DNA of 64,000 nucleotides from Aquibium carbonis (GTDB lineage Bacteria > Pseudomonadota > Alphaproteobacteria > Rhizobiales > Rhizobiaceae). Below the pieces are notes generated by a model, which was not told the origin of the DNA, made no database searches, and saw nothing but the letters and a program-made list of their open reading frames with translations. Made by a program: the position numbers and the translations under genes. The DNA lies in the NCBI RefSeq assembly GCF_003970795.1, contig NZ_RWKW01000041.1, positions 1 to 64,000 of the forward strand, read 5' to 3'. Positions 1-64,000 of this stretch are shown in pieces. How positions within the stretch are numbered: position 1 is the stretch's first letter; each line of letters starts with the position of its first letter.

Positions 1-14
1 CGCTCTTCCGATCT
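1..14. other. Illumina adapter remnant at contig end
   Basis: The first 14 bases, CGCTCTTCCGATCT, equal the 3' end of the standard Illumina TruSeq/paired-end adapter. The reading frame of the aconitase-X gene continues to about base 15, and the codons beyond it spell only reverse-complemented adapter. The bases are therefore almost certainly untrimmed adapter and not genome. Confidence 0.93.
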
Positions 15-905
15 GTCGATGCGGTCCACCGGCCCGGCGGTCGACAGCCTCGCCTGCGCGTCCGCCGCCATCGCCGGCGTCACGCGGATCGTCGTCGCGG
101 GCGGAAGACCACCGGTCGCGGCGTCGAGGTCGGCCGCTTCGGGGGTGACGCCCGCCACGTGGAACAGCCCGACCGCGCCCGACGAGGCGGCGGCCGCGCC
201 GAAGGCCTTCAGCGCGTCCTCGCCGGGATGGGCCGCGATGCCGGTCACCACGCCGATGGCGTCTCCCACCATCCGGCCGTAGAGGCTGCCCAGCACCGGC
301 CAGGCGATCTCGGCGGCGAGGAAGCCCGGCGACAGGCCGGACACGTCGAAGACCACGGTCGCGCGGCGGTTTTCGGCCAGGTGCAGGCCCACGCGCGGCG
401 CGCGTCCGGCAATGGCGCAGGCGATGTCGAGGAAGTCGCCGTAGCGGTTCGTGCGGGCGCCCAGCACCGAGTTGCAGAACACCACCGCGTTGGACTCGCC
501 CCAGGCCACGTCGGTGCCAGGCGCCGGCCGGTGGCCCGCCTGGTAGGGCGCGCAGGTCCAGGACGGCTCGCAGCCGAGCGCGCGATAGGCCTGCATCATC
601 CGCTTCGCCATGTCGCGCCGCGCCCCGTCCAGCCGCACCCGGCAGCTGCCGGTCAGGTCCAGCGCGCCGACGTTGAGCGTGGCGCGCACGGCGACCGTCG
701 CCCCGCCCTCCACCAGCTTCTCGGCAAACAGCGTGCCCGAATCGCCATGGTAGAGCGCCCCGTCGATATGGGCCGACGCGACGGGGATCAGCCGGTCGGC
801 GCCGAGCAGGCGGGCGCTGTCGGCCACGATGCGCATGGCCATTGCCGCGCCCGGGCCGTCCCGGCCGTCGGCGATGGCGCGTTCCTCGTCGGTCAGGTCG
901 AGCAT
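15..905 (-). CDS. Aconitase X catalytic (large) subunit/domain, 3' end missing
   Basis: The minus strand from ATG at 905 is open for 297 codons to the contig edge. The protein has hallmarks of the aconitase-X (AcnX, formerly DUF521) catalytic domain: SAHIDGALYHGDSG at about residues 44-57, TLNVGALDL at 76-84, GCEPSWTCAPYQ at 111-122 and VVFCNSVLGARTNRYGDF at 141-158. Characterised AcnX proteins are Fe-S dehydratases acting on cis-3-hydroxy-L-proline or, in archaea, mevalonate 5-phosphate; the substrate here is unknown. The gene begins directly with the large domain, so the small swivel domain is either a separate gene or lies in the missing part. It starts 9 bases after the moeB-like gene on the same strand, so they are probably co-transcribed. 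Confidence 0.88.
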
Positions 906-914
906 GGGCGCCCG

Positions 915-1697
915 CTACTCCGCCGCCTGTCGTCGCGCCTTGTAGCGCATGACGTCGAACCGCGCGCCCAGCGCGTCGTAGAGCAGGATCCGGCCGACCA
1001 GCGGCTCGCCGATGCCCGCGATCAGCTTGATCGCCTCCATCGCCTGCAGCGTGCCCATCACCCCGGTCAGCGCGCCGAGCACGCCGGCCTCCGCGCAGGA
1101 CGGCACCAGGCCGGCCGGCGGCGGCTCGGGAAACAGGTCGCGATAGGACGGCAGCGGCGCGCCGTCCGCGCCGGTCTCGAAGGGCTTCAGCACCGTCAGC
1201 GATCCGTCGAAGCGGCCGACGGCGGCCGCCACCAGCGGCCTGGCCGCCGCCGCGCAGGCATCGGCCACGGCATAGCGCGTGTCGAAATTGTCGGACCCGT
1301 CGATGACGACGTCGTAGGCGGACACGAGGTCCGCCGCATTGCCGGCGTCGAGGCGCAGGCGGTGCCTTTCCACGACGACGTGCGGGTTGATGCGGCCGAT
1401 GGTCTCGGCGGCGCTGTCCACCTTGGCCCGGCCGACCGAGGCCGTGTCGTGGATCACCTGCCGCTGCAGGTTGGACAGCGACACGGTGTCGTCGTCGACG
1501 ATGCCGAGCGTGCCCACCCCGGCCGCCGCGAGATATTCGAGCACCGGCGCGCCGAGCCCGCCCGCGCCGATGACGAGCATGCGGGCGCGCTTCAGTCTCT
1601 GCTGTCCCGGGCCGCCGATCTCCGGCAGCACGATGTGGCGCGCGTAGCGCTGCAGCTCTTCCGTCGACAGCGGCGGGGATGGCGAGGCGATCATCAC
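915..1697 (-). CDS. moeB: MoeB/ThiF-family adenylyltransferase
   Basis: A 260-residue E1-like enzyme of the HesA/MoeB/ThiF family, which adenylates the C-terminal glycine of MoaD or ThiS sulfur carriers for molybdopterin or thiazole synthesis. The nucleotide-binding GAGGLG loop is at residues 44-49, the acidic VDDD at 67-70, SNLQRQ at 75-80, and a conserved Cys in SCAEAGV at about 201. The two CxxC zinc pairs of E. coli MoeB are not evident, and there is no C-terminal rhodanese domain. It follows recF by 28 bp on the same strand. MoeB versus ThiF cannot be settled from sequence alone. Two adjacent ATG codons are possible starts. Confidence 0.85.
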   Translation of the reverse strand: MMIASPSPPLSTEELQRYARHIVLPEIGGPGQQRLKRARMLVIGAGGLGAPVLEYLAAAGVGTLGIVDDDTVSLSNLQRQVIHDTASVGRAKVDSAAETIGRINPHVVVERHRLRLDAGNAADLVSAYDVVIDGSDNFDTRYAVADACAAAARPLVAAAVGRFDGSLTVLKPFETGADGAPLPSYRDLFPEPPPAGLVPSCAEAGVLGALTGVMGTLQAMEAIKLIAGIGEPLVGRILLYDALGARFDVMRYKARRQAAE

Positions 1698-1725
1698 CCG
1701 ATCATAGGGCTCCCGGCCGGCGATG

Positions 1726-2892
1726 TCAGCCTGTCGATACGGCGCCTGCTGACACCGTCAGGAACCGGGCGCGGCCTTCGATCGCCGCGAAGAGTTCGCG
1801 TTCGGTGCCGGTCATGAAGACCTGGCATCCCAGGTCGTCGAGGATGCCGAACAGGGCGGCGCGGCGGCGGTGGTCGAAATGCGCCGCGATCTCGTCCAGC
1901 AGCAGGATCGGGGCCATGCCGGAAAGCTCCCCGGTCAGGCGTGCATGCGACAGCACCAGCCCGACCAGCAGCGCCTTCTGCTCGCCGGTGGAGCAGAGCT
2001 CGGCCGGCATGTCCTTGGGGCGGTGGCGCACCAGGAGGTCCGAGCGGTGCGGCCCTTCCAGCGTCCGGCCAGCCGCGCGATCCCGTTCGCGGCCTTCCGC
2101 CAGCCTGGCGCGAAAATCCTCCTCGGCATCCACGGCCGCGCCCGACGCCAGGCCGGCCTCCAGCACGCCCGACAGGGCGACGTCGGCCTTGGGGAAGGGG
2201 CCCGTGTCCGGTGCGCGCTCGATCATGGCCTTGAGAAGCCGCACCATCTCGAAGCGGGCGGCCGCGATCGCCGCGCCCGTCTCGGCCATCTGGGTCTCGA
2301 TCGCGTCGAACCAGGCACTGTTGCGCGATCCCTCGGACAGCAGCCGGTTGCGGCCGCGCATCGCCTTTTCGTAGTCGAGCGCCCGACGGCCATGGCCCGG
2401 GTCGATCGTCAGCACCAGCCGGTCGAGGAACCGGCGGCGGTCGGCGGCGGGACCGGTGAAGAGCCCGTCCATGGCCGGCGTCAGCCACATCACCCGCAGC
2501 CATTCCAGCATGTCGTCGGCCGAGCGTGCAGGGGCGCCATTGATGCGAACCTTGCGCACGGCGCCCTCGGCATCCGGATCGCTTCCACCCGCGCCGGTGC
2601 CGATGTCGGCCTCGCCCTCCGGCCCGTCCACATGGGCGTGAACCACGAAGCCGCCCGCCGCGCCATCGCGCGCGATCTCGGCATAGGCGGCGCGGCGCAG
2701 CCCTCGCCCGGGAGACAGCAGCGAGATCGCTTCCAGGAGGTTCGTCTTGCCGGCGCCATTGTCGCCGGTCAGCACCACGGCCCCGGGCGACAAATCGACC
2801 GAAAGGGACGCGTAGTTCCGGAAATTCGTCAGCCTGAGCTTGCCGATCGTCACCGGCGGCGGCGCGCCCCGGATGGTCGTGTCGTCCGGCAC
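1726..2892 (-). CDS. recF: DNA replication and repair protein RecF
   Basis: A 388-residue SMC-like ATPase that helps load RecA at gapped DNA. The N-terminal signature LTNFRNY (21-27) precedes Walker A GDNGAGKT at 43-50. The ABC-type signature STGEQKALL lies at about 301-309 and Walker B ILLLDE at about 329-334. Length is normal for RecF. It begins 5 bp after the dnaN stop, in the conserved dnaN-recF order, so transcription probably comes from the dnaA/dnaN side. The start carries a short proline-rich extension before the conserved region. Confidence 0.95.
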   Translation of the reverse strand: MPDDTTIRGAPPPVTIGKLRLTNFRNYASLSVDLSPGAVVLTGDNGAGKTNLLEAISLLSPGRGLRRAAYAEIARDGAAGGFVVHAHVDGPEGEADIGTGAGGSDPDAEGAVRKVRINGAPARSADDMLEWLRVMWLTPAMDGLFTGPAADRRRFLDRLVLTIDPGHGRRALDYEKAMRGRNRLLSEGSRNSAWFDAIETQMAETGAAIAAARFEMVRLLKAMIERAPDTGPFPKADVALSGVLEAGLASGAAVDAEEDFRARLAEGRERDRAAGRTLEGPHRSDLLVRHRPKDMPAELCSTGEQKALLVGLVLSHARLTGELSGMAPILLLDEIAAHFDHRRRAALFGILDDLGCQVFMTGTERELFAAIEGRARFLTVSAGAVSTG

Positions 2893-2897
2893 GACCG

Positions 2898-4016
2898 TCA
2901 GACGCGCATCGGCATCAGGACATAGAGGGTCTGCTCGTCCGCGGTGTCGTTGATCAGCGTCGGCGATCCGGCGTCCGCCAGCATGAACTGGGCGTTGGTG
3001 CCGCCGAGCTGCCCGGCGACGTCCAGCAGGTAGCGGGCATTGAAGCCGATCTCGATCGGATCGGCATCGTAGTCAGCCGCGATTTCTTCGACCGCACTGC
3101 CGGAATCCGGATTGTTGACCGTCAGCGTCACCTGGCCGTCGGCGATGGCCAGTTTCACGGCGCGGCCCCGCTCGGACGAAATGGTCGAGACGCGGTCCAC
3201 AGCGGCGGCGAAGCTCTGCCGGTCGATGATCAGCCGCTTGTCGTTGCCGGACGGAATGACGCGCTGGTAGTCCGGGAAGGTGCCGTCGATCAGCTTCGAC
3301 GTCAGCACCACGCTGCCGATCGTGAACCGGATCTTGGTGTCCGACAGTTCGACCACCACCTTGATGTCGGGATTGTCGACGAGCTTCTGCAATTCGCTCA
3401 CCGTCTTGCGCGGGATGATCACGCCGGGCATGCCTTCAGAGCCCGCCGGCGCCTCGATCTCGGCGCGCGCCAGCCGGTGGCCGTCGGTCGCCACGGAGCG
3501 CAGCATCAGCTTGCCGCCGGATTCATGGGCATGCAGGAAGATGCCGTTGAGGTAGTAGCGCGTCTCTTCGGTCGAAATCGCAAACTGCGTCTTGTCGATG
3601 AGGCCTTTCAGTGCCGGCGCGTCGAGGCGGAAGATGTGCGAGAAGGAGCCGGCCGACAGTTCCGGGAAATCCGATTGCGGCAGGCACTGGAGCTTGAAGC
3701 TCGACCGTCCCGACGTCACGGACATGGTATGGCCGTCGGCATCGGTGCGCAGCATCACCTCTGATCCGTCCGGCAGCTTGCGGACGATGTCATAGAGCAG
3801 GTGCGCGGGCACGGTGGTCGCGCCGGACTGCTCCACCTGCGCGGGGGTCGCCTCCGTCACTTCGAGATCGAGATCCGTCGCCTTCATCTCGAGAACAGCG
3901 CCTTCCGCCTTCAGCAGCACGTTGGACAGAATGGGAATCGTGTTGCGTCGCTCCACCACGCGATGCACGTGGTTCAACGACTTCAGCAGGTTGGAACGTT
4001 CGAGGGTGACGCGCAT
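2898..4016 (-). CDS. dnaN: DNA polymerase III sliding clamp (beta subunit)
   Basis: A 372-residue beta clamp, the ring that tethers DNA polymerase III to DNA. The start is set at the ATG giving MRVTLERSNLLKSL, which fits family N-termini; a longer in-frame opening exists upstream but looks non-coding. Clamp hallmarks include ERRNTIPILSNV near residue 30, RKTVSELQKL in the middle and the C-terminal YVLMPMRV, matching the usual LMPMR(L/V) end. It lies downstream of dnaA on the same strand with recF immediately after. Confidence 0.97.
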   Translation of the reverse strand: MRVTLERSNLLKSLNHVHRVVERRNTIPILSNVLLKAEGAVLEMKATDLDLEVTEATPAQVEQSGATTVPAHLLYDIVRKLPDGSEVMLRTDADGHTMSVTSGRSSFKLQCLPQSDFPELSAGSFSHIFRLDAPALKGLIDKTQFAISTEETRYYLNGIFLHAHESGGKLMLRSVATDGHRLARAEIEAPAGSEGMPGVIIPRKTVSELQKLVDNPDIKVVVELSDTKIRFTIGSVVLTSKLIDGTFPDYQRVIPSGNDKRLIIDRQSFAAAVDRVSTISSERGRAVKLAIADGQVTLTVNNPDSGSAVEEIAADYDADPIEIGFNARYLLDVAGQLGGTNAQFMLADAGSPTLINDTADEQTLYVLMPMRV

Positions 4017-4171
4017 GACGACTTGGGGCCTGTGGACGTTGTCAGGATTGCCTCGGGGCGAAGCACAGAAACGAACGGCCCGCATCCCGGGCCGGCAGGC
4101 GGTCAAAATGACAGCAAAAACACCGCGAAGGCAAGCCCGCGCGAGGGGTTGGCTGCAGTAACGCGGGCTTT

Positions 4172-4191
4172 CCCGGGGATAATTCCCCGGG
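4172..4191. repeat. Perfect 7-bp stem-loop between dnaA and dnaN
   Basis: CCCGGGG (4172-4178) and CCCCGGG (4185-4191) form a perfect stem around a 6-base AT-rich loop, 30 bp after the dnaA stop. A second stem, AGCCCGCG with CGCGGGCT, flanks the adjacent 4130-4170 segment. Neither is followed by a T tract on the minus strand, so this is not a canonical intrinsic terminator. It may moderate dnaA-dnaN readthrough. The remaining 204-bp spacer shows nothing else I can support. Confidence 0.5.
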
Positions 4192-4220
4192 CTTGTCGAT
4201 GAAACGCTGCAATCGGCCGC

Positions 4221-5753
4221 TCAGGCCTGGTCGTTGATCAGCCTGCGCAGGAGTTCGAGCTCCTGCTCCAGCTTTTCGTCCGTGCCCGACAGGTTCTCGA
4301 TCTTGCGCACGGCATGGAGCACCGTCGTATGATCGCGACCCCCGAACCTGCGCCCGATCTCCGGAAGCGACCGCGGGGTCATCACCTTGGCGAGGTACAT
4401 GGCGACCTGCCGCGGCTTGACGATCGTGCGGGTGCGGCGGTTGGACAGAAGTTCCGTCTTCGACACGTTGTAGTGCCGGGCAACGATGCGCTGGATGTCC
4501 TCGATACGGATGCGCTTCGGATCGCCCGAGCGGAACATGTGTCCCAGCAGTTCGTCGATCCGCTCGATCGTCAGGTCCGGCTCGAAGGACTGGCGGAAAA
4601 GCAGCTGGTTGAAGGCGCCTTCCAGCTCCCGCCCGCTGCCGGTGACCGTGCGTGCGACATGCTCGAGAATATCGTCGGCGATCGAGATGGCGGGGTCGTC
4701 CTGACGCGCCGAGTCGAGACGCTGCTTGAGCATGGAAAGCCGCATCGGCATGTCGGGCGACGACATTTCGAGCGAGACGCCGCCCTGCAACCGCGAACGG
4801 ACCCGGGGCTCAAGGGATTCCAGCTCGGAGGCCGGGCGGTCGGCGGCGACGACCACTTGCTTGGCACTGTCGAGCAGCATGTTGATCAGGTGGCAGAACT
4901 CGTGCTGGATCGACTTGCCTTGGAGAAATTGCATGTCGTCGATGATCAGCAGGTCGATGTCGCGCAACTGCTCCTTGAGCATCAGCGCATTGTTGTCACG
5001 GATTGCAGTGGCGAAGCGCCACATGAAGTACTCCGCCGTCAGGTAGACGACCCGGGATGACGGACGCCGCGATAGCGATTCCGCAGCGATCGCCTGCAGG
5101 AGATGGGTCTTGCCGAGCCCGACCGACGCGTGGACGAACAGCGGGTTGAAGCGAAGCGAAGCAGGCGCGTTTTCCGCAACGGCGCGCGCGGCGGCGAAAG
5201 CGACCCGATTGGATGGGCCGTCGACGAAGGATTCGAAGGTATAGCGCGCATCGAGCGGCGATCCGAGAATGCTTTGCCGATTGGATGTGTCCGGCGTCGC
5301 CCGCGGCTGAGCAGGCCTGGATGGGTTGACGGTACCGCTGGAGAGTGCGGTCTGGGAGGACCGGGGCGCAGCTTTTGGTCTGGTTTCCTCCACTTCGATC
5401 GCGCCGCGAGTTGCCCGCGTGGCGCTCCTTACGACGATTTCCAGTCGCAACAAGCCCGCATCCTCGACCTTCCAGATGTCCGTGATGAGCGCCAGATAGT
5501 GGTTGTTGATCCAGGAGCGCAGAAAAGCCGTCGGCACAGACAGCCGGACGATGCCGCGCGAAGCCTCCGCAAGCTTCATGCGTCCAAACCAGCTGGAGTA
5601 GACGTCAACGCCGAGCCGAGCCTGCAATTGGGCCCGGAGCTTCTCGAAGATCGAGCCCGCGTCCGTCCCCGCGTCAGCCATTGCTGGTTCTCCACCGCTC
5701 ATTGGGATGAAAGGAAGCGCCGCATCGGCTCCCGTTTCAATGCCGCCAAACAT
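4221..5753 (-). CDS. dnaA: Chromosomal replication initiator protein DnaA
   Basis: A 510-residue initiator ATPase that binds DnaA boxes and opens oriC. Domain I is [20 protein letters not shown] (about 36-55). The AAA+ domain carries Walker [11 protein letters not shown] (about 210-219), Walker [11 protein letters not shown] (268-277) and the arginine-finger region RSRLQGG (319-325). Domain IV ends with [11 protein letters not shown], the DNA-contact signature. The chosen ATG has a GAGG-type ribosome site; another start at 5681 (MADAGTD) has GGAG at good spacing and would also keep domain I whole. Much longer in-frame starts upstream are composition artefacts. Confidence 0.96.
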
Positions 5754-6506
5754 GTCCTCGTTCCTTCTTCTCGTCGTCTTCATAGCAAAAGCGTACCCCT
5801 CGCGCATGGCACGCCATGCGCGTCTTCCTCGTATGTCCGCGGCTGACGCCGCCATTCTTGCTACCCGACCCCTGCCGCCCGTAGCGGACGGCGCACCTAC
5901 TCGCACACGGTTGTACAAACCGCTCCCAACCGAGGCAGGCAAGAACCGTCGAGGCAGTGCCCGGACGTCCCCGTTCTCGCCATGCTTCAACGCGGCATTT
6001 CGGCCGCATCGAAAGGACAAATTTCGCCCGACCGCCGAAAAATTTCCGGCGTTGCATCGGTTAAAATTTCTTGGGATTGTGGCCTTGGGCCCTGCCCCTT
6101 TCGATGTCTGGACCTTAGAAAAATGGCCTTGGGAGAGCAAGTCCGTGTTTCACGGTTTTTTAAGGATCGACGCTCTTCGTGCCGTCGATTCGAGGCTTGT
6201 ATGACAGCCCGCCCGGTTTATCCCTTTACGAATCAACCCCTTTCAGTCGGGGGAGAAATTCGGTGTCCGGCTGCAAAAAAAAATCCAAATTTCAGCTTGA
6301 CACGAGTTATTCCCGCAGGGAGCCGACCCGGGGCGAACAAGCTGTGGACAACCTTCTATAAGTGACTGATCTATAACGGTATTTTCTGATCGCGGCGCAA
6401 CGCCGAGAAGGTGCGCTTTAAAAGCCCCGGAAGGTCTGGGTGGGGCGCCGGCAAAGGATGTTTTCTGCCGCTGCGTAAGGGAGCCACAAGGCGTAATCCG
6501 CCTGTC
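5754..6506. other. Long regulatory region upstream of dnaA
   Basis: About 750 bp between the rpsT terminator and dnaA holds no convincing gene; open frames here lack family features. It is less GC-rich than its flanks, with A/T runs around 6010-6080 and 6280-6295. It contains one DnaA-box-like sequence (6343-6351), TATAGA -10-like motifs on the minus strand (6355-6360 and 6370-6375), and GANTC sites (cell-cycle methyltransferase CcrM targets in alphaproteobacteria) at 6187-6191 and 6230-6234. I take it as the dnaA promoter and a long 5' leader. No good -35 partner is visible. Confidence 0.55.
6343..6351 (-). promoter_or_regulatory. DnaA-box-like 9-mer in dnaA upstream region
   Basis: TGTGGACAA reads TTGTCCACA on the minus strand, one base from the DnaA box TTATCCACA. 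It lies just downstream, in the dnaA direction, of a TATAGA motif, a position that would suit autoregulation by DnaA. Only one such box is seen, so this is not evidence of oriC. Confidence 0.45.
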
Positions 6507-6540
6507 ATTAAAAACAAAAAACCCGGCCGCGAGGCCGGGT
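6507..6540 (-). terminator. Intrinsic terminator of rpsT
   Basis: ACCCGGCC (6521-6528) pairs with GGCCGGGT (6533-6540) around a GCGA loop. On the minus strand the stem is followed at once by TTTTTTGTTTTT, a classic Rho-independent terminator 38 bp beyond the rpsT stop. It separates rpsT transcription from dnaA. Confidence 0.92.
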
Positions 6541-6578
6541 CTGGTCGAGCGAGCCGGGCGGCTCGTCTGACGGGTATG

Positions 6579-6845
6579 TCAGGCTTCGAGAGCCTTGAGC
6601 CGCTGCGCCAGGCGGGACACCTTGCGCGAGGCAGTGTTGCGATGCATGACGCCCTTGGTGGCGGCGCGCATCAATTCCGGCTGGGCTGCGCGGAACGCGT
6701 CCGCCGCTGCCGACTTGTCGCCGGACGCAAGTGCTTCCTCAACCTTGCGAACGTAGGTTCTGACCCGCGAACGGCGGTTCTTGTTGGTAGCCGTCCGGCT
6801 CGCGATCTTGCGCGTTGCCTTCTTGGCCGAGCTGGTATTGGCCAT
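6579..6845 (-). CDS. rpsT: 30S ribosomal protein S20
   Basis: An 88-residue basic protein beginning [15 protein letters not shown], the typical S20 N-terminus, with [16 protein letters not shown] in the middle and a [19 protein letters not shown] helix near the end. S20 binds 16S rRNA early in 30S assembly. The start is the ATG before ANTSSAKK; an upstream in-frame extension is not S20-like. It has its own promoter (6941-6969) and strong terminator, so it is monocistronic. Its position upstream of dnaA is common in rhizobia. Confidence 0.97.
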
Positions 6846-6940
6846 GTCGCCTCTCTCGTTCTTCAGACGGACGCTCTGCACGACAGCCGGCAGGCGCGAA
6901 AACAAACGGGCGGCCGGGTAGGCCGCCTCAGTGGTCGCGG

Positions 6941-6969
6941 CTTATAGTCGAGCTTGTCGGTCGCGTCAA
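6941..6969 (-). promoter_or_regulatory. Predicted sigma-70-type promoter of rpsT
   Basis: On the minus strand, TTGACG (6969-6964), a 17-bp spacer and TATAAG (6946-6941) form a near-consensus housekeeping promoter about 95 bp before the rpsT start. The divergent rpsT-rimP spacer (6846-7160) otherwise holds only the rimP promoter and leader hairpin. Confidence 0.8.
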
Positions 6970-7054
6970 CGGTCGACGAGGGTCCCGGTTTCAGATTTGC
7001 GACTAGCTTTGCACGCCCGTCTCCCCACGGTTCGACATCAAGACGCGGCTGCGC

Positions 7055-7083
7055 TTGAAATGAACCGCCGGCTCCTGTATATC
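7055..7083 (+). promoter_or_regulatory. Predicted promoter of the rimP-nusA-infB operon
   Basis: TTGAAA (7055-7060), exactly 17 bp, then TATATC (7078-7083) form a good housekeeping promoter directed at rimP. The expected start near 7090 would give a leader of about 70 nt containing the hairpin at 7111-7142. Confidence 0.75.
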
Positions 7084-7110
7084 AAGCGCGAATTCTTGGT
7101 CGTACGGAAC

Positions 7111-7142
7111 AAGAGTGGGCCCTCCCGGACCCGCTCTTTTTT
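7111..7142 (+). terminator. Terminator-like hairpin in the rimP leader (candidate attenuator)
   Basis: AAGAGTGGG (7111-7119) pairs with CCCGCTCTT (7130-7138) with one G-U pair, and inner CC/GG pairs extend the stem. T residues run through 7137-7142. This intrinsic terminator sits about 28 nt after the -10 box and about 18 nt before the rimP start, between promoter and operon. It cannot terminate rpsT, which runs the other way, so it should act on the operon's own leader transcript. Confidence 0.8.
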
Positions 7143-7160
7143 GTTACCCGCACGGTCGCA

Positions 7161-7799
7161 ATGAGAGCAATGCAGGGCATGGCTGATACCGACACACAGG
7201 CAGACGACCGCATCATCCGAGAAACTGGAACGGATGCGCGCGTGGCTTTGCTGATAAGGCCACTGATCGAGACGATGGGCTACCGCCTCGTCAGGGTTCG
7301 GTTGTCCGGCCAGAACGGGATGACGCTTCAGATCATGGCGGAGCGGCTGGATGGCACCATGACCGTGCAGGATTGCGAGGAGGTCAGCAAGGCCATTTCG
7401 CCGCTGCTCGATGTCGAGGATGTGATTGACAAGGCATACCATCTCGAAATCTCGTCGCCGGGTATCGACCGCCCGCTTGTCCGCAAGTCCGACTTTGAAC
7501 AGTGGGTAGGCCACCTGATCAAGCTCGAGACCTCGATGCCCGTGGCGGAGCGGAAGCGATTCCGCGGCAAGATCGCCGAGACCACCGAGATGGATGTCGT
7601 CATCGAGCGCGACGTCGCAAGCTACGGCGATGAACCGGTGGTCCGTGTTCCCTTCGATGCCATTTCGGATGCGCGCCTCATCCTGACGGATGATCTCGTG
7701 CGGGACGCTTTGCGGGCCGACAAGAAGGCGCGTCAGGAGCAGAAGAAGCGCCGCGGTGAAGATGCCGACGGCGAAGACGACAACAACGCTGAAGACTGA
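7161..7799 (+). CDS. rimP: Ribosome maturation factor RimP
   Basis: Up to 212 residues of the RimP (YhbC/DUF150) family, which assists 30S maturation. Family signatures include [17 protein letters not shown] near residues 29-45, a [19 protein letters not shown] stretch, [14 protein letters not shown] (about residues 93-106) and the C-terminal SH3-like domain with a [10 protein letters not shown]-like segment. A charged lysine/glutamate-rich tail ends the protein. ATG codons at 7161, 7170 and 7179 are all possible starts; none has an ideal ribosome site. First gene of the nusA-infB operon. Confidence 0.93.
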
Positions 7800-7847
7800 G
7801 ATCGCCGGCTGGCCGTGCGGCCGGGGCGATACAAGGGAGACCACCAC

Positions 7848-9440
7848 ATGGCAGTCAGTGCAAACAGACTCGAACTTTTGCAGATCGCAGATGCGGTCGC
7901 GCGCGAAAAGTCGATCGACAAGTCGATTGTGATCGCCGCGATGGCGGATGCGATCCAGAAGGCGGCGCGCTCGCGTTACGGCCAGGAAACCAACATCCGT
8001 GCGGACATCAACCCGAACACGGGCGAGATGAAGCTTCAGCGGCTGATGGAGGTGGTGGAGAACGTCGACGAGTTTGCCCGGCAGATATCGCTGCGCGACG
8101 CGCGTGATCGCAATCCGGACGCTCAGGTCGGCGATTTCATCGCCGAGCAGCTTCCGCCGATGGACTTCGGTCGCATCGCTGCCCAGTCGGCCAAGCAGGT
8201 CATCGTCCAGAAAGTTCGCGAAGCCGAGCGCGACCGCCAGTACGACGAGTACAAGGACCGCATCGGCGAGATCATCAACGGTACCGTCAAGCGTGTCGAA
8301 TATGGCAACGTGATCGTCGATCTTGGTCGTGGCGAAGCCATCATTCGCCGTGACGAACTCATCCCGCGCGAGAATTTCAAATACGGCGACCGCGTGCGCG
8401 CCTATGTCTACGACGTCCGCCGAGAACAGCGCGGGCCGCAGATATTCCTGTCGCGCACCCATCCGCAGTTCATGGCGAAGCTCTTCCAGATGGAAGTGCC
8501 GGAAATCTATGATGGCATCATCGAGATCAAGTCGGTTGCACGCGACCCGGGTTCCCGGGCCAAGATTGCAGTGATCTCGCGTGACTCGTCGATCGATCCG
8601 GTCGGCGCCTGTGTGGGCATGCGCGGCAGCCGCGTGCAGGCGGTCGTCGGTGAATTGCAGGGCGAGAAGATCGACATCATCCCCTGGTCTCACGACGCTG
8701 CCTCCTTCATCGTCAACGCCCTTCAGCCGGCGGAAGTCGCCAAGGTCGTTCTCGACGAAGACGCGGAACGTATTGAAGTCGTGGTGCCGGATGACCAACT
8801 ATCTCTGGCAATCGGCCGCCGTGGCCAGAACGTTCGTCTGGCCTCGCAGTTGACCGGTTGGGACATTGACATCCTGACCGAAGAAGAGGAATCGCAGCGC
8901 CGCCAGAAGGAATTCGTCGAGCGATCGACCCTGTTCATGGACGCGCTGAACGTCGACGAGATGGTCGGCCAGGTACTGGCATCGGAGGGCTTCACTTCGG
9001 TCGAGGAGGTCGCCTATGTCGATGCGTCCGAGATCGCCTCGATCGACGGCTTCGACGACGACACCGCTTCGGAAATCCAGGCGCGGGCGCGCGAATACCT
9101 CGATCGCATCGAGGAAGAGCATGACGCCAAGCGCCGCGAATTGGGAGTCGAAGACGAGCTGCGCAATGTTCCTGGCGTAACCACGGCCATGCTGGTGACC
9201 TTGGGTGAAGATGGCGTGAAGACGATCGAGGATTTCGCGGGCTATGCGGTCGACGATCTCGTTGGCTGGAAGGAGCGAAAGGACGGGGAAACCAAGATGT
9301 TTCCTGGCGTTTTGGCTGCGCATGGTGTGAGCCGTGCCGATGCTGAGCAGATGGTGCTTTCGGCGCGTCTGCAGGCTGGCTGGATATCCGAGGACGATCT
9401 CGCTATCGAGGAGGCGGAAGGGGAGGCGGCGGAAGCCTGA
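7848..9440 (+). CDS. nusA: Transcription termination/antitermination factor NusA
   Basis: A 530-residue NusA that binds RNA polymerase and nascent RNA. The order is an N-terminal polymerase-binding domain, an S1 domain (around [18 protein letters not shown]), KH1 and KH2 with [16 protein letters not shown] and the [16 protein letters not shown] loop, then two C-terminal acidic helix-hairpin-helix repeats typical of proteobacterial NusA. The start giving [15 protein letters not shown] has GGGAG at good spacing; an upstream in-frame ATG is unlikely. It follows rimP by 48 bp. Confidence 0.97.
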
Positions 9441-9469
9441 CTTGGGCCGAGGCCGGCAGGGAGACGCTG

Positions 9470-10125
9470 TTGAACGGCATGGTCGAGCGGACATGCATCG
9501 TGACCCGCCGTGTGGGCGAGCCGGACGAGATGATCCGTTTCGTCGCAGGGCCGGACATGTCGGTCGTTCCCGACCTGAAGCGGAACTTGCCAGGCAGGGG
9601 CTGCTGGGTCACGGCTGAACGGACGCGTGTCGACGAGGCGGTTCGCAAGAAGCTGTTTCGCCGGGGCTTGAAGGCTGAGGTGACGGTCAACCCGCAACTC
9701 GGCGTCCTCGTCGACTCGCTGATGGTGAAAGCGTTGTCCGGCGGGCTTGGTCTTGCGCGCAAGGCAGGCGCTGTGGCATTGGGCTCGGCGAAGGTCGATG
9801 CCGCGATACGGTCGGGCAAGGCGCTCTTCGTCCTCCACGCCTTCGAGGCAGCGGAGGATGGGGTTCGAAAGATGACCCAGGCTCGCAAAGCAACCGTCCA
9901 TCTGGGCGGTCCGGAGATACCCGCCTACAAACTCCTTTCGGAAGCCGAAATGGGTTTGGCAATGGGGGGGGCAAATGTGATACATGCTGCCGTGCTCGCG
10001 CAGGACGCAGGCAAGGCGGCATTCAGGCGCGCGGTTGCGCTTGACCGTTACCGGGGCGGACCTCCGGATGGCCGCGCGGCGGTTGAAGGCGTTCCGGTGA
10101 CGACGACGCCTCATAAGGATACGGA

Positions 10126-10129
<4 letters not shown>
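9470..10129 (+). CDS. YlxR-domain RNA-binding protein with L7Ae-like C-terminus
   Basis: A 219-residue protein joining an N-terminal YlxR (DUF448) domain, with the sequence ERTCIVTR and RGCWV, to a C-terminal L7Ae/YlxQ-like domain containing [16 protein letters not shown]. In Bacillus the two are separate genes (ylxR, ylxQ); the fusion is usual in alphaproteobacteria. YlxR proteins are proposed RNA- or nucleoid-associated regulators. The start is either TTG at 9470, which has AGGGAG 7 bp upstream, or ATG at 9479. Its stop overlaps the infB start by 4 bases (ATGA), indicating translational coupling. Confidence 0.88.
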
Positions 10130-12696
<2,567 letters not shown>

Positions 12697-12719
12697 TCCT
12701 ACACGGATATCCTTTGAGC

Positions 12720-12740
12720 GGGGCGGCGCGTTGCCGCCCC
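12720..12740 (+). terminator. GC-rich stem-loop after infB (weak terminator)
   Basis: GGGGCGGC (12720-12727) pairs perfectly with GCCGCCCC (12733-12740) around a 5-base loop, 23 bp after the infB stop. The downstream bases, ATTGACTTTT, are a poor T tract, so it would at most reduce transcription into rbfA-truB or protect the infB 3' end. Confidence 0.4.
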
Positions 12741-12802
12741 ATTGACTTTTCGAGACGTGTGGCGCGGTTCGATCCCTCGCGCACGATCCAGGATTTGAAA
12801 TC

Positions 12803-13210
12803 ATGTCTTCTTCCGCCTCCGGTCCCTCCCAACGCATGCTTCGCGTCGGCGAGCAGGTGCGCCATGCGCTTTCCGACGTGCTTCAGCGCGGCGAGGTACT
12901 CGACGAGGTCATCGAGAACACGGTTATCTCGATCTCCGAAGTCCGCATGTCTCCCGACCTGAAAATAGCCACCGCCTTCGTGACGCCACTTGGCACCAAG
13001 GACGGAGATGCCGTTATCAAAGCGCTGGCGCAGAACGCGAAATTCATTCGCGGGCGGGTATCCGGGGCGTTGCGGCAAATGAAGTACATGCCGGAGTTCC
13101 GCTTCCGGCTCGACACCAGTTACGACAACATGAGCAAGATCGACCAGTTGCTGCGTTCGCCCGAAGTGGCCCGCGACCTCGATCGTGACGGCGAAGAGGA
13201 CCAAGACTGA
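12803..13210 (+). CDS. rbfA: 30S ribosome-binding factor A
   Basis: A 135-residue RbfA, which binds free 30S subunits and helps mature the 5' end of 16S rRNA. Recognisable features are [17 protein letters not shown] at the start, [20 protein letters not shown] in the centre and the [14 protein letters not shown] signature near residues 95-110, with an acidic tail. Length is usual. Its stop shares one base with the truB start (TGATG), so the two are translationally coupled. Confidence 0.95.
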
Positions 13211-14196
13211 TGGCGCGGCGCGGAAAGAAGAAGGGTCGCCCGATCTCGGGCTGGGTGGTATTCGACAAGCCGCACGGCATGGGATCCACCGACGCCGTCG
13301 CCAAGATCAAGTGGCTGTTCAAGGCCGACAAGGCCGGTCATGCCGGAACTCTCGACCCGTTGGCGTCCGGCATGCTGCCGATCGCGCTCGGAGAGGCTAC
13401 GAAGACTGTTCCCTATGTCATGGACGGCGCCAAGGTATACCGTTTCACCGTTACCTGGGGCGAGGAACGCTCGACCGACGATCTGGAGGGCGTGGCGACG
13501 AAGACGTCGGATCACTGCCCCACCGACGACCAGGTACGGGCGCTGATGCCGAAGTACACGGGCGTGATCATGCAAACGCCGCCACAGTTCTCCGCCATCA
13601 AGATCGCCGGCGAGCGGGCTTACGACCTTGCGCGCGAAGGCGAGACCGTCGACATCCCGGAGCGCGAGGTCGAAATCGGCCGGCTCGACCTGATCGAGTG
13701 GCTGGACGAACGCCGGACCGTGTTCGAAGTCGAGTGCGGCAAGGGCACCTACGTCCGCTCACTGGCCCGCGACATGGGCCGCGACCTCGGCTGCTTTGGA
13801 CACATCTCGGAGTTGCGCCGCGTCGAAGTAGAGCCCTTCACGCCTGATGAACTCGTCACGCTTGAGGAACTCGAAGCCGCGTCCGCACTGGCCGTTCCCG
13901 TGGGCGATGCGGACGATGAGGGACGCATCATCGACCCGCGTACAGAAAGGGAGCGCTTCTCGGCCATAGACGCGCTCATGGTGGACACCGGAGCTGCGCT
14001 CGACTGCATGCCGCAGGTCTCCGTCTCAGACGATGCCGCGGTCAAGATCCGGCTTGGCAATCCAGTTATCGTGCGCGGGCGTGACGCGCCCGTAGAGGCC
14101 GAGGAGGCCTGCGTGACCGCTCGTGGACGGCTCGTCGCCATCGGAGCGATCGAGGCCGGCATGTTCAAGCCCAAGCGCGTCTTCGCCGGCCGCTGA
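13210..14196 (+). CDS. truB: tRNA pseudouridine(55) synthase TruB
   Basis: A 328-residue synthase that makes pseudouridine 55 in the T loop of tRNAs. The catalytic motif [11 protein letters not shown] (about residues 44-54) holds the nucleophilic Asp. Other family blocks are [14 protein letters not shown] near the N-terminus, [21 protein letters not shown] in the middle and [12 protein letters not shown] (about 179-190). The C-terminal PUA-like region is present. It is the last gene of the rbfA unit. In many rhizobia rpsO and pnp follow truB, but here ubiG follows directly. Confidence 0.96.
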
Positions 14197-14278
14197 CAGC
14201 CCTTGAAATGCGCTGACCCGGATGTCTTGACATTGCCGGCCCGCCACCCACCTTGCAGTGTCGTAGAGGAGACCGCGC

Positions 14279-15031
14279 ATGTCCGAAGCTCGTAGAACGA
14301 CCATCGACGCCGCCGAAGTCGAACGCTTCTCGATGATGGCGGCCGAATGGTGGGACCCCAAGGGCAAGTTCAAGCCTCTGCACAAGTTCAACCCGGTTCG
14401 CTTGGCTTACATCCGCGACCGTGTCGCAGAACAGTTTGGCCGCGATCCGCATTCGAGCCGGCCTTTCGATGGACTTCGGTTTCTCGACATTGGCTGCGGT
14501 GGCGGGCTCCTTTGCGAACCGATGGCGCGCTTGGGGGCAACGGTAGTCGGCGCCGATGCGTCCGAGACCAACATCGAGGTAGCGAGGCTGCACGCCGCGC
14601 AGAGTGGCGTTTCGATCGACTACCGGGCCACGACGGCGGAGGATCTCGCCGACGCGGGCGAGCAGTTTGACGTCATACTTAACATGGAAGTCGTCGAGCA
14701 TGTCGCCGACGTTCCGCTCTACTTGGCAAAATGTGCGCAGATGGTGAAGCCGGGCGGCATCATGTTTGTTGCCACCATCAACCGGACGCTCAAGGCGCTC
14801 GGCCTTGCCATCGTCGGAGCCGAGTATGTGCTGCGCTGGTTGCCGCGGGGCACACATCAGTATGAGAAGCTCGTGCGGCCGGACGAACTGGAGCAGGCAT
14901 TGTCGGAATCGGGTATGACGATCATCGATCGTACCGGCGTGTCCTACAATCCACTGGCCGATCGCTGGCAGAAATCGCGCGACCTCGACGTCAACTACAT
15001 GGTTCTGGCGCACAAGCCCGCCCTGTCCTGA
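14279..15031 (+). CDS. ubiG: Ubiquinone biosynthesis O-methyltransferase UbiG
   Basis: A 250-residue SAM-dependent methyltransferase catalysing both O-methylations in ubiquinone synthesis. It shows the UbiG start ([20 protein letters not shown]), SAM motif [16 protein letters not shown] (about 69-83), NMEVVEHV (about 138-145) and the [14 protein letters not shown] block near 199. TTGACA at 14227-14232 could be a -35 element, though its -10 partner is poor. An AGGAG ribosome site lies close to the ATG. It stands alone between truB and a convergent exporter gene. Confidence 0.95.
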
Positions 15032-15061
15032 GCGCGTAGGCGCGGGGCTTCGCTTCGGGAA

Positions 15062-15952
15062 TCAACTGCCCTGTGACTGCGCGCGCGTGGTCATGCCAAC
15101 GCCGATGGCAATGATGGCGGCTCCCACCCAAGTCAGGAGCCCATAGGACTCGCCGAGGAAAATCATTCCGGAGACGAGGCCGAGGGCTGCGGCAACATAG
15201 CCCATTTGGCTGAGATAGACTGGCCCGCCGACCACCTGCAAGCGAAAGAAGAACACGAACATGCCGGCCGACGACAGGACCTGCACCAAGGTCTCGAGCG
15301 GTACGGCCACCAATGGCGAAGGATCGAAGCCCCAGGGTGACCAGGCGCCGACCACAACGAGGACGGCTGCTGCCGCGAAATGGCTGCCATATGCCAATTC
15401 CAGCGAACCCGCATGGGCCGGCCAGTCTAGGGTGCGGTAGATGTTGCCGAGGGCCAGTGCCACGGGGATGAGCAGTCCCAGTGCCACCCAGGCCGCCGAG
15501 GCGGGTTGGCCGAGCTCGCCGCGCGTTGTCGCAACCACCAGGGCGCCAGCAAAGCCGATCGTTATACCGGCGATGCCTAGTCCATTCGGCCGTCGCAACT
15601 TGAGCAGTATCGAAAAGCAGAGTGTTATCACCGGCGAAAGCGTGAACATGATAGCCGTGAAGCCCGCGCCCAGATGCGGGATGGCGGCGAAAACGATGAT
15701 GTTCGGAATGCAGTAGGAAATCGTCCCCGCGAGGATGAAGTAACGCAGGCTGTGCGCGTCCGGCCTGCGCAGTCCGCCGCGCACTGCGTCAACGGTGACG
15801 AGCGTTGCCGCAACACCGAATGAAATCACGAAGGACCAGATCACCGGCGAAACGCCCGCCTCGCCGGCAATCTTGCCAAGAGGGAAGATCATGCCGAGCA
15901 GGCCGCCAGTGATCAGCAGCAGCGCTGGCGCAGAATCCCGAACTGGTTTCAT
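15062..15952 (-). CDS. EamA-family (DMT) membrane transporter
   Basis: A 296-residue protein with about ten hydrophobic segments in two EamA repeats, as in drug/metabolite exporters. The first helix contains LLLITGGLLGMIFPLGKI; the second repeat ends with LVSGMIFLGESYGLLTWVGAAII, a typical EamA C-terminal helix pair. Substrate unknown. It is convergent with ubiG, 30 bp away, and lies 50 bp downstream of the DUF1178 gene on the same strand, so it may be last in the grxC-nitrilase-DUF1178 unit. Confidence 0.85.
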   Translation of the reverse strand: MKPVRDSAPALLLITGGLLGMIFPLGKIAGEAGVSPVIWSFVISFGVAATLVTVDAVRGGLRRPDAHSLRYFILAGTISYCIPNIIVFAAIPHLGAGFTAIMFTLSPVITLCFSILLKLRRPNGLGIAGITIGFAGALVVATTRGELGQPASAAWVALGLLIPVALALGNIYRTLDWPAHAGSLELAYGSHFAAAAVLVVVGAWSPWGFDPSPLVAVPLETLVQVLSSAGMFVFFFRLQVVGGPVYLSQMGYVAAALGLVSGMIFLGESYGLLTWVGAAIIAIGVGMTTRAQSQGS

Positions 15953-16002
15953 GGGGAGCTTCCGGATGTCAGGGTGAAGTGGGCGGTAGAATGTCGCCCG
16001 TG

Positions 16003-16428
16003 TCAGTTCCTGTCATCCGGGAAGACAGGAATGGGCATAAACTCCACGCCATCCTCGACCAATGCGCGCGCTTCTTCGGACGTCGCCTGGCCATAGATGC
16101 CGCGCGCTTCCGCCTCGCCAAAATGAATCTTTCGTGCCTCATCCGCGAACTTGTCGCCGACGTAATCGGCCTCCTGTTTCACCTTCTCGGTCAGTTCCTT
16201 GAGTTGCATCAGGATGCGCTTCTGCTCTTCACCCATCGCGAGCGCGATCTGCTCGCGCTTGCGGCCGGTCGATACGGAGGGCGCCATCAGCGACTTGGAA
16301 ACGTGGCCAGACCCGCATTGCGGGCATTCGATCAAACGCCTCGCGGCCTGCGTCTCGAAATCCTCGTTGTTGCGAAACCAGGCATCGAAGTCATGGTCGC
16401 GGTCGCAGCGCAGCGAGAAATGGATCAC
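16003..16428 (-). CDS. DUF1178 family protein
   Basis: A 141-residue protein of the alphaproteobacterial DUF1178 family. The N-terminus (IHFSLRCDRDHDFDAWF) and a CPQCGSGHV CxxC pair near residues 35-43 suggest a small metal-binding ribbon, followed by a charged helical region and the C-terminal GIYGQATSEEARALVEDGVEF family motif. No function is established. Its start overlaps the nitrilase gene stop by 4 bases, a conserved pairing in rhizobia. Confidence 0.88.
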   Translation of the reverse strand: MIHFSLRCDRDHDFDAWFRNNEDFETQAARRLIECPQCGSGHVSKSLMAPSVSTGRKREQIALAMGEEQKRILMQLKELTEKVKQEADYVGDKFADEARKIHFGEAEARGIYGQATSEEARALVEDGVEFMPIPVFPDDRN

Positions 16429-17303
16429 AAGGCGGCACTCCGCGGCGAAGCGAGGGGCACGATCTCGTCGAGCACGAATTCGCGGGCGTTCTTCAGGTTC
16501 GGAACCTTGCGCCGCGCCGCCGCGGACGCCTCGGTGTCGATCTCGGCGATCACGATTGATGGTTCGTCATGATCCGCCTCTGCCACGATGCGTCCCCACG
16601 GATCGATGATCATGGAATGGCCGTAGGTCTCGCGCCCGTCCTCATGCCGGCCACCCTGTGCGGCGGCGATCACGAACGCGCCGTTCTCGATGGCGCGGGC
16701 GCGCAGAAGCACGTGCCAGTGCGCCTCGCCGGTCTGTCGGGTGAAAGCGGCGGGTACGGTGAGAATATGCGCTCCGGCCAAGGCCTGCACTCGGAACAAC
16801 TGCGGGAACCGCAGATCGTAACAGACGCCGAGCCCTATGCGGGCTTCGTCGAGCATTGCAACCACCGCCCGCTGTCCGGGCTGGTAGGTAGCGGATTCGC
16901 GCCAGCTTTCGCCATTGTCCAGATCGACGTCGAACATGTGAATCTTGTCGTAGGTTGTCACCAGCGTTCCGTCCGATGCAAACAGGAACGCCCGGTTGGC
17001 AACCTTGCCGTCATCGAGTGCGATCGCGGTAGAGCCGACATGAATGAATATGCCGAGTTCGGCTGCGAGTTTCGAAGCCGTTTCCGCGATGATGTCCTCC
17101 GACTGGTTCTTCAGGATCGAACGCAACGTCTCACGATCGCGGACCAGCCCACCCGTCATTTCCGGAGACTGGACGTAGCGCGCGCCCAATCCTGCCGCCT
17201 CGCGCACCATCGTCTCGAACGCGCGGGCGTTGGCGTCGGGATCAGTTCCCGACCGCATCTGCAGGGCCGCGACCTTGAATACGTTCATATCCCGACCCTT
17301 CAT
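16425..17303 (-). CDS. Nitrilase-superfamily amidase (Nit1/deaminated-glutathione amidase-like)
   Basis: A 292-residue carbon-nitrogen hydrolase. The catalytic triad is visible: Glu48 in QSPEM, Lys120 in TYDKIHMFDVD and Cys161 in GVCYDLRFP. The IHMFDVD context fits the Nit1/Nit2-like branch; mammalian Nit1 hydrolyses deaminated glutathione, and a metabolite-repair role is plausible here. Two starts are possible: ATG at 17303, overlapping the grxC stop by 4 bases, or ATG at 17288 giving MNVFKVAALQM. The adjacency to glutaredoxin fits a glutathione link. Confidence 0.88.
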   Translation of the reverse strand: MKGRDMNVFKVAALQMRSGTDPDANARAFETMVREAAGLGARYVQSPEMTGGLVRDRETLRSILKNQSEDIIAETASKLAAELGIFIHVGSTAIALDDGKVANRAFLFASDGTLVTTYDKIHMFDVDLDNGESWRESATYQPGQRAVVAMLDEARIGLGVCYDLRFPQLFRVQALAGAHILTVPAAFTRQTGEAHWHVLLRARAIENGAFVIAAAQGGRHEDGRETYGHSMIIDPWGRIVAEADHDEPSIVIAEIDTEASAAARRKVPNLKNAREFVLDEIVPLASPRSAAL

Positions 17304-17560
17304 GCGTTCCCGGAAAGAAGCTTGTCGAGGCGACCGGTCTCCTCCGCTTCATGAAGGTCGTCGCAACCGCCGACGTGGACATCCCCAATGAAGATCTGAG
17401 GAAACGTGTTGCGACCGGAGCGCGCCACCATTTCCGTGCGGATTTCCGCAGAAAAGCTGGCATCGCGCTCCGCATAGGACACTCCCTTCCGGTCGAGAAG
17501 CCGCTTTGCGGCGCTGCAATAGCCGCACATCATGCGGGTGTAAATCGTGACGTCGGGCAT
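17300..17560 (-). CDS. grxC: Glutaredoxin 3 (GrxC type)
   Basis: An 86-residue glutaredoxin, a glutathione-dependent dithiol reductase. The active site is CGYC (Cys12 and Cys15) in YTRMMCGYCSAAKRLLD, with the glutathione-binding TFPQIFIG and GGCDDL motifs following. The chosen ATG gives the standard short N-terminus; the upstream in-frame extension is not glutaredoxin-like. It overlaps the nitrilase-family gene by 4 bases and lies 22 bp after comF on the same strand, suggesting a comF-grxC-nit-DUF1178 operon. Confidence 0.95.
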   Translation of the reverse strand: MPDVTIYTRMMCGYCSAAKRLLDRKGVSYAERDASFSAEIRTEMVARSGRNTFPQIFIGDVHVGGCDDLHEAEETGRLDKLLSGNA

Positions 17561-17582
17561 GGCATGGTTCCGGATGGCGCCC

Positions 17583-18368
17583 TTATATAGGGTCAGTTGC
17601 AGTATCGAGAAAGTCCTCCGGCAGAACACGCGCGAAGGTGAGCACATCGACGCCTCCGGCCCCGGCTCGCTTGAGCGAACGCGCGACGGACGAGACCGTT
17701 GCGCCTGTCGTGTAAACGTCGTCTACAAGTAAGATGCGTCGCCCACGAATCGCTTCGCGCGAGGCCTTGTCCACCACGAACGCGCCACGCACGTTTTCGT
17801 CACGTTCTGTACGGCCGAGCCCGACTTGCTGGAGGGTGTGGCGGCGGCGTTTGACGAGGTCCGGCTCGAAACGCAGACCGCTCGCTCTGGCCACGGCCCG
17901 TCCAAGTTCCGCCGACTGGTTGAAGCGGCGCCAGAGGAACCGCCGACGGTGCAGTGGCACTGGAACGACAATGTCGGCTTGGGCGGTCAGTTCGGTTCCC
18001 GCGCGAAGCATCCACACCGCCATCCATGGCGCGAGGTCGGTTCGGTCGTTGAACTTGAGTGCCTGTACCATCCGCCGCGCTACGCCGGTATATGCAACGG
18101 CCGACCTTGCCCGGTCGAACGCCGGCGGATTCGCAATTGCTGCCGGCGATACCGCGTCTTCTCCCATGTCGACCGGAAAGGGCGTTCCCAGGATCTCGCA
18201 CCAAGGCCGCTCGATCATCCTCAATTCGCGCCAACATGTACCGCACAACGAACCTGGGATACTGACGATGGTGCGGCAGCCTCCACAGAGCGGCGGAAAC
18301 AGAATGCGCGCGGCACTGCCTGCCAGCGCGGCCATTCTGCGCTTGATATCGAGTGTCGGATCGGCCAC
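17583..18368 (-). CDS. comF: ComF family phosphoribosyltransferase-like protein
   Basis: About 261 residues of the ComF/GntX family, associated with DNA uptake or DNA use in other bacteria. An N-terminal zinc-ribbon has LCGGC and LCGTC cysteine pairs, and the C-terminal half is a type I phosphoribosyltransferase with RRILLVDDVYTTGAT. No ATG lies at the expected position; GTG at 18368 or 18371 with GGAG just upstream is preferred, and ATG at 18335 is the alternative. An open frame continuing far upstream overlaps the divergent methyltransferase and is spurious. Confidence 0.87.
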   Translation of the reverse strand: MADPTLDIKRRMAALAGSAARILFPPLCGGCRTIVSIPGSLCGTCWRELRMIERPWCEILGTPFPVDMGEDAVSPAAIANPPAFDRARSAVAYTGVARRMVQALKFNDRTDLAPWMAVWMLRAGTELTAQADIVVPVPLHRRRFLWRRFNQSAELGRAVARASGLRFEPDLVKRRRHTLQQVGLGRTERDENVRGAFVVDKASREAIRGRRILLVDDVYTTGATVSSVARSLKRAGAGGVDVLTFARVLPEDFLDTATDPI

Positions 18369-18452
18369 CACGCTCTCCAATGGGCAAGAGCCTAGCAGAT
18401 GGCCTTGGGTCAGCCCATCGGCTCCGTGAGTTTCGTTGAAAGGCGGTAACGG

Positions 18453-19325
18453 ATGGATGTGTTGTTCGAACCCGGTTTGGTGATCCGCCGGCGGAAGAGG
18501 GCGTTTGCCTATCCGGTCGATGGTGCGGACTTTCTCCTGCGTCGCGTCATTGATGATCTCGTCGACCGTCTCTCCGCCGTCGATCGGTTTTTTGCGCGCG
18601 CCGCCGCGGTCAAAGGCTGGACACCGCATCTTTCGGAAGCGCTCAAATTTTCCGGCAAGGTCGGCGAGGTCGTTCGGATTGAAGCCGACAAGTTCTTCCT
18701 TGGGCCGGACGATGGGGTGGTGGCCTCGGACGATCGGCTCCCGCTCGAACCCGAGAGCCTGGACCTCGTCGTTTCGGTGCTCGACCTTCAGGATTCGGAT
18801 GACCTGCCGGGCCAATTGGTCCAGATGCGTCGCGCACTACGGCCCGACGGGCTGTTTTTGGCTTGCTTTGCGGGCGCAGGGACGCTGGCTGAATTGCGCG
18901 AAGCCCTTCTCATCGCCGAAACGAAAATCACCGGCGGCGTTAGCCCCCGCGTCAATCCTTTCGCCGACGTACGCGATGCCGGCGCGCTCTTGCAGCGCGC
19001 AGGCTTTGCCCTTCCTGTCGCTGATGTTGATACCGTCACGGTTCGTTACGAAGATATGTTCGGCTTGCTGCGCGACCTTCGCAATATGGGCGCAACGAAT
19101 CCATTGCTTGGTCGCCTGAAGCGCCCGACCCGGCGCGAATTGTTCCTACGCGCGGCCGAACTCTATCGAGAGCGTTTCGCGGACGCGGATGGCCGAATCC
19201 GCGCGACCTTCAATCTGGTTTGGATGGCGGGTTGGGCGCCGCACGATTCGCAACAACAGCCGTTGAAGCCTGGCTCCGGGACGGTCTCGCTAGCGGAGGT
19301 GCTTAGACCGCGTGAGGGCACCTAA
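18453..19325 (+). CDS. NDUFAF5-like SAM-dependent methyltransferase-fold protein
   Basis: A 290-residue protein resembling the NDUFAF5 branch of the BioC-like methyltransferase fold. The post-II region (LDLVVSVLDLQDSDDLPGQL), LRPDGLFLACFAGAGTLAEL, GGVSPRVNPFADVRDAGALL and FADADGRIRATFNLVWM match this family. Human NDUFAF5 is an arginine hydroxylase for complex I assembly, so a complex I role is possible. The glycine-rich SAM motif I is not recognisable near residues 65-80, so catalytic class is uncertain. Divergent from comF. Confidence 0.78.
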   Translation: MDVLFEPGLVIRRRKRAFAYPVDGADFLLRRVIDDLVDRLSAVDRFFARAAAVKGWTPHLSEALKFSGKVGEVVRIEADKFFLGPDDGVVASDDRLPLEPESLDLVVSVLDLQDSDDLPGQLVQMRRALRPDGLFLACFAGAGTLAELREALLIAETKITGGVSPRVNPFADVRDAGALLQRAGFALPVADVDTVTVRYEDMFGLLRDLRNMGATNPLLGRLKRPTRRELFLRAAELYRERFADADGRIRATFNLVWMAGWAPHDSQQQPLKPGSGTVSLAEVLRPREGT

Positions 19326-19332
19326 AATCAGG

Positions 19333-19500
19333 TCAATTCAGCGTGGTGCTGAGAGCAGACGTGGGTTCGCCAAAGAGGTACTCGATCGCATCGTACACAT
19401 TTCCGATTCCGCCAATAATCGCAAGCGAGAGCACCGCGGCAATGAGCCCGTACTCGATTGCCGTTGCGCCGCTCTCGTTGATCCAGAATTTTATGAGCAT
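19333..19500 (-). CDS. Flp/Fap-type pilin
   Basis: A 55-residue class IVb prepilin beginning MLIKFWINESGATAIEYGLIAAVLSLAIIGG. The sequence ESG/ATAIEYG is the prepilin-peptidase cleavage site with the characteristic Glu-Tyr pair, followed by a single hydrophobic helix. These pilins build tight-adherence (Tad) pili. No cpa/tad assembly genes are in the window, so it is an orphan relative to its machinery. Start uncertain: the ATG at 19500 is favoured, TTG at 19533 would add 11 residues. Convergent with the methyltransferase, 7 bp apart. Confidence 0.85.
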   Translation of the reverse strand: MLIKFWINESGATAIEYGLIAAVLSLAIIGGIGNVYDAIEYLFGEPTSALSTTLN

Positions 19501-19614
19501 CGGCGGTAGCACTTTCCCCTGATTGGCCGCCAATCTACCGTGCAGCCGGGAATATTCTCTTAAACGGCGTGGTTAACCATCGCTTCCGCTTGGTGGCAGC
19601 CCCGTGGAGGCGGT

Positions 19615-19905
19615 TCAGCCGCAATCGCCGCTTCGCGCGCCATTGTCACGGATGATGCAGACCGAATCGGGGCGTGACTGGAGAACGCTGCGGCGGATCG
19701 TGTAGCTGCGATTGATGTCAATGGATCCGGTCGAGATGAAGTCCAACCGCTCGACACCCGCCTTGCCCCTCAGACCACCTTCGGCGAGGGGTGCGACAAC
19801 CAGTCCAAGGACAACCGCAACCGCGCTGACGATCAGCGTGAGACGAAGGGTGCTGCCCAAGACGAAACTTCTGTGAGAGCCGTTCCAGTCCTCTCCCGTC
19901 TGCAT
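19615..19905 (-). CDS. Small single-pass membrane protein, unknown function
   Basis: A 96-residue protein I do not recognise. The ATG at 19905 has GGAG 9-10 bases upstream. A short hydrophilic N-terminus is followed by one membrane segment (LRLTLIVSAVAVVLGLVVAP, about residues 20-39) and a soluble tail of about 55 residues with two cysteines (CIIRDNGARSGDC). A secreted or periplasmically exposed anchor protein is plausible. It lies 119 bp after mutT and 114 bp before the Flp pilin on the same strand. Confidence 0.65.
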   Translation of the reverse strand: MQTGEDWNGSHRSFVLGSTLRLTLIVSAVAVVLGLVVAPLAEGGLRGKAGVERLDFISTGSIDINRSYTIRRSVLQSRPDSVCIIRDNGARSGDCG

Positions 19906-20024
19906 GCTCGATCTCCAACACCGTCTTGGTTTCCGCCGCCACGGCTCCTCGCTGATGAAGAATCGCATGCCGGCCTGAACGATTCTTTAACGCTGTTGAC
20001 AACGAAAACGGCGCTGGAGTGGCT

Positions 20025-20441
20025 TTAGAGGAGATCGATGAGGAATGGAATCAACGGTTCGTCGGCGGGCGGCATCGGATAACTTCGCATGTCGCGCGCG
20101 CGAACCCATTTGAGTTGCTGTCCTTCAAGCCCGCGCGCGATGCCTTCGTACCGGCGACACACGAACAGCGGCATCAGCAGATGGAACCCCTCATAGGAGT
20201 GGCTTGCAAAGGTTAGCGGTGCCAGACAGGCGGCTTTTGTTTCGATGCCGATCTCTTCGCGAAGTTCGCGGATCAGCGTTTCCTCCGGTGTCTCCCCGGC
20301 CTCTACCTTTCCACCGGGGAACTCCCATAGGCCTGCCATGGCCTTGCCTGCCGGACGTTCGGCGAGAAGCACGCGACCGTCGGCATCAACGAGTGCGCAG
20401 GCGGCGACGAGCAGGATACGACTCTGGCTCCCGGACATCAT
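20025..20441 (-). CDS. mutT: 8-oxo-dGTP diphosphatase MutT
   Basis: A 138-residue Nudix hydrolase. The Nudix box is complete: GGKVEAGETPEE followed by RELREEIGIE. The MutT-type substrate features LWEFPGGK and the C-terminal PADEPLIPFL fit 8-oxo-dGTP pyrophosphatases, which stop oxidised guanine entering DNA. The start is one of two adjacent ATGs; the first shares a base with the GNAT gene's stop (TGATG), so the two are coupled. Conserved argJ-GNAT-mutT order supports the call. Confidence 0.92.
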   Translation of the reverse strand: MMSGSQSRILLVAACALVDADGRVLLAERPAGKAMAGLWEFPGGKVEAGETPEETLIRELREEIGIETKAACLAPLTFASHSYEGFHLLMPLFVCRRYEGIARGLEGQQLKWVRARDMRSYPMPPADEPLIPFLIDLL

Positions 20442-21196
20442 CAGGAGGCCTGCGGCCTTCGGTAGTGATACCGATACACGTCGGCAAAGCCCAGTGATCG
20501 ATAAAGCGTCACAGCGGGCGCGTTGTCCGCTTCTACTTGTAACCAAGCCTCACGCGCGCCGCGATGCCGTGCCCATTTGAGCGCCGACAACACAACTTGC
20601 CGGCCGAAACCCTTGCCGCGCAGTTCGGGCTTGGTAGCTACCTCGAACAACCCGGCAAGGTCCCGATCCTGGACGCAGATCGCAGTTGCGACGGGTTCGT
20701 CCCCCTCCTTGGAGACGAACAGGCCTGCCTCCGGTTCAATGGAACCTATGACCTCTGACAACCCTGGTCGCATTGCCGGTTCCATATTGTGGACCTGCAA
20801 CGCTGCGCTGACGAAGCGCCCGATGTCCTTCATCGGGATCTGGTCCATCACGCCAATTAGGTGTGCGTTGTCGAGCGCCAGTCGCATGACAATCGATTCA
20901 GAGAAGCTCAGCCAGCGTTCTCGATCGAGATGTCTCGTGAGGTTCGCGCCCGCGAGCGGCGAAATACGAAAGGTGAGCGGCCGGCCATAAGCGTCGAATC
21001 GACGCTCCGCGCGAGCGATCCGATCGAGAATGTTCGATCCGTCGCCCGGATCAAGCGGGTTGATCGAGTTTAGGCGTTTGGCGGGTAGGCCTGCTGTGAG
21101 CCGGATCACCCAGGTTCCATCATACTGCACGAAAGACGCTGGCCATGCGCGGAAGCCAGCGGCCTCGTAGCGTCTAACCATTGCCAATTCAGGCAT
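20441..21196 (-). CDS. GNAT family N-acetyltransferase
   Basis: A 251-residue acetyltransferase. The C-terminal half holds the GNAT acetyl-CoA site with VATKPELRGKGFGRQVVLSAL (the Q/RxxGxG/A loop is RGKGFG) and ADNAPAVTLYRSLGF. The N-terminal half is a divergent GNAT-like domain seen in the rhizobial family next to argJ and mutT. Substrate is unknown. Start is ATG at 21196; a GTG at 21217 is an alternative. It begins 33 bp after argJ. Confidence 0.82.
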   Translation of the reverse strand: MPELAMVRRYEAAGFRAWPASFVQYDGTWVIRLTAGLPAKRLNSINPLDPGDGSNILDRIARAERRFDAYGRPLTFRISPLAGANLTRHLDRERWLSFSESIVMRLALDNAHLIGVMDQIPMKDIGRFVSAALQVHNMEPAMRPGLSEVIGSIEPEAGLFVSKEGDEPVATAICVQDRDLAGLFEVATKPELRGKGFGRQVVLSALKWARHRGAREAWLQVEADNAPAVTLYRSLGFADVYRYHYRRPQAS

Positions 21197-21229
21197 GTTG
21201 ACCAGTCCAGTCCGCACTCGGCCCCCGAT

Positions 21230-22471
21230 CTAGCTGCGGTAGTCCCCGTTGATGGCGACGTACTCCTTGGTGAGATCACACGTCCACACCGTAGCCTTTC
21301 CGCGACCGAGACCGATGTCGACACCGATTCGAATGCGATCGTTCTTCATGTAGTTTGAGACGGCCGCCTCCGCGTAGTTCGGGTCGCGCTCGCCTTCATG
21401 CGCAACGCGAATGTCGCCGAACCAGATCGCCAAGCGGTCGCGGTCGGCTGGTTCGCCAGCTTTGCCCACCGCCATGACCACGCGGCCCCAGTTCGCGTCC
21501 TCGCCGGCCACGGCGGTCTTGACCAGAGGCGAGTTGGCGATCGAGAGAGCAATACGCTTGGCCGAGCGAGAAGACGTGGCCCCGGAGATAGAGATCTCGA
21601 TTTCCTTGCGCGCGCCTTCACCGTCGCGCACGACTTGGAGGGCAAGGTCCTTCAGGAGACGGTTCAGTGCGCGTCTGAACGGCGCAAGCGCTGGATCCTT
21701 TTCCGACGTGATGCGCGGTGCCCCGCGCCCGGCCGCAGCGCCTGTTGCGAAAATGAGCAGCGTGTCGCTGGTGGAGGTGTCGCTATCCACTGTGACAGCG
21801 TTGAAGGTCGAATCGGCGCCACGCTTCAACAGCCGTTGCAGCACCCGAGCTTCTATTGGTGCATCGGTGGCTACGAAGGAGAGCATCGTCGCCATGTCAG
21901 GCGCGATCATCCCGGCACCCTTGGCTATGCCGTTGATAGTAACGTCGACACCACCCAATTTCACCGTTTCGGTAGCATACTTCGGATAGGTGTCCGTGGT
22001 CATGATCGCCTTTCCAGCGTCTGCCCAGCGATCGGCTGTACCCTCTGCGGTCAGGCTTGAAAGGAGGTGCGAGAATCGGGTGGCATCCAGTGGCTCGCCG
22101 ATGACACCGGTTGAAGCGAGATAGACCTCGTCCGGACTGCACAAGGCGGCTGCGGCGGCAGCCTCGGCCGTCATCGCGGTCGTCTGCCGTCCCTTCTTCC
22201 CAGTGAAGGCATTGGCGTTGCCGGAGTTGACCACCAGTACGCGCGCTTTGCCGGCCGGAAGATTCTGTCTGCAGAAATCGACCGGCGCAGAAGGACATTT
22301 CGAACGGGTTAAAACACCGGCAACCGCCGTACCCACGTCGAAAGTCATTACCAGTAGGTCGGTACGGCCCTTGTACTTGATGCCCGCCTCGGCGGTCGCG
22401 ATGCGCACGCCCTCGATTGGCGGGAGGACGGGGTGATTGAGCGGGGCAAGCGGCGAGACGGTGCTGGACAT
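21230..22471 (-). CDS. argJ: Bifunctional glutamate N-acetyltransferase/amino-acid acetyltransferase ArgJ
   Basis: A 413-residue ornithine acetyltransferase, which moves the acetyl group from N-acetylornithine to glutamate in the cyclic arginine pathway; the bifunctional form also uses acetyl-CoA. The self-cleavage site is in [13 protein letters not shown], where the Thr of ATML (about residue 192) becomes the nucleophile of the beta chain. The end ([12 protein letters not shown]) is typical. The ATG giving [10 protein letters not shown] is chosen; an upstream in-frame extension overlaps the parvulin gene. It follows that gene by 28 bp. Confidence 0.95.
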
Positions 22472-22499
22472 GGTATGATGGGCCGTGTACTGGTCGAGC

Positions 22500-23381
22500 T
22501 TACTGAGCGGTGTCCCGATCCTCATCTGCGCCAAGTGCTTCCTTCAGCGCCGGATCCTGCACGTCGATTGTAGCTGCGTCACGTAGCACCTGTACGGCAG
22601 CGAAGTATGTTTCTCTGAACAACAGAGTGCGGACCTGCTCTTTGACCTGTTCGAAGGTTGGCGGTTGCTGGGTACGCTTGTCCTCGACCTTGATGACGTG
22701 GAAACCGAATTGCGTTTGAACCGGCTCCTTGGAGAACTGGCCCACTTCCAGCGCAAAGGCAGCTTGCTCGAAAGTCGGAACCATCTGGCCGGGACCGAAA
22801 AAGCCGAGGTCGCCACCCTGCGCGGCAGCACCATCGGTGGACTTCTCCTTCGCGATCGCTTCGAAATCACCGCCCGCATCGAGTTCTGTGATGATGGCTT
22901 CCGCCTCTTCCTTCGTCGCTACGAGGATGTGGCGCGCGCGTATTTCGTTGGTCGGTGGCGTTGCCGCAATCTCCTTGTCATAGCGTGCGCGAACTGCTTC
23001 GTCGGTCACCTCTGCCGCGACATTAGTTTCGATGAAGGCGCTGTGGAGCGCGCGCTGGCGCAGGAACTCCATCCGGCTCTTGAATGCATCGGTCTCGTCC
23101 AACCCTTCTTCGTCGGCCCTGTCGGCCAGAAGGCGGATCTCGATGGCTGCGCTCAGTGCGGCTGCACGCTTCTGCTCCTCGGGAAGTTGGGCGAACTGCG
23201 GGCCGAGGTCGCCCTGCGCCATTTCAAGGTCGTTCTCGGTTATGGGCGAACCGTTCACGATGGCGACGACACCCATGTTCGGGGCCGGGTCCTGGGCGAA
23301 CACCGCGGCAGGAGCCGCGAACACCAGCCCAAGAGCAAGGCAGCATGCGGCAAACGAGCGATGGGAGACGATAGGACGCAT
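22500..23381 (-). CDS. Periplasmic parvulin-type peptidyl-prolyl isomerase
   Basis: A 293-residue SurA/PrsA-like foldase. A Sec signal peptide covers about residues 1-30 (hydrophobic [22 protein letters not shown] with an A-x-A cleavage site). A SurA-N-like helical region ([21 protein letters not shown]) precedes the parvulin domain with [37 protein letters not shown] and [12 protein letters not shown]. It probably helps fold outer-membrane or periplasmic proteins. It is divergent from secA, which fits a shared export theme, and co-directional with argJ. Confidence 0.92.
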
Positions 23382-23468
23382 CGGAATTCTCCAGATGGAA
23401 GCTTGGGGCGCAGGCTTTCGCGCCAGAATAAGGCGAAATTTGGCGAACGGAGGCTCCGGCGGCGAACG

Positions 23469-23497
23469 TTGACATCGCCAGCGCCCCCTCTTATCTG
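23469..23497 (+). promoter_or_regulatory. Predicted secA promoter
   Basis: A perfect -35 TTGACA (23469-23474), a 17-bp spacer and a -10-like TATCTG (23492-23497) lie about 125 bp before the secA ATG. The remaining divergent spacer (23382-23623) shows no gene. Confidence 0.6.
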
Positions 23498-23623
23498 TCC
23501 TTCGACTTGGCGTCCAGAACCGTTTTCCGGGCGCTTTTTTGGTTGAGGACCGCGCTGAAAACCCCGCAAAGGCGCGATCCCGCCGGCCCACGCCGGAGCG
23601 GTTTCTTTTGAAAGGACCATTGA

Positions 23624-26350
23624 ATGGTCAGTCTCGGTGGCCTCCCCCGCAAGATTTTCGGTTCGGCCAATGATAGGCGCGTGAAATCGCTGCGACCGAG
23701 GGTCGCCGCTATCAACGCCTTGGAAGCAGAAATGAAGGCTCTCTCCGACGAGGCGCTTCGTGGCAAGACCGACGAGTTCCGCGCGGAATTGGTCAATGGC
23801 CGTGAACTTTCGGATCTTCTCATCCCGGCCTTTGCCGTGGCTCGGGAGGCGGCGCGACGGGCAATCGGTCTCCGTCCCTTCGATGTGCAGCTGATCGGCG
23901 GCATGGTCCTGAATGACGGCGGCATTGCCGAGATGCGCACCGGCGAGGGCAAGACGTTGGTCGCGACGCTGCCAGTCTACCTCAACGCGCTCACCGGCAA
24001 AGGTGTGCATGTCGTCACCGTGAACGACTACCTCGCCAAGCGCGATTCCGAGTGGATGGGCCGCGTATATGGCTTCCTCGGTCTGACCACTGGCGTCATC
24101 GTTCACGGTATCAGCGACGAGCAACGCAAGTCTGCCTATGCCTGTGACGTCACTTATGGCACGAACAACGAACTCGGCTTCGACTATCTGCGCGACAATA
24201 TGAAGTACGAGCGCTCGCAGATGGTCCAGCGCGGTCACAACTACGCAATCGTCGACGAAGTGGATTCGATCCTGATTGACGAGGCGCGCACCCCGCTGAT
24301 CATCTCCGGCCCGCTTGACGACCGTTCCGAACTTTACAATCAGATAGACACCTTCATCCCCCGACTGGAAGCGTCCGACTTCGAAATCGATGAAAAGCAG
24401 CGTACGGCCACCTTTACCGAGGAGGGCACCGAGAAGCTGGAAAATTTGCTGCGCGAAGCAGGGCTTTTGAAGGGTGCTTCGCTCTACGATGTCGAGAATG
24501 TGTCGATCGTCCATCACGTCAACAACGCGCTGAAAGCTCATAGACTTTTCCAGCGCGACAAGGACTACATCGTTCGTGATGACGAGATTGTTATCATCGA
24601 CGAGTTCACAGGCCGCATGATGCCGGGTCGCCGCTATTCGGAAGGCCTGCACCAGGCGTTGGAAGCCAAAGAGCATGTCAAGGTTCAGCCGGAGAACCAG
24701 ACGCTCGCTTCGATTACCTTCCAGAACTATTTCCGCATGTACGGCAAGCTTGCCGGCATGACCGGCACGGCATCGACCGAAGCCGAGGAGTTCGGAAACA
24801 TCTATGGACTCGGTGTCTCGGAAATTCCGACAAACCTGCCCGTATCTCGAATCGACGAGGACGACGAGGTCTATCGGACGGTCGAGGAGAAGTTCAAGGC
24901 GATTGCTCGCGAGATCAAGGAAGCCAGCGTCAAGCGACAGCCCATCTTGGTCGGAACCACTTCGATCGAGAAGTCGGAGTATCTCGCAGAGCGCCTGCGC
25001 AAGGAGGGGATTACAAATTTCGAAATCCTCAACGCCCGCCATCACGAGCGCGAAGCGCAGATCGTCGCGCAGGCGGGCAAGCCCGGCGCGATCACCATCG
25101 CCACCAACATGGCCGGCCGCGGTACCGATATCCAACTGGGCGGTAATGCCGATATGCGTATCGCTCACGAACTCGCAGGGGTTCCGGAGGGGCCGGAGAG
25201 GGACGCTCGCGAAAAAGCTATTCGTGAGGATGTCCAGCGACTAAAGGAAGAGGCCCTCGCGGCGGGGGGACTCTATGTGCTGGCGACTGAGCGTCACGAG
25301 TCGCGCCGCATCGACAACCAGCTGCGCGGCCGTTCGGGACGCCAGGGCGATCCCGGTCGATCCAAGTTTTTCCTGTCACTGCAAGATGACTTGATGCGGA
25401 TCTTCGGCTCCGAGCGGATGGATGGAATGCTCCAGAAACTCGGTCTCAAGGAAGATGAGGCCATCATCCATCCATGGATCAATAAGGCGCTCGAGAAGGC
25501 GCAGAAGAAGGTCGAGGCACGCAACTTCGACATCCGCAAGAACTTGCTGAAATACGATGATGTGATGAACGATCAGCGCAAGGTCGTCTTCGAGCAGCGC
25601 AAGGAACTCATGGACGGTGAGAACCTCTCCGAAACCGTTGCCGAGATGCGCCAGGACGTCGTCGAGGAACTCGTCACCAAGCATATTCCCGAGAATGCCT
25701 ATGCAGAGCAGTGGGACATTAAGGGCCTCGCTGAGGGCATTCGCACCAATCTTAATCTCGACCTGCCGGTAGAGGCTTGGGCGCAGGAAGAGGGCATCGA
25801 CGAGCAGCAGATCACCGAGCGACTGACGCAAGCGGCCGAAGCGATGGCAAAAGATCGCGCCGAGCGCTTCGGGCCCGAGATCATGACCTATGTCGAGAAG
25901 TCTGTACTGCTGCAGACACTCGATCATCTCTGGCGCGAGCATTTGGTCAATCTCGACCATCTCCGCTCCGTAGTCGGCTTCCGGGGCTACGCCCAGCGCG
26001 ATCCCCTAAACGAGTACAAGTCGGAAGCGTTCGAGCTCTTCCAGGCCATGCTCGGCAATCTCCGCCAGGCGGTGACGGCGCAGCTCATGCGGGTCGAACT
26101 CGTGCGCGAGGCCGCCGAGGCCCCGCCGCCCGCGGTGCCGCAGACTGTAGGCCACCACGTCGACGCGACGACCGGCGAAGACGAGTTCGAGGACGGCGAA
26201 GTCCTGGTGGCAGCCTATGCGACGACCGTCGTCCCCCCGGAGCAGCGCGATCCTGAGGATCCGTCGACCTGGGGCAAGGTCGGGCGCAACGAGGCCTGCC
26301 CCTGCGGCTCCGGCAAGAAGTTCAAGCACTGCCACGGTGCGTTCGTCTGA
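23624..26350 (+). CDS. secA: Preprotein translocase ATPase SecA
   Basis: A 908-residue motor for Sec-dependent export at the inner membrane. The N-terminus ([17 protein letters not shown]) and Walker [15 protein letters not shown] (about 104-117) are standard; the DEAD-type box is [17 protein letters not shown] (about 210). NBD2 contains [15 protein letters not shown] and [10 protein letters not shown]. The C-terminal SecB/lipid-binding zinc motif [14 protein letters not shown] is intact at about 892-905. Its own promoter is predicted upstream. Confidence 0.98.
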
Positions 26351-26522
26351 CGCAACCGATGGTTCGCCGCGAAGTGCCCGCATCGGCCGGCCACCGGCTC
26401 GCGACGGAATGGCCTGCCCGTTGTATCGCGAGCGTCCGGTGCCACGACCATGGCGCGTCGCCGAACCGTTTCTTAAGCTGTCCGTGCTACGATTCGAAGC
26501 GTCACAATGACGCGTTCGGGGT

Positions 26523-27941
26523 ATGGATAGGGTGCGTTTTTCAGCCGCAACGACAGCGGAAAGATTGCTGCCGGAGCGTCTCGCGGCGGCGGCCCGGCCG
26601 CTGCTTCAGCGCGCCGACGCCCTCTTCAGCGCGCGCGACGAGACGGGCGAGGCCGGCCGCGTCTCGCTGATCGCCTTCGCCATCCGCATCGTCAACGCCG
26701 TTATCGCCTTCGTTAGCCAGGTGTTGCTGGCCCGATGGATGGGTCCGTTCGAGTACGGCATCTTCGTGCTCGTCTGGGTGACCATGGTCATCGCGGGCAA
26801 TCTGTCCTGCCTCGGCTTCCACACCTCGGTCATCCGCTTCGTCTCGGAATACCGCAAGAATTCCCGGATCGCAGAACTGCGCGGGCTCCTGCTGACGAGC
26901 CGCCTCTTTGCCCTCGCCTCTTCCACGCTGATTGCCGTAATTGGCTTTGCTGGGCTCGGGTGGTTCGAGGATGCGATCGAGAGCTACTATGTGGTGCCGT
27001 TCTACCTCGGCATCATCTGCCTGCCGATGATCGCTTTGTCGGATCTCCTGCAGGGTATCTCACGGGCCAATGCCTGGGCCTTCTCGGCGCTATCGCCGAC
27101 TTATCTCGTCCGCCCGGTGCTCATCCTCCTGTGCATGGCGGGCGCGCTCGCCGCCGGATACGCGCCAAGCGCGCAAACCGCGGTGATCTGCGCCATCATG
27201 GCAACCTACGTCACGACCATCTGGCAACTCGTCACAGTCTCGGGCCGCGCCGACCGCCTGAACGGGCGAGGGCCCAGGCGGGTCCTTTTCAGGCAATGGC
27301 TGATGGTTTCGATGCCGATCTTCTTGGTGGAGAGCTTCTTCTACCTGCTCACGAACGCGGACGTGCTGATGGTCGGCCGCTATCTTCCGCCGGACGACGT
27401 GGCGATCTACTTCGCCACGGTCAAGACGCTGGCATTGGTCCATTTCGTCTACTTCGCGGTAAAGACCGGCGTCGCCCAGCGCTATGCGTCGATCTGGCAC
27501 GGGGGCGACAGGGCGGCATTTCGCGCCTTCGCCCAGGCCACCGTCGGCTGGACCTTCTGGCCTTCGCTCGCGATGGCCGTCGTCGTGCTGGCGCTGGGCC
27601 AGCCGATCCTGGCGCTCTTCGGACCGCATTTCGACGAGGGCTATCCGCTGCTCTTCGTGCTGGTGCTGGGCGTGGTCGCGCGCGCCGCCGTCGGGCCGGC
27701 CGAAAGCCTGCTCACCATGAGCGGCAACCAGAACGTCTGCGCCCGGGTCTACGCGCTGACACTGGCGATCAACATCGGGCTCAACGTCATGCTCATACCG
27801 CTCTACGGCCTGTGGGGCGCGGCGGTGGCCACGGCGGTGGCGATGAGCTTCGAGGCCTTGGCCCTCTCCTTTACCGTGTGGCGGCGGCTCGGGATCGTCA
27901 TGGCGGTCTTCGTGCCAGCAACCCTTTCCAAGGACGCTTGA
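26523..27941 (+). CDS. Wzx-like polysaccharide flippase (MOP superfamily)
   Basis: A 472-residue integral membrane protein with about 12-14 helices and the polysaccharide-synthase fold: VNAVIAFVSQVLLARWMGPFEYGIFVLVW near the N-terminus and paired helices such as LAINIGLNVMLIPLYGLWGAAVATAVA near the C-terminus are typical of lipid-linked oligosaccharide flippases. A 45-residue soluble N-terminal extension precedes helix 1. It is followed after 2 bp by a CelD-type acyltransferase gene, suggesting a two-gene unit for making or exporting a cell-surface glycan. Substrate unknown. It starts 172 bp after secA. Confidence 0.85.
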   Translation: MDRVRFSAATTAERLLPERLAAAARPLLQRADALFSARDETGEAGRVSLIAFAIRIVNAVIAFVSQVLLARWMGPFEYGIFVLVWVTMVIAGNLSCLGFHTSVIRFVSEYRKNSRIAELRGLLLTSRLFALASSTLIAVIGFAGLGWFEDAIESYYVVPFYLGIICLPMIALSDLLQGISRANAWAFSALSPTYLVRPVLILLCMAGALAAGYAPSAQTAVICAIMATYVTTIWQLVTVSGRADRLNGRGPRRVLFRQWLMVSMPIFLVESFFYLLTNADVLMVGRYLPPDDVAIYFATVKTLALVHFVYFAVKTGVAQRYASIWHGGDRAAFRAFAQATVGWTFWPSLAMAVVVLALGQPILALFGPHFDEGYPLLFVLVLGVVARAAVGPAESLLTMSGNQNVCARVYALTLAINIGLNVMLIPLYGLWGAAVATAVAMSFEALALSFTVWRRLGIVMAVFVPATLSKDA

Positions 27942-27943
27942 CC

Positions 27944-29227
27944 ATGGCGGCGATCCCGATCCTCGAGGAGATGAGCGGCAGTCCGGCCGGAGCGATGATC
28001 GCCAGTCTGGCGGGGCTGAAGAACGACCTGCTGGACCCGAAGCGGGCGCAACTCGTGCTTTCGAACGGAACCGACCGCCGGTTGGCGGTCTATCCGGCAT
28101 CGGCGGGCTTCGATCTCGTCGAGGAACTCGATTTCCTCTGCCTGCGCACGGTCGAGCCGAACGTGTTCTTCAATCCGCGCTTTCTCGCGCCGGCGATGCC
28201 GCGGCTGGAGGATCGCGAGGTGCGTCTTGCCGTCATCCGCGACGGCGACGAGGACAAGAACCGGCTTCGAATGCTGATGCCCTTCTCGGTGGAGCGCCCC
28301 ACCGGCCCGATCGGCGTGCCGATCATGCGCACCTGGTCCAGTCCGTTCGGTCCCCTCGGCACGCCGCTGATCGATCGCGATGATCCCGTGGGCGTGATCG
28401 ACGACTTCCTGGCCATGCTCGCACGGCCACATCTCAAGCTGCCGGGCGTCCTCGTCCTGCCGGACGTGCGCCTGGATGGCGCTGCCGCGCGCGTTATCCG
28501 TGCCGCGGCGCTGGGACGAAACCTGACCGTGATCGAGACCGACCGTACGAGCCGGCCCTTCCTCGAAAGCAATCTCGACGGCGAAGCCTATCTCAAGCAG
28601 ACGCTGCGATCGCATCATGTGCGGGAGTTCCGTCGACTGAAGCGGCGCCTGGGCGAACACGGGGTGGTGAACCATGTGGTGGCGCGCCAGCCCGATGAGG
28701 TTCGGCTGGCGCTGGAGGAGTTCCTAACGCTCGAATCGTCCGGCTGGAAAGGCCGCGAGCGCTCGGCGCTGGCGGTGGACCGGTTCCGGGCGCCCTTCGC
28801 GCGGGAAGCGATCCACCGGCTGGCGCAGCGGGACCTGTGCCGCATCCATTCGCTGACGGTCGATGGCAAGACCATCGCCAGCCTCGTCGTGTTCGTCGAG
28901 CAGGGCGTCGCCTACACGTGGAAGACGGCCTATGACGAGGCTTACGCGGCCTATTCGCCGGGCACGCTTCTGGTCATCGAGATCACCCACAAGCATCTCG
29001 ACGATCCCAACATCGGGGCGACCGACTCCTGCGCCGTCGCCGACCATCCCGTGATGAGCCGGCTCTGGAGCGAGCGCCGCGAGATGGGAACGCTGGTGAT
29101 CGGCCTCACCCCGGGCGCCGACAGGCCGGCGCGCCAGGCCGCCGGGCAGATCCACCTCTATCGCGAAACGCGCAATTTCGCGCGGGCGGTGCGGACCCGC
29201 CTGCAGGGGCTCCTGAAGCGTCGTTGA
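27944..29227 (+). CDS. CelD/BcsL-type GNAT acyltransferase
   Basis: A 427-residue protein of the Acetyltransf_6 (CelD/BcsL, FemAB-like) group, often found with exopolysaccharide or cellulose clusters. The family region is HHVREFRRLKRRLGE, LTLESSGWKGRERSAL, then LCRIHSLTVDGKTIASLVVF and YTWKTAYDEAYAAYSPGTLL (about residues 225-345). It starts 2 bp after the flippase stop, so both are surely co-transcribed. The reading frame stays open far upstream through the flippase gene, but only the portion after this ATG is protein-like. Likely modifies a surface polymer; donor and acceptor unknown. Confidence 0.82.
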   Translation: MAAIPILEEMSGSPAGAMIASLAGLKNDLLDPKRAQLVLSNGTDRRLAVYPASAGFDLVEELDFLCLRTVEPNVFFNPRFLAPAMPRLEDREVRLAVIRDGDEDKNRLRMLMPFSVERPTGPIGVPIMRTWSSPFGPLGTPLIDRDDPVGVIDDFLAMLARPHLKLPGVLVLPDVRLDGAAARVIRAAALGRNLTVIETDRTSRPFLESNLDGEAYLKQTLRSHHVREFRRLKRRLGEHGVVNHVVARQPDEVRLALEEFLTLESSGWKGRERSALAVDRFRAPFAREAIHRLAQRDLCRIHSLTVDGKTIASLVVFVEQGVAYTWKTAYDEAYAAYSPGTLLVIEITHKHLDDPNIGATDSCAVADHPVMSRLWSERREMGTLVIGLTPGADRPARQAAGQIHLYRETRNFARAVRTRLQGLLKRR

Positions 29228-29233
29228 GCCTTC

Positions 29234-30886
29234 TCAGAAGCCGGGGACGGACCTGTCCTCGGCTTCGCGGCGGGCGCGGTCCCGGAAGATGCGTCGGATC
29301 ACCTTGCCGGTGGTCGTCAGCGGCATCGAATCCACGAACTCCACCTCGCGCGGATATTCATGCGCTGACAGTCGCTCGCGTACCCAGGAGCGTATCTCGT
29401 CGCGAAGGATCTCCGATGGCGCGACGCCATCCTTGAGAACGACATAGGCCTTCACGATCTCGGTGCGCAGGGCATCCGGCTTTCCGACCGCCGCCGCGAG
29501 CGCGACCGACTCGTGACCCGTCAGGCAATCCTCGATCTCGCCTGGGCCTATTCGGTAGCCGGCGGACGTGATGACGTCGTCGTCGCGTCCGAAGAAGTGG
29601 ATGTAGCCGTCCGGATCCGCGATCCCCTGGTCGCCGGTGGTCATCCAATCGCCGATGAACTTCTGGGCCGTCGCCTCGGGATTGTTCCAGTATTCGAGGA
29701 ACATCACCGGGTCGGGTCGGCGGACCGCGATCTGGCCGGGCTCGCCCGGCGGGACGGTCCCGCCGTCGGCGTCAATCAACGCCACGTCATGGCCCGGCAC
29801 CGGCTTGCCCGTCGAGCCGGCGCGACTCACGCCGATCGCGGCACAAGAGCCGAGGACCAGGTTGCACTCCGTCTGCCCGTAGATCTCGTTGACCGTCAGC
29901 CCAAGTTCCGTTCGCGCCCAATCGAACGTCTCGCGGCCGAGCGCCTCGCCAGCCGAGGCGACCGAGCGCAGCTGGTTCGGGAAAATGCGTTCGATGTCGC
30001 GGTGGGACTTCATCATTCGCAACGCGGTCGGTGGAATGAACGCGTTGCGGACACCCGTTTCGCGCATCAGCGCGCAGGCCGCGGACGGGTCGAACTTTTC
30101 GGATCGGGACGAGACCACCGGTATCCCGAAATAGAGCGCCGGCAACAGGGCGTTGAGCAGGCCGCCGGCCCAGGCCCAGTCGGCCGGGGTCCAGAAGCGA
30201 TCACACTCCCGCGGCATGAACTCATGCGCCAACTGCATGCCCGGCAGATGGCCGAGCAGGACGCGATGTCCATGCAGCGCGCCCTTGGGCGGCCCCGTGG
30301 TTCCGGAGGTGAAGATCATCATCGCCGGATCGTCGGGCGTCGTGTCCACGGGCGCGAAGCGAGGGTTGCCCTCCGACAGCAATTTTTCGATGCCGACGGC
30401 GCCGTCGGCGTCTCCCTCGACCAGCACGATGAGTTCCAGGTCGTTCAGGCGATCGCGGATGCGCCTCAGCTTGAGCGCGCCGGCGGCATTGGTGATCACC
30501 GCCTTCACGCCCGCGGTCGCCAGCCGGTATTCCAGCGCCTCGACGCCGAACAGAAGCGCCAGCGGCACCGCGATGGCGCCGAGCTTGTAGATCGCGACGT
30601 GGCTCATGGCAGTCTCGAAGCTCTGCGGCAGGAGCAGGGCGACGCGATCCCCGCGACCGATCCCTCGCGCTCCAAGCGATGACGCGATGGCGGAAGAACG
30701 GGTGGACAGTTCGAGAAAATTCAACGTCGCCGGATCGCCGTCTGGCCGCCACTCGATCAGCGCGGTGCGCCCGGGATCCCGCGCGGCCCAGGCATCCGAG
30801 ACGGCGACGCCGATGTTGAACCTGTCGGGTATGACCCACCGGAAGGCGGATCGAAGCGCGTCGTAGGTGTCGCGGCGATCGAGCAT
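29234..30886 (-). CDS. AMP-dependent acyl-CoA synthetase
   Basis: A 550-residue ANL-superfamily ligase that activates a carboxylic acid to acyl-CoA through an acyl-AMP. The phosphate loop is IFTSGTTGPPKGAL (about residue 188), the adenine site NEIYGQTECNLV (about 336), the hinge FFGRDDDVITSAGYRIGP (about 424), and the catalytic lysine lies in the C-terminal TTTGKVIRR. Overall it resembles medium-chain or benzoate/acetate-like synthetases; the exact substrate cannot be told. It lies 31 bp downstream of tRNA-Leu on the same strand, with convergent acyltransferase gene 6 bp away. Confidence 0.88.
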   Translation of the reverse strand: MLDRRDTYDALRSAFRWVIPDRFNIGVAVSDAWAARDPGRTALIEWRPDGDPATLNFLELSTRSSAIASSLGARGIGRGDRVALLLPQSFETAMSHVAIYKLGAIAVPLALLFGVEALEYRLATAGVKAVITNAAGALKLRRIRDRLNDLELIVLVEGDADGAVGIEKLLSEGNPRFAPVDTTPDDPAMMIFTSGTTGPPKGALHGHRVLLGHLPGMQLAHEFMPRECDRFWTPADWAWAGGLLNALLPALYFGIPVVSSRSEKFDPSAACALMRETGVRNAFIPPTALRMMKSHRDIERIFPNQLRSVASAGEALGRETFDWARTELGLTVNEIYGQTECNLVLGSCAAIGVSRAGSTGKPVPGHDVALIDADGGTVPPGEPGQIAVRRPDPVMFLEYWNNPEATAQKFIGDWMTTGDQGIADPDGYIHFFGRDDDVITSAGYRIGPGEIEDCLTGHESVALAAAVGKPDALRTEIVKAYVVLKDGVAPSEILRDEIRSWVRERLSAHEYPREVEFVDSMPLTTTGKVIRRIFRDRARREAEDRSVPGF

Positions 30887-30917
30887 CAAGCGATGCCGCC
30901 CCCCAATGGACGATGAA

Positions 30918-31002
30918 TGGTGCCCCTGGCCGGGTTCGAACCAGCACTCCTTTCGGAACTCGATTTTGAGTCGAGCGCGTCTACCAATTCCACCACAGGG
31001 GC
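30918..31002 (-). tRNA. tRNA-Leu (anticodon CAA)
   Basis: The minus strand folds as an 85-nt class II tRNA with encoded CCA. Acceptor arms GCCCCTG and CAGGGGC pair, the anticodon stem CTCGA/TCGAG encloses loop CTCAAAA giving anticodon CAA (codon UUG), a short variable arm follows, and the T arm has GGTTCGAACCC. The discriminator base is A, as for leucine tRNAs. Confidence 0.96.
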
Positions 31003-31037
31003 CTGCGGGACGTCTGGCACGGGCCGGACGGCTGCGG

Positions 31038-31065
31038 ACTATACGAACGCGCGGCGGCACGTCAA
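31038..31065 (-). promoter_or_regulatory. Predicted promoter of tRNA-Leu
   Basis: On the minus strand TTGACG (31065-31060), a 16-bp spacer and TATAGT (31043-31038) lie about 36 bp before the tRNA 5' end. The GC-rich stretch after the -10 box resembles a discriminator of stringently controlled tRNA promoters. Confidence 0.75.
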
Positions 31066-31254
31066 ACGCTTTCTGACGGCTTGCTTGAGCGGCGCAAGGA
31101 CCGGCCGACCAGATGGGAGATGGGGCGATGCCACGTCGCACTCTTCCTCGCCCGCGAGACACCCCGCCGAAAAGCAGGGCTGGCGCATATGGTGGCCGCT
31201 TCCCTCCCGTCGCCAAAAACACTAAAGCGTGACGCATCGCACAGGAGCCCCCCG

Positions 31255-31836
31255 ATGCTTCGCAGACTTTACGACTGGACGATGTCGCTCGCCGCAACGC
31301 GCCATGCCGAACGGGCGCTGGCGGGCGTGTCCTTCGTCGAAAGCTCCTTCTTCCCGATCCCGCCCGATGTGCTCCTGATTCCGATGGTCCTGTCCGACCG
31401 TTCGAAATGGATCCGCTATGCCGTGATCTGCACGGTTGCTTCCGTGCTCGGGGCGATGCTGGGCTATGCGATCGGCGCGTTCCTCTTCGACCTGATCGGA
31501 CAGCCGATCCTGGAACTCTACAACGCGCAGGACTCGTTCGCGAGAATCCAGGCGTGGTACGACACCTGGGGCGGATGGGGCGTGCTGTTTGCCGCGATAA
31601 CGCCCTTTCCCTACAAGGTCCTGACGATCTTCTCCGGTTTCACGGGTCTCGACCTCGTCACTTTCGTCGTCGTTTCCATCATCGGCCGCGGCTTCCGCTT
31701 CTTTCTGGTGACATGGCTCCTCAACCGCTTCGGCGAGCCGATCCGGACCTTCATCGAGAGGCACCTCGGTCTTCTTTTTACCGTCTTCATGGTGCTGCTG
31801 GTCGGTGGATTCGTCGCCATCCGATACGTTTTCTGA
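31255..31836 (+). CDS. YqaA-type SNARE-associated (DedA-like) membrane protein
   Basis: A 193-residue integral membrane protein of the YqaA group within the DedA/VTT superfamily. It has about five hydrophobic segments. Family blocks are FVESSFFPIPPDVLLIPMVL near residue 26 and GRGFRFFLVTWLLNRFG near residue 143. Related proteins are linked to membrane homeostasis and undecaprenyl- or phospholipid movement; a specific role is not known. ACAGGAG precedes the ATG. It lies 12 bp upstream of dsbB, with which it forms an operon. Confidence 0.88.
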   Translation: MLRRLYDWTMSLAATRHAERALAGVSFVESSFFPIPPDVLLIPMVLSDRSKWIRYAVICTVASVLGAMLGYAIGAFLFDLIGQPILELYNAQDSFARIQAWYDTWGGWGVLFAAITPFPYKVLTIFSGFTGLDLVTFVVVSIIGRGFRFFLVTWLLNRFGEPIRTFIERHLGLLFTVFMVLLVGGFVAIRYVF

Positions 31837-31848
31837 CAGGTCCCGCGC

Positions 31849-32355
31849 ATGTCCATCACCGCTTCGGCCGGTCGCCGGCAGATGCTCACCGCCTCTTTCC
31901 TGGCCCTGGCCATGGCCGGCGTGGTCGGCTCGGCGCTGCTGTTCGAGCATGTCGGCGGCTACCTTCCCTGCAAGCTTTGCCTGGAACAGCGCCTCCCCTA
32001 CTACATCGGCGCGCCGGTGATGGCGTCGGCCGTGCTGGCATCGGCTCTGAACCTTCCCGGAATCGTCACCCGCGGCCTCATTCTCGTCGGCGCGCTGCTG
32101 ATGACGTGGGGGCTATGGATGGGCGTCCATCATTCCGGCGTCGAATGGGGCTGGTGGGCGGGACCGACGGATTGCGGCGTCGTCAGCGGAGCGCCCGCAG
32201 GAGGCAACCTGCTCGATTCGCTAAACACGGTGATTCCGCCGTCCTGCGACGAGGCGGCGTTGCGGATCCTCGGGCTGTCCCTCGCCGGCTGGAACGCCAT
32301 CGCCGCCCTGATCCTGGCAGCGATCGGCTACCGCGCCGCCTTCGCGAAAGCCTGA
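31849..32355 (+). CDS. dsbB: Disulfide bond formation protein B
   Basis: A 168-residue four-helix inner-membrane oxidase that reoxidises DsbA using ubiquinone. The first periplasmic loop has the CKLC redox pair in LPCKLCLEQRLPYY (about residues 40-53), and the second loop has the separate Cys pair in TDCGVVSG and PPSCDE. Length and helix pattern are normal. Co-directional with the YqaA-type gene; a long palindrome lies immediately downstream. Confidence 0.93.
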   Translation: MSITASAGRRQMLTASFLALAMAGVVGSALLFEHVGGYLPCKLCLEQRLPYYIGAPVMASAVLASALNLPGIVTRGLILVGALLMTWGLWMGVHHSGVEWGWWAGPTDCGVVSGAPAGGNLLDSLNTVIPPSCDEAALRILGLSLAGWNAIAALILAAIGYRAAFAKA

Positions 32356-32357
32356 GC

Positions 32358-32495
32358 GTCTGATCCAAGAGTCGCCAGGCCGGGCTGCAAATCGCAATTT
32401 CCGCGCTTTCGGTGCTCACGCACTCGAATGTACGCTGCGCTCCGGTTCTCGAAAACGCCATTTTCGCCTCGGCCTGGCGCTTTTTTGATTCAGAC
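32358..32495. repeat. 138-bp imperfect palindrome after dsbB (structured element/terminator)
   Basis: The 159-bp spacer between convergent dsbB and the HNH gene is almost entirely one imperfect inverted repeat. Outer arms GTCTGA (32358-32363) and TCAGAC (32490-32495) enclose perfect 10-bp arms CGCCAGGCCG (32373-32382) and CGGCCTGGCG (32470-32479), and weaker symmetry continues inward to the centre. CTTTTTT follows the right arm on the plus strand, so it can terminate dsbB transcripts. It may instead be a dispersed palindromic repeat or a structured RNA. Confidence 0.75.
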
Positions 32496-32514
32496 ACTGA
32501 ACGGGCGGCGCGAA

Positions 32515-33072
32515 TCAGGGCTCCAGTTCCACGTCCCAGTAGAGGTAATCCATCCAGCTCTCGTGCAGATGGTTCGGCGGAAACATCCTGCCATTGTTGT
32601 GCAGGTCGTGGACCGTCGGGTGAAACGGCTTTTGCATGGGCCACATACGCGCCTGCGCCGGCAGCATCCCGCCCTTCCTGAGGTTGCAAGGGGAGCAGGC
32701 GGCCACGACGTTCTCCCAGGTTGTCTCACCGCCGCAGCAGCGCGGGATGACATGGTCGAAGGTCAAGTCCTCGTGCGCACCGCAATACTGGCACTGGAAT
32801 CGATCCCGCAGGAATACGTTGAAGCGCGTGAACGCCGGGTTGCGCGAGGGCTTCACATAGGCCTTCAAGCAAACCACGCTTGGGATTCGCATCGAGAATG
32901 TCGGGGAGGAGACGGCGTGCTCGTATTCCGCCACGATGTTTACCCGGTCGAGAAACACCGCCTTGATGGCGTCCTGCCAGGACCAGAGCGACAGGGGACA
33001 ATAGCTGAGCGGTCGGTAATCCGCGTTCAGCACGAGCGCAGGCAAGCTATCCGGCGAGACGGAAACCGTCAC
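32515..33072 (-). CDS. HNH endonuclease family protein
   Basis: A 185-residue protein of a compact HNH nuclease family common in bacterial chromosomes. The HNH zinc-finger core is clear: CQYCG (about residues 94-98), the His-containing FDHVIPRCCGGETTWENVVAACSPCN (about 105-130) with the two CxxC pairs, and asparagine in WENVV. The N-terminus LVLNADYRPLSYCPLSLWSWQDAI is characteristic of this housekeeping subgroup, whose cellular role is not settled. Nothing nearby suggests an intron or phage origin. Confidence 0.9.
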   Translation of the reverse strand: MTVSVSPDSLPALVLNADYRPLSYCPLSLWSWQDAIKAVFLDRVNIVAEYEHAVSSPTFSMRIPSVVCLKAYVKPSRNPAFTRFNVFLRDRFQCQYCGAHEDLTFDHVIPRCCGGETTWENVVAACSPCNLRKGGMLPAQARMWPMQKPFHPTVHDLHNNGRMFPPNHLHESWMDYLYWDVELEP

Positions 33073-33214
33073 TTCGATCCACTCCTTGTTGCTGAGAACG
33101 GAACGGCGCGGATACTGTAAGCCACAGATGTCAGGAATGTGAAGCGCCCAATTTGCCTCACGCGCGGTGATAGGGTTTCTCGCCGCGCGCGGTATTTCAA
33201 GGGCTTGCGCGGAT

Positions 33215-33859
33215 TCAGGTCAGCGTCACCCCCTCGCGACCCTTCATGGAGCGATAGTAGGCCCAGAACAGCCGGGCGGCGGTGCCGCGGTGTGGAGCCC
33301 ATGATTCGGCCAGGCCCGCAAGCCTCGCGGCGGCCGGACGGGGCACGATGCCGAGCGCGTGGCCAACCGCGCTCTGCAAGGCGACGTCGCGGGCCGGGAA
33401 GATGTCGGGGTAACCGGCCGAAAACAGGAGATAGATCTCCGCGGTCCAGCGTCCGATGCCATGAACGGCGGTCATTCGCGCGATCGCCTCGCCCGCGTCG
33501 AGCCGGCACAGCGCGTCGAGATCGAGTTCGCCCGCCATCGATGCCGCGGCAATGGCGCGCAACGTCTTCTGCTTCGGACGGGAGAGGCCGGCTTCGCGAA
33601 ACAGGGAATCATCGGCCGCGTGGATCGCCTGGGCCGTCAAAGGGTCGCACAGGGCCGTCAGGCGTCCCAGTATCGCCGCGGCGCTCGCCACCGAAACCTG
33701 CTGCGACACGACGATCGAGACGAGGCTGGCGAAGCCCGGCTCCGTGCGCCGCAACGGGACGTCGCCGGCCCTGACGCGAACCGGAACGAGCCTGGAATCG
33801 AGCGCGCAGAGCGCATCCAGTGCCTCGTGGACGTCGGCGATGGTCTCGATCCTGCGCAT
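33215..33859 (-). CDS. AlkA-type DNA-3-methyladenine glycosylase
   Basis: A 214-residue HhH-GPD base-excision glycosylase. The helix-hairpin-helix motif is VHGIGRWTAEIYLLF (about 126-140), followed by the catalytic aspartate region FPARDVALQ (about 147-155). FASLVSIVVSQQVSVASAAA near residue 44 matches the AlkA/Mag N-terminal helix. It removes alkylated bases, starting base-excision repair. The shorter start giving MRRIETIADVH is chosen because the upstream extension overlaps the divergent gluQRS promoter region. 142 bp separates it from the HNH gene. Confidence 0.9.
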   Translation of the reverse strand: MRRIETIADVHEALDALCALDSRLVPVRVRAGDVPLRRTEPGFASLVSIVVSQQVSVASAAAILGRLTALCDPLTAQAIHAADDSLFREAGLSRPKQKTLRAIAAASMAGELDLDALCRLDAGEAIARMTAVHGIGRWTAEIYLLFSAGYPDIFPARDVALQSAVGHALGIVPRPAAARLAGLAESWAPHRGTAARLFWAYYRSMKGREGVTLT

Positions 33860-33930
33860 GCCCTTCCTCTTTCGGCGCCCGGACAGTAGCAATCGAAACC
33901 GAACCGATCCATGCCGCCTCGCGAGCGCCG

Positions 33931-34800
33931 ATGACCTTGCCCAGCTTTCGCTTCGCGCCGAGCCCCAACGGCGCACTGCATCTCGGCCATGCCTTCTCCG
34001 CCCTGCTCAACGCGCGGATGGCGGCCGAGGCCGGCGGGCGGTTCCTGCTTCGCATCGAGGATATCGACACGGAACGCTGCACGCGAGCGTTCGAGCGCGG
34101 CATCCTGGAAGACCTCGCCTGGCTCGGCATCCGGTGGGAGCAGCCGGTGCGACGGCAATCGGAGCACTTCGACGCGTATGCCGAGGCCCTGGAACGGCTC
34201 GTGGCGGAAGGCCTCGCCTATCCCGCCTTCATGAGCCGGGGCGAGGTTCGGGCGTGGCTCACCGAGGACGCTCCGGCCGAATGGCCGCGCGATCCGGACG
34301 GGGTGCCGTTCTACCCGCCCCGCGATCGCGGGTTGCCCCCGCGCGAGCGGGCGGCACGCATCGCCGGTGGCGAAGCCTATTCCTGGCGGCTCGACATGGC
34401 GGCTTCGCTGGAGCGTCTGCGGCGGCGGCCGACCTGGACCGAGACCGGCATGGGGCCGACAGGCGATTCGGGCGTCATCGTCGCCGACCCGGCCGCGTGG
34501 GGCGACGTCGTGATCGCGCGAAAGGATGTGCCGGCGAGCTACAATCTGTGCGTCGTGGTGGACGACGCCATCCAGGGCATCACCAACGTCGTGCGCGGGC
34601 GGGACCTCTTCCATGCGACGTCCGTGCACCGCGTTCTCCAGGACTTGCTCGGCCTGCCGGCGCCGTCCTACCACCATCACGACCTGCTCCTCGGAGAGGA
34701 TGGACGCAAGCTCTCCAAGAGCCGGGGCGACACTGCGTTGCGCGCCCTGCGCGACATCGGCGCGACGCCCGGAGACATCGCGAGGCTGCTGGAGCGGTGA
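33931..34800 (+). CDS. gluQ: Glutamyl-Q tRNA(Asp) synthetase
   Basis: A 289-residue truncated glutamyl-tRNA synthetase paralogue that attaches glutamate to queuosine in tRNA-Asp. The HIGH-type motif is PSPNGALHLGHAFSAL (about 8-23) and the KMSKS-type motif GRKLSKSRGD (about 264-273). LRIEDIDTERC and NVVRGRDLFHATSVHRVLQ fit GluQRS. The anticodon-binding domain is absent, as expected. The chosen ATG begins the conserved region; the gene is divergent from the glycosylase. A queuosine-precursor transporter also occurs in the window (60760). Confidence 0.93.
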   Translation: MTLPSFRFAPSPNGALHLGHAFSALLNARMAAEAGGRFLLRIEDIDTERCTRAFERGILEDLAWLGIRWEQPVRRQSEHFDAYAEALERLVAEGLAYPAFMSRGEVRAWLTEDAPAEWPRDPDGVPFYPPRDRGLPPRERAARIAGGEAYSWRLDMAASLERLRRRPTWTETGMGPTGDSGVIVADPAAWGDVVIARKDVPASYNLCVVVDDAIQGITNVVRGRDLFHATSVHRVLQDLLGLPAPSYHHHDLLLGEDGRKLSKSRGDTALRALRDIGATPGDIARLLER

Positions 34801-34820
34801 ACCCGCCGGCTGGCGGATCG

Positions 34821-35108
34821 TCAGGCCCTGTTGAGGGCGGACTTGAGGAGAAGCACGGTGACGAGCGCGACGAAGGCGCCCGCAAGGCCCACGAACGACG
34901 CCTCCTGGAGGTCGGAAAGCCTCACGCCGTAGAGATTGAGCAGGTAGATCGAGCCGAAGAAGCCGCCCGTGAGGATCACCGTCATCGGGGTCGGGCCGAC
35001 GCCGTCGCGGCCGATGATCACGCTCAGCCCTATCGAAAGGATGAACGACAGGATCGTCACGACCGAGACGGCCATGAAGATCCACCATACGCTCAGGTTC
35101 CAGATCAC
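34821..35108 (-). CDS. Small multi-pass membrane protein, unknown function
   Basis: About 95 residues that I do not recognise. Three hydrophobic segments (WIFMAVSVVTILSFILSIGLSVII, TVILTGGFFGSIYLLNLYGV and FVGLAGAFVALVTVLLL) imply an inner-membrane protein. No ATG lies at the expected start; GTG at 35108 with GAGG upstream, or GTG at 35126, is likeliest. It is convergent with gluQRS, 20 bp away, and divergent from the EamA exporter. Confidence 0.6.
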   Translation of the reverse strand: MIWNLSVWWIFMAVSVVTILSFILSIGLSVIIGRDGVGPTPMTVILTGGFFGSIYLLNLYGVRLSDLQEASFVGLAGAFVALVTVLLLKSALNRA

Positions 35109-35226
35109 GACGTCGCGCCTCGTCACACGGCCAGATGCCCTGGCACCCACGATAGTCACCGCGTGGATACTATCGCTCAATCCTTTCCCTTTGCTTATTC
35201 GCCCGTCCAAGGACCCGCAAAGCGCC

Positions 35227-36114
35227 ATGACCCTCGCCAGACTTGCTCCCGCCGTCTTCGTCGTCCTCTGGGCGACCGGCTTCATCGGCGCCCGCTACGC
35301 GATGCCCTGGTCGGAACCGTTCAGCTTCCTGGCGGTGCGGTTCGCGATCGCCTTCGCGCTGCTCGGCGTCCTGATGCTCGTCTTGAGCACGGCCAGGGCC
35401 GGATGGCGCGAAGCTGCGCATGCCGCCTTCGCCGGCATGCTCATGCACGGGATCTATCTCGGCGGTGTCTTCTGGGCGATCCGGCACGGCATGCCCGCCG
35501 GACTGTCGGCACTGATCATCGGGCTCCAGCCGCTCATCACGGCGGTGATGGCCGGGCTTTTTCTCGGCGAGCGCATCCTGCCCCGGCACTGGCTCGGTCT
35601 CGCCGTCGGCTTCGCGGGCGTGTCCATCGTGCTCTGGCCGAAGCTCGGCTCGATCACGGGCGGCGTGACCGCGTTGACGTTGACGGCGTCGGTGATCTCC
35701 GTGATCGGGATGAGCGCCGGAACGATCTGGCAGAAGCGTTTCATCACCGGCGTCGATCTCGTGGCGGTTACACTCTACCAGTATCTCGGCGCAACGATGC
35801 TTATGGCATTGGGTTCGATGGCTACGGAAACGCGCGTCTTTGTTCCGACTGTCGACCTTGTGCTGGCGATGGTCTGGTCGGTCTTGGTCCTGTCCATCGG
35901 CGCGATCCTGCTCTTGATGTATCTGATCCGCCACGGGGAGATGGCCAAGGTTGCATCTCTCTTCTACCTTGTGCCCGCATGCACGGCGGTCATGGCTTGG
36001 CTCCTCTTCGGTGAAGAACTTTCGACCATCCAGATTCTTGGTATGGTGATCGCAACGTTCGGTGTTGGCATGGCTACGGCTCAGCGTCCTATGAGAGCAC
36101 GGGCTTCGCGGTAG
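35227..36114 (+). CDS. EamA-family (DMT) membrane transporter
   Basis: A 295-residue ten-helix exporter-like protein with two EamA repeats. The first helix VFVVLWATGFIGARYAMPW is the classic EamA start, and each repeat has a LFLGERILPRHWLGLAVGFAGV or LLFGEELSTIQILGMVIATFGV helix pair. Substrate unknown. The 3' end overlaps the convergent YihY/BrkB gene by 34 bp. From about 35760 onward the codon use looks less GC-rich than in the first half. Confidence 0.86.
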   Translation: MTLARLAPAVFVVLWATGFIGARYAMPWSEPFSFLAVRFAIAFALLGVLMLVLSTARAGWREAAHAAFAGMLMHGIYLGGVFWAIRHGMPAGLSALIIGLQPLITAVMAGLFLGERILPRHWLGLAVGFAGVSIVLWPKLGSITGGVTALTLTASVISVIGMSAGTIWQKRFITGVDLVAVTLYQYLGATMLMALGSMATETRVFVPTVDLVLAMVWSVLVLSIGAILLLMYLIRHGEMAKVASLFYLVPACTAVMAWLLFGEELSTIQILGMVIATFGVGMATAQRPMRARASR

Positions 36115-36932
36115 CGGCGGATCGCGGCATTGAACTCGCCTCCCAGAATGAAGATCACAGAAACGATATAGAGGAATACGACCGCGATCATGATCGAGGC
36201 AAGGCCGGCATAGGTCGTCACATAGGTCGAAAACTGCGTAAGATAGGCTGCAAACAGTGCCGAACCTGCGATCCAGCCGACTACCGTCAGCGTAATACCA
36301 GGAAGAATGTCAAGCAGAGAGCGCCTGCCGGCCGGCAGCCAGAAATGCACGCAAACAAGTCCGATGACGATCACTGCGGAAGCGATCGAGTAGCGCCAAA
36401 TCGTGATCGTGCCCATGTAGGGCGCAATCCAGTCGAAATGTTGCTCGGCGATCCTGCCGACCAGCGGAGCCAGAACTAGCAGTACACTGATCGCTAGGAA
36501 ACCTAACGTGGCGATCAGCACGAAGGCGAGGCTCTGCAACCTGCGGAAAATGAAAGAGCGATGCTCGGTCACGCGGTAGGCACGGTTGAGCGATACCCGC
36601 AACGCTTCAATGCCGTTGGACGCGAAGATCCCCGCCGCCACAATGCCGAAAGTCAGTACGTCGGTCCGCTGGACCGTAAGCACGTTTGTCACTTCCCGCG
36701 CGATGGGTTCGGCGATTTCCTGCGGCCAGGTGTCGAAGACCAGATGCACGGCGGTGTCAGCGAATGCATTCGCCCCAAGAAAACTAGCGAGTGTTGTCGC
36801 GAAGATCAGGAATGGGAAAACTGCGAGCAGCGCGGACAAGGCCAGATGGCTCGCCATCGACCAGCCGTCATCCGTGTCGAAGTGGCCGTATGCGTCGGTC
36901 AGAATGCGCCGTGCCGCGGTCATTCCCCGCAT
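36081..36932 (-). CDS. YihY/BrkB family inner-membrane protein
   Basis: A 283-residue membrane protein of the YihY/virulence factor BrkB family (formerly annotated RNase BN). An N-terminal amphipathic region, DDGWSMASHLALSALLAVFPFLIF, is followed by five to six helices and the C-terminal FLYIVSVIFILGGEFNAAIRR motif. Function is not well defined; transport or envelope roles have been suggested. A strong AGGAGG site precedes the ATG. The stop region overlaps the convergent exporter gene. Confidence 0.88.
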   Translation of the reverse strand: MRGMTAARRILTDAYGHFDTDDGWSMASHLALSALLAVFPFLIFATTLASFLGANAFADTAVHLVFDTWPQEIAEPIAREVTNVLTVQRTDVLTFGIVAAGIFASNGIEALRVSLNRAYRVTEHRSFIFRRLQSLAFVLIATLGFLAISVLLVLAPLVGRIAEQHFDWIAPYMGTITIWRYSIASAVIVIGLVCVHFWLPAGRRSLLDILPGITLTVVGWIAGSALFAAYLTQFSTYVTTYAGLASIMIAVVFLYIVSVIFILGGEFNAAIRRYREARALIGR

Positions 36933-37158
36933 GAACCCTCCTCGTCATTGTGCCGCCTCGGCGAATATGTGAAGTCAGGGAGCGCCAATGGCAACCAGCG
37001 TCAGCCCTCTGCTGGAGGACCAGGGGCGACACGATTATTCGTATCATTGTTCAACCGCGCACTGTTCAGATTTCTCGGAAGTCCTGTCACTGCTGGCCTA
37101 ACGCCCTAGATCCCTCGCAGTTTCCACCCCGCCATTTTTTCAATTTCGGAACGTCGCC

Positions 37159-37359
37159 ATGTCCACCGTCTTCAACATTCTCGCTATCGTTGTCATGGTG
37201 GCCGTCGTCATCGTGCTTACTCGGGGGCTGATCAATATGCTCCGCGGCGGTTCCGGCAATACGTCCAACAAGCTGATGCAGGCGCGTGTCCTCCTCCAGT
37301 TCGTGGCGCTCGTCTTCATTATGTTGGCGCTGTGGTACAGCCGCTCAGGCACCGGTTAA
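37159..37359 (+). CDS. HIG1-domain twin-transmembrane protein
   Basis: A 66-residue protein with two membrane helices (FNILAIVVMVAVVIVLTRGL and VLLQFVALVFIMLALWYS) joined by a basic loop with NKLMQARVLLQ, the HIG1 (hypoxia-induced gene 1) domain signature. Eukaryotic relatives (Rcf1/HIGD) associate with cytochrome oxidase; the bacterial role is less clear but a respiratory-chain link is plausible. It starts 20 bp before the adenosyltransferase stop-start run and is probably co-transcribed. The 226-bp upstream spacer shows no FNR-type box. Confidence 0.85.
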   Translation: MSTVFNILAIVVMVAVVIVLTRGLINMLRGGSGNTSNKLMQARVLLQFVALVFIMLALWYSRSGTG

Positions 37360-37379
37360 ATGGGGAAAAGGGACCCGCG

Positions 37380-37961
37380 ATGGTCAAACTGAACAAGATA
37401 TACACGCGGACAGGCGACGGCGGCACCACCGGCTTGGTCAACGGAGAACGGCGCGCGAAATCGGACCTGCGGATCGAAGCCTTTGGCACTGTTGATGAAG
37501 CGAATGCATGCATCGGGCTGGCGCGCCTTTACACAGCGACGGACCATCCCGCTATCGATGAGATGCTGGAGCGGATCCAGAATGACCTTTTTGATCTCGG
37601 TGCCGATCTTGCGACGCCCGGTGGCACCCAGATCGAGGGATACGAGCCATTGCGTATCGTTGAAAGTCAGGTCGCGCGCATAGAAGCCGACATCGACGCC
37701 TTGAACGCAAGGCTCGAACCGCTTCGGTCTTTCGTGCTGCCGGGGGGGACGCCGGCAGCGGCCGCATTGCATCTCGCCCGCACGGTGGCGCGCCGAGCCG
37801 AGAGAGCGATGGTCGCCGCAAACGAGGCTGAAGCACAAGATATCGGTTCCGAAGCTATGAAGTACATCAACCGCGTCTCGGACTTCCTCTTCGTCTCCGC
37901 CAGGGCGGTGAATGGAATGGGTTCCGGCGACGTGTTATGGGTGCCTGGAGCCAATCGCTGA
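37380..37961 (+). CDS. PduO-type cob(I)alamin adenosyltransferase
   Basis: A 193-residue ATP:corrinoid adenosyltransferase of the PduO/EutT type, making coenzyme B12 from cob(I)alamin and ATP. The ATP-binding N-terminus is VKLNKIYTRTGDGGTTGL (about 2-19), followed by FGTVDEANACIGLA and the helical FVLPGGTPAAAALHLARTVARRAER and NRVSDFLFVSARAVN motifs. It follows the HIG1 gene by 20 bp and precedes the rhomboid gene by 17 bp. The link to corrinoid metabolism also fits cobT at the far end of the window. Confidence 0.94.
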   Translation: MVKLNKIYTRTGDGGTTGLVNGERRAKSDLRIEAFGTVDEANACIGLARLYTATDHPAIDEMLERIQNDLFDLGADLATPGGTQIEGYEPLRIVESQVARIEADIDALNARLEPLRSFVLPGGTPAAAALHLARTVARRAERAMVAANEAEAQDIGSEAMKYINRVSDFLFVSARAVNGMGSGDVLWVPGANR

Positions 37962-37978
37962 TTCGAGGGGGTAAGGCG

Positions 37979-38737
37979 ATGTTCATACCTCTTCATGACG
38001 CGAACACCCTCAAGCATATCCGGCTTCAGTACATCACGCTCGCGATCATCGCGGCCAATGTCATTATTTTTGTTTTCATGGCCGCCGGCGGCAGTTCCCA
38101 GGCCACGGTCTACGGACTCGGCTACGTGCCGGCGGTGGTGAACGACGTCGCCGAACTTCCCCCTCACTTGGTGCTCGTCCCCGAGGGCTTCACCTACGTG
38201 ACCTACGCCTTCCTGCACGGCGATTTCCTCCATCTGGCCGGCAACATGCTGTTCCTCTGGGTCTTCGGCGACAACATCGAGGACGCCGTCGGCCATTTTC
38301 GCTTCCTGCTGTTCTATTTTGCCTGCGCCGCGGCCGGCGCCGCCTTCCACGGCATGCTCGCTCCAGGATCCGAGATTCCACTGGTCGGTGCGTCCGGCGC
38401 CATCGCCGGCATCGTCGCGGCCTACCTGATCCTGCATCCCCGCGTGAAGGTCTGGGTGCTAGCCTTCGGGCGCATCCCGTTGCGCATTCCCGCCTTTATC
38501 CCGCTGATTCTGTGGGTCGGGTTCCAGATGCTGATGTTGACCGTCGGCGACGACAGCAACATCTCATGGGCGACCCATGTAGGCGGCATCCTCTGCGGCG
38601 CTATTTTGATCGTCATCCTGAAACGGCCCGAGGTGCCGCTCTTCGACCGCCACATCGTCACGCCCGCCGCGGTCGAGACAACGACGGCTGAGCCGGATCC
38701 CGCGCGCAAGCCTACGACGCGCTGGGGCAGGCAGTAG
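37979..38737 (+). CDS. Rhomboid family intramembrane protease
   Basis: A 252-residue polytopic protein of the rhomboid family. The catalytic serine is in VGASGAIAGIVAAYL (about residues 134-148) and the catalytic histidine in ATHVGGILCGAI (about 199-210). The L1/TM2 motif FLHGDFLHLAGNMLFLWVFGDNIED is conserved. Substrates are unknown. GGGGGTAAGG precedes the ATG, 17 bp after the adenosyltransferase stop, so it closes a three-gene unit. Confidence 0.92.
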   Translation: MFIPLHDANTLKHIRLQYITLAIIAANVIIFVFMAAGGSSQATVYGLGYVPAVVNDVAELPPHLVLVPEGFTYVTYAFLHGDFLHLAGNMLFLWVFGDNIEDAVGHFRFLLFYFACAAAGAAFHGMLAPGSEIPLVGASGAIAGIVAAYLILHPRVKVWVLAFGRIPLRIPAFIPLILWVGFQMLMLTVGDDSNISWATHVGGILCGAILIVILKRPEVPLFDRHIVTPAAVETTTAEPDPARKPTTRWGRQ

Positions 38738-38803
38738 AGAGTTGCCGATACGCCGTGACGTACCACATCTCGGCGCGGACGGCTGAGCAGCGCGTCTCCG
38801 CTG

Positions 38804-38832
38804 TTGACGTAAACGTCACTCAAACATAGGGT
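38804..38832 (+). promoter_or_regulatory. Palindromic operator overlapping an etfBA promoter
   Basis: TGACGT-AA-ACGTCA (38805-38818) is a perfect 6-bp inverted repeat with a 2-bp spacer. The first half is also part of a -35-like TTGACG (38804-38809), with a weak -10 (TAGGGT, 38827-38832) 17 bp on. A dimeric regulator here would block etfBA transcription. The form recalls operators described for LiuR/MerR-type regulators of branched-chain and fatty acid catabolism; this identification is from memory and unverified. Confidence 0.6.
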
Positions 38833-38835
38833 CCG

Positions 38836-38869
38836 CGTGCGCCAAGAGACCCGGCGCACGGCCATTTTT
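38836..38869 (+). terminator. Stem-loop with T run upstream of etfB
   Basis: CGTGCGCC (38836-38843) pairs with GGCGCACG (38853-38860) around a 9-base loop, then GCCATTTTT. It could end rhomboid-unit transcripts, or act as an attenuator because it lies downstream of the putative etfBA promoter. Confidence 0.6.
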
Positions 38870-38959
38870 CGTAGCCGGATGTCGGCTTGGGACTAGCGGC
38901 GACTGTGGCGCGGATGTTAAACGCCGCCCAATCGTGTCCAAGGAGAGGTTCTAGCGCCC

Positions 38960-39709
38960 ATGAAAGTTCTCGTCCCTGTGAAGCGGGTTGTCGACTACAA
39001 CGTGAAGATTCGTGTGAAGACGGACGGGTCGGGCGTCGAACTCGCCAATGTGAAGATGTCGATGAACCCGTTCGACGAAATCGCCGTCGAAGAAGCTATC
39101 CGACTGCGGGAAGCGGGCAAGGTGACCGAGATCATCGCTGTGTCCGTTGGTCCGCAGCAGGCGCAGGAGACCATCCGCACCGCTCTCGCCATGGGCGCGG
39201 ATCGCGGCATCTTGATCAAAGTGGACGAACTCGTCGAGCCGCTGTCGGTTGCCAAACTATTGAGGGGCGTGGTCGAATCCGAAGGGATCGAACTCGTGAT
39301 CCTCGGCAAGCAGGCGATCGACGACGATGCCAACCAGACTGGCCAGATGCTGTCGGCGCTGCTCGGCTGGTCGCAGGGAACCTTTGCCTCCAAGCTCGAG
39401 ATCGATGGCGCCACCGCGAGGATCACCCGTGAGATCGACGGTGGCCTTCAGGTTCTCGACCTGAAGATGCCAGCGATCGTGACCACCGACCTGCGTCTCA
39501 ACCAGCCGCGCTACGCCTCGCTGCCCAATATCATGAAGGCGAAGAAGAAGCCGCTCGATGAAAAGAGCCCGGCCGACTATGGCGTCGAGATCAATGCGCG
39601 CCTGAAGGTGCTCAAGACCGAGGAGCCCGGCGGCCGCAAGGCTGGGGTCAAGGTCAAGTCGGTCACCGAACTGGTCGACAAGCTCAAGAACGAAGCCGGC
39701 GTGCTTTGA
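38960..39709 (+). CDS. etfB: Electron transfer flavoprotein beta subunit
   Basis: A 249-residue ETF small subunit that, with EtfA, takes electrons from acyl-CoA and other dehydrogenases to ETF-ubiquinone oxidoreductase. The N-terminus [20 protein letters not shown], the [19 protein letters not shown] block and the signature region [24 protein letters not shown] are typical. AAGGAGAGG precedes the ATG. etfA follows after 27 bp. A palindromic operator and stem-loop lie in the upstream spacer. Confidence 0.97.
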
Positions 39710-39736
39710 TCGCAGCGTCAGGAAAGGAATAGACAA

Positions 39737-40666
39737 ATGGCCATTCTTCTCGTCGCTGAACACGACAATGCGACCGTTTCCGACCAGACTGCCAAGGCGC
39801 TCTCCGCAGCCCTTGCTATTGGCTCCGATGTGCATGTCCTCGTCGCCGGCAAGGGCGCTCAGGGCGCCGCCGACGGGGCTTCGAAGCTCCAAGGGGTCAC
39901 GAAGGTACTGTTGGCGGAAGCCGACGAGCTGGCGGAACGGCTGGCCGAGCCGGTCGCCGCGCTGATCGTCAGCATCGCCGGCGGCTACGACACCATCCTC
40001 GCGCCCGCCACGACCATGGGCAAGAACGTCATGCCGCGCGTGGCGGCCCTGCTTGACGTGATGCAGGTCTCCGACGTGATCGAGGTTGTTTCTGCTGACA
40101 CGTTCAAGCGGCCGATCTACGCCGGCAACGCGATTCAGACGGTTCAGGCGACCGATGCCAAGAAAGTGATCACTGTCCGCACCGCGACGTTCCAGGCTGC
40201 TGGCGAGGGAGGATCGGCTTCCATCGAGACCGTCGATGCCGCTGCCAACCCGAATTTGTCCACTTTCGTGGAGAACCGCATTGCGGCCAACGACCGCCCC
40301 GAACTGACCTCGGCTCGGATCATCATTTCGGGCGGACGAGCGCTCGGCTCTTCGGAGAAGTTCCAAGAGGTCATCACGCCGGTAGCTGACAAACTTGGCG
40401 CCGCAATTGGTGCCTCGCGCGCCGCGGTCGACGCGGGCTACGCGCCCAATGACTGGCAGGTCGGTCAGACCGGCAAAGTGGTGGCTCCGGAACTTTACAT
40501 CGCGGTCGGTATCTCGGGCGCAATCCAGCACCTCGCGGGCATGAAGGACTCGAAGGTAATCGTCGCGATCAACAAGGACGAGGAAGCGCCGATCTTCCAG
40601 GTGGCTGATTACGGGTTGGTTGGCGACCTCTTTGCCATCCTGCCGGAACTCGAAAAGGCGCTTTGA
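39737..40666 (+). CDS. etfA: Electron transfer flavoprotein alpha subunit
   Basis: A 309-residue FAD-binding ETF large subunit. The C-terminal FAD domain shows [52 protein letters not shown] and [22 protein letters not shown], the standard EtfA signature. The N-terminal domain begins [13 protein letters not shown]. It forms the ETF heterodimer with the preceding gene and is followed after 112 bp by 3-hydroxyacyl-CoA dehydrogenase, consistent with beta-oxidation or butanoate use. Confidence 0.97.
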
Positions 40667-40778
40667 AGCCGCATCGACTGCGCATAAGATCGTGAGCGTT
40701 GCAGCAGGATAGCCTGTTGCGGCGCTCGTCGCGTCTAGGCGATGGCGCACCTCCGACACAGGTATCCGTAGGATCACC

Positions 40779-41654
40779 ATGGCAATTCAGACGGTCGGTA
40801 TCATTGGAGCTGGTCAGATGGGTGCTGGTATCGCCCACGTTGCCGCGCTCGCCGGCTATCGGGTGCAGTTGCATGACATCTCACAAGATCGAATTGAGAA
40901 GGGTCTCGCAACCATCAGCGGCACCCTCGCGCGGTTGTCTGCATCTGGTAAATTACCGGACGCGGAGCGTTCGACCGTAGTCGGCCGCATTGCCGCAGCT
41001 GAAAAAATTGAGGATCTCGCTTCGGCCGATCTCGTCATCGAAGCCGCTACCGAGGACGAGACGATCAAGCGCAAAATTTTCGCTCAGCTTTGCCCGATAC
41101 TGAATCCGGAAGCGATCCTGGCCACCAACACTTCCTCGATTTCGATCACGAGGCTCGCGGCTCAGACCGATCGACCCGAGCGGTTCATTGGCATTCATTT
41201 CATGAATCCGGTGCCGCTTATGAAGCTGGTCGAGTTGGTTCGCGGCATCGCCACGGAGGATTCGACCTTCGAGGCCGCCAAGGCATTCGTCACCGACCTC
41301 GACAAGACCGTGACGGTGGCGGAAGACTTCCCGGCATTCATCGTCAACCGTATCCTGCTGCCGATGATCAATGAGGCGATCTATACGCTTTACGAAGGTG
41401 TGGGGTCAGTAGAGGCAATCGATACCGCCATGAAGCTCGGAGCGAACCATCCGATGGGACCGCTTCAACTGGCCGACTTCATCGGCCTCGACACCTGCCT
41501 GTCTATTATCCAGGTGCTGCATGACGGTCTTTCCGACTCGAAGTACAGGCCTTGCCCCTTGCTTGTGAAGTATGTCGAAGCTGGTTGGCTTGGTCGCAAG
41601 ACCGGTCGCGGCTTCTACGATTATCGCGGCGAGCAACCGGTGCCGACCCGCTAG
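40779..41654 (+). CDS. 3-hydroxybutyryl-CoA dehydrogenase
   Basis: A 291-residue NAD(P)-dependent short-form 3-hydroxyacyl-CoA dehydrogenase (HbdA/PaaH type). The Rossmann motif is GAGQMGAGIAHVAALAGY (about 8-25), the catalytic histidine lies in GIHFMNPVPLMKLVEL (about 137-152), and the C-terminal domain has NHPMGPLQLADFIGLDTCL and GWLGRKTGRGFYDY. It interconverts 3-hydroxybutyryl-CoA and acetoacetyl-CoA; in rhizobia it could serve polyhydroxybutyrate or fatty acid use. Its ETF neighbours fit. Confidence 0.93.
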   Translation: MAIQTVGIIGAGQMGAGIAHVAALAGYRVQLHDISQDRIEKGLATISGTLARLSASGKLPDAERSTVVGRIAAAEKIEDLASADLVIEAATEDETIKRKIFAQLCPILNPEAILATNTSSISITRLAAQTDRPERFIGIHFMNPVPLMKLVELVRGIATEDSTFEAAKAFVTDLDKTVTVAEDFPAFIVNRILLPMINEAIYTLYEGVGSVEAIDTAMKLGANHPMGPLQLADFIGLDTCLSIIQVLHDGLSDSKYRPCPLLVKYVEAGWLGRKTGRGFYDYRGEQPVPTR

Positions 41655-41737
41655 ACTTGCACGCCCTATTTTCGCGGCCAGGATCTTGCACCAGAATTCG
41701 TTTCATGCCTGCATTGGTACGAGCCAGTCGATTGACC

Positions 41738-42838
41738 TTATTCAGACTTGTAAAGCTGCCAGTTTTTTGAAGTGGTGAGGTCTGGCAGGGCGGAGAACTG
41801 GGTGGACTGATTGCGGCCGTTCGCCTTCGACATGTAAAGGGCTCTATCGGCCTTGGCATAGAGATCGTCGGCGCTCTCGGCCTGCGCAGCCATACAGGCG
41901 CCGATCGACACTGTCACGGCGCCTCCCTGCGTCCCGATATGGCCACTTATAGGCACAAGCCGTTCGACGGCCTTGCGGATGGTCTCAGCGAGTTCCGTGA
42001 CCGCGCTTTCCTTCAGCCCGTGAACGATCACAGCAAACTCCTCGCCGCCCGTACGTGCCACGACCATATCCGACGTGGCAGTTGTACGGATGATGCTTGC
42101 TACATGCTGAATGATCTTGTCGCCGACAGGATGGCCGTATCGATCGTTGATCTGCTTGAAGCGATCGATGTCGGCAAGAATGAGCGCGCTGTACAGAATC
42201 TTCTTAGGGTCGTCGTACACGAGGGCAATTGAGCGGTCGAAGGCGCGCCGATTGCACAACTGCGTCATCGGGTCGGTATCCGCGAGCTTCTTATACTCCT
42301 CGAGCTTGGATTTGACCTCCTCAAGCTCGGCCGACTTATCGATCATGTGAGAAACGAGTTGCTTGCCCTGCTCGATCTTGGAATCGGTTGCCGAAGCCAT
42401 GATGCCAGAAATCCGTTGAAGGATCTCCTGGGTGACTACTTCACGATTTTTGAGGCCGTGGGAGCTCTGGCTGAGGATTGAGCCATAGCGCTCAAGCTGG
42501 ATACGTTCACGTTCGAACAGTATCATCACTTCTTCGACCTTGTTGGCGATCTGGTCGCGAACGTTGTCAACGAAGAGCTGGTTGGTGGTCTGGATGAAGT
42601 ACTTGATGCTGAGGCGATCGAGTTCGTCCTGCCGCGGTCGGGTGCCAAGCGCCCCGAGCTCGGCGTTCAGCTCCGAGTTCGATCCTGCGAAGACCTCGTA
42701 GTAGATTTCGTAGTTGCGAGGTGTTCCCATGACGCCCATGGCACGCATGGCAAGCGCTATCTTGGTCGCGATGTCGGACGAGTTGCTGTTCCGGGGCGCG
42801 GGCGCAGTCGTTGCCGTCGGAGCCGTCGAACTTACCAT
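41738..42838 (-). CDS. GGDEF-domain diguanylate cyclase
   Basis: A 366-residue cytoplasmic protein making cyclic di-GMP. The N-terminal 180 residues are helical with no membrane segment and end in a predicted coiled coil (MIDKSAELEEVKSKLEEYKKLADTDPMTQL). The GGDEF domain has DPMTQLCNRRAFD, ALILADIDRFKQINDRYGHPVGD and active-site GGEEF near residue 268. The residues expected to form the RxxD inhibitory site before it are not RxxD. ATG at 42838 or GTG at 42862 are possible starts. It is convergent with the hydroxyacyl-CoA dehydrogenase. Confidence 0.92.
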   Translation of the reverse strand: MVSSTAPTATTAPAPRNSNSSDIATKIALAMRAMGVMGTPRNYEIYYEVFAGSNSELNAELGALGTRPRQDELDRLSIKYFIQTTNQLFVDNVRDQIANKVEEVMILFERERIQLERYGSILSQSSHGLKNREVVTQEILQRISGIMASATDSKIEQGKQLVSHMIDKSAELEEVKSKLEEYKKLADTDPMTQLCNRRAFDRSIALVYDDPKKILYSALILADIDRFKQINDRYGHPVGDKIIQHVASIIRTTATSDMVVARTGGEEFAVIVHGLKESAVTELAETIRKAVERLVPISGHIGTQGGAVTVSIGACMAAQAESADDLYAKADRALYMSKANGRNQSTQFSALPDLTTSKNWQLYKSE

Positions 42839-43035
42839 CTCTTTACCCAACCCGCTCCCCACGTCTCATGCGTGGTGTGCGGATCGTACGGCTCTGCCGT
42901 CTGGATCCGCTCTCCAGCCTCGTAAACACCCTTCAACCCAAGAGCGAGACATGCCACAACCCAGGCTGCTTACGCATACGTTAGCTTGGGCCTGCTAATT
43001 GTCCGTTAAAGTCATATGGTGGCGAAGAAAATGAC

Positions 43036-44340
43036 TTACACTCGGAGAGGCTTTGACACCCGGTCCTCGCTGCCGAATATCCCGATGTAGCGCGATATCT
43101 CCTGCGGTTGGCCTGTCGCCTTCTCTGGATTGTCCGAGAGCTTGACCGCTGGCCGGCCGTTTGCGTCGCTGACCTTGCAGACGATTGAGATCGGCGTGAG
43201 TCCGCCGAGCTCGATAGGGGAGCAGCCCTCGAAGTCGTTGGTCAGGTTCGTGCCCCAGCCGAAAGCCATCCGCACCCGACCGTGGAAGTGGTGATAGGAT
43301 TTCTCAATGGTGTCGACGTCGAGCCCGTCTGAGAAGATGAGGAGCTTTTCCTTGGGGTCGCGGCCGCGATCCTTCCACCATTCGATGATCTTCTCGCCAC
43401 CTTCGATCGGAGGCGCGCTGTCCGGACGAAAGCCGGTCCAGTCGGCCACCCAGTCCGGCGCGCCCCGCAGAAACGAGGCAGTCCCGAATGTATCCGGTAG
43501 GACGATCAGCAGATTGCCTCCGTAGTACCGATTCCAGTCCTGTAGCACTTGGTAGGGCGCGGCAAGCAGCCCCTCATTGTCCTTGGCCATCGCAGCCAGC
43601 ACCATCGGCAATTCATGGGCGTTGGTGCCCAGCGCCTCGAGATCCGTGTCCATCGCCAGCTTGACGTTGCTGGTGCCGGTCAAAGCTTCGCCGAGGCCTT
43701 CCTTCAGTGCCTCCACGCACCAACGCTGCCATAGAAAGGAGTGACGCCGCCGTGTCCCAAAGTCGGAAATACGCAAGTCCGGCAGTTTGCGCAGCCTTTC
43801 CACTTTTGACCAAGTTCTTGCCTTGGCGCGCGCATAGAGCACATCGAGGGTGAAGGGTCCGAGTGTTTTCATGGCGGATCGCGAGCGCAGCTCGTTGATG
43901 ATTGCGAGCGCCGGGATCTCCCACATGCTGGTTTCCCGCCAACGGCCATGGAAGCGGAGCTCGAACTGGCCGTCACGCCGGTCGAGCTCATACTCGGGAA
44001 GCTGAAATTCGGCGAGCCAGGCAAGGAAGTCAGGCTGGAAGATCTGCTTGCTGCCGTAGAAGGTGTTGCCGGCGAGCCAGATCATCTCCTTCTTCGACAT
44101 TCGAAGCGAGCGGGCGTGGTCGAGCTGCTCGCGGAGCTCGCCTTCGCTGATCTCATCCGAGAGTCGCACCGACGTGGTCCGATTGATCAGTGTGAACGTC
44201 GCGTCGACTTTGGGATAGAGCCCCCAGATCATTTGCAGCATGAGGAGCTTGTAGAAGTCTGTATCGAGCAGGCTCCGGATGATTGGGTCGAGCTTCCAAG
44301 TGTGATCATGGACGCGCTTGGCGATATCGGTTTTGGTCAT
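43036..44340 (-). CDS. pncB: Nicotinate phosphoribosyltransferase
   Basis: A 434-residue enzyme of NAD salvage converting nicotinate to nicotinate mononucleotide. Family signatures include [17 protein letters not shown] near residue 23, [33 protein letters not shown] and [21 protein letters not shown]. The His residue autophosphorylated in PncB falls in the [11 protein letters not shown] region. A very strong AGGAGGG ribosome site precedes the ATG. It stands between the diguanylate cyclase and a response regulator; the 197-bp spacer 42839-43035 shows nothing I can assign. Confidence 0.95.
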
Positions 44341-44441
44341 GTCAACCCTCCTGCCGCCAGCGGCGATGCTCGGCCCCGGCTGGCTCTAGGACGATTGACG
44401 GGCCTCGGCAAGACGTGAGCGGGATGAGCGTTGGTCCAGGC

Positions 44442-44804
44442 TCAGCTCGCGTGCTGGCGGACCTTGGTGCGAATCTGGTCGAGCGTGAAGGGCTTGGGAA
44501 GGATCTCGAGGATGATGCTGCTCAGTTCTTCAGCATGTTCACGCATGTCCGCGTACCCAGTGATCAGCATAATCCTGAGACCCGGGAAAAGAGCAGCTGC
44601 TGCCTTCGCCATCTCGATACCATCCATTGCGGGCATCCGGATGTCCGAGACGACGAGGTCGTAGGCCCCGTTACTCGCACGGATGCGCTCGAGACCCATC
44701 TCGCCGTCTTCCGCGGTCTCCACCACATGCCCGTCGCGTTCCAGTGCGCGAGCAGCAAGGGCCCGAACGGGCTCGTCATCCTCGACGATCAGGATCCTGC
44801 TCAT
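44442..44804 (-). CDS. Single-domain response regulator
   Basis: A 120-residue CheY-like receiver without an output domain. The acidic pocket is EDD (8-10), the phosphoacceptor Asp54 is in VVSDIRMPAMDG, the conserved Thr is in LITGYAD (about 81) and the Lys in LPKPFT (about 104). Such stand-alone receivers relay phosphate or bind partners, for example CpdR-like adaptors, but this one lacks clear CpdR hallmarks. No kinase is adjacent. It lies 59 bp downstream of hpt on the same strand, possibly co-transcribed. Confidence 0.88.
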   Translation of the reverse strand: MSRILIVEDDEPVRALAARALERDGHVVETAEDGEMGLERIRASNGAYDLVVSDIRMPAMDGIEMAKAAAALFPGLRIMLITGYADMREHAEELSSIILEILPKPFTLDQIRTKVRQHAS

Positions 44805-44863
44805 CCTTGCGGAATTCCGCTGTTCGATTGAGATATCACGAATCGAGGTCGCCAGTATCGATC

Positions 44864-45406
44864 TCAGGCGTCGCCCTTTACGACCCCGACGAAGGGCAGT
44901 TCCCGAAAGGCATGTGCAACATCCATGCCGTAGCCCACGACGAAATAGTCCGGGCAGTCAAAACCGACATAATCGGCAGTGAGCTCAGTTTGGCGTTTGC
45001 TGTGCTTGTCGAGAAGCACGGCTATCGAGACACTACGAGCACCGCGTTCAAGCATCAGTTCGCGCGTGAACTTCAGCGTTTTGCCGGACTCAAGTATGTC
45101 ATCGATCAGCAGAATGTCGCGCCCGCGAACGTCGTTGTCGATATCGCGCAGCACCCTGACTTCGCCGCTGGTCGTACCCGTTCCATAGCTTGATATGAAA
45201 ATAAACTCGACTTCTGGAGAAGCCCCTGCGTCATGCATTGCCCTTATTAGATCAGCTGCGAAGATAAAGGATCCTTTCAGGATCGAGATGACGAGCAGGT
45301 CTGTGTAATCGCGCGAGGCGATTTCCTTGGCGAGCTCGAGATTGCGGAGCGCGATCGTAGACGCACTGAAAAGAACCTCGATCTCTTTGCCGCGTACCAC
45401 TGGCAT
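44864..45406 (-). CDS. hpt: Hypoxanthine phosphoribosyltransferase
   Basis: A 180-residue purine salvage enzyme making IMP/GMP from hypoxanthine/guanine and PRPP. The PRPP motif is RDILLIDDILESGKTLKF (about 95-112), with ILKGSFIFAADLIR near 43, the flexible-loop SSYGTGTTS near 72 and VGYGMDVAHAFRELPFVG at the end. Its start shares one base with the stop of the upstream DUF3426-like gene (TGATG), so the two are translationally coupled. Confidence 0.95.
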   Translation of the reverse strand: MPVVRGKEIEVLFSASTIALRNLELAKEIASRDYTDLLVISILKGSFIFAADLIRAMHDAGASPEVEFIFISSYGTGTTSGEVRVLRDIDNDVRGRDILLIDDILESGKTLKFTRELMLERGARSVSIAVLLDKHSKRQTELTADYVGFDCPDYFVVGYGMDVAHAFRELPFVGVVKGDA

Positions 45407-45963
45407 CAGTCGTTCCCCTTGGTCACCTTCACAGCAACGCCCCCCACCGAACCCATCGGCGCGTTGACGCGGCTGGAGAAATGGTAGCGTTCGCCGGGCT
45501 CCACCATGGCGCCCCCAGCGTCCAGTGTGTAGCGGGTGATGCGCCCTGCGTCACTCGTCACTTCTATGGCAAGTCTAGGCATGTATCCAGATTCTGCGGC
45601 AGTGTTCTCGACGCTGCCGTCGATAATGAGCAGCCGTCGGGCGCCTCGTTCCTGCAGATGCGAAGTCAGTTGTGCTATACGCATTGGCTCTGTTGAGGAC
45701 GGAGCAAGCACCGATCCCGAGAGCGCATGTCCCCCGGAAACCCAGAATGATGCGATGGCGACAACGACGCCAGAGATCCAGAACATCGGGCCAGCGCGCT
45801 CCCGAGAGGTACGATCTGTCGAGCCGCGCTTCAGCATGTCCATGCCGGCGCGCGTTTCGCTGTGGTTCATCCGTCTTTGCGGACCGAGACGGTCAGAGGA
45901 GCAGGGTACCACAGTCGACAGGTGCAGAACCTCGAACTCAGCATCCTCTATATCGCTTGCCAT
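45406..45963 (-). CDS. DUF3426/FxLYD-like single-pass membrane protein
   Basis: About 185 residues. A hydrophilic N-terminal region is followed by one membrane helix (MFWISGVVVAIASFWVSGG) and a periplasmic beta-sandwich-like domain with LLIIDGSVENTAAE, then MVEPGERYHFSSRVNAP, resembling the DUF3426/FxLYD fold. Related rhizobial proteins upstream of ftsE often carry an N-terminal MJ0042 zinc ribbon; no such CxxC pairs are visible here. The start is uncertain (ATG codons at 45963, 45870 and 45837). Coupled to hpt by a one-base overlap and divergent from ftsE. Confidence 0.65.
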   Translation of the reverse strand: MASDIEDAEFEVLHLSTVVPCSSDRLGPQRRMNHSETRAGMDMLKRGSTDRTSRERAGPMFWISGVVVAIASFWVSGGHALSGSVLAPSSTEPMRIAQLTSHLQERGARRLLIIDGSVENTAAESGYMPRLAIEVTSDAGRITRYTLDAGGAMVEPGERYHFSSRVNAPMGSVGGVAVKVTKGND

Positions 45964-46136
45964 TGCGAGGCCGGACCCTCGGACGCAACGGACCGTCATG
46001 ATTTCGCCCGAGACCGGGCGGAGGTGTCGCACATCGAACATCGGGACCGGCGATCATGGTGGAATCCTCTCCACGAGATAGAAGGAAATGGTTAATGTTT
46101 CGCTGCCGAAGGTCAGCCATTTCGCTTCGGCATCCG

Positions 46137-46157
46137 GATTCTTAACCAATCGTTAAC
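46137..46157 (+). promoter_or_regulatory. CtrA-type box with abutting GANTC site upstream of ftsE
   Basis: TTAA (46142-46145), exactly seven bases, then TTAAC (46153-46157) matches the CtrA consensus TTAA-N7-TTAAC. A GATTC (GANTC, CcrM methylation target) occupies 46137-46141, immediately adjacent. A further TTAA half-site is at about 46092. The box lies about 65 bp upstream of ftsE, in the divergent spacer with the DUF3426-like gene, so it could control cell-division genes ftsEX in the cell cycle. Confidence 0.72.
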
Positions 46158-46222
46158 CACGCGGCGTGAACGTCCCGCGTTCAGGCGCGGGCGAACAATG
46201 CAAACCAGAGCCGCAGGGTACA

Positions 46223-46882
46223 GTGATTCGATTTGAGAACGTCGGCTTGAGATACGGCATGGGCCCGGAGATACTCCGGGACATATCGTTCCACATTCCG
46301 CGCGGATCCTTCCAGTTTCTGTGTGGCCCGTCGGGTGCGGGCAAGACAACGCTGCTGCGCCTTCTTTTCCTGTCGCTGGCACCAACCCGGGGATTGATCA
46401 CGGTCTTCGGCAAGGACCGCACCCAGATCCTCCGCGCCGAACTGCCCCTCATCCGGCGCAAGATCGGGATCGTGTTCCAAGACTTCCGTCTGCTTGACCA
46501 TATGACCACCTACGAGAATGTCGCGCTGCCGCTGCGTGTCCGTGGACGCGAGGAAGCAAGCTACCGCAATGACGTCGTCGAATTGCTGAAATGGGTGGGC
46601 CTCGGCGACCGTCTGCACGTGTTGCCTCCAGTTCTTTCTGGCGGCGAGAAGCAGCGGGCCGCCATTGCGCGGGCGCTCATCGAGCAGCCGGAAATTCTGC
46701 TGGCTGACGAGCCGACCGGTAATGTCGATCCAACGCTTGCGCGCAGGCTCCTGCGCCTCTTCATCGAACTGAACCGATCGGGGACAGCGGTAGTGATCGC
46801 CACGCACGATCTCCACCTGATGGATCAGGTGGAAGCCCGTCGCATGGTGCTCGCGGAAGGCAGGCTTGATGTCCACGACTGA
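46223..46882 (+). CDS. ftsE: Cell division ATP-binding protein FtsE
   Basis: A 219-residue ABC ATPase that, with FtsX, drives septal peptidoglycan hydrolase activation. Walker A is GPSGAGKTTLLRLLF (about 37-51), the Q-loop VFQDFRLLDHMTTYENVALPL, signature LSGGEKQRAAIARAL and Walker B ILLADEPTGNVDP. The likely start is GTG at 46223 with CAGGGT upstream, giving the family-typical (M)IRFENVGLRYG; GTG at 46166 would add 19 residues. ftsX overlaps its end by 14 bp. Confidence 0.94.
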   Translation: MIRFENVGLRYGMGPEILRDISFHIPRGSFQFLCGPSGAGKTTLLRLLFLSLAPTRGLITVFGKDRTQILRAELPLIRRKIGIVFQDFRLLDHMTTYENVALPLRVRGREEASYRNDVVELLKWVGLGDRLHVLPPVLSGGEKQRAAIARALIEQPEILLADEPTGNVDPTLARRLLRLFIELNRSGTAVVIATHDLHLMDQVEARRMVLAEGRLDVHD

Positions 46883-47846
46883 CCAGACGCCGGCAGTCCA
46901 GCGGACCGGGTCGGGCGCCAAGACCTGGCGACGGCCGGCTTCGATCGTCCCGCAACGGAGCGTGGCGGGACACGCGCTCGTCATTGTCATCGCCATCATG
47001 ACGTTCCTCTCCTGTCTCACCTTGGGCGCCGTAACGCTGGTCCGCGACACGGCTAGTGTCTGGCAGACCCAGATCGCGCGTGAGGCAACGATCCAGATCA
47101 AGCCGGGCGACGGTATCGACATGAATGCCGCGCTTGCGCAGGCGCAGGCGATCGCTGCCGGCTTCGGCGGGGTACGGTCGGCGACGATCATTGACAGCGC
47201 TGCGACAGCGCGACTTCTCGAGCCGTGGCTTGGCGCCGGACTGAACATCGAGGAACTCCCGGTTCCGCGCCTTGTCATCGTCACCATCGACGAACGCGCG
47301 CCGCCCGATTTCGCGGCCATGCGGCAAGCGCTGCAGGCGAGCGTGCCGAACGTTAGCCTGGACGACCACCGCAATTGGGTAGACCGACTGATTTCGATGG
47401 CACACACCACCGTCATGATCGGCATCGCCATCCTGATTCTGATGCTGGCGGCGACTGTCATGACCGTAGTGTTCGCCACGCGTGGGGCGATGGCAGGCAA
47501 CGGACCGGTCATAGAGGTGCTTCATTTCGTCGGTGCGGAGTCTCAGTTCATCGCGGCGGAATTCCGCCGGCATTTCCTTTGGATCGGCCTAAAAGGCGCT
47601 GCAGCGGGCAGTCTCGCCGCTATCATCGTCTTCGTCGTCTTCGCCTGGTGGTCATCCCGAAATCTCGCCACGCCGCAGGCCGATCAGGCGACGGCTCTAT
47701 TCGGGAACTTCGTGATCGGTACGACGGGCTACGTCGGCGTTCTCTTCATCATGGCGCTGGTCGCCGGATTGACGGCCGCGACAACCCATTTCACCGTGGT
47801 TTCGCGGCTGAATGGTATCGACATCGGACGGACGGACCATGATTGA
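46869..47846 (+). CDS. ftsX: Cell division permease-like protein FtsX
   Basis: A 325-residue FtsX with the expected topology: a cytoplasmic N-terminus, first helix (GHALVIVIAIMTFLSCLTLGAV, about 34-55), a periplasmic domain, then three C-terminal helices (VMIGIAILILMLAATVMTVVF, AAAGSLAAIIVFVVFAWW and GVLFIMALVAGLTAAT). EVLHFVGAESQFIAAEFRRHF is the family coupling motif. The start at 46869 overlaps ftsE by 14 bp. Confidence 0.92.
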   Translation: MSTTDQTPAVQRTGSGAKTWRRPASIVPQRSVAGHALVIVIAIMTFLSCLTLGAVTLVRDTASVWQTQIAREATIQIKPGDGIDMNAALAQAQAIAAGFGGVRSATIIDSAATARLLEPWLGAGLNIEELPVPRLVIVTIDERAPPDFAAMRQALQASVPNVSLDDHRNWVDRLISMAHTTVMIGIAILILMLAATVMTVVFATRGAMAGNGPVIEVLHFVGAESQFIAAEFRRHFLWIGLKGAAAGSLAAIIVFVVFAWWSSRNLATPQADQATALFGNFVIGTTGYVGVLFIMALVAGLTAATTHFTVVSRLNGIDIGRTDHD

Positions 47847-47982
47847 AAACGGCACCGGACACGCGACGATAGGGCCGGGATGCCACCATGTCCGCCAGCA
47901 GGGCTGCTCTCTATCGAATGCCGCAATTGCAAGCTATGACAGGTCTACAAGGGATGCACGAAAGGGTGGCGGCGCCGGCAAT

Positions 47983-48657
47983 ATGAATCTGGATCGCGCC
48001 GATGGGGAACGAACGGGGCGTAGCCGGCTCGGCTGGTTCGTGCGCGGTTTCCTGGCCGCGTCCGGGATCGTATTCCTAGCCTTTATTTCCGGTTTCGGCT
48101 GGTTCGCAAACCAGATCGGCCAGCTCGAAACTCCCGCCGATCCACCCGGCGCGGATGCCATCATCGTTTTGACCGGCGGCCAGTTCCGTCTCGACGCGGC
48201 CGTCGACCTGCTTCGTTCGGGAAAGGGCCGCCGCCTTCTGATCAGCGGCGTCAATCCGATGGCGCGAGATTCGGAGCTCAAGGCTGTGATGGGGACCGAC
48301 GATCACCTGTTCTCCTGTTGCATCGACATCGACCGGGCAGCCCTCGACACGATCGGCAATGCAGCGGAAAGCGCTAAGTGGGTGAACGAGCATGCCTATG
48401 ATTCTGTCATTCTCGTTACAAACAACTACCATATGCCGCGCAGTCTGCTAGAGATGCGGCGCTTGTTGAAGACAACCGACCTGCGCCCTTATCCTGTTGT
48501 CAACAGCCGGCTCGACGATGGTAGCTGGCTTGTAAAACCGGACGCCGTGCGCGTTCTCTTCACGGAGTACACGAAATACCTGACCGCATTCATCCGCAGC
48601 CCCTTCGTCAGCAGCGCCCGGTCGACGATGCAGACGCACAGCGCTAATGCCGACTGA
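47983..48657 (+). CDS. YdcF family (DUF218) membrane protein
   Basis: A 224-residue protein with an N-terminal membrane helix (GFLAASGIVFLAFISGFGWFA) and a DUF218 domain: ADAIIVLTGGQFRLDAAVDLLRSGKGRRLLISG, the acidic/Asn-rich middle and SVILVTNNYHMPRSLLEMRR. DUF218 proteins are linked to envelope polysaccharide or SAM-like binding, without a firm role. An earlier in-frame ATG at 47839 overlaps ftsX, but its 48 extra codons have non-coding-like composition, so 47983 is preferred. ftsEX-ydcF-plsC order is common in rhizobia. Confidence 0.85.
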   Translation: MNLDRADGERTGRSRLGWFVRGFLAASGIVFLAFISGFGWFANQIGQLETPADPPGADAIIVLTGGQFRLDAAVDLLRSGKGRRLLISGVNPMARDSELKAVMGTDDHLFSCCIDIDRAALDTIGNAAESAKWVNEHAYDSVILVTNNYHMPRSLLEMRRLLKTTDLRPYPVVNSRLDDGSWLVKPDAVRVLFTEYTKYLTAFIRSPFVSSARSTMQTHSANAD

Positions 48658-48734
48658 TCGTTCGCGGACAGCCGAGGTTTCCCTTTTCCAAGGCCGGTGC
48701 TAGGTACGGCGGCTCAACATGACGCGGCCCACCG

Positions 48735-49523
48735 ATGCTCGTTCTTCGATCGCTTGCCTACAACGTCGCCTTCTATCTCAACCTCATCTTGCAGATGTTG
48801 TTCTGGACGCCATTCTATTTCCTGGCGCCCCGGCATCTCGCCTGGTTCATCCCGAAATTCTGGTCGCGGTCGAGCCTCTGGCTGCAGACGGTCATTGTCG
48901 GAACCCGGTTCGAGATAACTGGAACCGAGAACTTGCCGGAAGGCTCATTCATCCTGGCACCCAAGCATCAGTCGTTCTGGGACGCCATCGCGTTCTTTCC
49001 CTATCTGCGCGATCCGCTTTACATCCTGAAGCGGGAACTGCTCTGGATCCCATTCTTCGGCTGGTATGTGGCCAAGATGCGTATGGTGCCGGTCAACCGC
49101 GGCAAGCGGTCGGCAGCGTTAAAGGCCGTAGTCGCGCGAACCCGCAAGGAAATGCAGCACAACCGCCAACTCATCATCTATCCCGAGGGAACCCGCAGGG
49201 CACCGGGTGCGGAGCCTGAATACAAGTGGGGCATCGTCGAACTTTACGCGCAACTCGACATGCCAGTGGTGCCCGTCGCCCACGTCGCGGGGCTCTACTG
49301 GCCGCGCCGGCAGTTCATGCGTTATCCTGGTACCATAAAGGCCCGCTTCCTGCCGCCGATCCCGCCGGGCCTCTCCAAGGAGGAGTTCATGCGGCGCCTG
49401 GTCGCCGAAACTGAAACAGTCGTCGACGAACTGCTGATCGACGCCGCGCATGGTCCAAACCCACCCGCCTTACCCCAAAGCGCCCGCAAGCGGCTCGCGG
49501 AGCTCGGCCGGCCGGTCCTCTGA
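48735..49523 (+). CDS. plsC: 1-acyl-sn-glycerol-3-phosphate acyltransferase
   Basis: A 262-residue lysophosphatidate acyltransferase, the second acylation step of phospholipid synthesis. The catalytic HxxxxD motif is KHQSFWDAIAF (about 77-87), motif III is IIYPEGTRR (about 147-155), and PVVPVAHVAGLYW (motif IV region) follows. One or two N-terminal hydrophobic segments anchor it to the inner membrane. It follows ydcF by 77 bp and is convergent with chaC. Confidence 0.92.
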   Translation: MLVLRSLAYNVAFYLNLILQMLFWTPFYFLAPRHLAWFIPKFWSRSSLWLQTVIVGTRFEITGTENLPEGSFILAPKHQSFWDAIAFFPYLRDPLYILKRELLWIPFFGWYVAKMRMVPVNRGKRSAALKAVVARTRKEMQHNRQLIIYPEGTRRAPGAEPEYKWGIVELYAQLDMPVVPVAHVAGLYWPRRQFMRYPGTIKARFLPPIPPGLSKEEFMRRLVAETETVVDELLIDAAHGPNPPALPQSARKRLAELGRPVL

Positions 49524-49590
49524 ACAGAAGACCAGGCAAGCAACCGTTCTCGATGGGCGCCTCGGCGATCCCGCGATCGCGGCGCGAATT

Positions 49591-50115
49591 TCAGGATCGC
49601 TCCGAAAGCCGCCGAGCCACGTCTTCCAGCCAGTGATCGCGGATGCCGAGCGCCTTTAGGTGGTCCACCGTGTTGAGGACATACTCCTCGTTGGGGCCGG
49701 ATCGTCCCACCGCGCCGCGCACATGGGCGGCAGCTTCCTCGGCGTGCAGGGCGCCCGCGTATTGCGCATGCCGGCGATCAACGACGTAGGAGATCGCCTC
49801 CGCCCGTTCGCCATCCGGCAGGCTGATCGGCAGGAGCTTCTCGCGGTAGACGTAGGTGACGAGTTCGCGCTCGCGCAGATAGGCCATGACCTCGTCGCGC
49901 AGCTCGCCCGGCACCTGGAAGGCGAGGCCGATGCAGGAGCCGCCGCGGTCCAGCCCGAGGACGAGGCCCGGACGCTCCGGTGTGCCGCGATGGACGAAGG
50001 ATCGGACGCAGAGCGCGCGGCGAAAGCCGTGAATACGAGCCCGAACCGTCCGCGTGTGGGCGAAACCGGGCCTCCAGATCAGCGACCCATAGCCGAACAC
50101 CCAAAAATCGCCCAT
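49591..50115 (-). CDS. ChaC-type gamma-glutamylcyclotransferase
   Basis: A 174-residue enzyme of the ChaC family, which cleaves the gamma-glutamyl bond of glutathione to 5-oxoproline and Cys-Gly. The substrate-binding loop is VFGYGSLIWRPGF (about 6-18), followed by RRALCVRSFVHRGTPERPGLVLGL and the C-terminal GPNEEYVLNTVDHLKALGI. The start at MGDFWVFG is chosen over the ATG two codons upstream. It is convergent with plsC and divergent from the DUF2125 gene. Confidence 0.92.
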   Translation of the reverse strand: MGDFWVFGYGSLIWRPGFAHTRTVRARIHGFRRALCVRSFVHRGTPERPGLVLGLDRGGSCIGLAFQVPGELRDEVMAYLRERELVTYVYREKLLPISLPDGERAEAISYVVDRRHAQYAGALHAEEAAAHVRGAVGRSGPNEEYVLNTVDHLKALGIRDHWLEDVARRLSERS

Positions 50116-50178
50116 ATGCAAAGCCTATTCGATGGACATGCCGGGATGCCGCCGGCGAGGGTTAGCGAGGTCGACCGC

Positions 50179-51174
50179 ATGACGTCAAGTGACACCGAAG
50201 CACCGCGCGGCAGCCGCAAGTTCATCTGGCTGGCGGCCGGCATTATTTTCGCGATCGCGGCCTATACCGGCGGCTGGTTCTACGTCGTGGGCATTCTCGA
50301 GCGGAATGTCGACCAGACGTTGCAACGCGCCAACGACGATGGCGGGCAGGCCGTCTGCTCCAATCGGGAAGCGCGGGGCTATCCTTTCCGTGTCGGGGTA
50401 TTCTGCGACAAGGTCAGCTTCACCGACGGCGAGGAGGACATTCTCATCGAAGGCAACGGCTTTCGTACCGCCGCCCAGATCTACGATCCGCTCAAGATCG
50501 TCGGAGAACTGGACGATCTCCGGCTGCGGCTCTCGGATAGCCGGGGCGGTTTCGGTGCCACCGGGCAGAACGTCCGCTTTTCCGCATCCCTCGACGATCC
50601 GCTGCCGCAACGTGCCTCGCTGACGCTGAAGGAGCTCAGCGTCGACTCCATGCCGCTAGGCCAGGGCCTCTCCACCATGTTGCGGGCACTCGCCGGCGAA
50701 GCGCACATGCGCCAGCGCGAAGGCAATCTCGACTTGTCCGTCCGCGGCCATTCGCTTCGCCTCGCTCCCCCGGAACTGCCGGGCGGGATCGATCTCGCGC
50801 GCGTCAAGTTAGACCTGACCGTCGAGGACGGCGTTCGCCTCGCCCTGACCCCGCCAGACAGCCTGCGCGGCCTCAGCTTCCTCGTGCGGTCGGCATCGGT
50901 GTTCGTTTCGGACGATGCGGGCGTCACCATTTCCGGACCGATCTCCATCGGGGCGGACGGGCTGATCGATGCGAGACTGGAAGTCGAGATGGATCGACCG
51001 GCCGAAGTGGCCGAGAAGCTTGCGGTGGCGTTGCCGGATCAGGCCAAAGAGATCCGCTCGGTCATGGGCGGCTTCGCCATGCTTGGCAACGCGGCCTCGC
51101 TGCCATTGAGGATCGAGAAGGGCCGCGCACGCATCGCCTTCGTCCAGCTCGGAAGGCTGCCGCCGCTGGACTGA
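50179..51174 (+). CDS. DUF2125 domain-containing protein
   Basis: A 331-residue exported or membrane-anchored protein. One N-terminal hydrophobic segment (FIWLAAGIIFAIAAYTGGWFYVVG) precedes a large beta-rich periplasmic domain with CSNREARGYPFRVGVFCDKVSF, the two-cysteine block typical of alphaproteobacterial DUF2125 proteins. Function unknown. The start MTSSDTEAPRG is chosen; a longer open frame upstream overlaps chaC and looks spurious. Convergent with tyrA, 25 bp apart. Confidence 0.85.
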   Translation: MTSSDTEAPRGSRKFIWLAAGIIFAIAAYTGGWFYVVGILERNVDQTLQRANDDGGQAVCSNREARGYPFRVGVFCDKVSFTDGEEDILIEGNGFRTAAQIYDPLKIVGELDDLRLRLSDSRGGFGATGQNVRFSASLDDPLPQRASLTLKELSVDSMPLGQGLSTMLRALAGEAHMRQREGNLDLSVRGHSLRLAPPELPGGIDLARVKLDLTVEDGVRLALTPPDSLRGLSFLVRSASVFVSDDAGVTISGPISIGADGLIDARLEVEMDRPAEVAEKLAVALPDQAKEIRSVMGGFAMLGNAASLPLRIEKGRARIAFVQLGRLPPLD

Positions 51175-51199
51175 AAAGCGTCCGCGCCTTGCGCTGGCC

Positions 51200-52135
51200 T
51201 CAGGCCTTCTCGGGATGCGCGACGACCTGGCGCCCGAAATCCGGTGCGTCGACTTCCTGGCCGGCCTCGATGATCGAACGACGGATAGCGCGGGTGCGCG
51301 TGAACAGGTCGAACAACTTGTCGCCGTCGCCCCAGCGGACCGCGCGCTGCAGCGAGGCAAGATCTTCGGAAAACCGCGCCAGCATTTCCAGGATAGCATC
51401 GCGATTATGAAGGCACACGTCACGCCACATCGTTGGGTCGGAGGCGGCCAGACGGGTGAAGTCGCGGAAGCCGGAAGCCGAGTACTTGATGACCTCGGAC
51501 TTCGTAACGGCTTCCAGGTCATCCGCCGTGCCGACGATGTTGTAGGCGATGATGTGTGGCAGGTGCGACACGATCGCCAGCACCATGTCGTGATGGTTCG
51601 GGTCCATCACGTCGATGTTGGAGCCGCAGCGGCGCCAGAACTCGGCAAGCCTCTCGACCGCGGCCTCGTCGGCGCCGGCCTGCGGCGTGAGGATGCACCA
51701 GCGATTCTCGAAGAGCGAGGCAAAGCCGGCGTCCGGACCGGAGCGTTCGGTGCCGGCGATCGGATGGCCGGGAATGAAGTGAACGCCGTCGGGAATTTCG
51801 GGCGCCATCTGGGCGATCACCGACGCCTTCGTGGAGCCGACGTCGGTCAGGATCGCGCCGGGCTTCAGCGCGGGACCGATGGCCTTCGCCACTTCGCCCG
51901 AAGAACCAACCGGCACGGACACGATGACGAGATCGGCATTCGCGACCGCATCCTTCGGGTCGAGGTGATACGTGTCGCCTAGGTCCAGTTCGCGCGCCTG
52001 GTCGAGGGTCGACGAGCTTCGTGTCGAGATGGCGATGGTGCCAGCAAGGCCGTCCCGGCGGATGACGCGGGCCAGTGACGAGCCGATCAGGCCGATGCCG
52101 ACCAGCGCTATGCGTTCGAACAGGGGATCGGCCAT
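51200..52135 (-). CDS. tyrA: Prephenate/arogenate dehydrogenase
   Basis: A 311-residue NAD(P)-dependent TyrA of tyrosine synthesis. The Rossmann loop is VGIGLIGSSLARVIRRDG (about 11-28), followed by VIVSVPVGSSGEVA, ILTDVGSTKASV, the substrate region HFIPGHPIAGTERSGPD and the C-terminal helical dimer domain with SEVIKYSASGFRDFTRLAASDP. No ACT or chorismate mutase domain is fused. It starts 2 bp after the hisC stop, the common rhizobial hisC-tyrA operon for aromatic amino acids. Confidence 0.94.
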   Translation of the reverse strand: MADPLFERIALVGIGLIGSSLARVIRRDGLAGTIAISTRSSSTLDQARELDLGDTYHLDPKDAVANADLVIVSVPVGSSGEVAKAIGPALKPGAILTDVGSTKASVIAQMAPEIPDGVHFIPGHPIAGTERSGPDAGFASLFENRWCILTPQAGADEAAVERLAEFWRRCGSNIDVMDPNHHDMVLAIVSHLPHIIAYNIVGTADDLEAVTKSEVIKYSASGFRDFTRLAASDPTMWRDVCLHNRDAILEMLARFSEDLASLQRAVRWGDGDKLFDLFTRTRAIRRSIIEAGQEVDAPDFGRQVVAHPEKA

Positions 52136-52137
52136 GG

Positions 52138-53241
52138 TCAGGTCTTCAGGAATTCGACAAGGGCGGCAACGACCCCGCGATTTGCCTCTTCCGTACCGAT
52201 GGTCATGCGCAGGGCATTGGGGAAGCCGTAGCCGGCGACGCGGCGCAGGATGTAGCCGCGCTGGGTCAGATACTCGTCCGCCGCCGCCGCCGAATGGCGT
52301 TCGCCGTCGGCGAAGTGGACGAGCACGAAATTGCCGACGCTCGGCGTCACGCGCAGGCCGAGCGCGGTCAGTTCCTGTGTCAGCCAGGCGAGCCACTTGT
52401 CGTTGTGCGCGAGGGCGGCCTCGACATGGGCGCGATCCTTCATCGCCGCGACGCCGGCCTCGATGGCGGCGGCGTTGACGTTGAAGGGGCCGCGCACGCG
52501 ATTCAGCGCGTCGATGATCTCGGCCGGCGCATAGATCCAGCCGATACGCGCGCCGCCGAGGCCGTGGATCTTCGAGAAGGTCCGCGTCATGACGACGTTG
52601 TGCGAGGACGACACCAGTTCCATCCCCGACTCGTAGTCGTTGCGCCGGACATACTCTGCATAGGCCGCGTCAAGCACTAGGATCACATGCTTCGGCAGTC
52701 CGGCATGCAGGCGCCGCACCTCGTCGAAGGGGATGTAGGTGCCGGTCGGATTGTTCGGATTGGCCAGGAAGACGATCCTGGTCTTCTCCGTCACGGCCGC
52801 CAGGATGGCGTCGACGTCGGCAGTCTCGTCCGTCTCCTTGACCGCGACAGGCACGGCGCTCGCGGCCTGCGTGTATATCCGGTAGACGAGGAACCCGTGC
52901 TCGGTGAAGATCGCCTCATCGCCCGGCTGCAGATAGGTGAGCGCGAGCAGGCCCAGCACCTCGTCGGAGCCGTTCGAGCACAGGATGTTCGCCGGGTTCA
53001 GTCCGTGCGCCTCGGCGATCGCCTCGCGAAGCCGTGTTGACGCGCCGTCGGGATAGAACTCCAGCTTCGCCGCCACGTCGCGAACCGCCTCGATCGCCTT
53101 GGGCGATGGGCCGAGCGGGCTCTCGTTGGAGGAGAGCTTGTGAACCTTGGCTACCCCCGCCGGCGCCGCGCTCTTGCCGGGCACATAGGCGGCGATGTCC
53201 ATCACGCCGGGTTTTGGTTGCGGGCGCTGAAGCTCGGTCAT
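52138..53241 (-). CDS. hisC: Histidinol-phosphate/aromatic aminotransferase
   Basis: A 367-residue fold-type I PLP aminotransferase. PLP contacts are in [25 protein letters not shown] (about 155-167), VLDAAYAEY and the Schiff-base lysine in [16 protein letters not shown] (about 221-236). HisC acts in histidine synthesis and, in this operon with tyrA, probably also transaminates prephenate or phenylpyruvate. The ATG with AGGACAG upstream is used; an in-frame extension of 19 residues is unlikely. Divergent from metX. Confidence 0.92.
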
Positions 53242-53294
53242 GGTCGGCTGTCCTGTCGAAAGGGGCGGCGCCCCGGAATGCGCGGCCTGCTCTA

Positions 53295-53306
53295 GCAAAG
53301 CTTTGC
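53295..53306. repeat. Perfect 12-bp palindrome between hisC and metX
   Basis: GCAAAG-CTTTGC is a perfect 12-bp dyad in the divergent hisC-metX spacer, two bases before the -35-like TTGACG of metX. Its place suggests a repressor or activator site, but no regulator is identified and the motif could occur by chance. Confidence 0.4.
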
Positions 53307-53308
53307 CA

Positions 53309-53337
53309 TTGACGCAAAGGGCGGAGGGCGATAATGA
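53309..53337 (+). promoter_or_regulatory. Predicted metX promoter
   Basis: TTGACG (53309-53314), a 17-bp spacer and TAATGA (53332-53337; GATAAT is two bases earlier) precede the SAM-II aptamer by about 12 bp, so the transcript would begin right at the riboswitch. Confidence 0.6.
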
Positions 53338-53348
53338 GCAGCCGACTT

Positions 53349-53402
53349 CCGTGGTGATTTGGCCGGTCGGCTTGCAGCCACGTTAAACAACTCGCTAAAG
53401 GG
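53349..53402 (+). promoter_or_regulatory. SAM-II riboswitch upstream of metX
   Basis: A compact 54-nt element matching the SAM-II (metA) aptamer of alphaproteobacteria. Stem P1 is CGTGG (53350-53354) with CCACG (53378-53382). The conserved TGATTTG follows the left arm, CTTGCAG precedes the right arm, and after TTAAAC comes the 3' pseudoknot strand GCTAAAGGG (53394-53402). SAM-II binds S-adenosylmethionine to shut down methionine synthesis; its classic place is before metA/metX. A strong terminator follows 17 nt downstream. Confidence 0.92.
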
Positions 53403-53419
53403 CCGATTGCGTTTTTCGT

Positions 53420-53453
53420 AACCGGCCTTGCACCCGTGCAACGCCGGTTTTTT
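53420..53453 (+). terminator. Intrinsic terminator following the SAM-II aptamer
   Basis: AACCGGC (53420-53426) pairs with GCCGGTT (53443-53449), and after a C-C mismatch TTGCA pairs with TGCAA around CCCG, giving about 12 base pairs. TTTTTT follows. Placed between aptamer and metX start, it points to transcriptional control of metXW by SAM. Confidence 0.88.
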
Positions 53454-53487
53454 GTTGCGCGGGCCCGACCGGTGGAAAGAAGGGAAC

Positions 53488-54663
53488 ATGGCCGCCGAGC
53501 GCGCCCACATCGCGAACAACGAAGCCAACGAGCCGTCGAGCAAGATCGTCCGGTTCGGGACCGACATGCCGCTGAAGCTCGACTCCGGCAAGATCCTGAC
53601 TCCATTCCAGATCGCCTACCAGACCTATGGCGAACTCAACGCCGCGCGTTCGAACGCGGTCCTGATCTGCCATGCGCTGACCGGCGATCAGCACGTGGCC
53701 AGCGACAATCCCGTGACCGGAAAGCCTGGCTGGTGGGACGTGCTGATCGGCCCCGGAAAGGTGATCGACACGAACCGGTTCTTCGTCATTTGTTCCAACG
53801 TCCTCGGCGGTTGCCTCGGCTCCACGGGGCCTGCGACGATCAATCCGGAAACGGGCAAGCCCTGGGGCCTCGACATGCCCATCGTCACCATCGGCGACAT
53901 GGTGCGCGCGCAGGTGATGCTGGTCGACCACCTCGGCATAGATCGGCTGTTTTCGGTGATCGGTGGCTCCATGGGCGGCATGCAGGTACTGCAATGGGCA
54001 TCGAGCCATCCGGAGCGCGTCCACACCGCCCTGCCGATCGCCACCGGCGCGCGCCACTCCTCGCAAAACATCGCATTCCACGAGGTCGGACGCCAGGCGG
54101 TGATGGCCGATCCCGACTGGTGCGGCGGGCGCTACATCGAGGCCGGCAAACGGCCGGAAAAGGGGCTCGCGGTGGCGCGCATGGCCGCCCACATCACCTA
54201 TCTGTCCGAAGCCGCCCTCCACCGCAAGTTCGGCCGCAATCTTCAGGACCGAGACGCGCTGACCTTCGGTTTCGACGCCGATTTCCAGATCGAGAGCTAC
54301 CTTCGCCACCAGGGCATGAGCTTCGTCGACCGCTTCGATGCGAACTCCTATCTCTACATGACCCGCGCGATGGACTACTTCGATCTCGCCGCCGACCATG
54401 GCGGCCGTCTGGCCGATGCGTTCCGGAACACGAGCACGCGCTTCTGTCTCGTGTCCTTCACCAGCGACTGGCTGTTCCCGACCGAGGAAAGCCGCTCGAT
54501 CGTGCATGCGCTGAACGCGGCGGGCGCGTCCGTGTCTTTTGTCGAGATCGAGACTGATCGTGGTCACGACGCATTCCTGCTCGACGAGCCAGGTCTTTTC
54601 AGCGCCATCGACGGCTTTCTGCGGTCGGCCGCCCGTGCGCGTGGGCTGGAGGAACTGGCCTGA
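53488..54663 (+). CDS. metX: Homoserine O-acetyltransferase MetX
   Basis: A 391-residue alpha/beta-hydrolase-fold enzyme acylating homoserine in methionine synthesis. The nucleophile elbow is [14 protein letters not shown] with Ser near residue 159, the catalytic Asp lies in [11 protein letters not shown] and the His in [10 protein letters not shown]. The [11 protein letters not shown] and GGCLGSTGP blocks fit MetX. The start giving [16 protein letters not shown] has GAAGGGAAC upstream. Under a SAM-II riboswitch and terminator. Its stop shares a base with metW (TGATG). Confidence 0.96.
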
Positions 54664-55280
54664 TGAGCATCAACAGCAATGGACCGCGCGTCGATCTGCA
54701 GCTGATAGCCGGCTTCATATCGCCGCGTGCGCGCGTGCTGGACGTTGGCTGCGGCGATGGCGATCTGCTCGCCTATCTGGAGCAGGACAAGCAGGTGGAC
54801 GGGCGCGGCGTGGAGATCTCGCAGCGCGGCGTCAACGAATGCGTGGCGCGCGGCCTGTCCGCGATCCAGGGCGACGCCGACAAGGATCTGGTCTTCTATC
54901 CCGACAAGGGGTTTGACTACGTGATCCTGTCGCAGACGCTTCAGGCGACCCGAAATCCGCGCGAGGTGCTGGAACAGCTCCTGCGGATCGGCGAGCGGGC
55001 GATCGTGTCCTTTCCGAACTTCGGCTACTGGCGGGTGCGGCTGTCGCTCCTGCTGCGCGGCCGCATGCCGGTAACCCGTGACCTGCCCTACAGCTGGTAC
55101 GACACGCCCAACATCCACTTCTGTACGATCCGCGACTTCGTGGCCCTGTGCGAGGAAGTCGGAGTGACCGTCGAGAGCGCCATGGCGCTCGACCGCGAAG
55201 GTCACTCGATTGGCGTATCTATGCCATGGTGGTTCTGGAATTTCTTCGGCCAGCAGGCTGTGTTCGTTCTGAAGCGCTAA
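54663..55280 (+). CDS. metW: Methionine biosynthesis protein MetW
   Basis: A 205-residue methyltransferase-like protein required with MetX for homoserine acylation in several proteobacteria. VDLQLIAGFISPRARVLDVGCGDGDLLAYLEQ (about 9-40) contains SAM-type motif I, and GFDYVILSQTLQATRNPREVLEQLLRIGERAIVSFPNFGYW is the MetW signature. It overlaps metX by one base, so stoichiometric co-synthesis is likely. Convergent with the small unknown gene at 55361. Confidence 0.95.
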   Translation: MSINSNGPRVDLQLIAGFISPRARVLDVGCGDGDLLAYLEQDKQVDGRGVEISQRGVNECVARGLSAIQGDADKDLVFYPDKGFDYVILSQTLQATRNPREVLEQLLRIGERAIVSFPNFGYWRVRLSLLLRGRMPVTRDLPYSWYDTPNIHFCTIRDFVALCEEVGVTVESAMALDREGHSIGVSMPWWFWNFFGQQAVFVLKR

Positions 55281-55360
55281 TTGTGGTCGCCCATGAGGGG
55301 CCGGGTTTCAAGGCGAAAGCATACGTTATCGTCACGGGAAGATTGCGAGACGGGTTGGCT

Positions 55361-55564
55361 TCACGCGGCTCGCATCGGTTGCGATTCGCCAACCGCGTCC
55401 AATTCCACGAAGCATTCGTGCAGCAGGTCGAGATCGACCGGTACGATTTGGCTTAGCTTGACGTCCAACTCGTCGAGACAATATCCGCCATCGACAAGCT
55501 CACGTACGAGCTGGCGGATTAAAGCCCTGTCGTCTAGGCGCGTGATTTCCGTACTCATGGACAT
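55361..55564 (-). CDS. Small acidic protein, unknown function
   Basis: A 67-residue acidic protein that I do not recognise. The sequence is helix-prone with leucine and aspartate (RALIRQLVRELVDGG, YCLDELDVKLSQIVPVDLDLLHECFVELD) and has no membrane segment. AAAGGGG lies about 10 bases before the ATG, supporting translation. It follows the methyltransferase gene by 40 bp on the same strand and is convergent with metW. It could be a small regulatory protein; a chance open frame cannot be ruled out. Confidence 0.5.
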   Translation of the reverse strand: MSMSTEITRLDDRALIRQLVRELVDGGYCLDELDVKLSQIVPVDLDLLHECFVELDAVGESQPMRAA

Positions 55565-55604
55565 ACCCGGACCCCTTTCGGATGATGCGGAAATGGTGCG
55601 CTCG

Positions 55605-56360
55605 TCAGGGTAAATTCCGGGTTAAGGTTGGGCTTCGCGCGGCGCCCTGAGGCGCAAGGACTGGCACGAAGACCCGGCGAGACGCGCGCTGCGCAACAGG
55701 AATGCCCTGATAGAGCCGCTTCTGTGCTTCCACAATCAGGACGCCGCAAAACATTGGCCAGAGGCGGCGTCCAGTGCGCTCGATGATCTGGTGCGCCCGT
55801 AGTGCCCAGCGGCGTTGTGAGGGGGGATAAAAAAGGGCTTCCGCCCAAGAGGCCGGCGTGAAGTTGGTTTCTCGCAGAAGCGAAAGAATCTGCCCCCGCG
55901 ACCAGGGGCGGCCAGTGCCAAAAGGCGTGTGTTCGAAACGCGCCCAGACGCCCCGGCGATTGGGCACAACGATCACGAGCCTGCCGCCGGGCGCCAGCAC
56001 CCGCCATATTTCCATCAAGGTCTCGCGGGGGTTCTCGGCGTGTTCGAGCGCGTGCACCATCAGCATGCGGTCGATGGAGGAATCGAAGAGAGGCAGCTCC
56101 TCGTCAAAGACCAGCGCGGTCGCAGAAGGACCCTGCGGCGGCCAGTTGATCGCCCCTTGCGTGGCCGGCATGAACGAGAAGACACGCTCGGCTTGCGTGC
56201 CGAAGCGATCGAGCCACGGCAACGTGTAGCCGAGCCCAACCAGTCGCTCATTGGGCAGGGGCGACCAGATGCTCGACAGTGCCATGGTGATCGACCGCTC
56301 GGCCAGCCTGCCGAGTGTGGTCGAATAGAAGGCGCGCAGATCGACAATGTCCGAATACAT
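55605..56360 (-). CDS. Class I SAM-dependent methyltransferase
   Basis: A 251-residue protein of the methyltransferase-11-like group. FDSSIDRMLMVHALEHAENPRETLMEIWRVLAPGGRLVIVVPNRRGVWARFEHTPFG is the clear core; the N-terminal motif I region (LVGLGYTLPWL) is less standard but occurs in rhizobial homologues next to gloB. Acceptor unknown. The ATG at 56360 (MYSDIVDLRAFY) is preferred over 56396. Divergent from gloB, 144 bp apart. Confidence 0.83.
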   Translation of the reverse strand: MYSDIVDLRAFYSTTLGRLAERSITMALSSIWSPLPNERLVGLGYTLPWLDRFGTQAERVFSFMPATQGAINWPPQGPSATALVFDEELPLFDSSIDRMLMVHALEHAENPRETLMEIWRVLAPGGRLVIVVPNRRGVWARFEHTPFGTGRPWSRGQILSLLRETNFTPASWAEALFYPPSQRRWALRAHQIIERTGRRLWPMFCGVLIVEAQKRLYQGIPVAQRASRRVFVPVLAPQGAARSPTLTRNLP

Positions 56361-56504
56361 GGCGCGCACGGTAGCGCATGCGTCGGGAAAGGGCACCCGG
56401 TTTCAGGAAGTCCTGCGGCCGAAGCTCGCTGTTGACGCAAGGAAAAGAGTGGCATCGCGTCACATCGCGCCCTATCGTTTCTCCTCTGCGCGAAAGGGGA
56501 TGGT

Positions 56505-57272
56505 ATGGGCCTGGAAATCGAACAGTTCATGTGCCGAAGCGACAACTTCGGCGTGCTCGCTCGCGATCCGGCGACGGGCGAAACGGCCATCATCGATGCT
56601 CCGGAAACAGAGCCGATCCTTGCGGCGATCGAGCGGACCGGATGGACGCCGACCGTCATCCTCACCACGCACCATCATGGGGATCACGTCGAGAGCAACC
56701 TGGCGTTGAAAGAGAAGTTTGGACTGACGATCGTAGGGCCCGATTCCGAGGCCAGCCGGATTCCGGGCATAGACCGCACCGTGAAGGATGGCGATACGTT
56801 CATGCTCGGCAACGAAACGGTTCGCGTCATAGAGACGCCGGGCCATACAGCCGGGCATGTCTGCTATCATTTCCCGGATTCTCGCGTGGCTTTCACCGGC
56901 GACACGCTGTTCTCGCTCGGCTGCGGGCGGCTGTTCGAGCGCAGGCCGCCCGACATGTTCGATTCGCTCAAGAAGCTCATGGCCCTGCCACTCGAAACGG
57001 CGATCTATTGCGGGCACGAATACACGCTATCGAACGCTCGTTTCGCACTCACCATCGACCCGACCAATTCGGCACTGAAAGTCCGCGCGGCCGAAGTGGA
57101 ACGCCAGCGTGCGGAGGGGCTGCCGACGCTGCCGACGACGTTGATGCAGGAAATGGCGACGAACCCTTTCTTGCGGTCCCACGATCCGGTCATCCGACGA
57201 AATCTCGGCATGGAAGCAGCGACAGATGAGGCGGTGTTTGCGGAAATCCGTAAGCGCAAGGACATCGCGTGA
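56505..57272 (+). CDS. gloB: Hydroxyacylglutathione hydrolase (glyoxalase II)
   Basis: A 255-residue metallo-beta-lactamase-fold enzyme hydrolysing S-lactoylglutathione in methylglyoxal detoxification. The binuclear metal motif is TTHHHGDHVESN (about 53-64), with TPGHTAGHVCYH, FTGDTLFSLGCGRLFE and CGHEYTLSNARFAL. The glyoxalase II C-terminal domain is complete. The downstream DUF985 gene overlaps by 4 bases (GTGA). Confidence 0.95.
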   Translation: MGLEIEQFMCRSDNFGVLARDPATGETAIIDAPETEPILAAIERTGWTPTVILTTHHHGDHVESNLALKEKFGLTIVGPDSEASRIPGIDRTVKDGDTFMLGNETVRVIETPGHTAGHVCYHFPDSRVAFTGDTLFSLGCGRLFERRPPDMFDSLKKLMALPLETAIYCGHEYTLSNARFALTIDPTNSALKVRAAEVERQRAEGLPTLPTTLMQEMATNPFLRSHDPVIRRNLGMEAATDEAVFAEIRKRKDIA

Positions 57273-57706
57273 GCGACGAAGCGACCGAGGTTCAGCGGAT
57301 CATCGAGGCGCTCGGCATGCGGCCGCACCCTGAGGGCGGCTGGTATGTCGAGACCTTTCGCGATGCGGGCGGCGGCCGGCGCGGTCATTCGACCGCGATC
57401 TACTTTCTGCTGGAACGTGGACAGGTTTCCCATTGGCACCGGGTGAAGGATGCGGTCGAAATCTGGCATCATCATGCAGGTGCACCGCTTGAGCTATCGT
57501 TATCAGCCGATGCGCGGGCCGTCGAAAGGCGGACGCTCGGACCTGACATCCTTTCAGGCCAGCGCCCGCAGGGCATCGTTCCCGCAAATGTTTGGCAGTC
57601 CGCTAGGAGCCTCGGCGACTGGACTTTGGTTGGTTGCACGGTTGCGCCCGGATTCGCGTTTTGCGCCTTTGAGTTGGCGGCGCCTGGCTGGCAACCTGTC
57701 GGGTAG
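57269..57706 (+). CDS. DUF985 cupin-domain protein
   Basis: A 145-residue cupin of the DUF985 family. The signature MRPHPEGGWYVETFR (about 17-31) and the beta-barrel residues SHWHRVKDAVEIWHHHAGAPLEL are typical, ending in APGFAFCAFELA. Some relatives bind sugar nucleotides or act as epimerase-like cupins; function here is unknown. The GTG start overlaps the gloB stop by 4 bases. It is convergent with the lysoplasmalogenase gene, 5 bp apart. Confidence 0.9.
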   Translation: MSDEATEVQRIIEALGMRPHPEGGWYVETFRDAGGGRRGHSTAIYFLLERGQVSHWHRVKDAVEIWHHHAGAPLELSLSADARAVERRTLGPDILSGQRPQGIVPANVWQSARSLGDWTLVGCTVAPGFAFCAFELAAPGWQPVG

Positions 57707-57711
57707 GCGGT

Positions 57712-58386
57712 TCAGCGATGGAGTAGAAATCCCAATGCGATGCAAGCCTGCGCCGTGTAGTAGAGGACCCATACCGCGGGTGCGACGACCGCCTGACGCT
57801 CCGATCGCATCGGAATGAGGAACCGGCCGGATGCCAGAATCGCGTCCGACGCCATAAACAGGACAGCGCCGACGATGACGGCCGGCGATGGTAGTGTCAG
57901 GGCTGCAATCCCCATCGCTAGGATGGCCACGACGTAGATCGCTACCGGAACGACCATGCCGCCTGGGAGGGCGGGCCGCAGCCCCAGGAACATGCCGCCG
58001 GCGAAGACCACGACCATCGCCGCTGCCGCAACGCGCCAGGGTTCGGCCGCGAACGCTGCCAACCCACCGCCGGCCATGCCGAAGAGGGCGACATAGACGA
58101 GATGCGCGACCAGGAACGAGCACAAGCCGGCGACGAAGGCCCGCCCGCTGTCCTCCGCGAGAAACAGGTCGCCGAGCGCGGAGAGGAACAGTGCGGCGGC
58201 CAGGAGCAACGGTCCACCCTCGACCAGCACCAAGACCCCCAGCAATGCCGTCGACGCGGTCTTGGCGAAGGTCCGTCTGAATGACGAGGGTTGCCTAACC
58301 AATGCTAGGTAGAGAAGCGCCGCGACCGCCGAAAGGATCAGTGTGCCGTTGGCGGGCGCCTCCACGCCGCCTGGAAACGGCATCAT
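57712..58386 (-). CDS. Lysoplasmalogenase (YhhN/TMEM86) family membrane protein
   Basis: A 224-residue protein with eight hydrophobic helices of the YhhN family. FLSALGDLFLAEDSGRAFVAGLCSFLVAHLVYVALF and MASDAILASGRFLIPM carry the conserved Gly-Asp and Ser-Asp pairs. Eukaryotic TMEM86B hydrolyses lysoplasmalogens; bacterial substrates are uncertain. The ATG at 58386 overlaps the YddG-like gene stop by 4 bases, so the two are coupled. A much longer open frame upstream runs through that gene and is spurious. Confidence 0.87.
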   Translation of the reverse strand: MMPFPGGVEAPANGTLILSAVAALLYLALVRQPSSFRRTFAKTASTALLGVLVLVEGGPLLLAAALFLSALGDLFLAEDSGRAFVAGLCSFLVAHLVYVALFGMAGGGLAAFAAEPWRVAAAAMVVVFAGGMFLGLRPALPGGMVVPVAIYVVAILAMGIAALTLPSPAVIVGAVLFMASDAILASGRFLIPMRSERQAVVAPAVWVLYYTAQACIALGFLLHR

Positions 58387-59276
58387 TTGCCAGCTACCGC
58401 TTCGGCCGACTTCGGCCTCGAAAGGATCATGTTCTTGGCCGCCAATGCCGCGCCCGCCGTGATCAGGAGGCACGCGCCGAGGATCGTCAAAGTCGGCTCG
58501 GCGAAGCCAAATCCGATCAGCACCAGCGTTGACAGCAACGGCGCGGCGTAACTCGCGGCGCCCAGAACCTGGATATTGCCGCGCTTGACGCCGTGATCCC
58601 ATGCATAGAAGGCCGCGCCTACCGGCATGAGCCCGAGACCCGCGACGGCCAGCCACTGTCCCGCGCCCCGAGGCCAGACCGTCTCCTCGATCGCGAGATG
58701 GCACAGGAGTGACAGGGCTGCGGTCGCCGCGCAGAACCATGTCACGACGCTGGTCGGTACGTTTGGAAAACGTCGCGACAGCAGCGAATAAGACGACCAT
58801 AGGAGCGCGCAGACGCCAGCCATGGCGTAGCCGTAGGCGTAGCGTGTGTCGAATTCGAAACCGCCACCGCGGCTGACGATCAGCGCGGTGCCGAGAAGGC
58901 CCATCAGCGCGCCGGCGGTGTGGTGCCAGCCGAGCCGTTCGCCGGGCATCAGCGCCGATCCGAGTACGATCAGGAGAGGCCAGAGATAAGCGATGAGGCT
59001 CGCCTCGACTGCCGGCGCGTTGCGCAGCGCGGTGAAGTAGAAAAAGTGGTAGCCGAAAAGGCCGCCGATACCGATCACCCAGACGATCGGCGGGGTCATG
59101 GTTCGCTCGCCCGGTGCACCCGAAGCACTGCGCATAGCTAGGCCGACAGCCGCGCCGATCGCGAAAGTCATAGCCGACAACTGGAAGGGCGGGACTGCGC
59201 CCGAGGCATCGGTTAACAGGGCTAACAGCGCCCACATCACCACCGCCGAAAAGCCGATCAGTGTCGCCCGTCCCAT
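58383..59276 (-). CDS. YddG-like EamA amino-acid exporter
   Basis: A 297-residue ten-helix DMT transporter close to the aromatic amino acid exporter YddG. The N-terminal LIGFSAVVMWALLALLTDASGAVPPFQLSAMTFAIG, the GYHFFYFTALRNAPAVEASLIAYLWPLLIVL block and the YAWDHGVKRGNIQVLGAASYAAPLLSTLVL segment are typical of that subgroup. The substrate is inferred from similarity only. It is coupled to the lysoplasmalogenase gene. Confidence 0.87.
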   Translation of the reverse strand: MGRATLIGFSAVVMWALLALLTDASGAVPPFQLSAMTFAIGAAVGLAMRSASGAPGERTMTPPIVWVIGIGGLFGYHFFYFTALRNAPAVEASLIAYLWPLLIVLGSALMPGERLGWHHTAGALMGLLGTALIVSRGGGFEFDTRYAYGYAMAGVCALLWSSYSLLSRRFPNVPTSVVTWFCAATAALSLLCHLAIEETVWPRGAGQWLAVAGLGLMPVGAAFYAWDHGVKRGNIQVLGAASYAAPLLSTLVLIGFGFAEPTLTILGACLLITAGAALAAKNMILSRPKSAEAVAGK

Positions 59277-59313
59277 TGTGTCGTTGCTCCCGCCGGGAGC
59301 AAGGCTCCGGTTC

Positions 59314-60120
59314 CTACTTCAGCGATTCGAAGCGAACGGCCTGAACTTTGACGGTGCCCACCTGAGTGCCGACCGTTGCCTCGACGGGGGCATATACACC
59401 CGAGTTGCCGACGGGCGCAAAGGCGATAGAGATATCCTTGGATTTGCGGATGAAATCGATCGACTTGTTGCCCTTGCGATAGCCAGATACCGGCATGACG
59501 CGAACGACGCACTTCACGGTGTCGCCCTTGTAGCCCGGAACAGAGGCGGTTCCGAAACCGGCTGGCGACAACTGCAGGTCGACGCGTAGCGCCCCATCGA
59601 AGACGCGGATGGTGCGATTGCAGACATCGGCGGGTGTGTTGGCACGCACCAGTGCGGCTGATATGGGGTCAACGACGCCGGCAAGGTGCTCCTTTTCGAC
59701 CCTGATCCAGTCTGGTCGATTGGTCCTGACCGGCGGCGAGTTCTTGGCACTGGAAACGCTGCCATCGGCGAAGGCGATGGTGGTCTTCTTCTTTTTTTTG
59801 CCGGCAGTATAGTCGACGGAATAGCTGCGAGGAGACGGGGTGTCAGCCTCGAATCGGCCGTTCGCCGATGCACGGGCGCGGGTGTCGTCAAAAATCTTGG
59901 CGACGCCGGAACTGGTGAGCTCACCGCTGATATTGAAGCCGTTCCGGTCAATCCTGCTCTTGAAGGTTGATCGCGCGAGCACGATCCCGTACAGCGAGGT
60001 CGCATATTCGGAGCGCAGGGATGTCGCGTCCGCCGAAGATGCCAACGCCGGGCCGGGGACCGCGGCGGAGGCAACCGCGAGGACCGCCACGGCGTGGCGT
60101 AGTCTGGTATGTTCGGGCAA
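59314..60120 (-). CDS. DUF3108 domain-containing exported protein
   Basis: A 268-residue protein with an N-terminal signal peptide (HAVAVLAVASAAVPGPALA, cleavage after A-x-A near residue 27). The mature part begins SEYATSLYGIVLARSTFKSRIDRNGFNISGELTSSG, the DUF3108 signature, and is predicted beta-rich. Likely periplasmic; function unknown. A run of five lysines (about 108-112) is encoded by an 8-base homopolymer that could cause slippage or sequencing error. It lies 37 bp upstream of the exporter gene on the same strand. Confidence 0.85.
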   Translation of the reverse strand: MPEHTRLRHAVAVLAVASAAVPGPALASSADATSLRSEYATSLYGIVLARSTFKSRIDRNGFNISGELTSSGVAKIFDDTRARASANGRFEADTPSPRSYSVDYTAGKKKKKTTIAFADGSVSSAKNSPPVRTNRPDWIRVEKEHLAGVVDPISAALVRANTPADVCNRTIRVFDGALRVDLQLSPAGFGTASVPGYKGDTVKCVVRVMPVSGYRKGNKSIDFIRKSKDISIAFAPVGNSGVYAPVEATVGTQVGTVKVQAVRFESLK

Positions 60121-60254
60121 AGGCCATATCCTCCGTAACGACGAGCGGGGCGTCGTGGTTCACGCCTGCATCTTTCAGGAAGTTTCGGCCATTCTATGGC
60201 ATAGACACTCGGGTAGGGTGGAAGAACGGAAGTGTCGTTTAATCTCCGTCGCGC

Positions 60255-60283
60255 TTGACGGTGGCCCGTTTTCCCACTATGGA
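60255..60283 (+). promoter_or_regulatory. Predicted rpmB promoter
   Basis: TTGACG (60255-60260), a 17-bp spacer and TATGGA (60278-60283) precede rpmB by about 100 bp, in the divergent spacer with the DUF3108 gene. Confidence 0.7.
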
Positions 60284-60385
60284 ACCCCGACTTTTTCCCA
60301 CGAGGCCGGCTGACAGGGCCCGCGCGCCATACGGTCTGGTGCGGGTCGCTCGGCTGGCACGACGAAGAACCGAAGGTAAAAAACA

Positions 60386-60682
60386 ATGTCCCGCGCTTGC
60401 GAACTGACCGCCAAGGCCGTCCTCTACGGCAACAATGTGAGCCACGCCAACAACAAGACGCGCCGCCGCTTCCTGCCGAACCTCGTCAACGTGACGCTGA
60501 TGTCGGAAGCGCTGAACCAGAGCGTGCGCCTTCGCATCTCCGCCAACGCGCTCCGTTCGGTTGAGCATCGCGGTGGCCTCGACGCTTTCCTGTTGAAAGC
60601 TCCGGTTGCCGAGCTGTCACAGCGCGCGCGTCTGCTCAAGAAGCAGGTCGCCAAGAAGATCGCCGAACAGCAGGCAGCCTGA
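60386..60682 (+). CDS. rpmB: 50S ribosomal protein L28
   Basis: A 98-residue L28 beginning [35 protein letters not shown], the family's hallmark N-terminus, with [23 protein letters not shown] and a lysine/alanine-rich tail. The length is normal for alphaproteobacteria. It has its own promoter and is followed by an intrinsic terminator, so most transcripts are probably monocistronic. Confidence 0.97.
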
Positions 60683-60711
60683 CCGGCTTCTTCGTTTCTA
60701 ATATTTTTCAA

Positions 60712-60733
60712 GGCGGGCTTCCGGCCCGCCTTT
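60712..60733 (+). terminator. Intrinsic terminator of rpmB
   Basis: GGCGGGC (60712-60718) pairs with GCCCGCC (60724-60730) around TTCCG, followed by TTTCTGG, 30 bp after the rpmB stop. The yhhQ-like gene begins 27 bp beyond, so partial readthrough may supply it. Confidence 0.78.
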
Positions 60734-60759
60734 CTGGTTCCATCACCCAGGATAAAAAA

Positions 60760-61383
60760 ATGACCAGCACCCTGCGTGTCCTGCCGCTCGTCGCGGCCAT
60801 GGCGATCATCGTCGCCGTCTCTAACGTCCTCGTTCAACATCCCTTCCGGCATTTCGGGCTCGGTGAGATCCTCACCTGGGGCGCCTTCACCTATCCGGTG
60901 GCCTTCCTCGCCAACGACCTCACCAACCGCCGCTTCGGCATGGTCGCCGCGCGCCGTGTGGTTCTGGCGGGCTTCGTCGTCGCCGTGGCCCTGTCCGTCT
61001 GGCTGGCGACACCGCGCATCGCCATCGCGTCCGGAACCGCCTTCCTCGCTGCCCAGCTACTCGACACCGCCGTCTTCGATCGGCTGCGCGGTAAGGCCTG
61101 GTGGCAGGCGCCGTTCATCTCGACGCTGGTCGGCTCGGCCATGGACACCGTGCTCTTCTTCGGCCTGGCCTTCTCTGCAACCTTCGCCGGAATCGACGCA
61201 TTCTTCGGTATGGCGGATGGCTCGCTGGCCTTCGTCGTGCCCTTCCTGGGCGGCGAGGCGCCGCTGTGGGTGTCGTTGGCGCTCGGCGATTTCGGCGTCA
61301 AGATCCTGATCGGCCTCGCGATGCTCGCGCCCTACGGTGCCCTGCTGTCGGTGCTCAAGCCGGCGGCGCAGCCCGCGAGGTGA
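60760..61383 (+). CDS. yhhQ: Queuosine precursor transporter (YhhQ/VUT family)
   Basis: A 207-residue membrane protein with about six helices of the VUT/YhhQ family. GAFTYPVAFLANDLTNRRFG (about 46-65) is the signature, followed by FLAAQLLDTAVFDRLRG and STLVGSAMDTVLFFGLAF. YhhQ imports preQ0/preQ1 precursors for queuosine in tRNA. GluQRS, which acts on queuosine-tRNA-Asp, lies 26 kb upstream in this window. It is preceded by the rpmB terminator with no riboswitch I can see. Confidence 0.88.
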   Translation: MTSTLRVLPLVAAMAIIVAVSNVLVQHPFRHFGLGEILTWGAFTYPVAFLANDLTNRRFGMVAARRVVLAGFVVAVALSVWLATPRIAIASGTAFLAAQLLDTAVFDRLRGKAWWQAPFISTLVGSAMDTVLFFGLAFSATFAGIDAFFGMADGSLAFVVPFLGGEAPLWVSLALGDFGVKILIGLAMLAPYGALLSVLKPAAQPAR

Positions 61384-61413
61384 TGGCGTCGTCCGCGACG
61401 AGTGCCTCTTCAG

Positions 61414-61875
61414 TCAAGGGCGATCCGTCGCGGCGTAGCCTTTATGTATGGACCGCCAGATTTCACGGCCGATCCGGTCAGCATCCTTGCGTTCCACCGC
61501 ATTGAGGCTGAGCGCCTGCAGATAGGTCGTCCGCAGGATGACCACCGCGAGAAAACCCTCCGCCACAAGAACTACGATTCCCAGTGCGAGACTGATGGCG
61601 CGGCTCCATCCGTTCGTCGTGAAGTATCGGAACACGACGCGAGCGATCTTCCAGAACATGACCAGCGCCAGGGTCATCATGACCAGGAAAAACCCGATCT
61701 CCAGAAGATGATCCCCTGCAGAGTAGTCAGAGCCTGTATCGAACGCGATCATGAAGGCGACGATAGCCGGCATCAGCGCGACCAGCGCCAGCGCCATGAG
61801 GAACGACATCCGGACGTGGAAGCCGATGAAGTCCGACCAGGCCTTGGCGTTCCTGAAGCAGGGTTCCTTGTCCAT
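61414..61875 (-). CDS. Multi-pass membrane protein, unknown function
   Basis: A 153-residue protein I do not recognise. Three hydrophobic segments (VRMSFLMALALVALMPAIVAFMIAF, LLEIGFFLVMMTLALVMFWKIARV and ISLALGIVVLVAEGFLAVVIL) imply an inner-membrane protein with a cytoplasmic C-terminal tail rich in charged residues. The ATG giving MDKEPCFRNAKAW is preferred. It is convergent with yhhQ, 30 bp apart, and follows the phytase-like gene by 71 bp on the same strand. Confidence 0.65.
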   Translation of the reverse strand: MDKEPCFRNAKAWSDFIGFHVRMSFLMALALVALMPAIVAFMIAFDTGSDYSAGDHLLEIGFFLVMMTLALVMFWKIARVVFRYFTTNGWSRAISLALGIVVLVAEGFLAVVILRTTYLQALSLNAVERKDADRIGREIWRSIHKGYAATDRP

Positions 61876-61946
61876 GACCAGCCAGAACCTCTCGGTGCGA
61901 GGCGGCAATCATAGCGGGATCTTGCTCTGGTGTGCAACTAAAGCGA

Positions 61947-63023
61947 TTATTCGTCGTGCAGAATGAACTCCAGATAGAGATTGCGCTGCAGGATCGAGTG
62001 ATTGTCGTCCGACATCAGCGACACCATCAACTCGCCGTCGGCGCGGCGCCAGACGTCCAGTGCTTCCATGTTGTCGATCTGGTGGGTCATGCCGACCTCG
62101 AGCAGGATCTCGCCGTCGGCGACCGCCCCCTTGCGGACATCGCGCCCGGGAATGCGCCGTAGTCGCATGCCAACGCCGCGCGAGATGGCGTAGCTGCGCT
62201 CCAGCAAGAGCAGGTCGCCGTTGGGGAGGAACGCGCCGTCGGTTATGTCGAATTCGCCCCGGCGCACCACCGTGAACAATCCCTTGCCCGGTCCCTCGAT
62301 GATCGCGGCGAAGATGTTGCCGTTCTTGTCCAGGCTCTTCTCGGCAACGACGACGCGGGCGCCGGCCAAGGGTCCGCCTCTCGGGGCATGGGCAATCGTT
62401 TCGAGCCCGCGGTTGTTGCGCAATTCCCGGGCGGGGATGACGAAGCCGATATCGCCGATCGGGCTCTTCATGTCCGACGGGTCGAGCCTGAATTCGGACA
62501 CCCTGTGCTGGCGCTCGAACGTCACGGTCGCGATGCCATCACGGACGGCCAGGCCCTCCGCATCGGTGCGGCCCTTGTCGCCCATCACCCGGCCGCGCGC
62601 GTCGACCATCTGCTGCATGGTGAAGTCGGCAATACCGGAAGGCCGGCCGTCGGTGTCATGTTCCAGTCTGCCGAAAAACCAGAAGCCGGTGTCTGCGACG
62701 CCGACGAAGCGCCCGCCCGGTTCCAGGAACCGGAAAGCCGACAGGCCGCCAAAGTCCCGGTTGGGCGAGGCCATCTCAAGTCCTCCAACGAATTCGAGAG
62801 GGCCGAACCGAGTCTGACCGGACGCGATCCTGAATGACTGGATCGGCCAACTGCGGATTTGAAGGCTGTCGACAGCGGCTTGCGAGCTGGCCGCATGTCC
62901 AGCCGGAGCGGACCACGGCGCGAGAGAGAGGAGTGCCACGCCCGCCGCAAGAACGCCGCCGAAAATCGCCCTGCGGCGGTTCCGGCGGGATGGCGCCCCG
63001 CTGCGGCCGGCCAAGCCGGTCAA
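61947..63023 (-). CDS. Phytase-like esterase-domain exported protein
   Basis: A 358-residue protein with an N-terminal basic region and hydrophobic segment ([32 protein letters not shown]) that could be a signal peptide; the twin-arginine pattern is only approximate. The mature part matches the phytase-like/esterase-like beta-propeller family (PF13449): [48 protein letters not shown] and NLYLEFILH. Substrate unknown. Its start overlaps the cobT stop by 4 bases (ATGA), so it is translationally coupled to cobT. Confidence 0.85.
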
Positions 63024-64000
63024 CCCGCCCGTCGCCGGGCGCTGCCGCGGCGCGAATCGCTCGACGCCTGGTCGGCGAAGAGCGAGGCAAGTTGTTCGGT
63101 CATGGCGCCGGCGAGTTCCTCCGCGTCGACGATCGTCACCGCGCGGCGATAGTAGCGCGTCACGTCATGGCCGATGCCGATGGCGATCAGCTCGACCGGC
63201 GAGCGCGTCTCGATCAGGTCGATCACGGCGCGCAGGTGGCGCTCAAGGTAGTTGCCGGGGTTCACCGACAGCGTCGAGTCGTCCACCGGCGCGCCGTCGG
63301 AGATCATCATCAGAATCTTGCGCTGTTCGCGGCGCGCCACGAGACGGTTGTGCGCCCACAGAAGCGCCTCCCCATCGATGTTTTCCTTCAGCAGCCCTTC
63401 GCGCATCATCAGGCCGAGATTGCGGCGCGACCGCCGCCAGGGCGCATCGGCGGACTTGTAGATGATGTGGCGTAGGTCGTTCAGCCGGCCGGGACTGGCA
63501 GGCTTGCCCTCCTTCAGCCACTTCTCGCGCGATTGGCCGCCCTTCCACGCCCGCGTCGTGAACCCCAGGATCTCCACCGAAACGCCGCAGCGTTCCAGCG
63601 TGCGCGCCAGGATGTCGGCGCAAGTCGCCGCCACCGTAATCGGACGGCCGCGCATGGAGCCGGAATTGTCGAGCAGCAGCGTGACCACCGTATCGCGGAA
63701 ATTGGTGTCGCGCTCCTGCTTGAAGGAGAGCGGCTGCATCGGATCGATGACCACGCGCACCAGCCGCGCCGGGTCGAGGTAGCCCTCTTCCAGGTCGAAG
63801 TCCCAGGAGCGGTTCTGCTGCGCCATCAGCCGGCGCTGGAGACGGTTGGCGAGCCGGCCGACAACGCCCTGCAGATTGGCGAGTTGCTTGTCGAGGAAAG
63901 CGCGGAGGCGATCGAGCTCTTCCTCGTCGCACAGCTCTTCGGCGCCTACGGTCTCGTCGAAACCGGTGGTGAACACCTTGTAGTCGAAGTCGGTCGGCAG
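63020..64000 (-). CDS. cobT: Aerobic cobaltochelatase subunit CobT (5' part outside window)
   Basis: At least 326 residues of the C-terminal part of CobT, one of the CobNST subunits that insert cobalt into hydrogenobyrinic acid a,c-diamide in oxygen-dependent cobalamin synthesis. [31 protein letters not shown] and the von Willebrand A domain with MIDAS motif [14 protein letters not shown] (DxSxS) are diagnostic, followed by [16 protein letters not shown]. The frame is open to the window edge; the apparent GTG inside is not the true start. Probably preceded by cobS. Confidence 0.95.

Follow-up and report, generated by a model that had tools for sequence, protein, structure and literature searches.

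A conserved CtrA-type box and a private GANTC neighbour upstream of ftsEX in Aquibium carbonis

In Brucella abortus, CtrA binds the promoter of ftsE, as cited in PMC2877005. A CtrA motif has also been predicted upstream of the ftsE start site in Sinorhizobium meliloti (PMC3616915); the ChIP-seq and depletion study of the CtrA regulon in this species names, in its main text, minCD as the only directly controlled division genes (PMC4433202), and ftsE and ftsX find no match in that main text. Another example is Agrobacterium tumefaciens, whose ftsE is listed with a predicted CtrA site and a log2 change of 1.63 in the pdhS2 mutant (PMC7003649). Sites are defined there by seven or more matching letters, a definition looser than the exact box used in this work. 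Full and half CtrA motifs, together with their positions, are described in PMC4287350 and PMC6180460.

In Caulobacter, a second type of signal is reported at this gene. A conserved GANTC is described before ftsE, whose expression is lower without CcrM (PMC3708114, PMC3973325), and GcrA was located at the ftsE promoter (PMC3885167). GcrA control of ftsE was assigned a moderate probability in Caulobacter and a lower one elsewhere (PMC7987155).

The ftsEX locus and its upstream region

The DNA analysed here, referred to as the window, is a stretch of 64,000 nucleotides of the Aquibium carbonis genome (contig NZ_RWKW01000041.1, positions 1 to 64,000 of the forward strand). The features around ftsE, in order of position, are as follows:

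44442-44804, minus strand: single-domain receiver, CpdR-like, behind hpt (NF046022, 98.6 bits, cut-off 180)
44864-45406, minus strand: hpt, hypoxanthine phosphoribosyltransferase, behind the divergent gene (TIGR01203, over cut-off)
45406-45999, minus strand: divergent small protein (probable start ATG 45999; longest frame to 46041)
46062-46066: GAATC, a GANTC site upstream of element B, read from the sequence
46088-46095, minus strand: element B, a reverse CtrA-like half-site, TTAACCAT (ATGGTTAA on the plus strand), facing the divergent gene
46137-46141: GATTC, a GANTC site (CcrM target) adjoining the box, read from the sequence
46142-46157, plus strand: element A, the full CtrA box TTAACCAATCGTTAAC, TTAA-N7-TTAAC, from the sequence and the relatives
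46223-46882, plus strand: ftsE (TIGR02673, 282 bits, cut-off 265)
46225-46229: GATTC over ftsE codons 1-3 (GTG ATT C), read from the sequence
46866-47846, plus strand: ftsX, longest frame (best match TIGR00439, 53 bits, below the cut-off of 255)

The likely start of ftsE is the GTG at 46223, because the N-terminus that begins there is common to the relatives; an in-frame alternative GTG lies at 46166. No Pfam family was matched by the ftsX-like gene. The genome encodes CtrA (NF045991, 424 bits, cut-off 350), a CcrM-like methylase (best match NF050803, 640 bits, below the cut-off of 830, with a Pfam RAMA domain), and GcrA (PF07750 over cut-off; NF050816 at 165 bits, below its cut-off of 280).

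Immediately before ftsE, the region reads GGATTCTTAACCAATCGTTAACC, in which GATTC (46137-46141) is followed directly by TTAACCAATCGTTAAC (46142-46157), so the two adjoin with a gap of 0. The first-pass annotation had described a TTAA-N7-TTAAC box with a GATTC directly attached, and this description is accurate: the spacing is exact and the pair occupies 46137-46157 without a gap. The box ends 65 bp before the likely GTG start. A single TTAA-N6..8-TTAAC is present in the window, against a mean of 0.05 in shuffled sequence, where at least one occurrence was seen in 4 of 100 shuffles. GANTC is rarer in the window than expected (131 observed vs 364 expected). A second CtrA-like half-site, ATGGTTAA at 46088-46095, lies inside the range covered by the first-pass annotation and was unnamed there. 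By eye, no convincing -10 element was seen in the region before ftsE.

Two further observations concern sequence next to the box. An inverted repeat, GAACGTCCCGCGTTC, stands just 3' of it at 46168-46182; it is kept in the two nearest genomes of the same genus (G002 and G004) and absent from the other two (G001 and G003). In six of the relatives' loci (L020, L022, L023, L024, L025, and L026), the ACCAT of the right half of the box is followed 8 bp on by GATGGT or ATGGTC, which forms an imperfect inverted repeat of the end of the CtrA half-site and extends beyond the box.

On the other side of the intergenic region, the divergent small protein belongs to no family found in profile searches, and a divergent frame is present at the same place in three relatives (L022, L102, and L037). 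Two of these, L022 and L037, also have a receiver like that at 44442-44804 in the corresponding position. We considered this receiver as the CpdR of the genome and rejected it on its NF046022 score of 98.6 bits (cut-off 180) vs 209.5 for another gene; since it is not the CpdR of this genome, no direct link from the promoter to CtrA proteolysis is claimed. A hairpin, CGCCCG-GTCT-CGGGCG (45997-46020), stands immediately ahead of the probable start codon (ATG) of the divergent gene. A genome search that tolerated up to 2 mismatches found its motif a single time, and its stem is exact in two of the four same-genus genomes and changed in one letter in the other two. An Rfam search of the hairpin gave one match at chance level, and its folding is no better than that of shuffled sequence, with equal or better folding in 160 of 200 shuffles.

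The box and its GANTC neighbour in relatives

Conservation was counted in 108 loci from two sets of relatives. The first set comprises the best 80 of at least 588 confirmed relatives. In the second, 61 genomes matched and the best-scoring 30 gave loci, which without the window makes 29 of 60. The total is 80 plus 29 minus one identical copy (L119, a copy of L077), with the window's own locus (L100) dropped. The two sets may include the same genomes twice, and the count was repeated after merging upstream sequences at 80% identity.

TTAA-N7-TTAA is present within 250 bp of ftsE in 44 of the 108 relatives, while each of the other spacings between 0 and 15 is found in 0-9 of them. After merging, the figures are 41 of 97 vs 0-4 of 97. 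The first-pass annotation had named lack of conservation of the two TTAA half-sites as one of the results that would refute its reading, and they turn out to be conserved at their own spacing in these 44 loci. Of the 44 relatives with a box, 35 have TTAACCAT as its right half, while the 7-bp spacer is variable; the window itself carries TTAACCAC. Two of the four same-genus genomes have both halves exact, and the other two combine an exact right half with TTTA on the left. Two Sinorhizobium/Ensifer loci (L070 and L073) carry the box. The exact box is missing in 64 of the 108 relatives, including both Agrobacterium loci (L035 and L063), and all four of the Bradyrhizobium loci listed are without it.

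In the genome as a whole (5.34 Mb), TTAA-N7-TTAA occurs at 18 places vs 12 for the reversed control, a modest excess; rarity therefore says little, and it is conservation that carries the argument. One further full box of the genome lies in front of minC, a reported CtrA target (PMC2877005, PMC4433202). Elsewhere in the same genome, on contig C161, two neighbouring genes for outer-membrane-like proteins (L016 and L018) each stand behind a TTAA-N7-TTAAC, with the boxes about 1 kb apart. One of the two has a Pfam OMP_b-brl domain, and an adhesin model matches both at scores under its cut-off.

Element A has several features of a full CtrA site: two TTAA lie 7 bp apart, the right one is part of TTAAC, the spacing is conserved, and CtrA is encoded. 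We consider it probable that element A is a working full CtrA site that helps the cell-cycle timing of ftsEX, and that the GATTC beside it is incidental. In such a mechanism, phosphorylated CtrA would bind both TTAA half-sites, separated by 11 bp (roughly one turn of the helix), and CtrA at element A would help to set the timing of ftsEX transcription in the cell cycle. The sign would depend on the position of the box: activation is expected near -35, and repression where box and core promoter overlap. The GATTC at 46137 would have originated in this lineage and, although possibly methylated, would not be needed for the switch. Binding, timing, and sign at element A are what we infer from the site and its conservation.

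According to a different explanation, the box is not bound by CtrA, and the TTAAC-like elements belong to an AT-rich core promoter. This would agree with the absence of the exact box from those 64 relatives and with the main text of PMC4433202, which does not name ftsE among the direct targets. A -35 element alone, however, does not account for a second TTAA at exactly N7 (44 of 108 vs at most 9 of 108 for any other spacing), and we consider the core-promoter account unlikely.

The first-pass annotation had predicted that CtrA and CcrM together control ftsEX, and perhaps the divergent gene. Its CtrA part is supported by the spacing-specific conservation and by the papers on relatives, while the S. 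meliloti data speak against a strong direct effect in that species. Control of ftsEX by CtrA is likely; it is control of a known kind, and the connection is already known in outline.

The composite of box and GANTC fares differently. It had been presented as a unit of alphaproteobacterial cell-cycle promoters, whose conservation in other Rhizobiales was proposed as a check. If the unit were functional, methylation of the adjoining GATTC by CcrM, read by GcrA or by CtrA, would gate CtrA, and ftsEX transcription would follow the methylation state that replication leaves behind. The exact adjoining of GATTC and box is consistent with this idea, as are the CcrM-like methylase and GcrA encoded in the genome and the findings reported for Caulobacter, where ftsE is lower without CcrM, the GANTC is conserved, and GcrA is at the promoter (PMC3973325, PMC3708114, PMC3885167). 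In the same-genus genome G003, moreover, a GATTC lies 11 bp downstream of the right half-site. Against it, a GANTC within 2 bp of the box was found in 0 of the 44 boxed relatives and one within 20 bp in 4 of 44, and the position of 46137 has a GANTC in none of the four same-genus genomes. Among the genome's own 18 full boxes, a GANTC adjoins only the one described here and lies within 20 bp of 2. Among the 79 family genomes matched by the pattern described in the next section, the window alone has a GANTC adjoining the box on its upstream side.

The density of GANTC was also compared with that of other pentamers. In the 200 bp before ftsE it reaches 3.35 per kb, third of 8 pentamers and inside the range of the seven controls (1.51-4.17), so it is not clearly enriched. 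Some GANTC is present in these 200 bp in 55 of 109 loci, and it is 2.4 times denser before ftsE than in ftsE, the second highest ratio of the 8 pentamers; both figures fit a gating role for methylation, and there may be a general preference for GANTC upstream of ftsE, judging from these sequences. GANTC sites do stand in the promoter region (46062 and 46137, with 46225 at the start codon), and the one at 46137 is not conserved. The GAATC at 46062-46066 is present in G001 and G003 and absent from G002 and G004.

On these counts, we set aside the abutting GANTC as a conserved partner of the box and regard gating of CtrA by its methylation as highly improbable. The GATTC at 46137 is most likely incidental, a neighbour of the box by chance. 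Control of ftsE by CcrM is nevertheless plausible by analogy with Caulobacter, though for the GATTC at 46137 itself there is no evidence of conservation. What looks by eye like one meaningful motif separates, once relatives are compared, into a CtrA box that is conserved and a GANTC neighbour that is private to this genome.

The GATTC at the start codon is a separate case. A GANTC occurs at this place (46225) in 32 of 109 loci. Codon 2 of ftsE is ATT in 33 cases and ATC in 50, vs 264 ATT and 1013 ATC in the rest of ftsE. The site goes along with this raised share of ATT at codon 2, and we did not take it to be regulatory.

Element B and its distance from the box

Element B recurs before ftsE in Rhizobiaceae, including loci where the full box is absent. 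ATGGTTAA is present within 400 bp of ftsE in 53 of 110 loci (the window and one copy included), while the scrambled control is present in 1 of 110. By score, element B was found in 67 of 109 loci vs 1 of 109 for shuffled sequence, a comparison that is partly circular, as the consensus was derived from the same loci. Among the 108 relatives, 31 loci have B without A and 16 have A without B. For control of the divergent gene, which is possible, element B (46088-46095) is a better candidate than the box.

The co-occurrence of the two elements was followed across the family with a pattern of ATGGTTAAYG and then a full box at 31-61 bp, so that only distances within that range are detectable. It matched 79 of 394 family genomes, in 27 of 109 genera, with 0 matches for the reversed control. 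For 20 places out of these 79 genomes the position relative to ftsE was checked, and 17 of them lie before it. The other three are L163, L164, and L166, and the remaining pattern places of group g15 are probably not before ftsE either; in G018 the pattern place is on a different contig from its ftsE.

Counting the window, 48 loci have both elements. The distance between the two is 40-41 bp in 13 loci and 49-53 bp in 29; the remaining six do not fit this phase, with distances of 34, 35, 44, 44, 48, and 48 bp. One more locus before ftsE has a distance of 61 bp. The distances of about 51 or about 41 bp, one helical turn apart, are suggestive of a phased bidirectional module composed of element A and the reverse element B, which is not established by them. 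On a tree of FtsE and FtsX, the state of 40-41 bp requires 6 changes on the best tree, at least 2 of them by well-supported branches. For this tree the ftsX frames were picked by similarity, and L031 was included without ftsX; L167 and L180 lie before ftsE and are outside the tree, because the start-codon pattern did not catch them.

The recurrence of the pair before ftsE, the two preferred distances with the further case at 61 bp, and the repeated changes on the tree all argue for the phased pair. A parsimony count puts 7 of 10 or 7 of 11 events in phase (P 0.008-0.016), with a phase window that was chosen after seeing the data. The conservative count, which takes well-supported events and the 61-bp locus, gives 3 of 6 (P 0.23). 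The six out-of-phase loci also speak against it, as do the limits of the pattern at 31 and 61 bp, two pairs among the 48 loci whose upstream sequences are identical, and the many loci in which B or A stands alone; element B is, moreover, a CtrA half-site by prediction. On balance, we regard a phased pair as possible but tentative. Rather doubtful is its fuller form, in which CtrA at the box and at the reverse TTAACCAT would have to share a face of the helix, so that the distance could change only by whole turns (about 41, 51, and 61 bp), and in which ftsEX would be coupled to the divergent operon that includes hpt and the CpdR-like receiver. If the phased pair holds, it would provide a testable rule for the action of CtrA across a divergent promoter.

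Comparison with known systems

A close parallel to such a pair is the fla2 divergent promoters of Rhodobacter sphaeroides, for which PMC6180460 describes CtrA sites that serve divergent genes and an argument from the face of the helix. The difference is that the genes there are flagellar, and that the passages on fla2 describe one shared or two independent sites instead of a recurrent spaced pair. In the literature searched on CtrA at ftsE and at divergent promoters, in the parts that treat these sites, we found no description of the recurrent A-B pair, which is possibly the one lead of this work that is new.

As in the accounts of Caulobacter ftsE, a GANTC lies upstream of the gene in A. carbonis and a CcrM-like methylase and GcrA are encoded; the GANTC is reported as conserved there, whereas the adjoining one here recurs in no relative examined. 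The ftsE of Agrobacterium tumefaciens resembles the present locus in the CtrA site predicted for it in PMC7003649 and differs in that the two sampled loci are without the exact box. Sinorhizobium meliloti shares with A. carbonis a CtrA motif predicted to lie before the start of ftsE, and differs in that only minCD are given as direct division targets in the main text of PMC4433202. The conservation described above strengthens, by comparison between genomes, the case for CtrA control of ftsEX in Rhizobiales, an order in which the regulon study of S. meliloti left it unnamed. The ftsE promoter of Brucella abortus, as it is cited, is a case of CtrA binding before ftsE in a member of the same taxonomic order.
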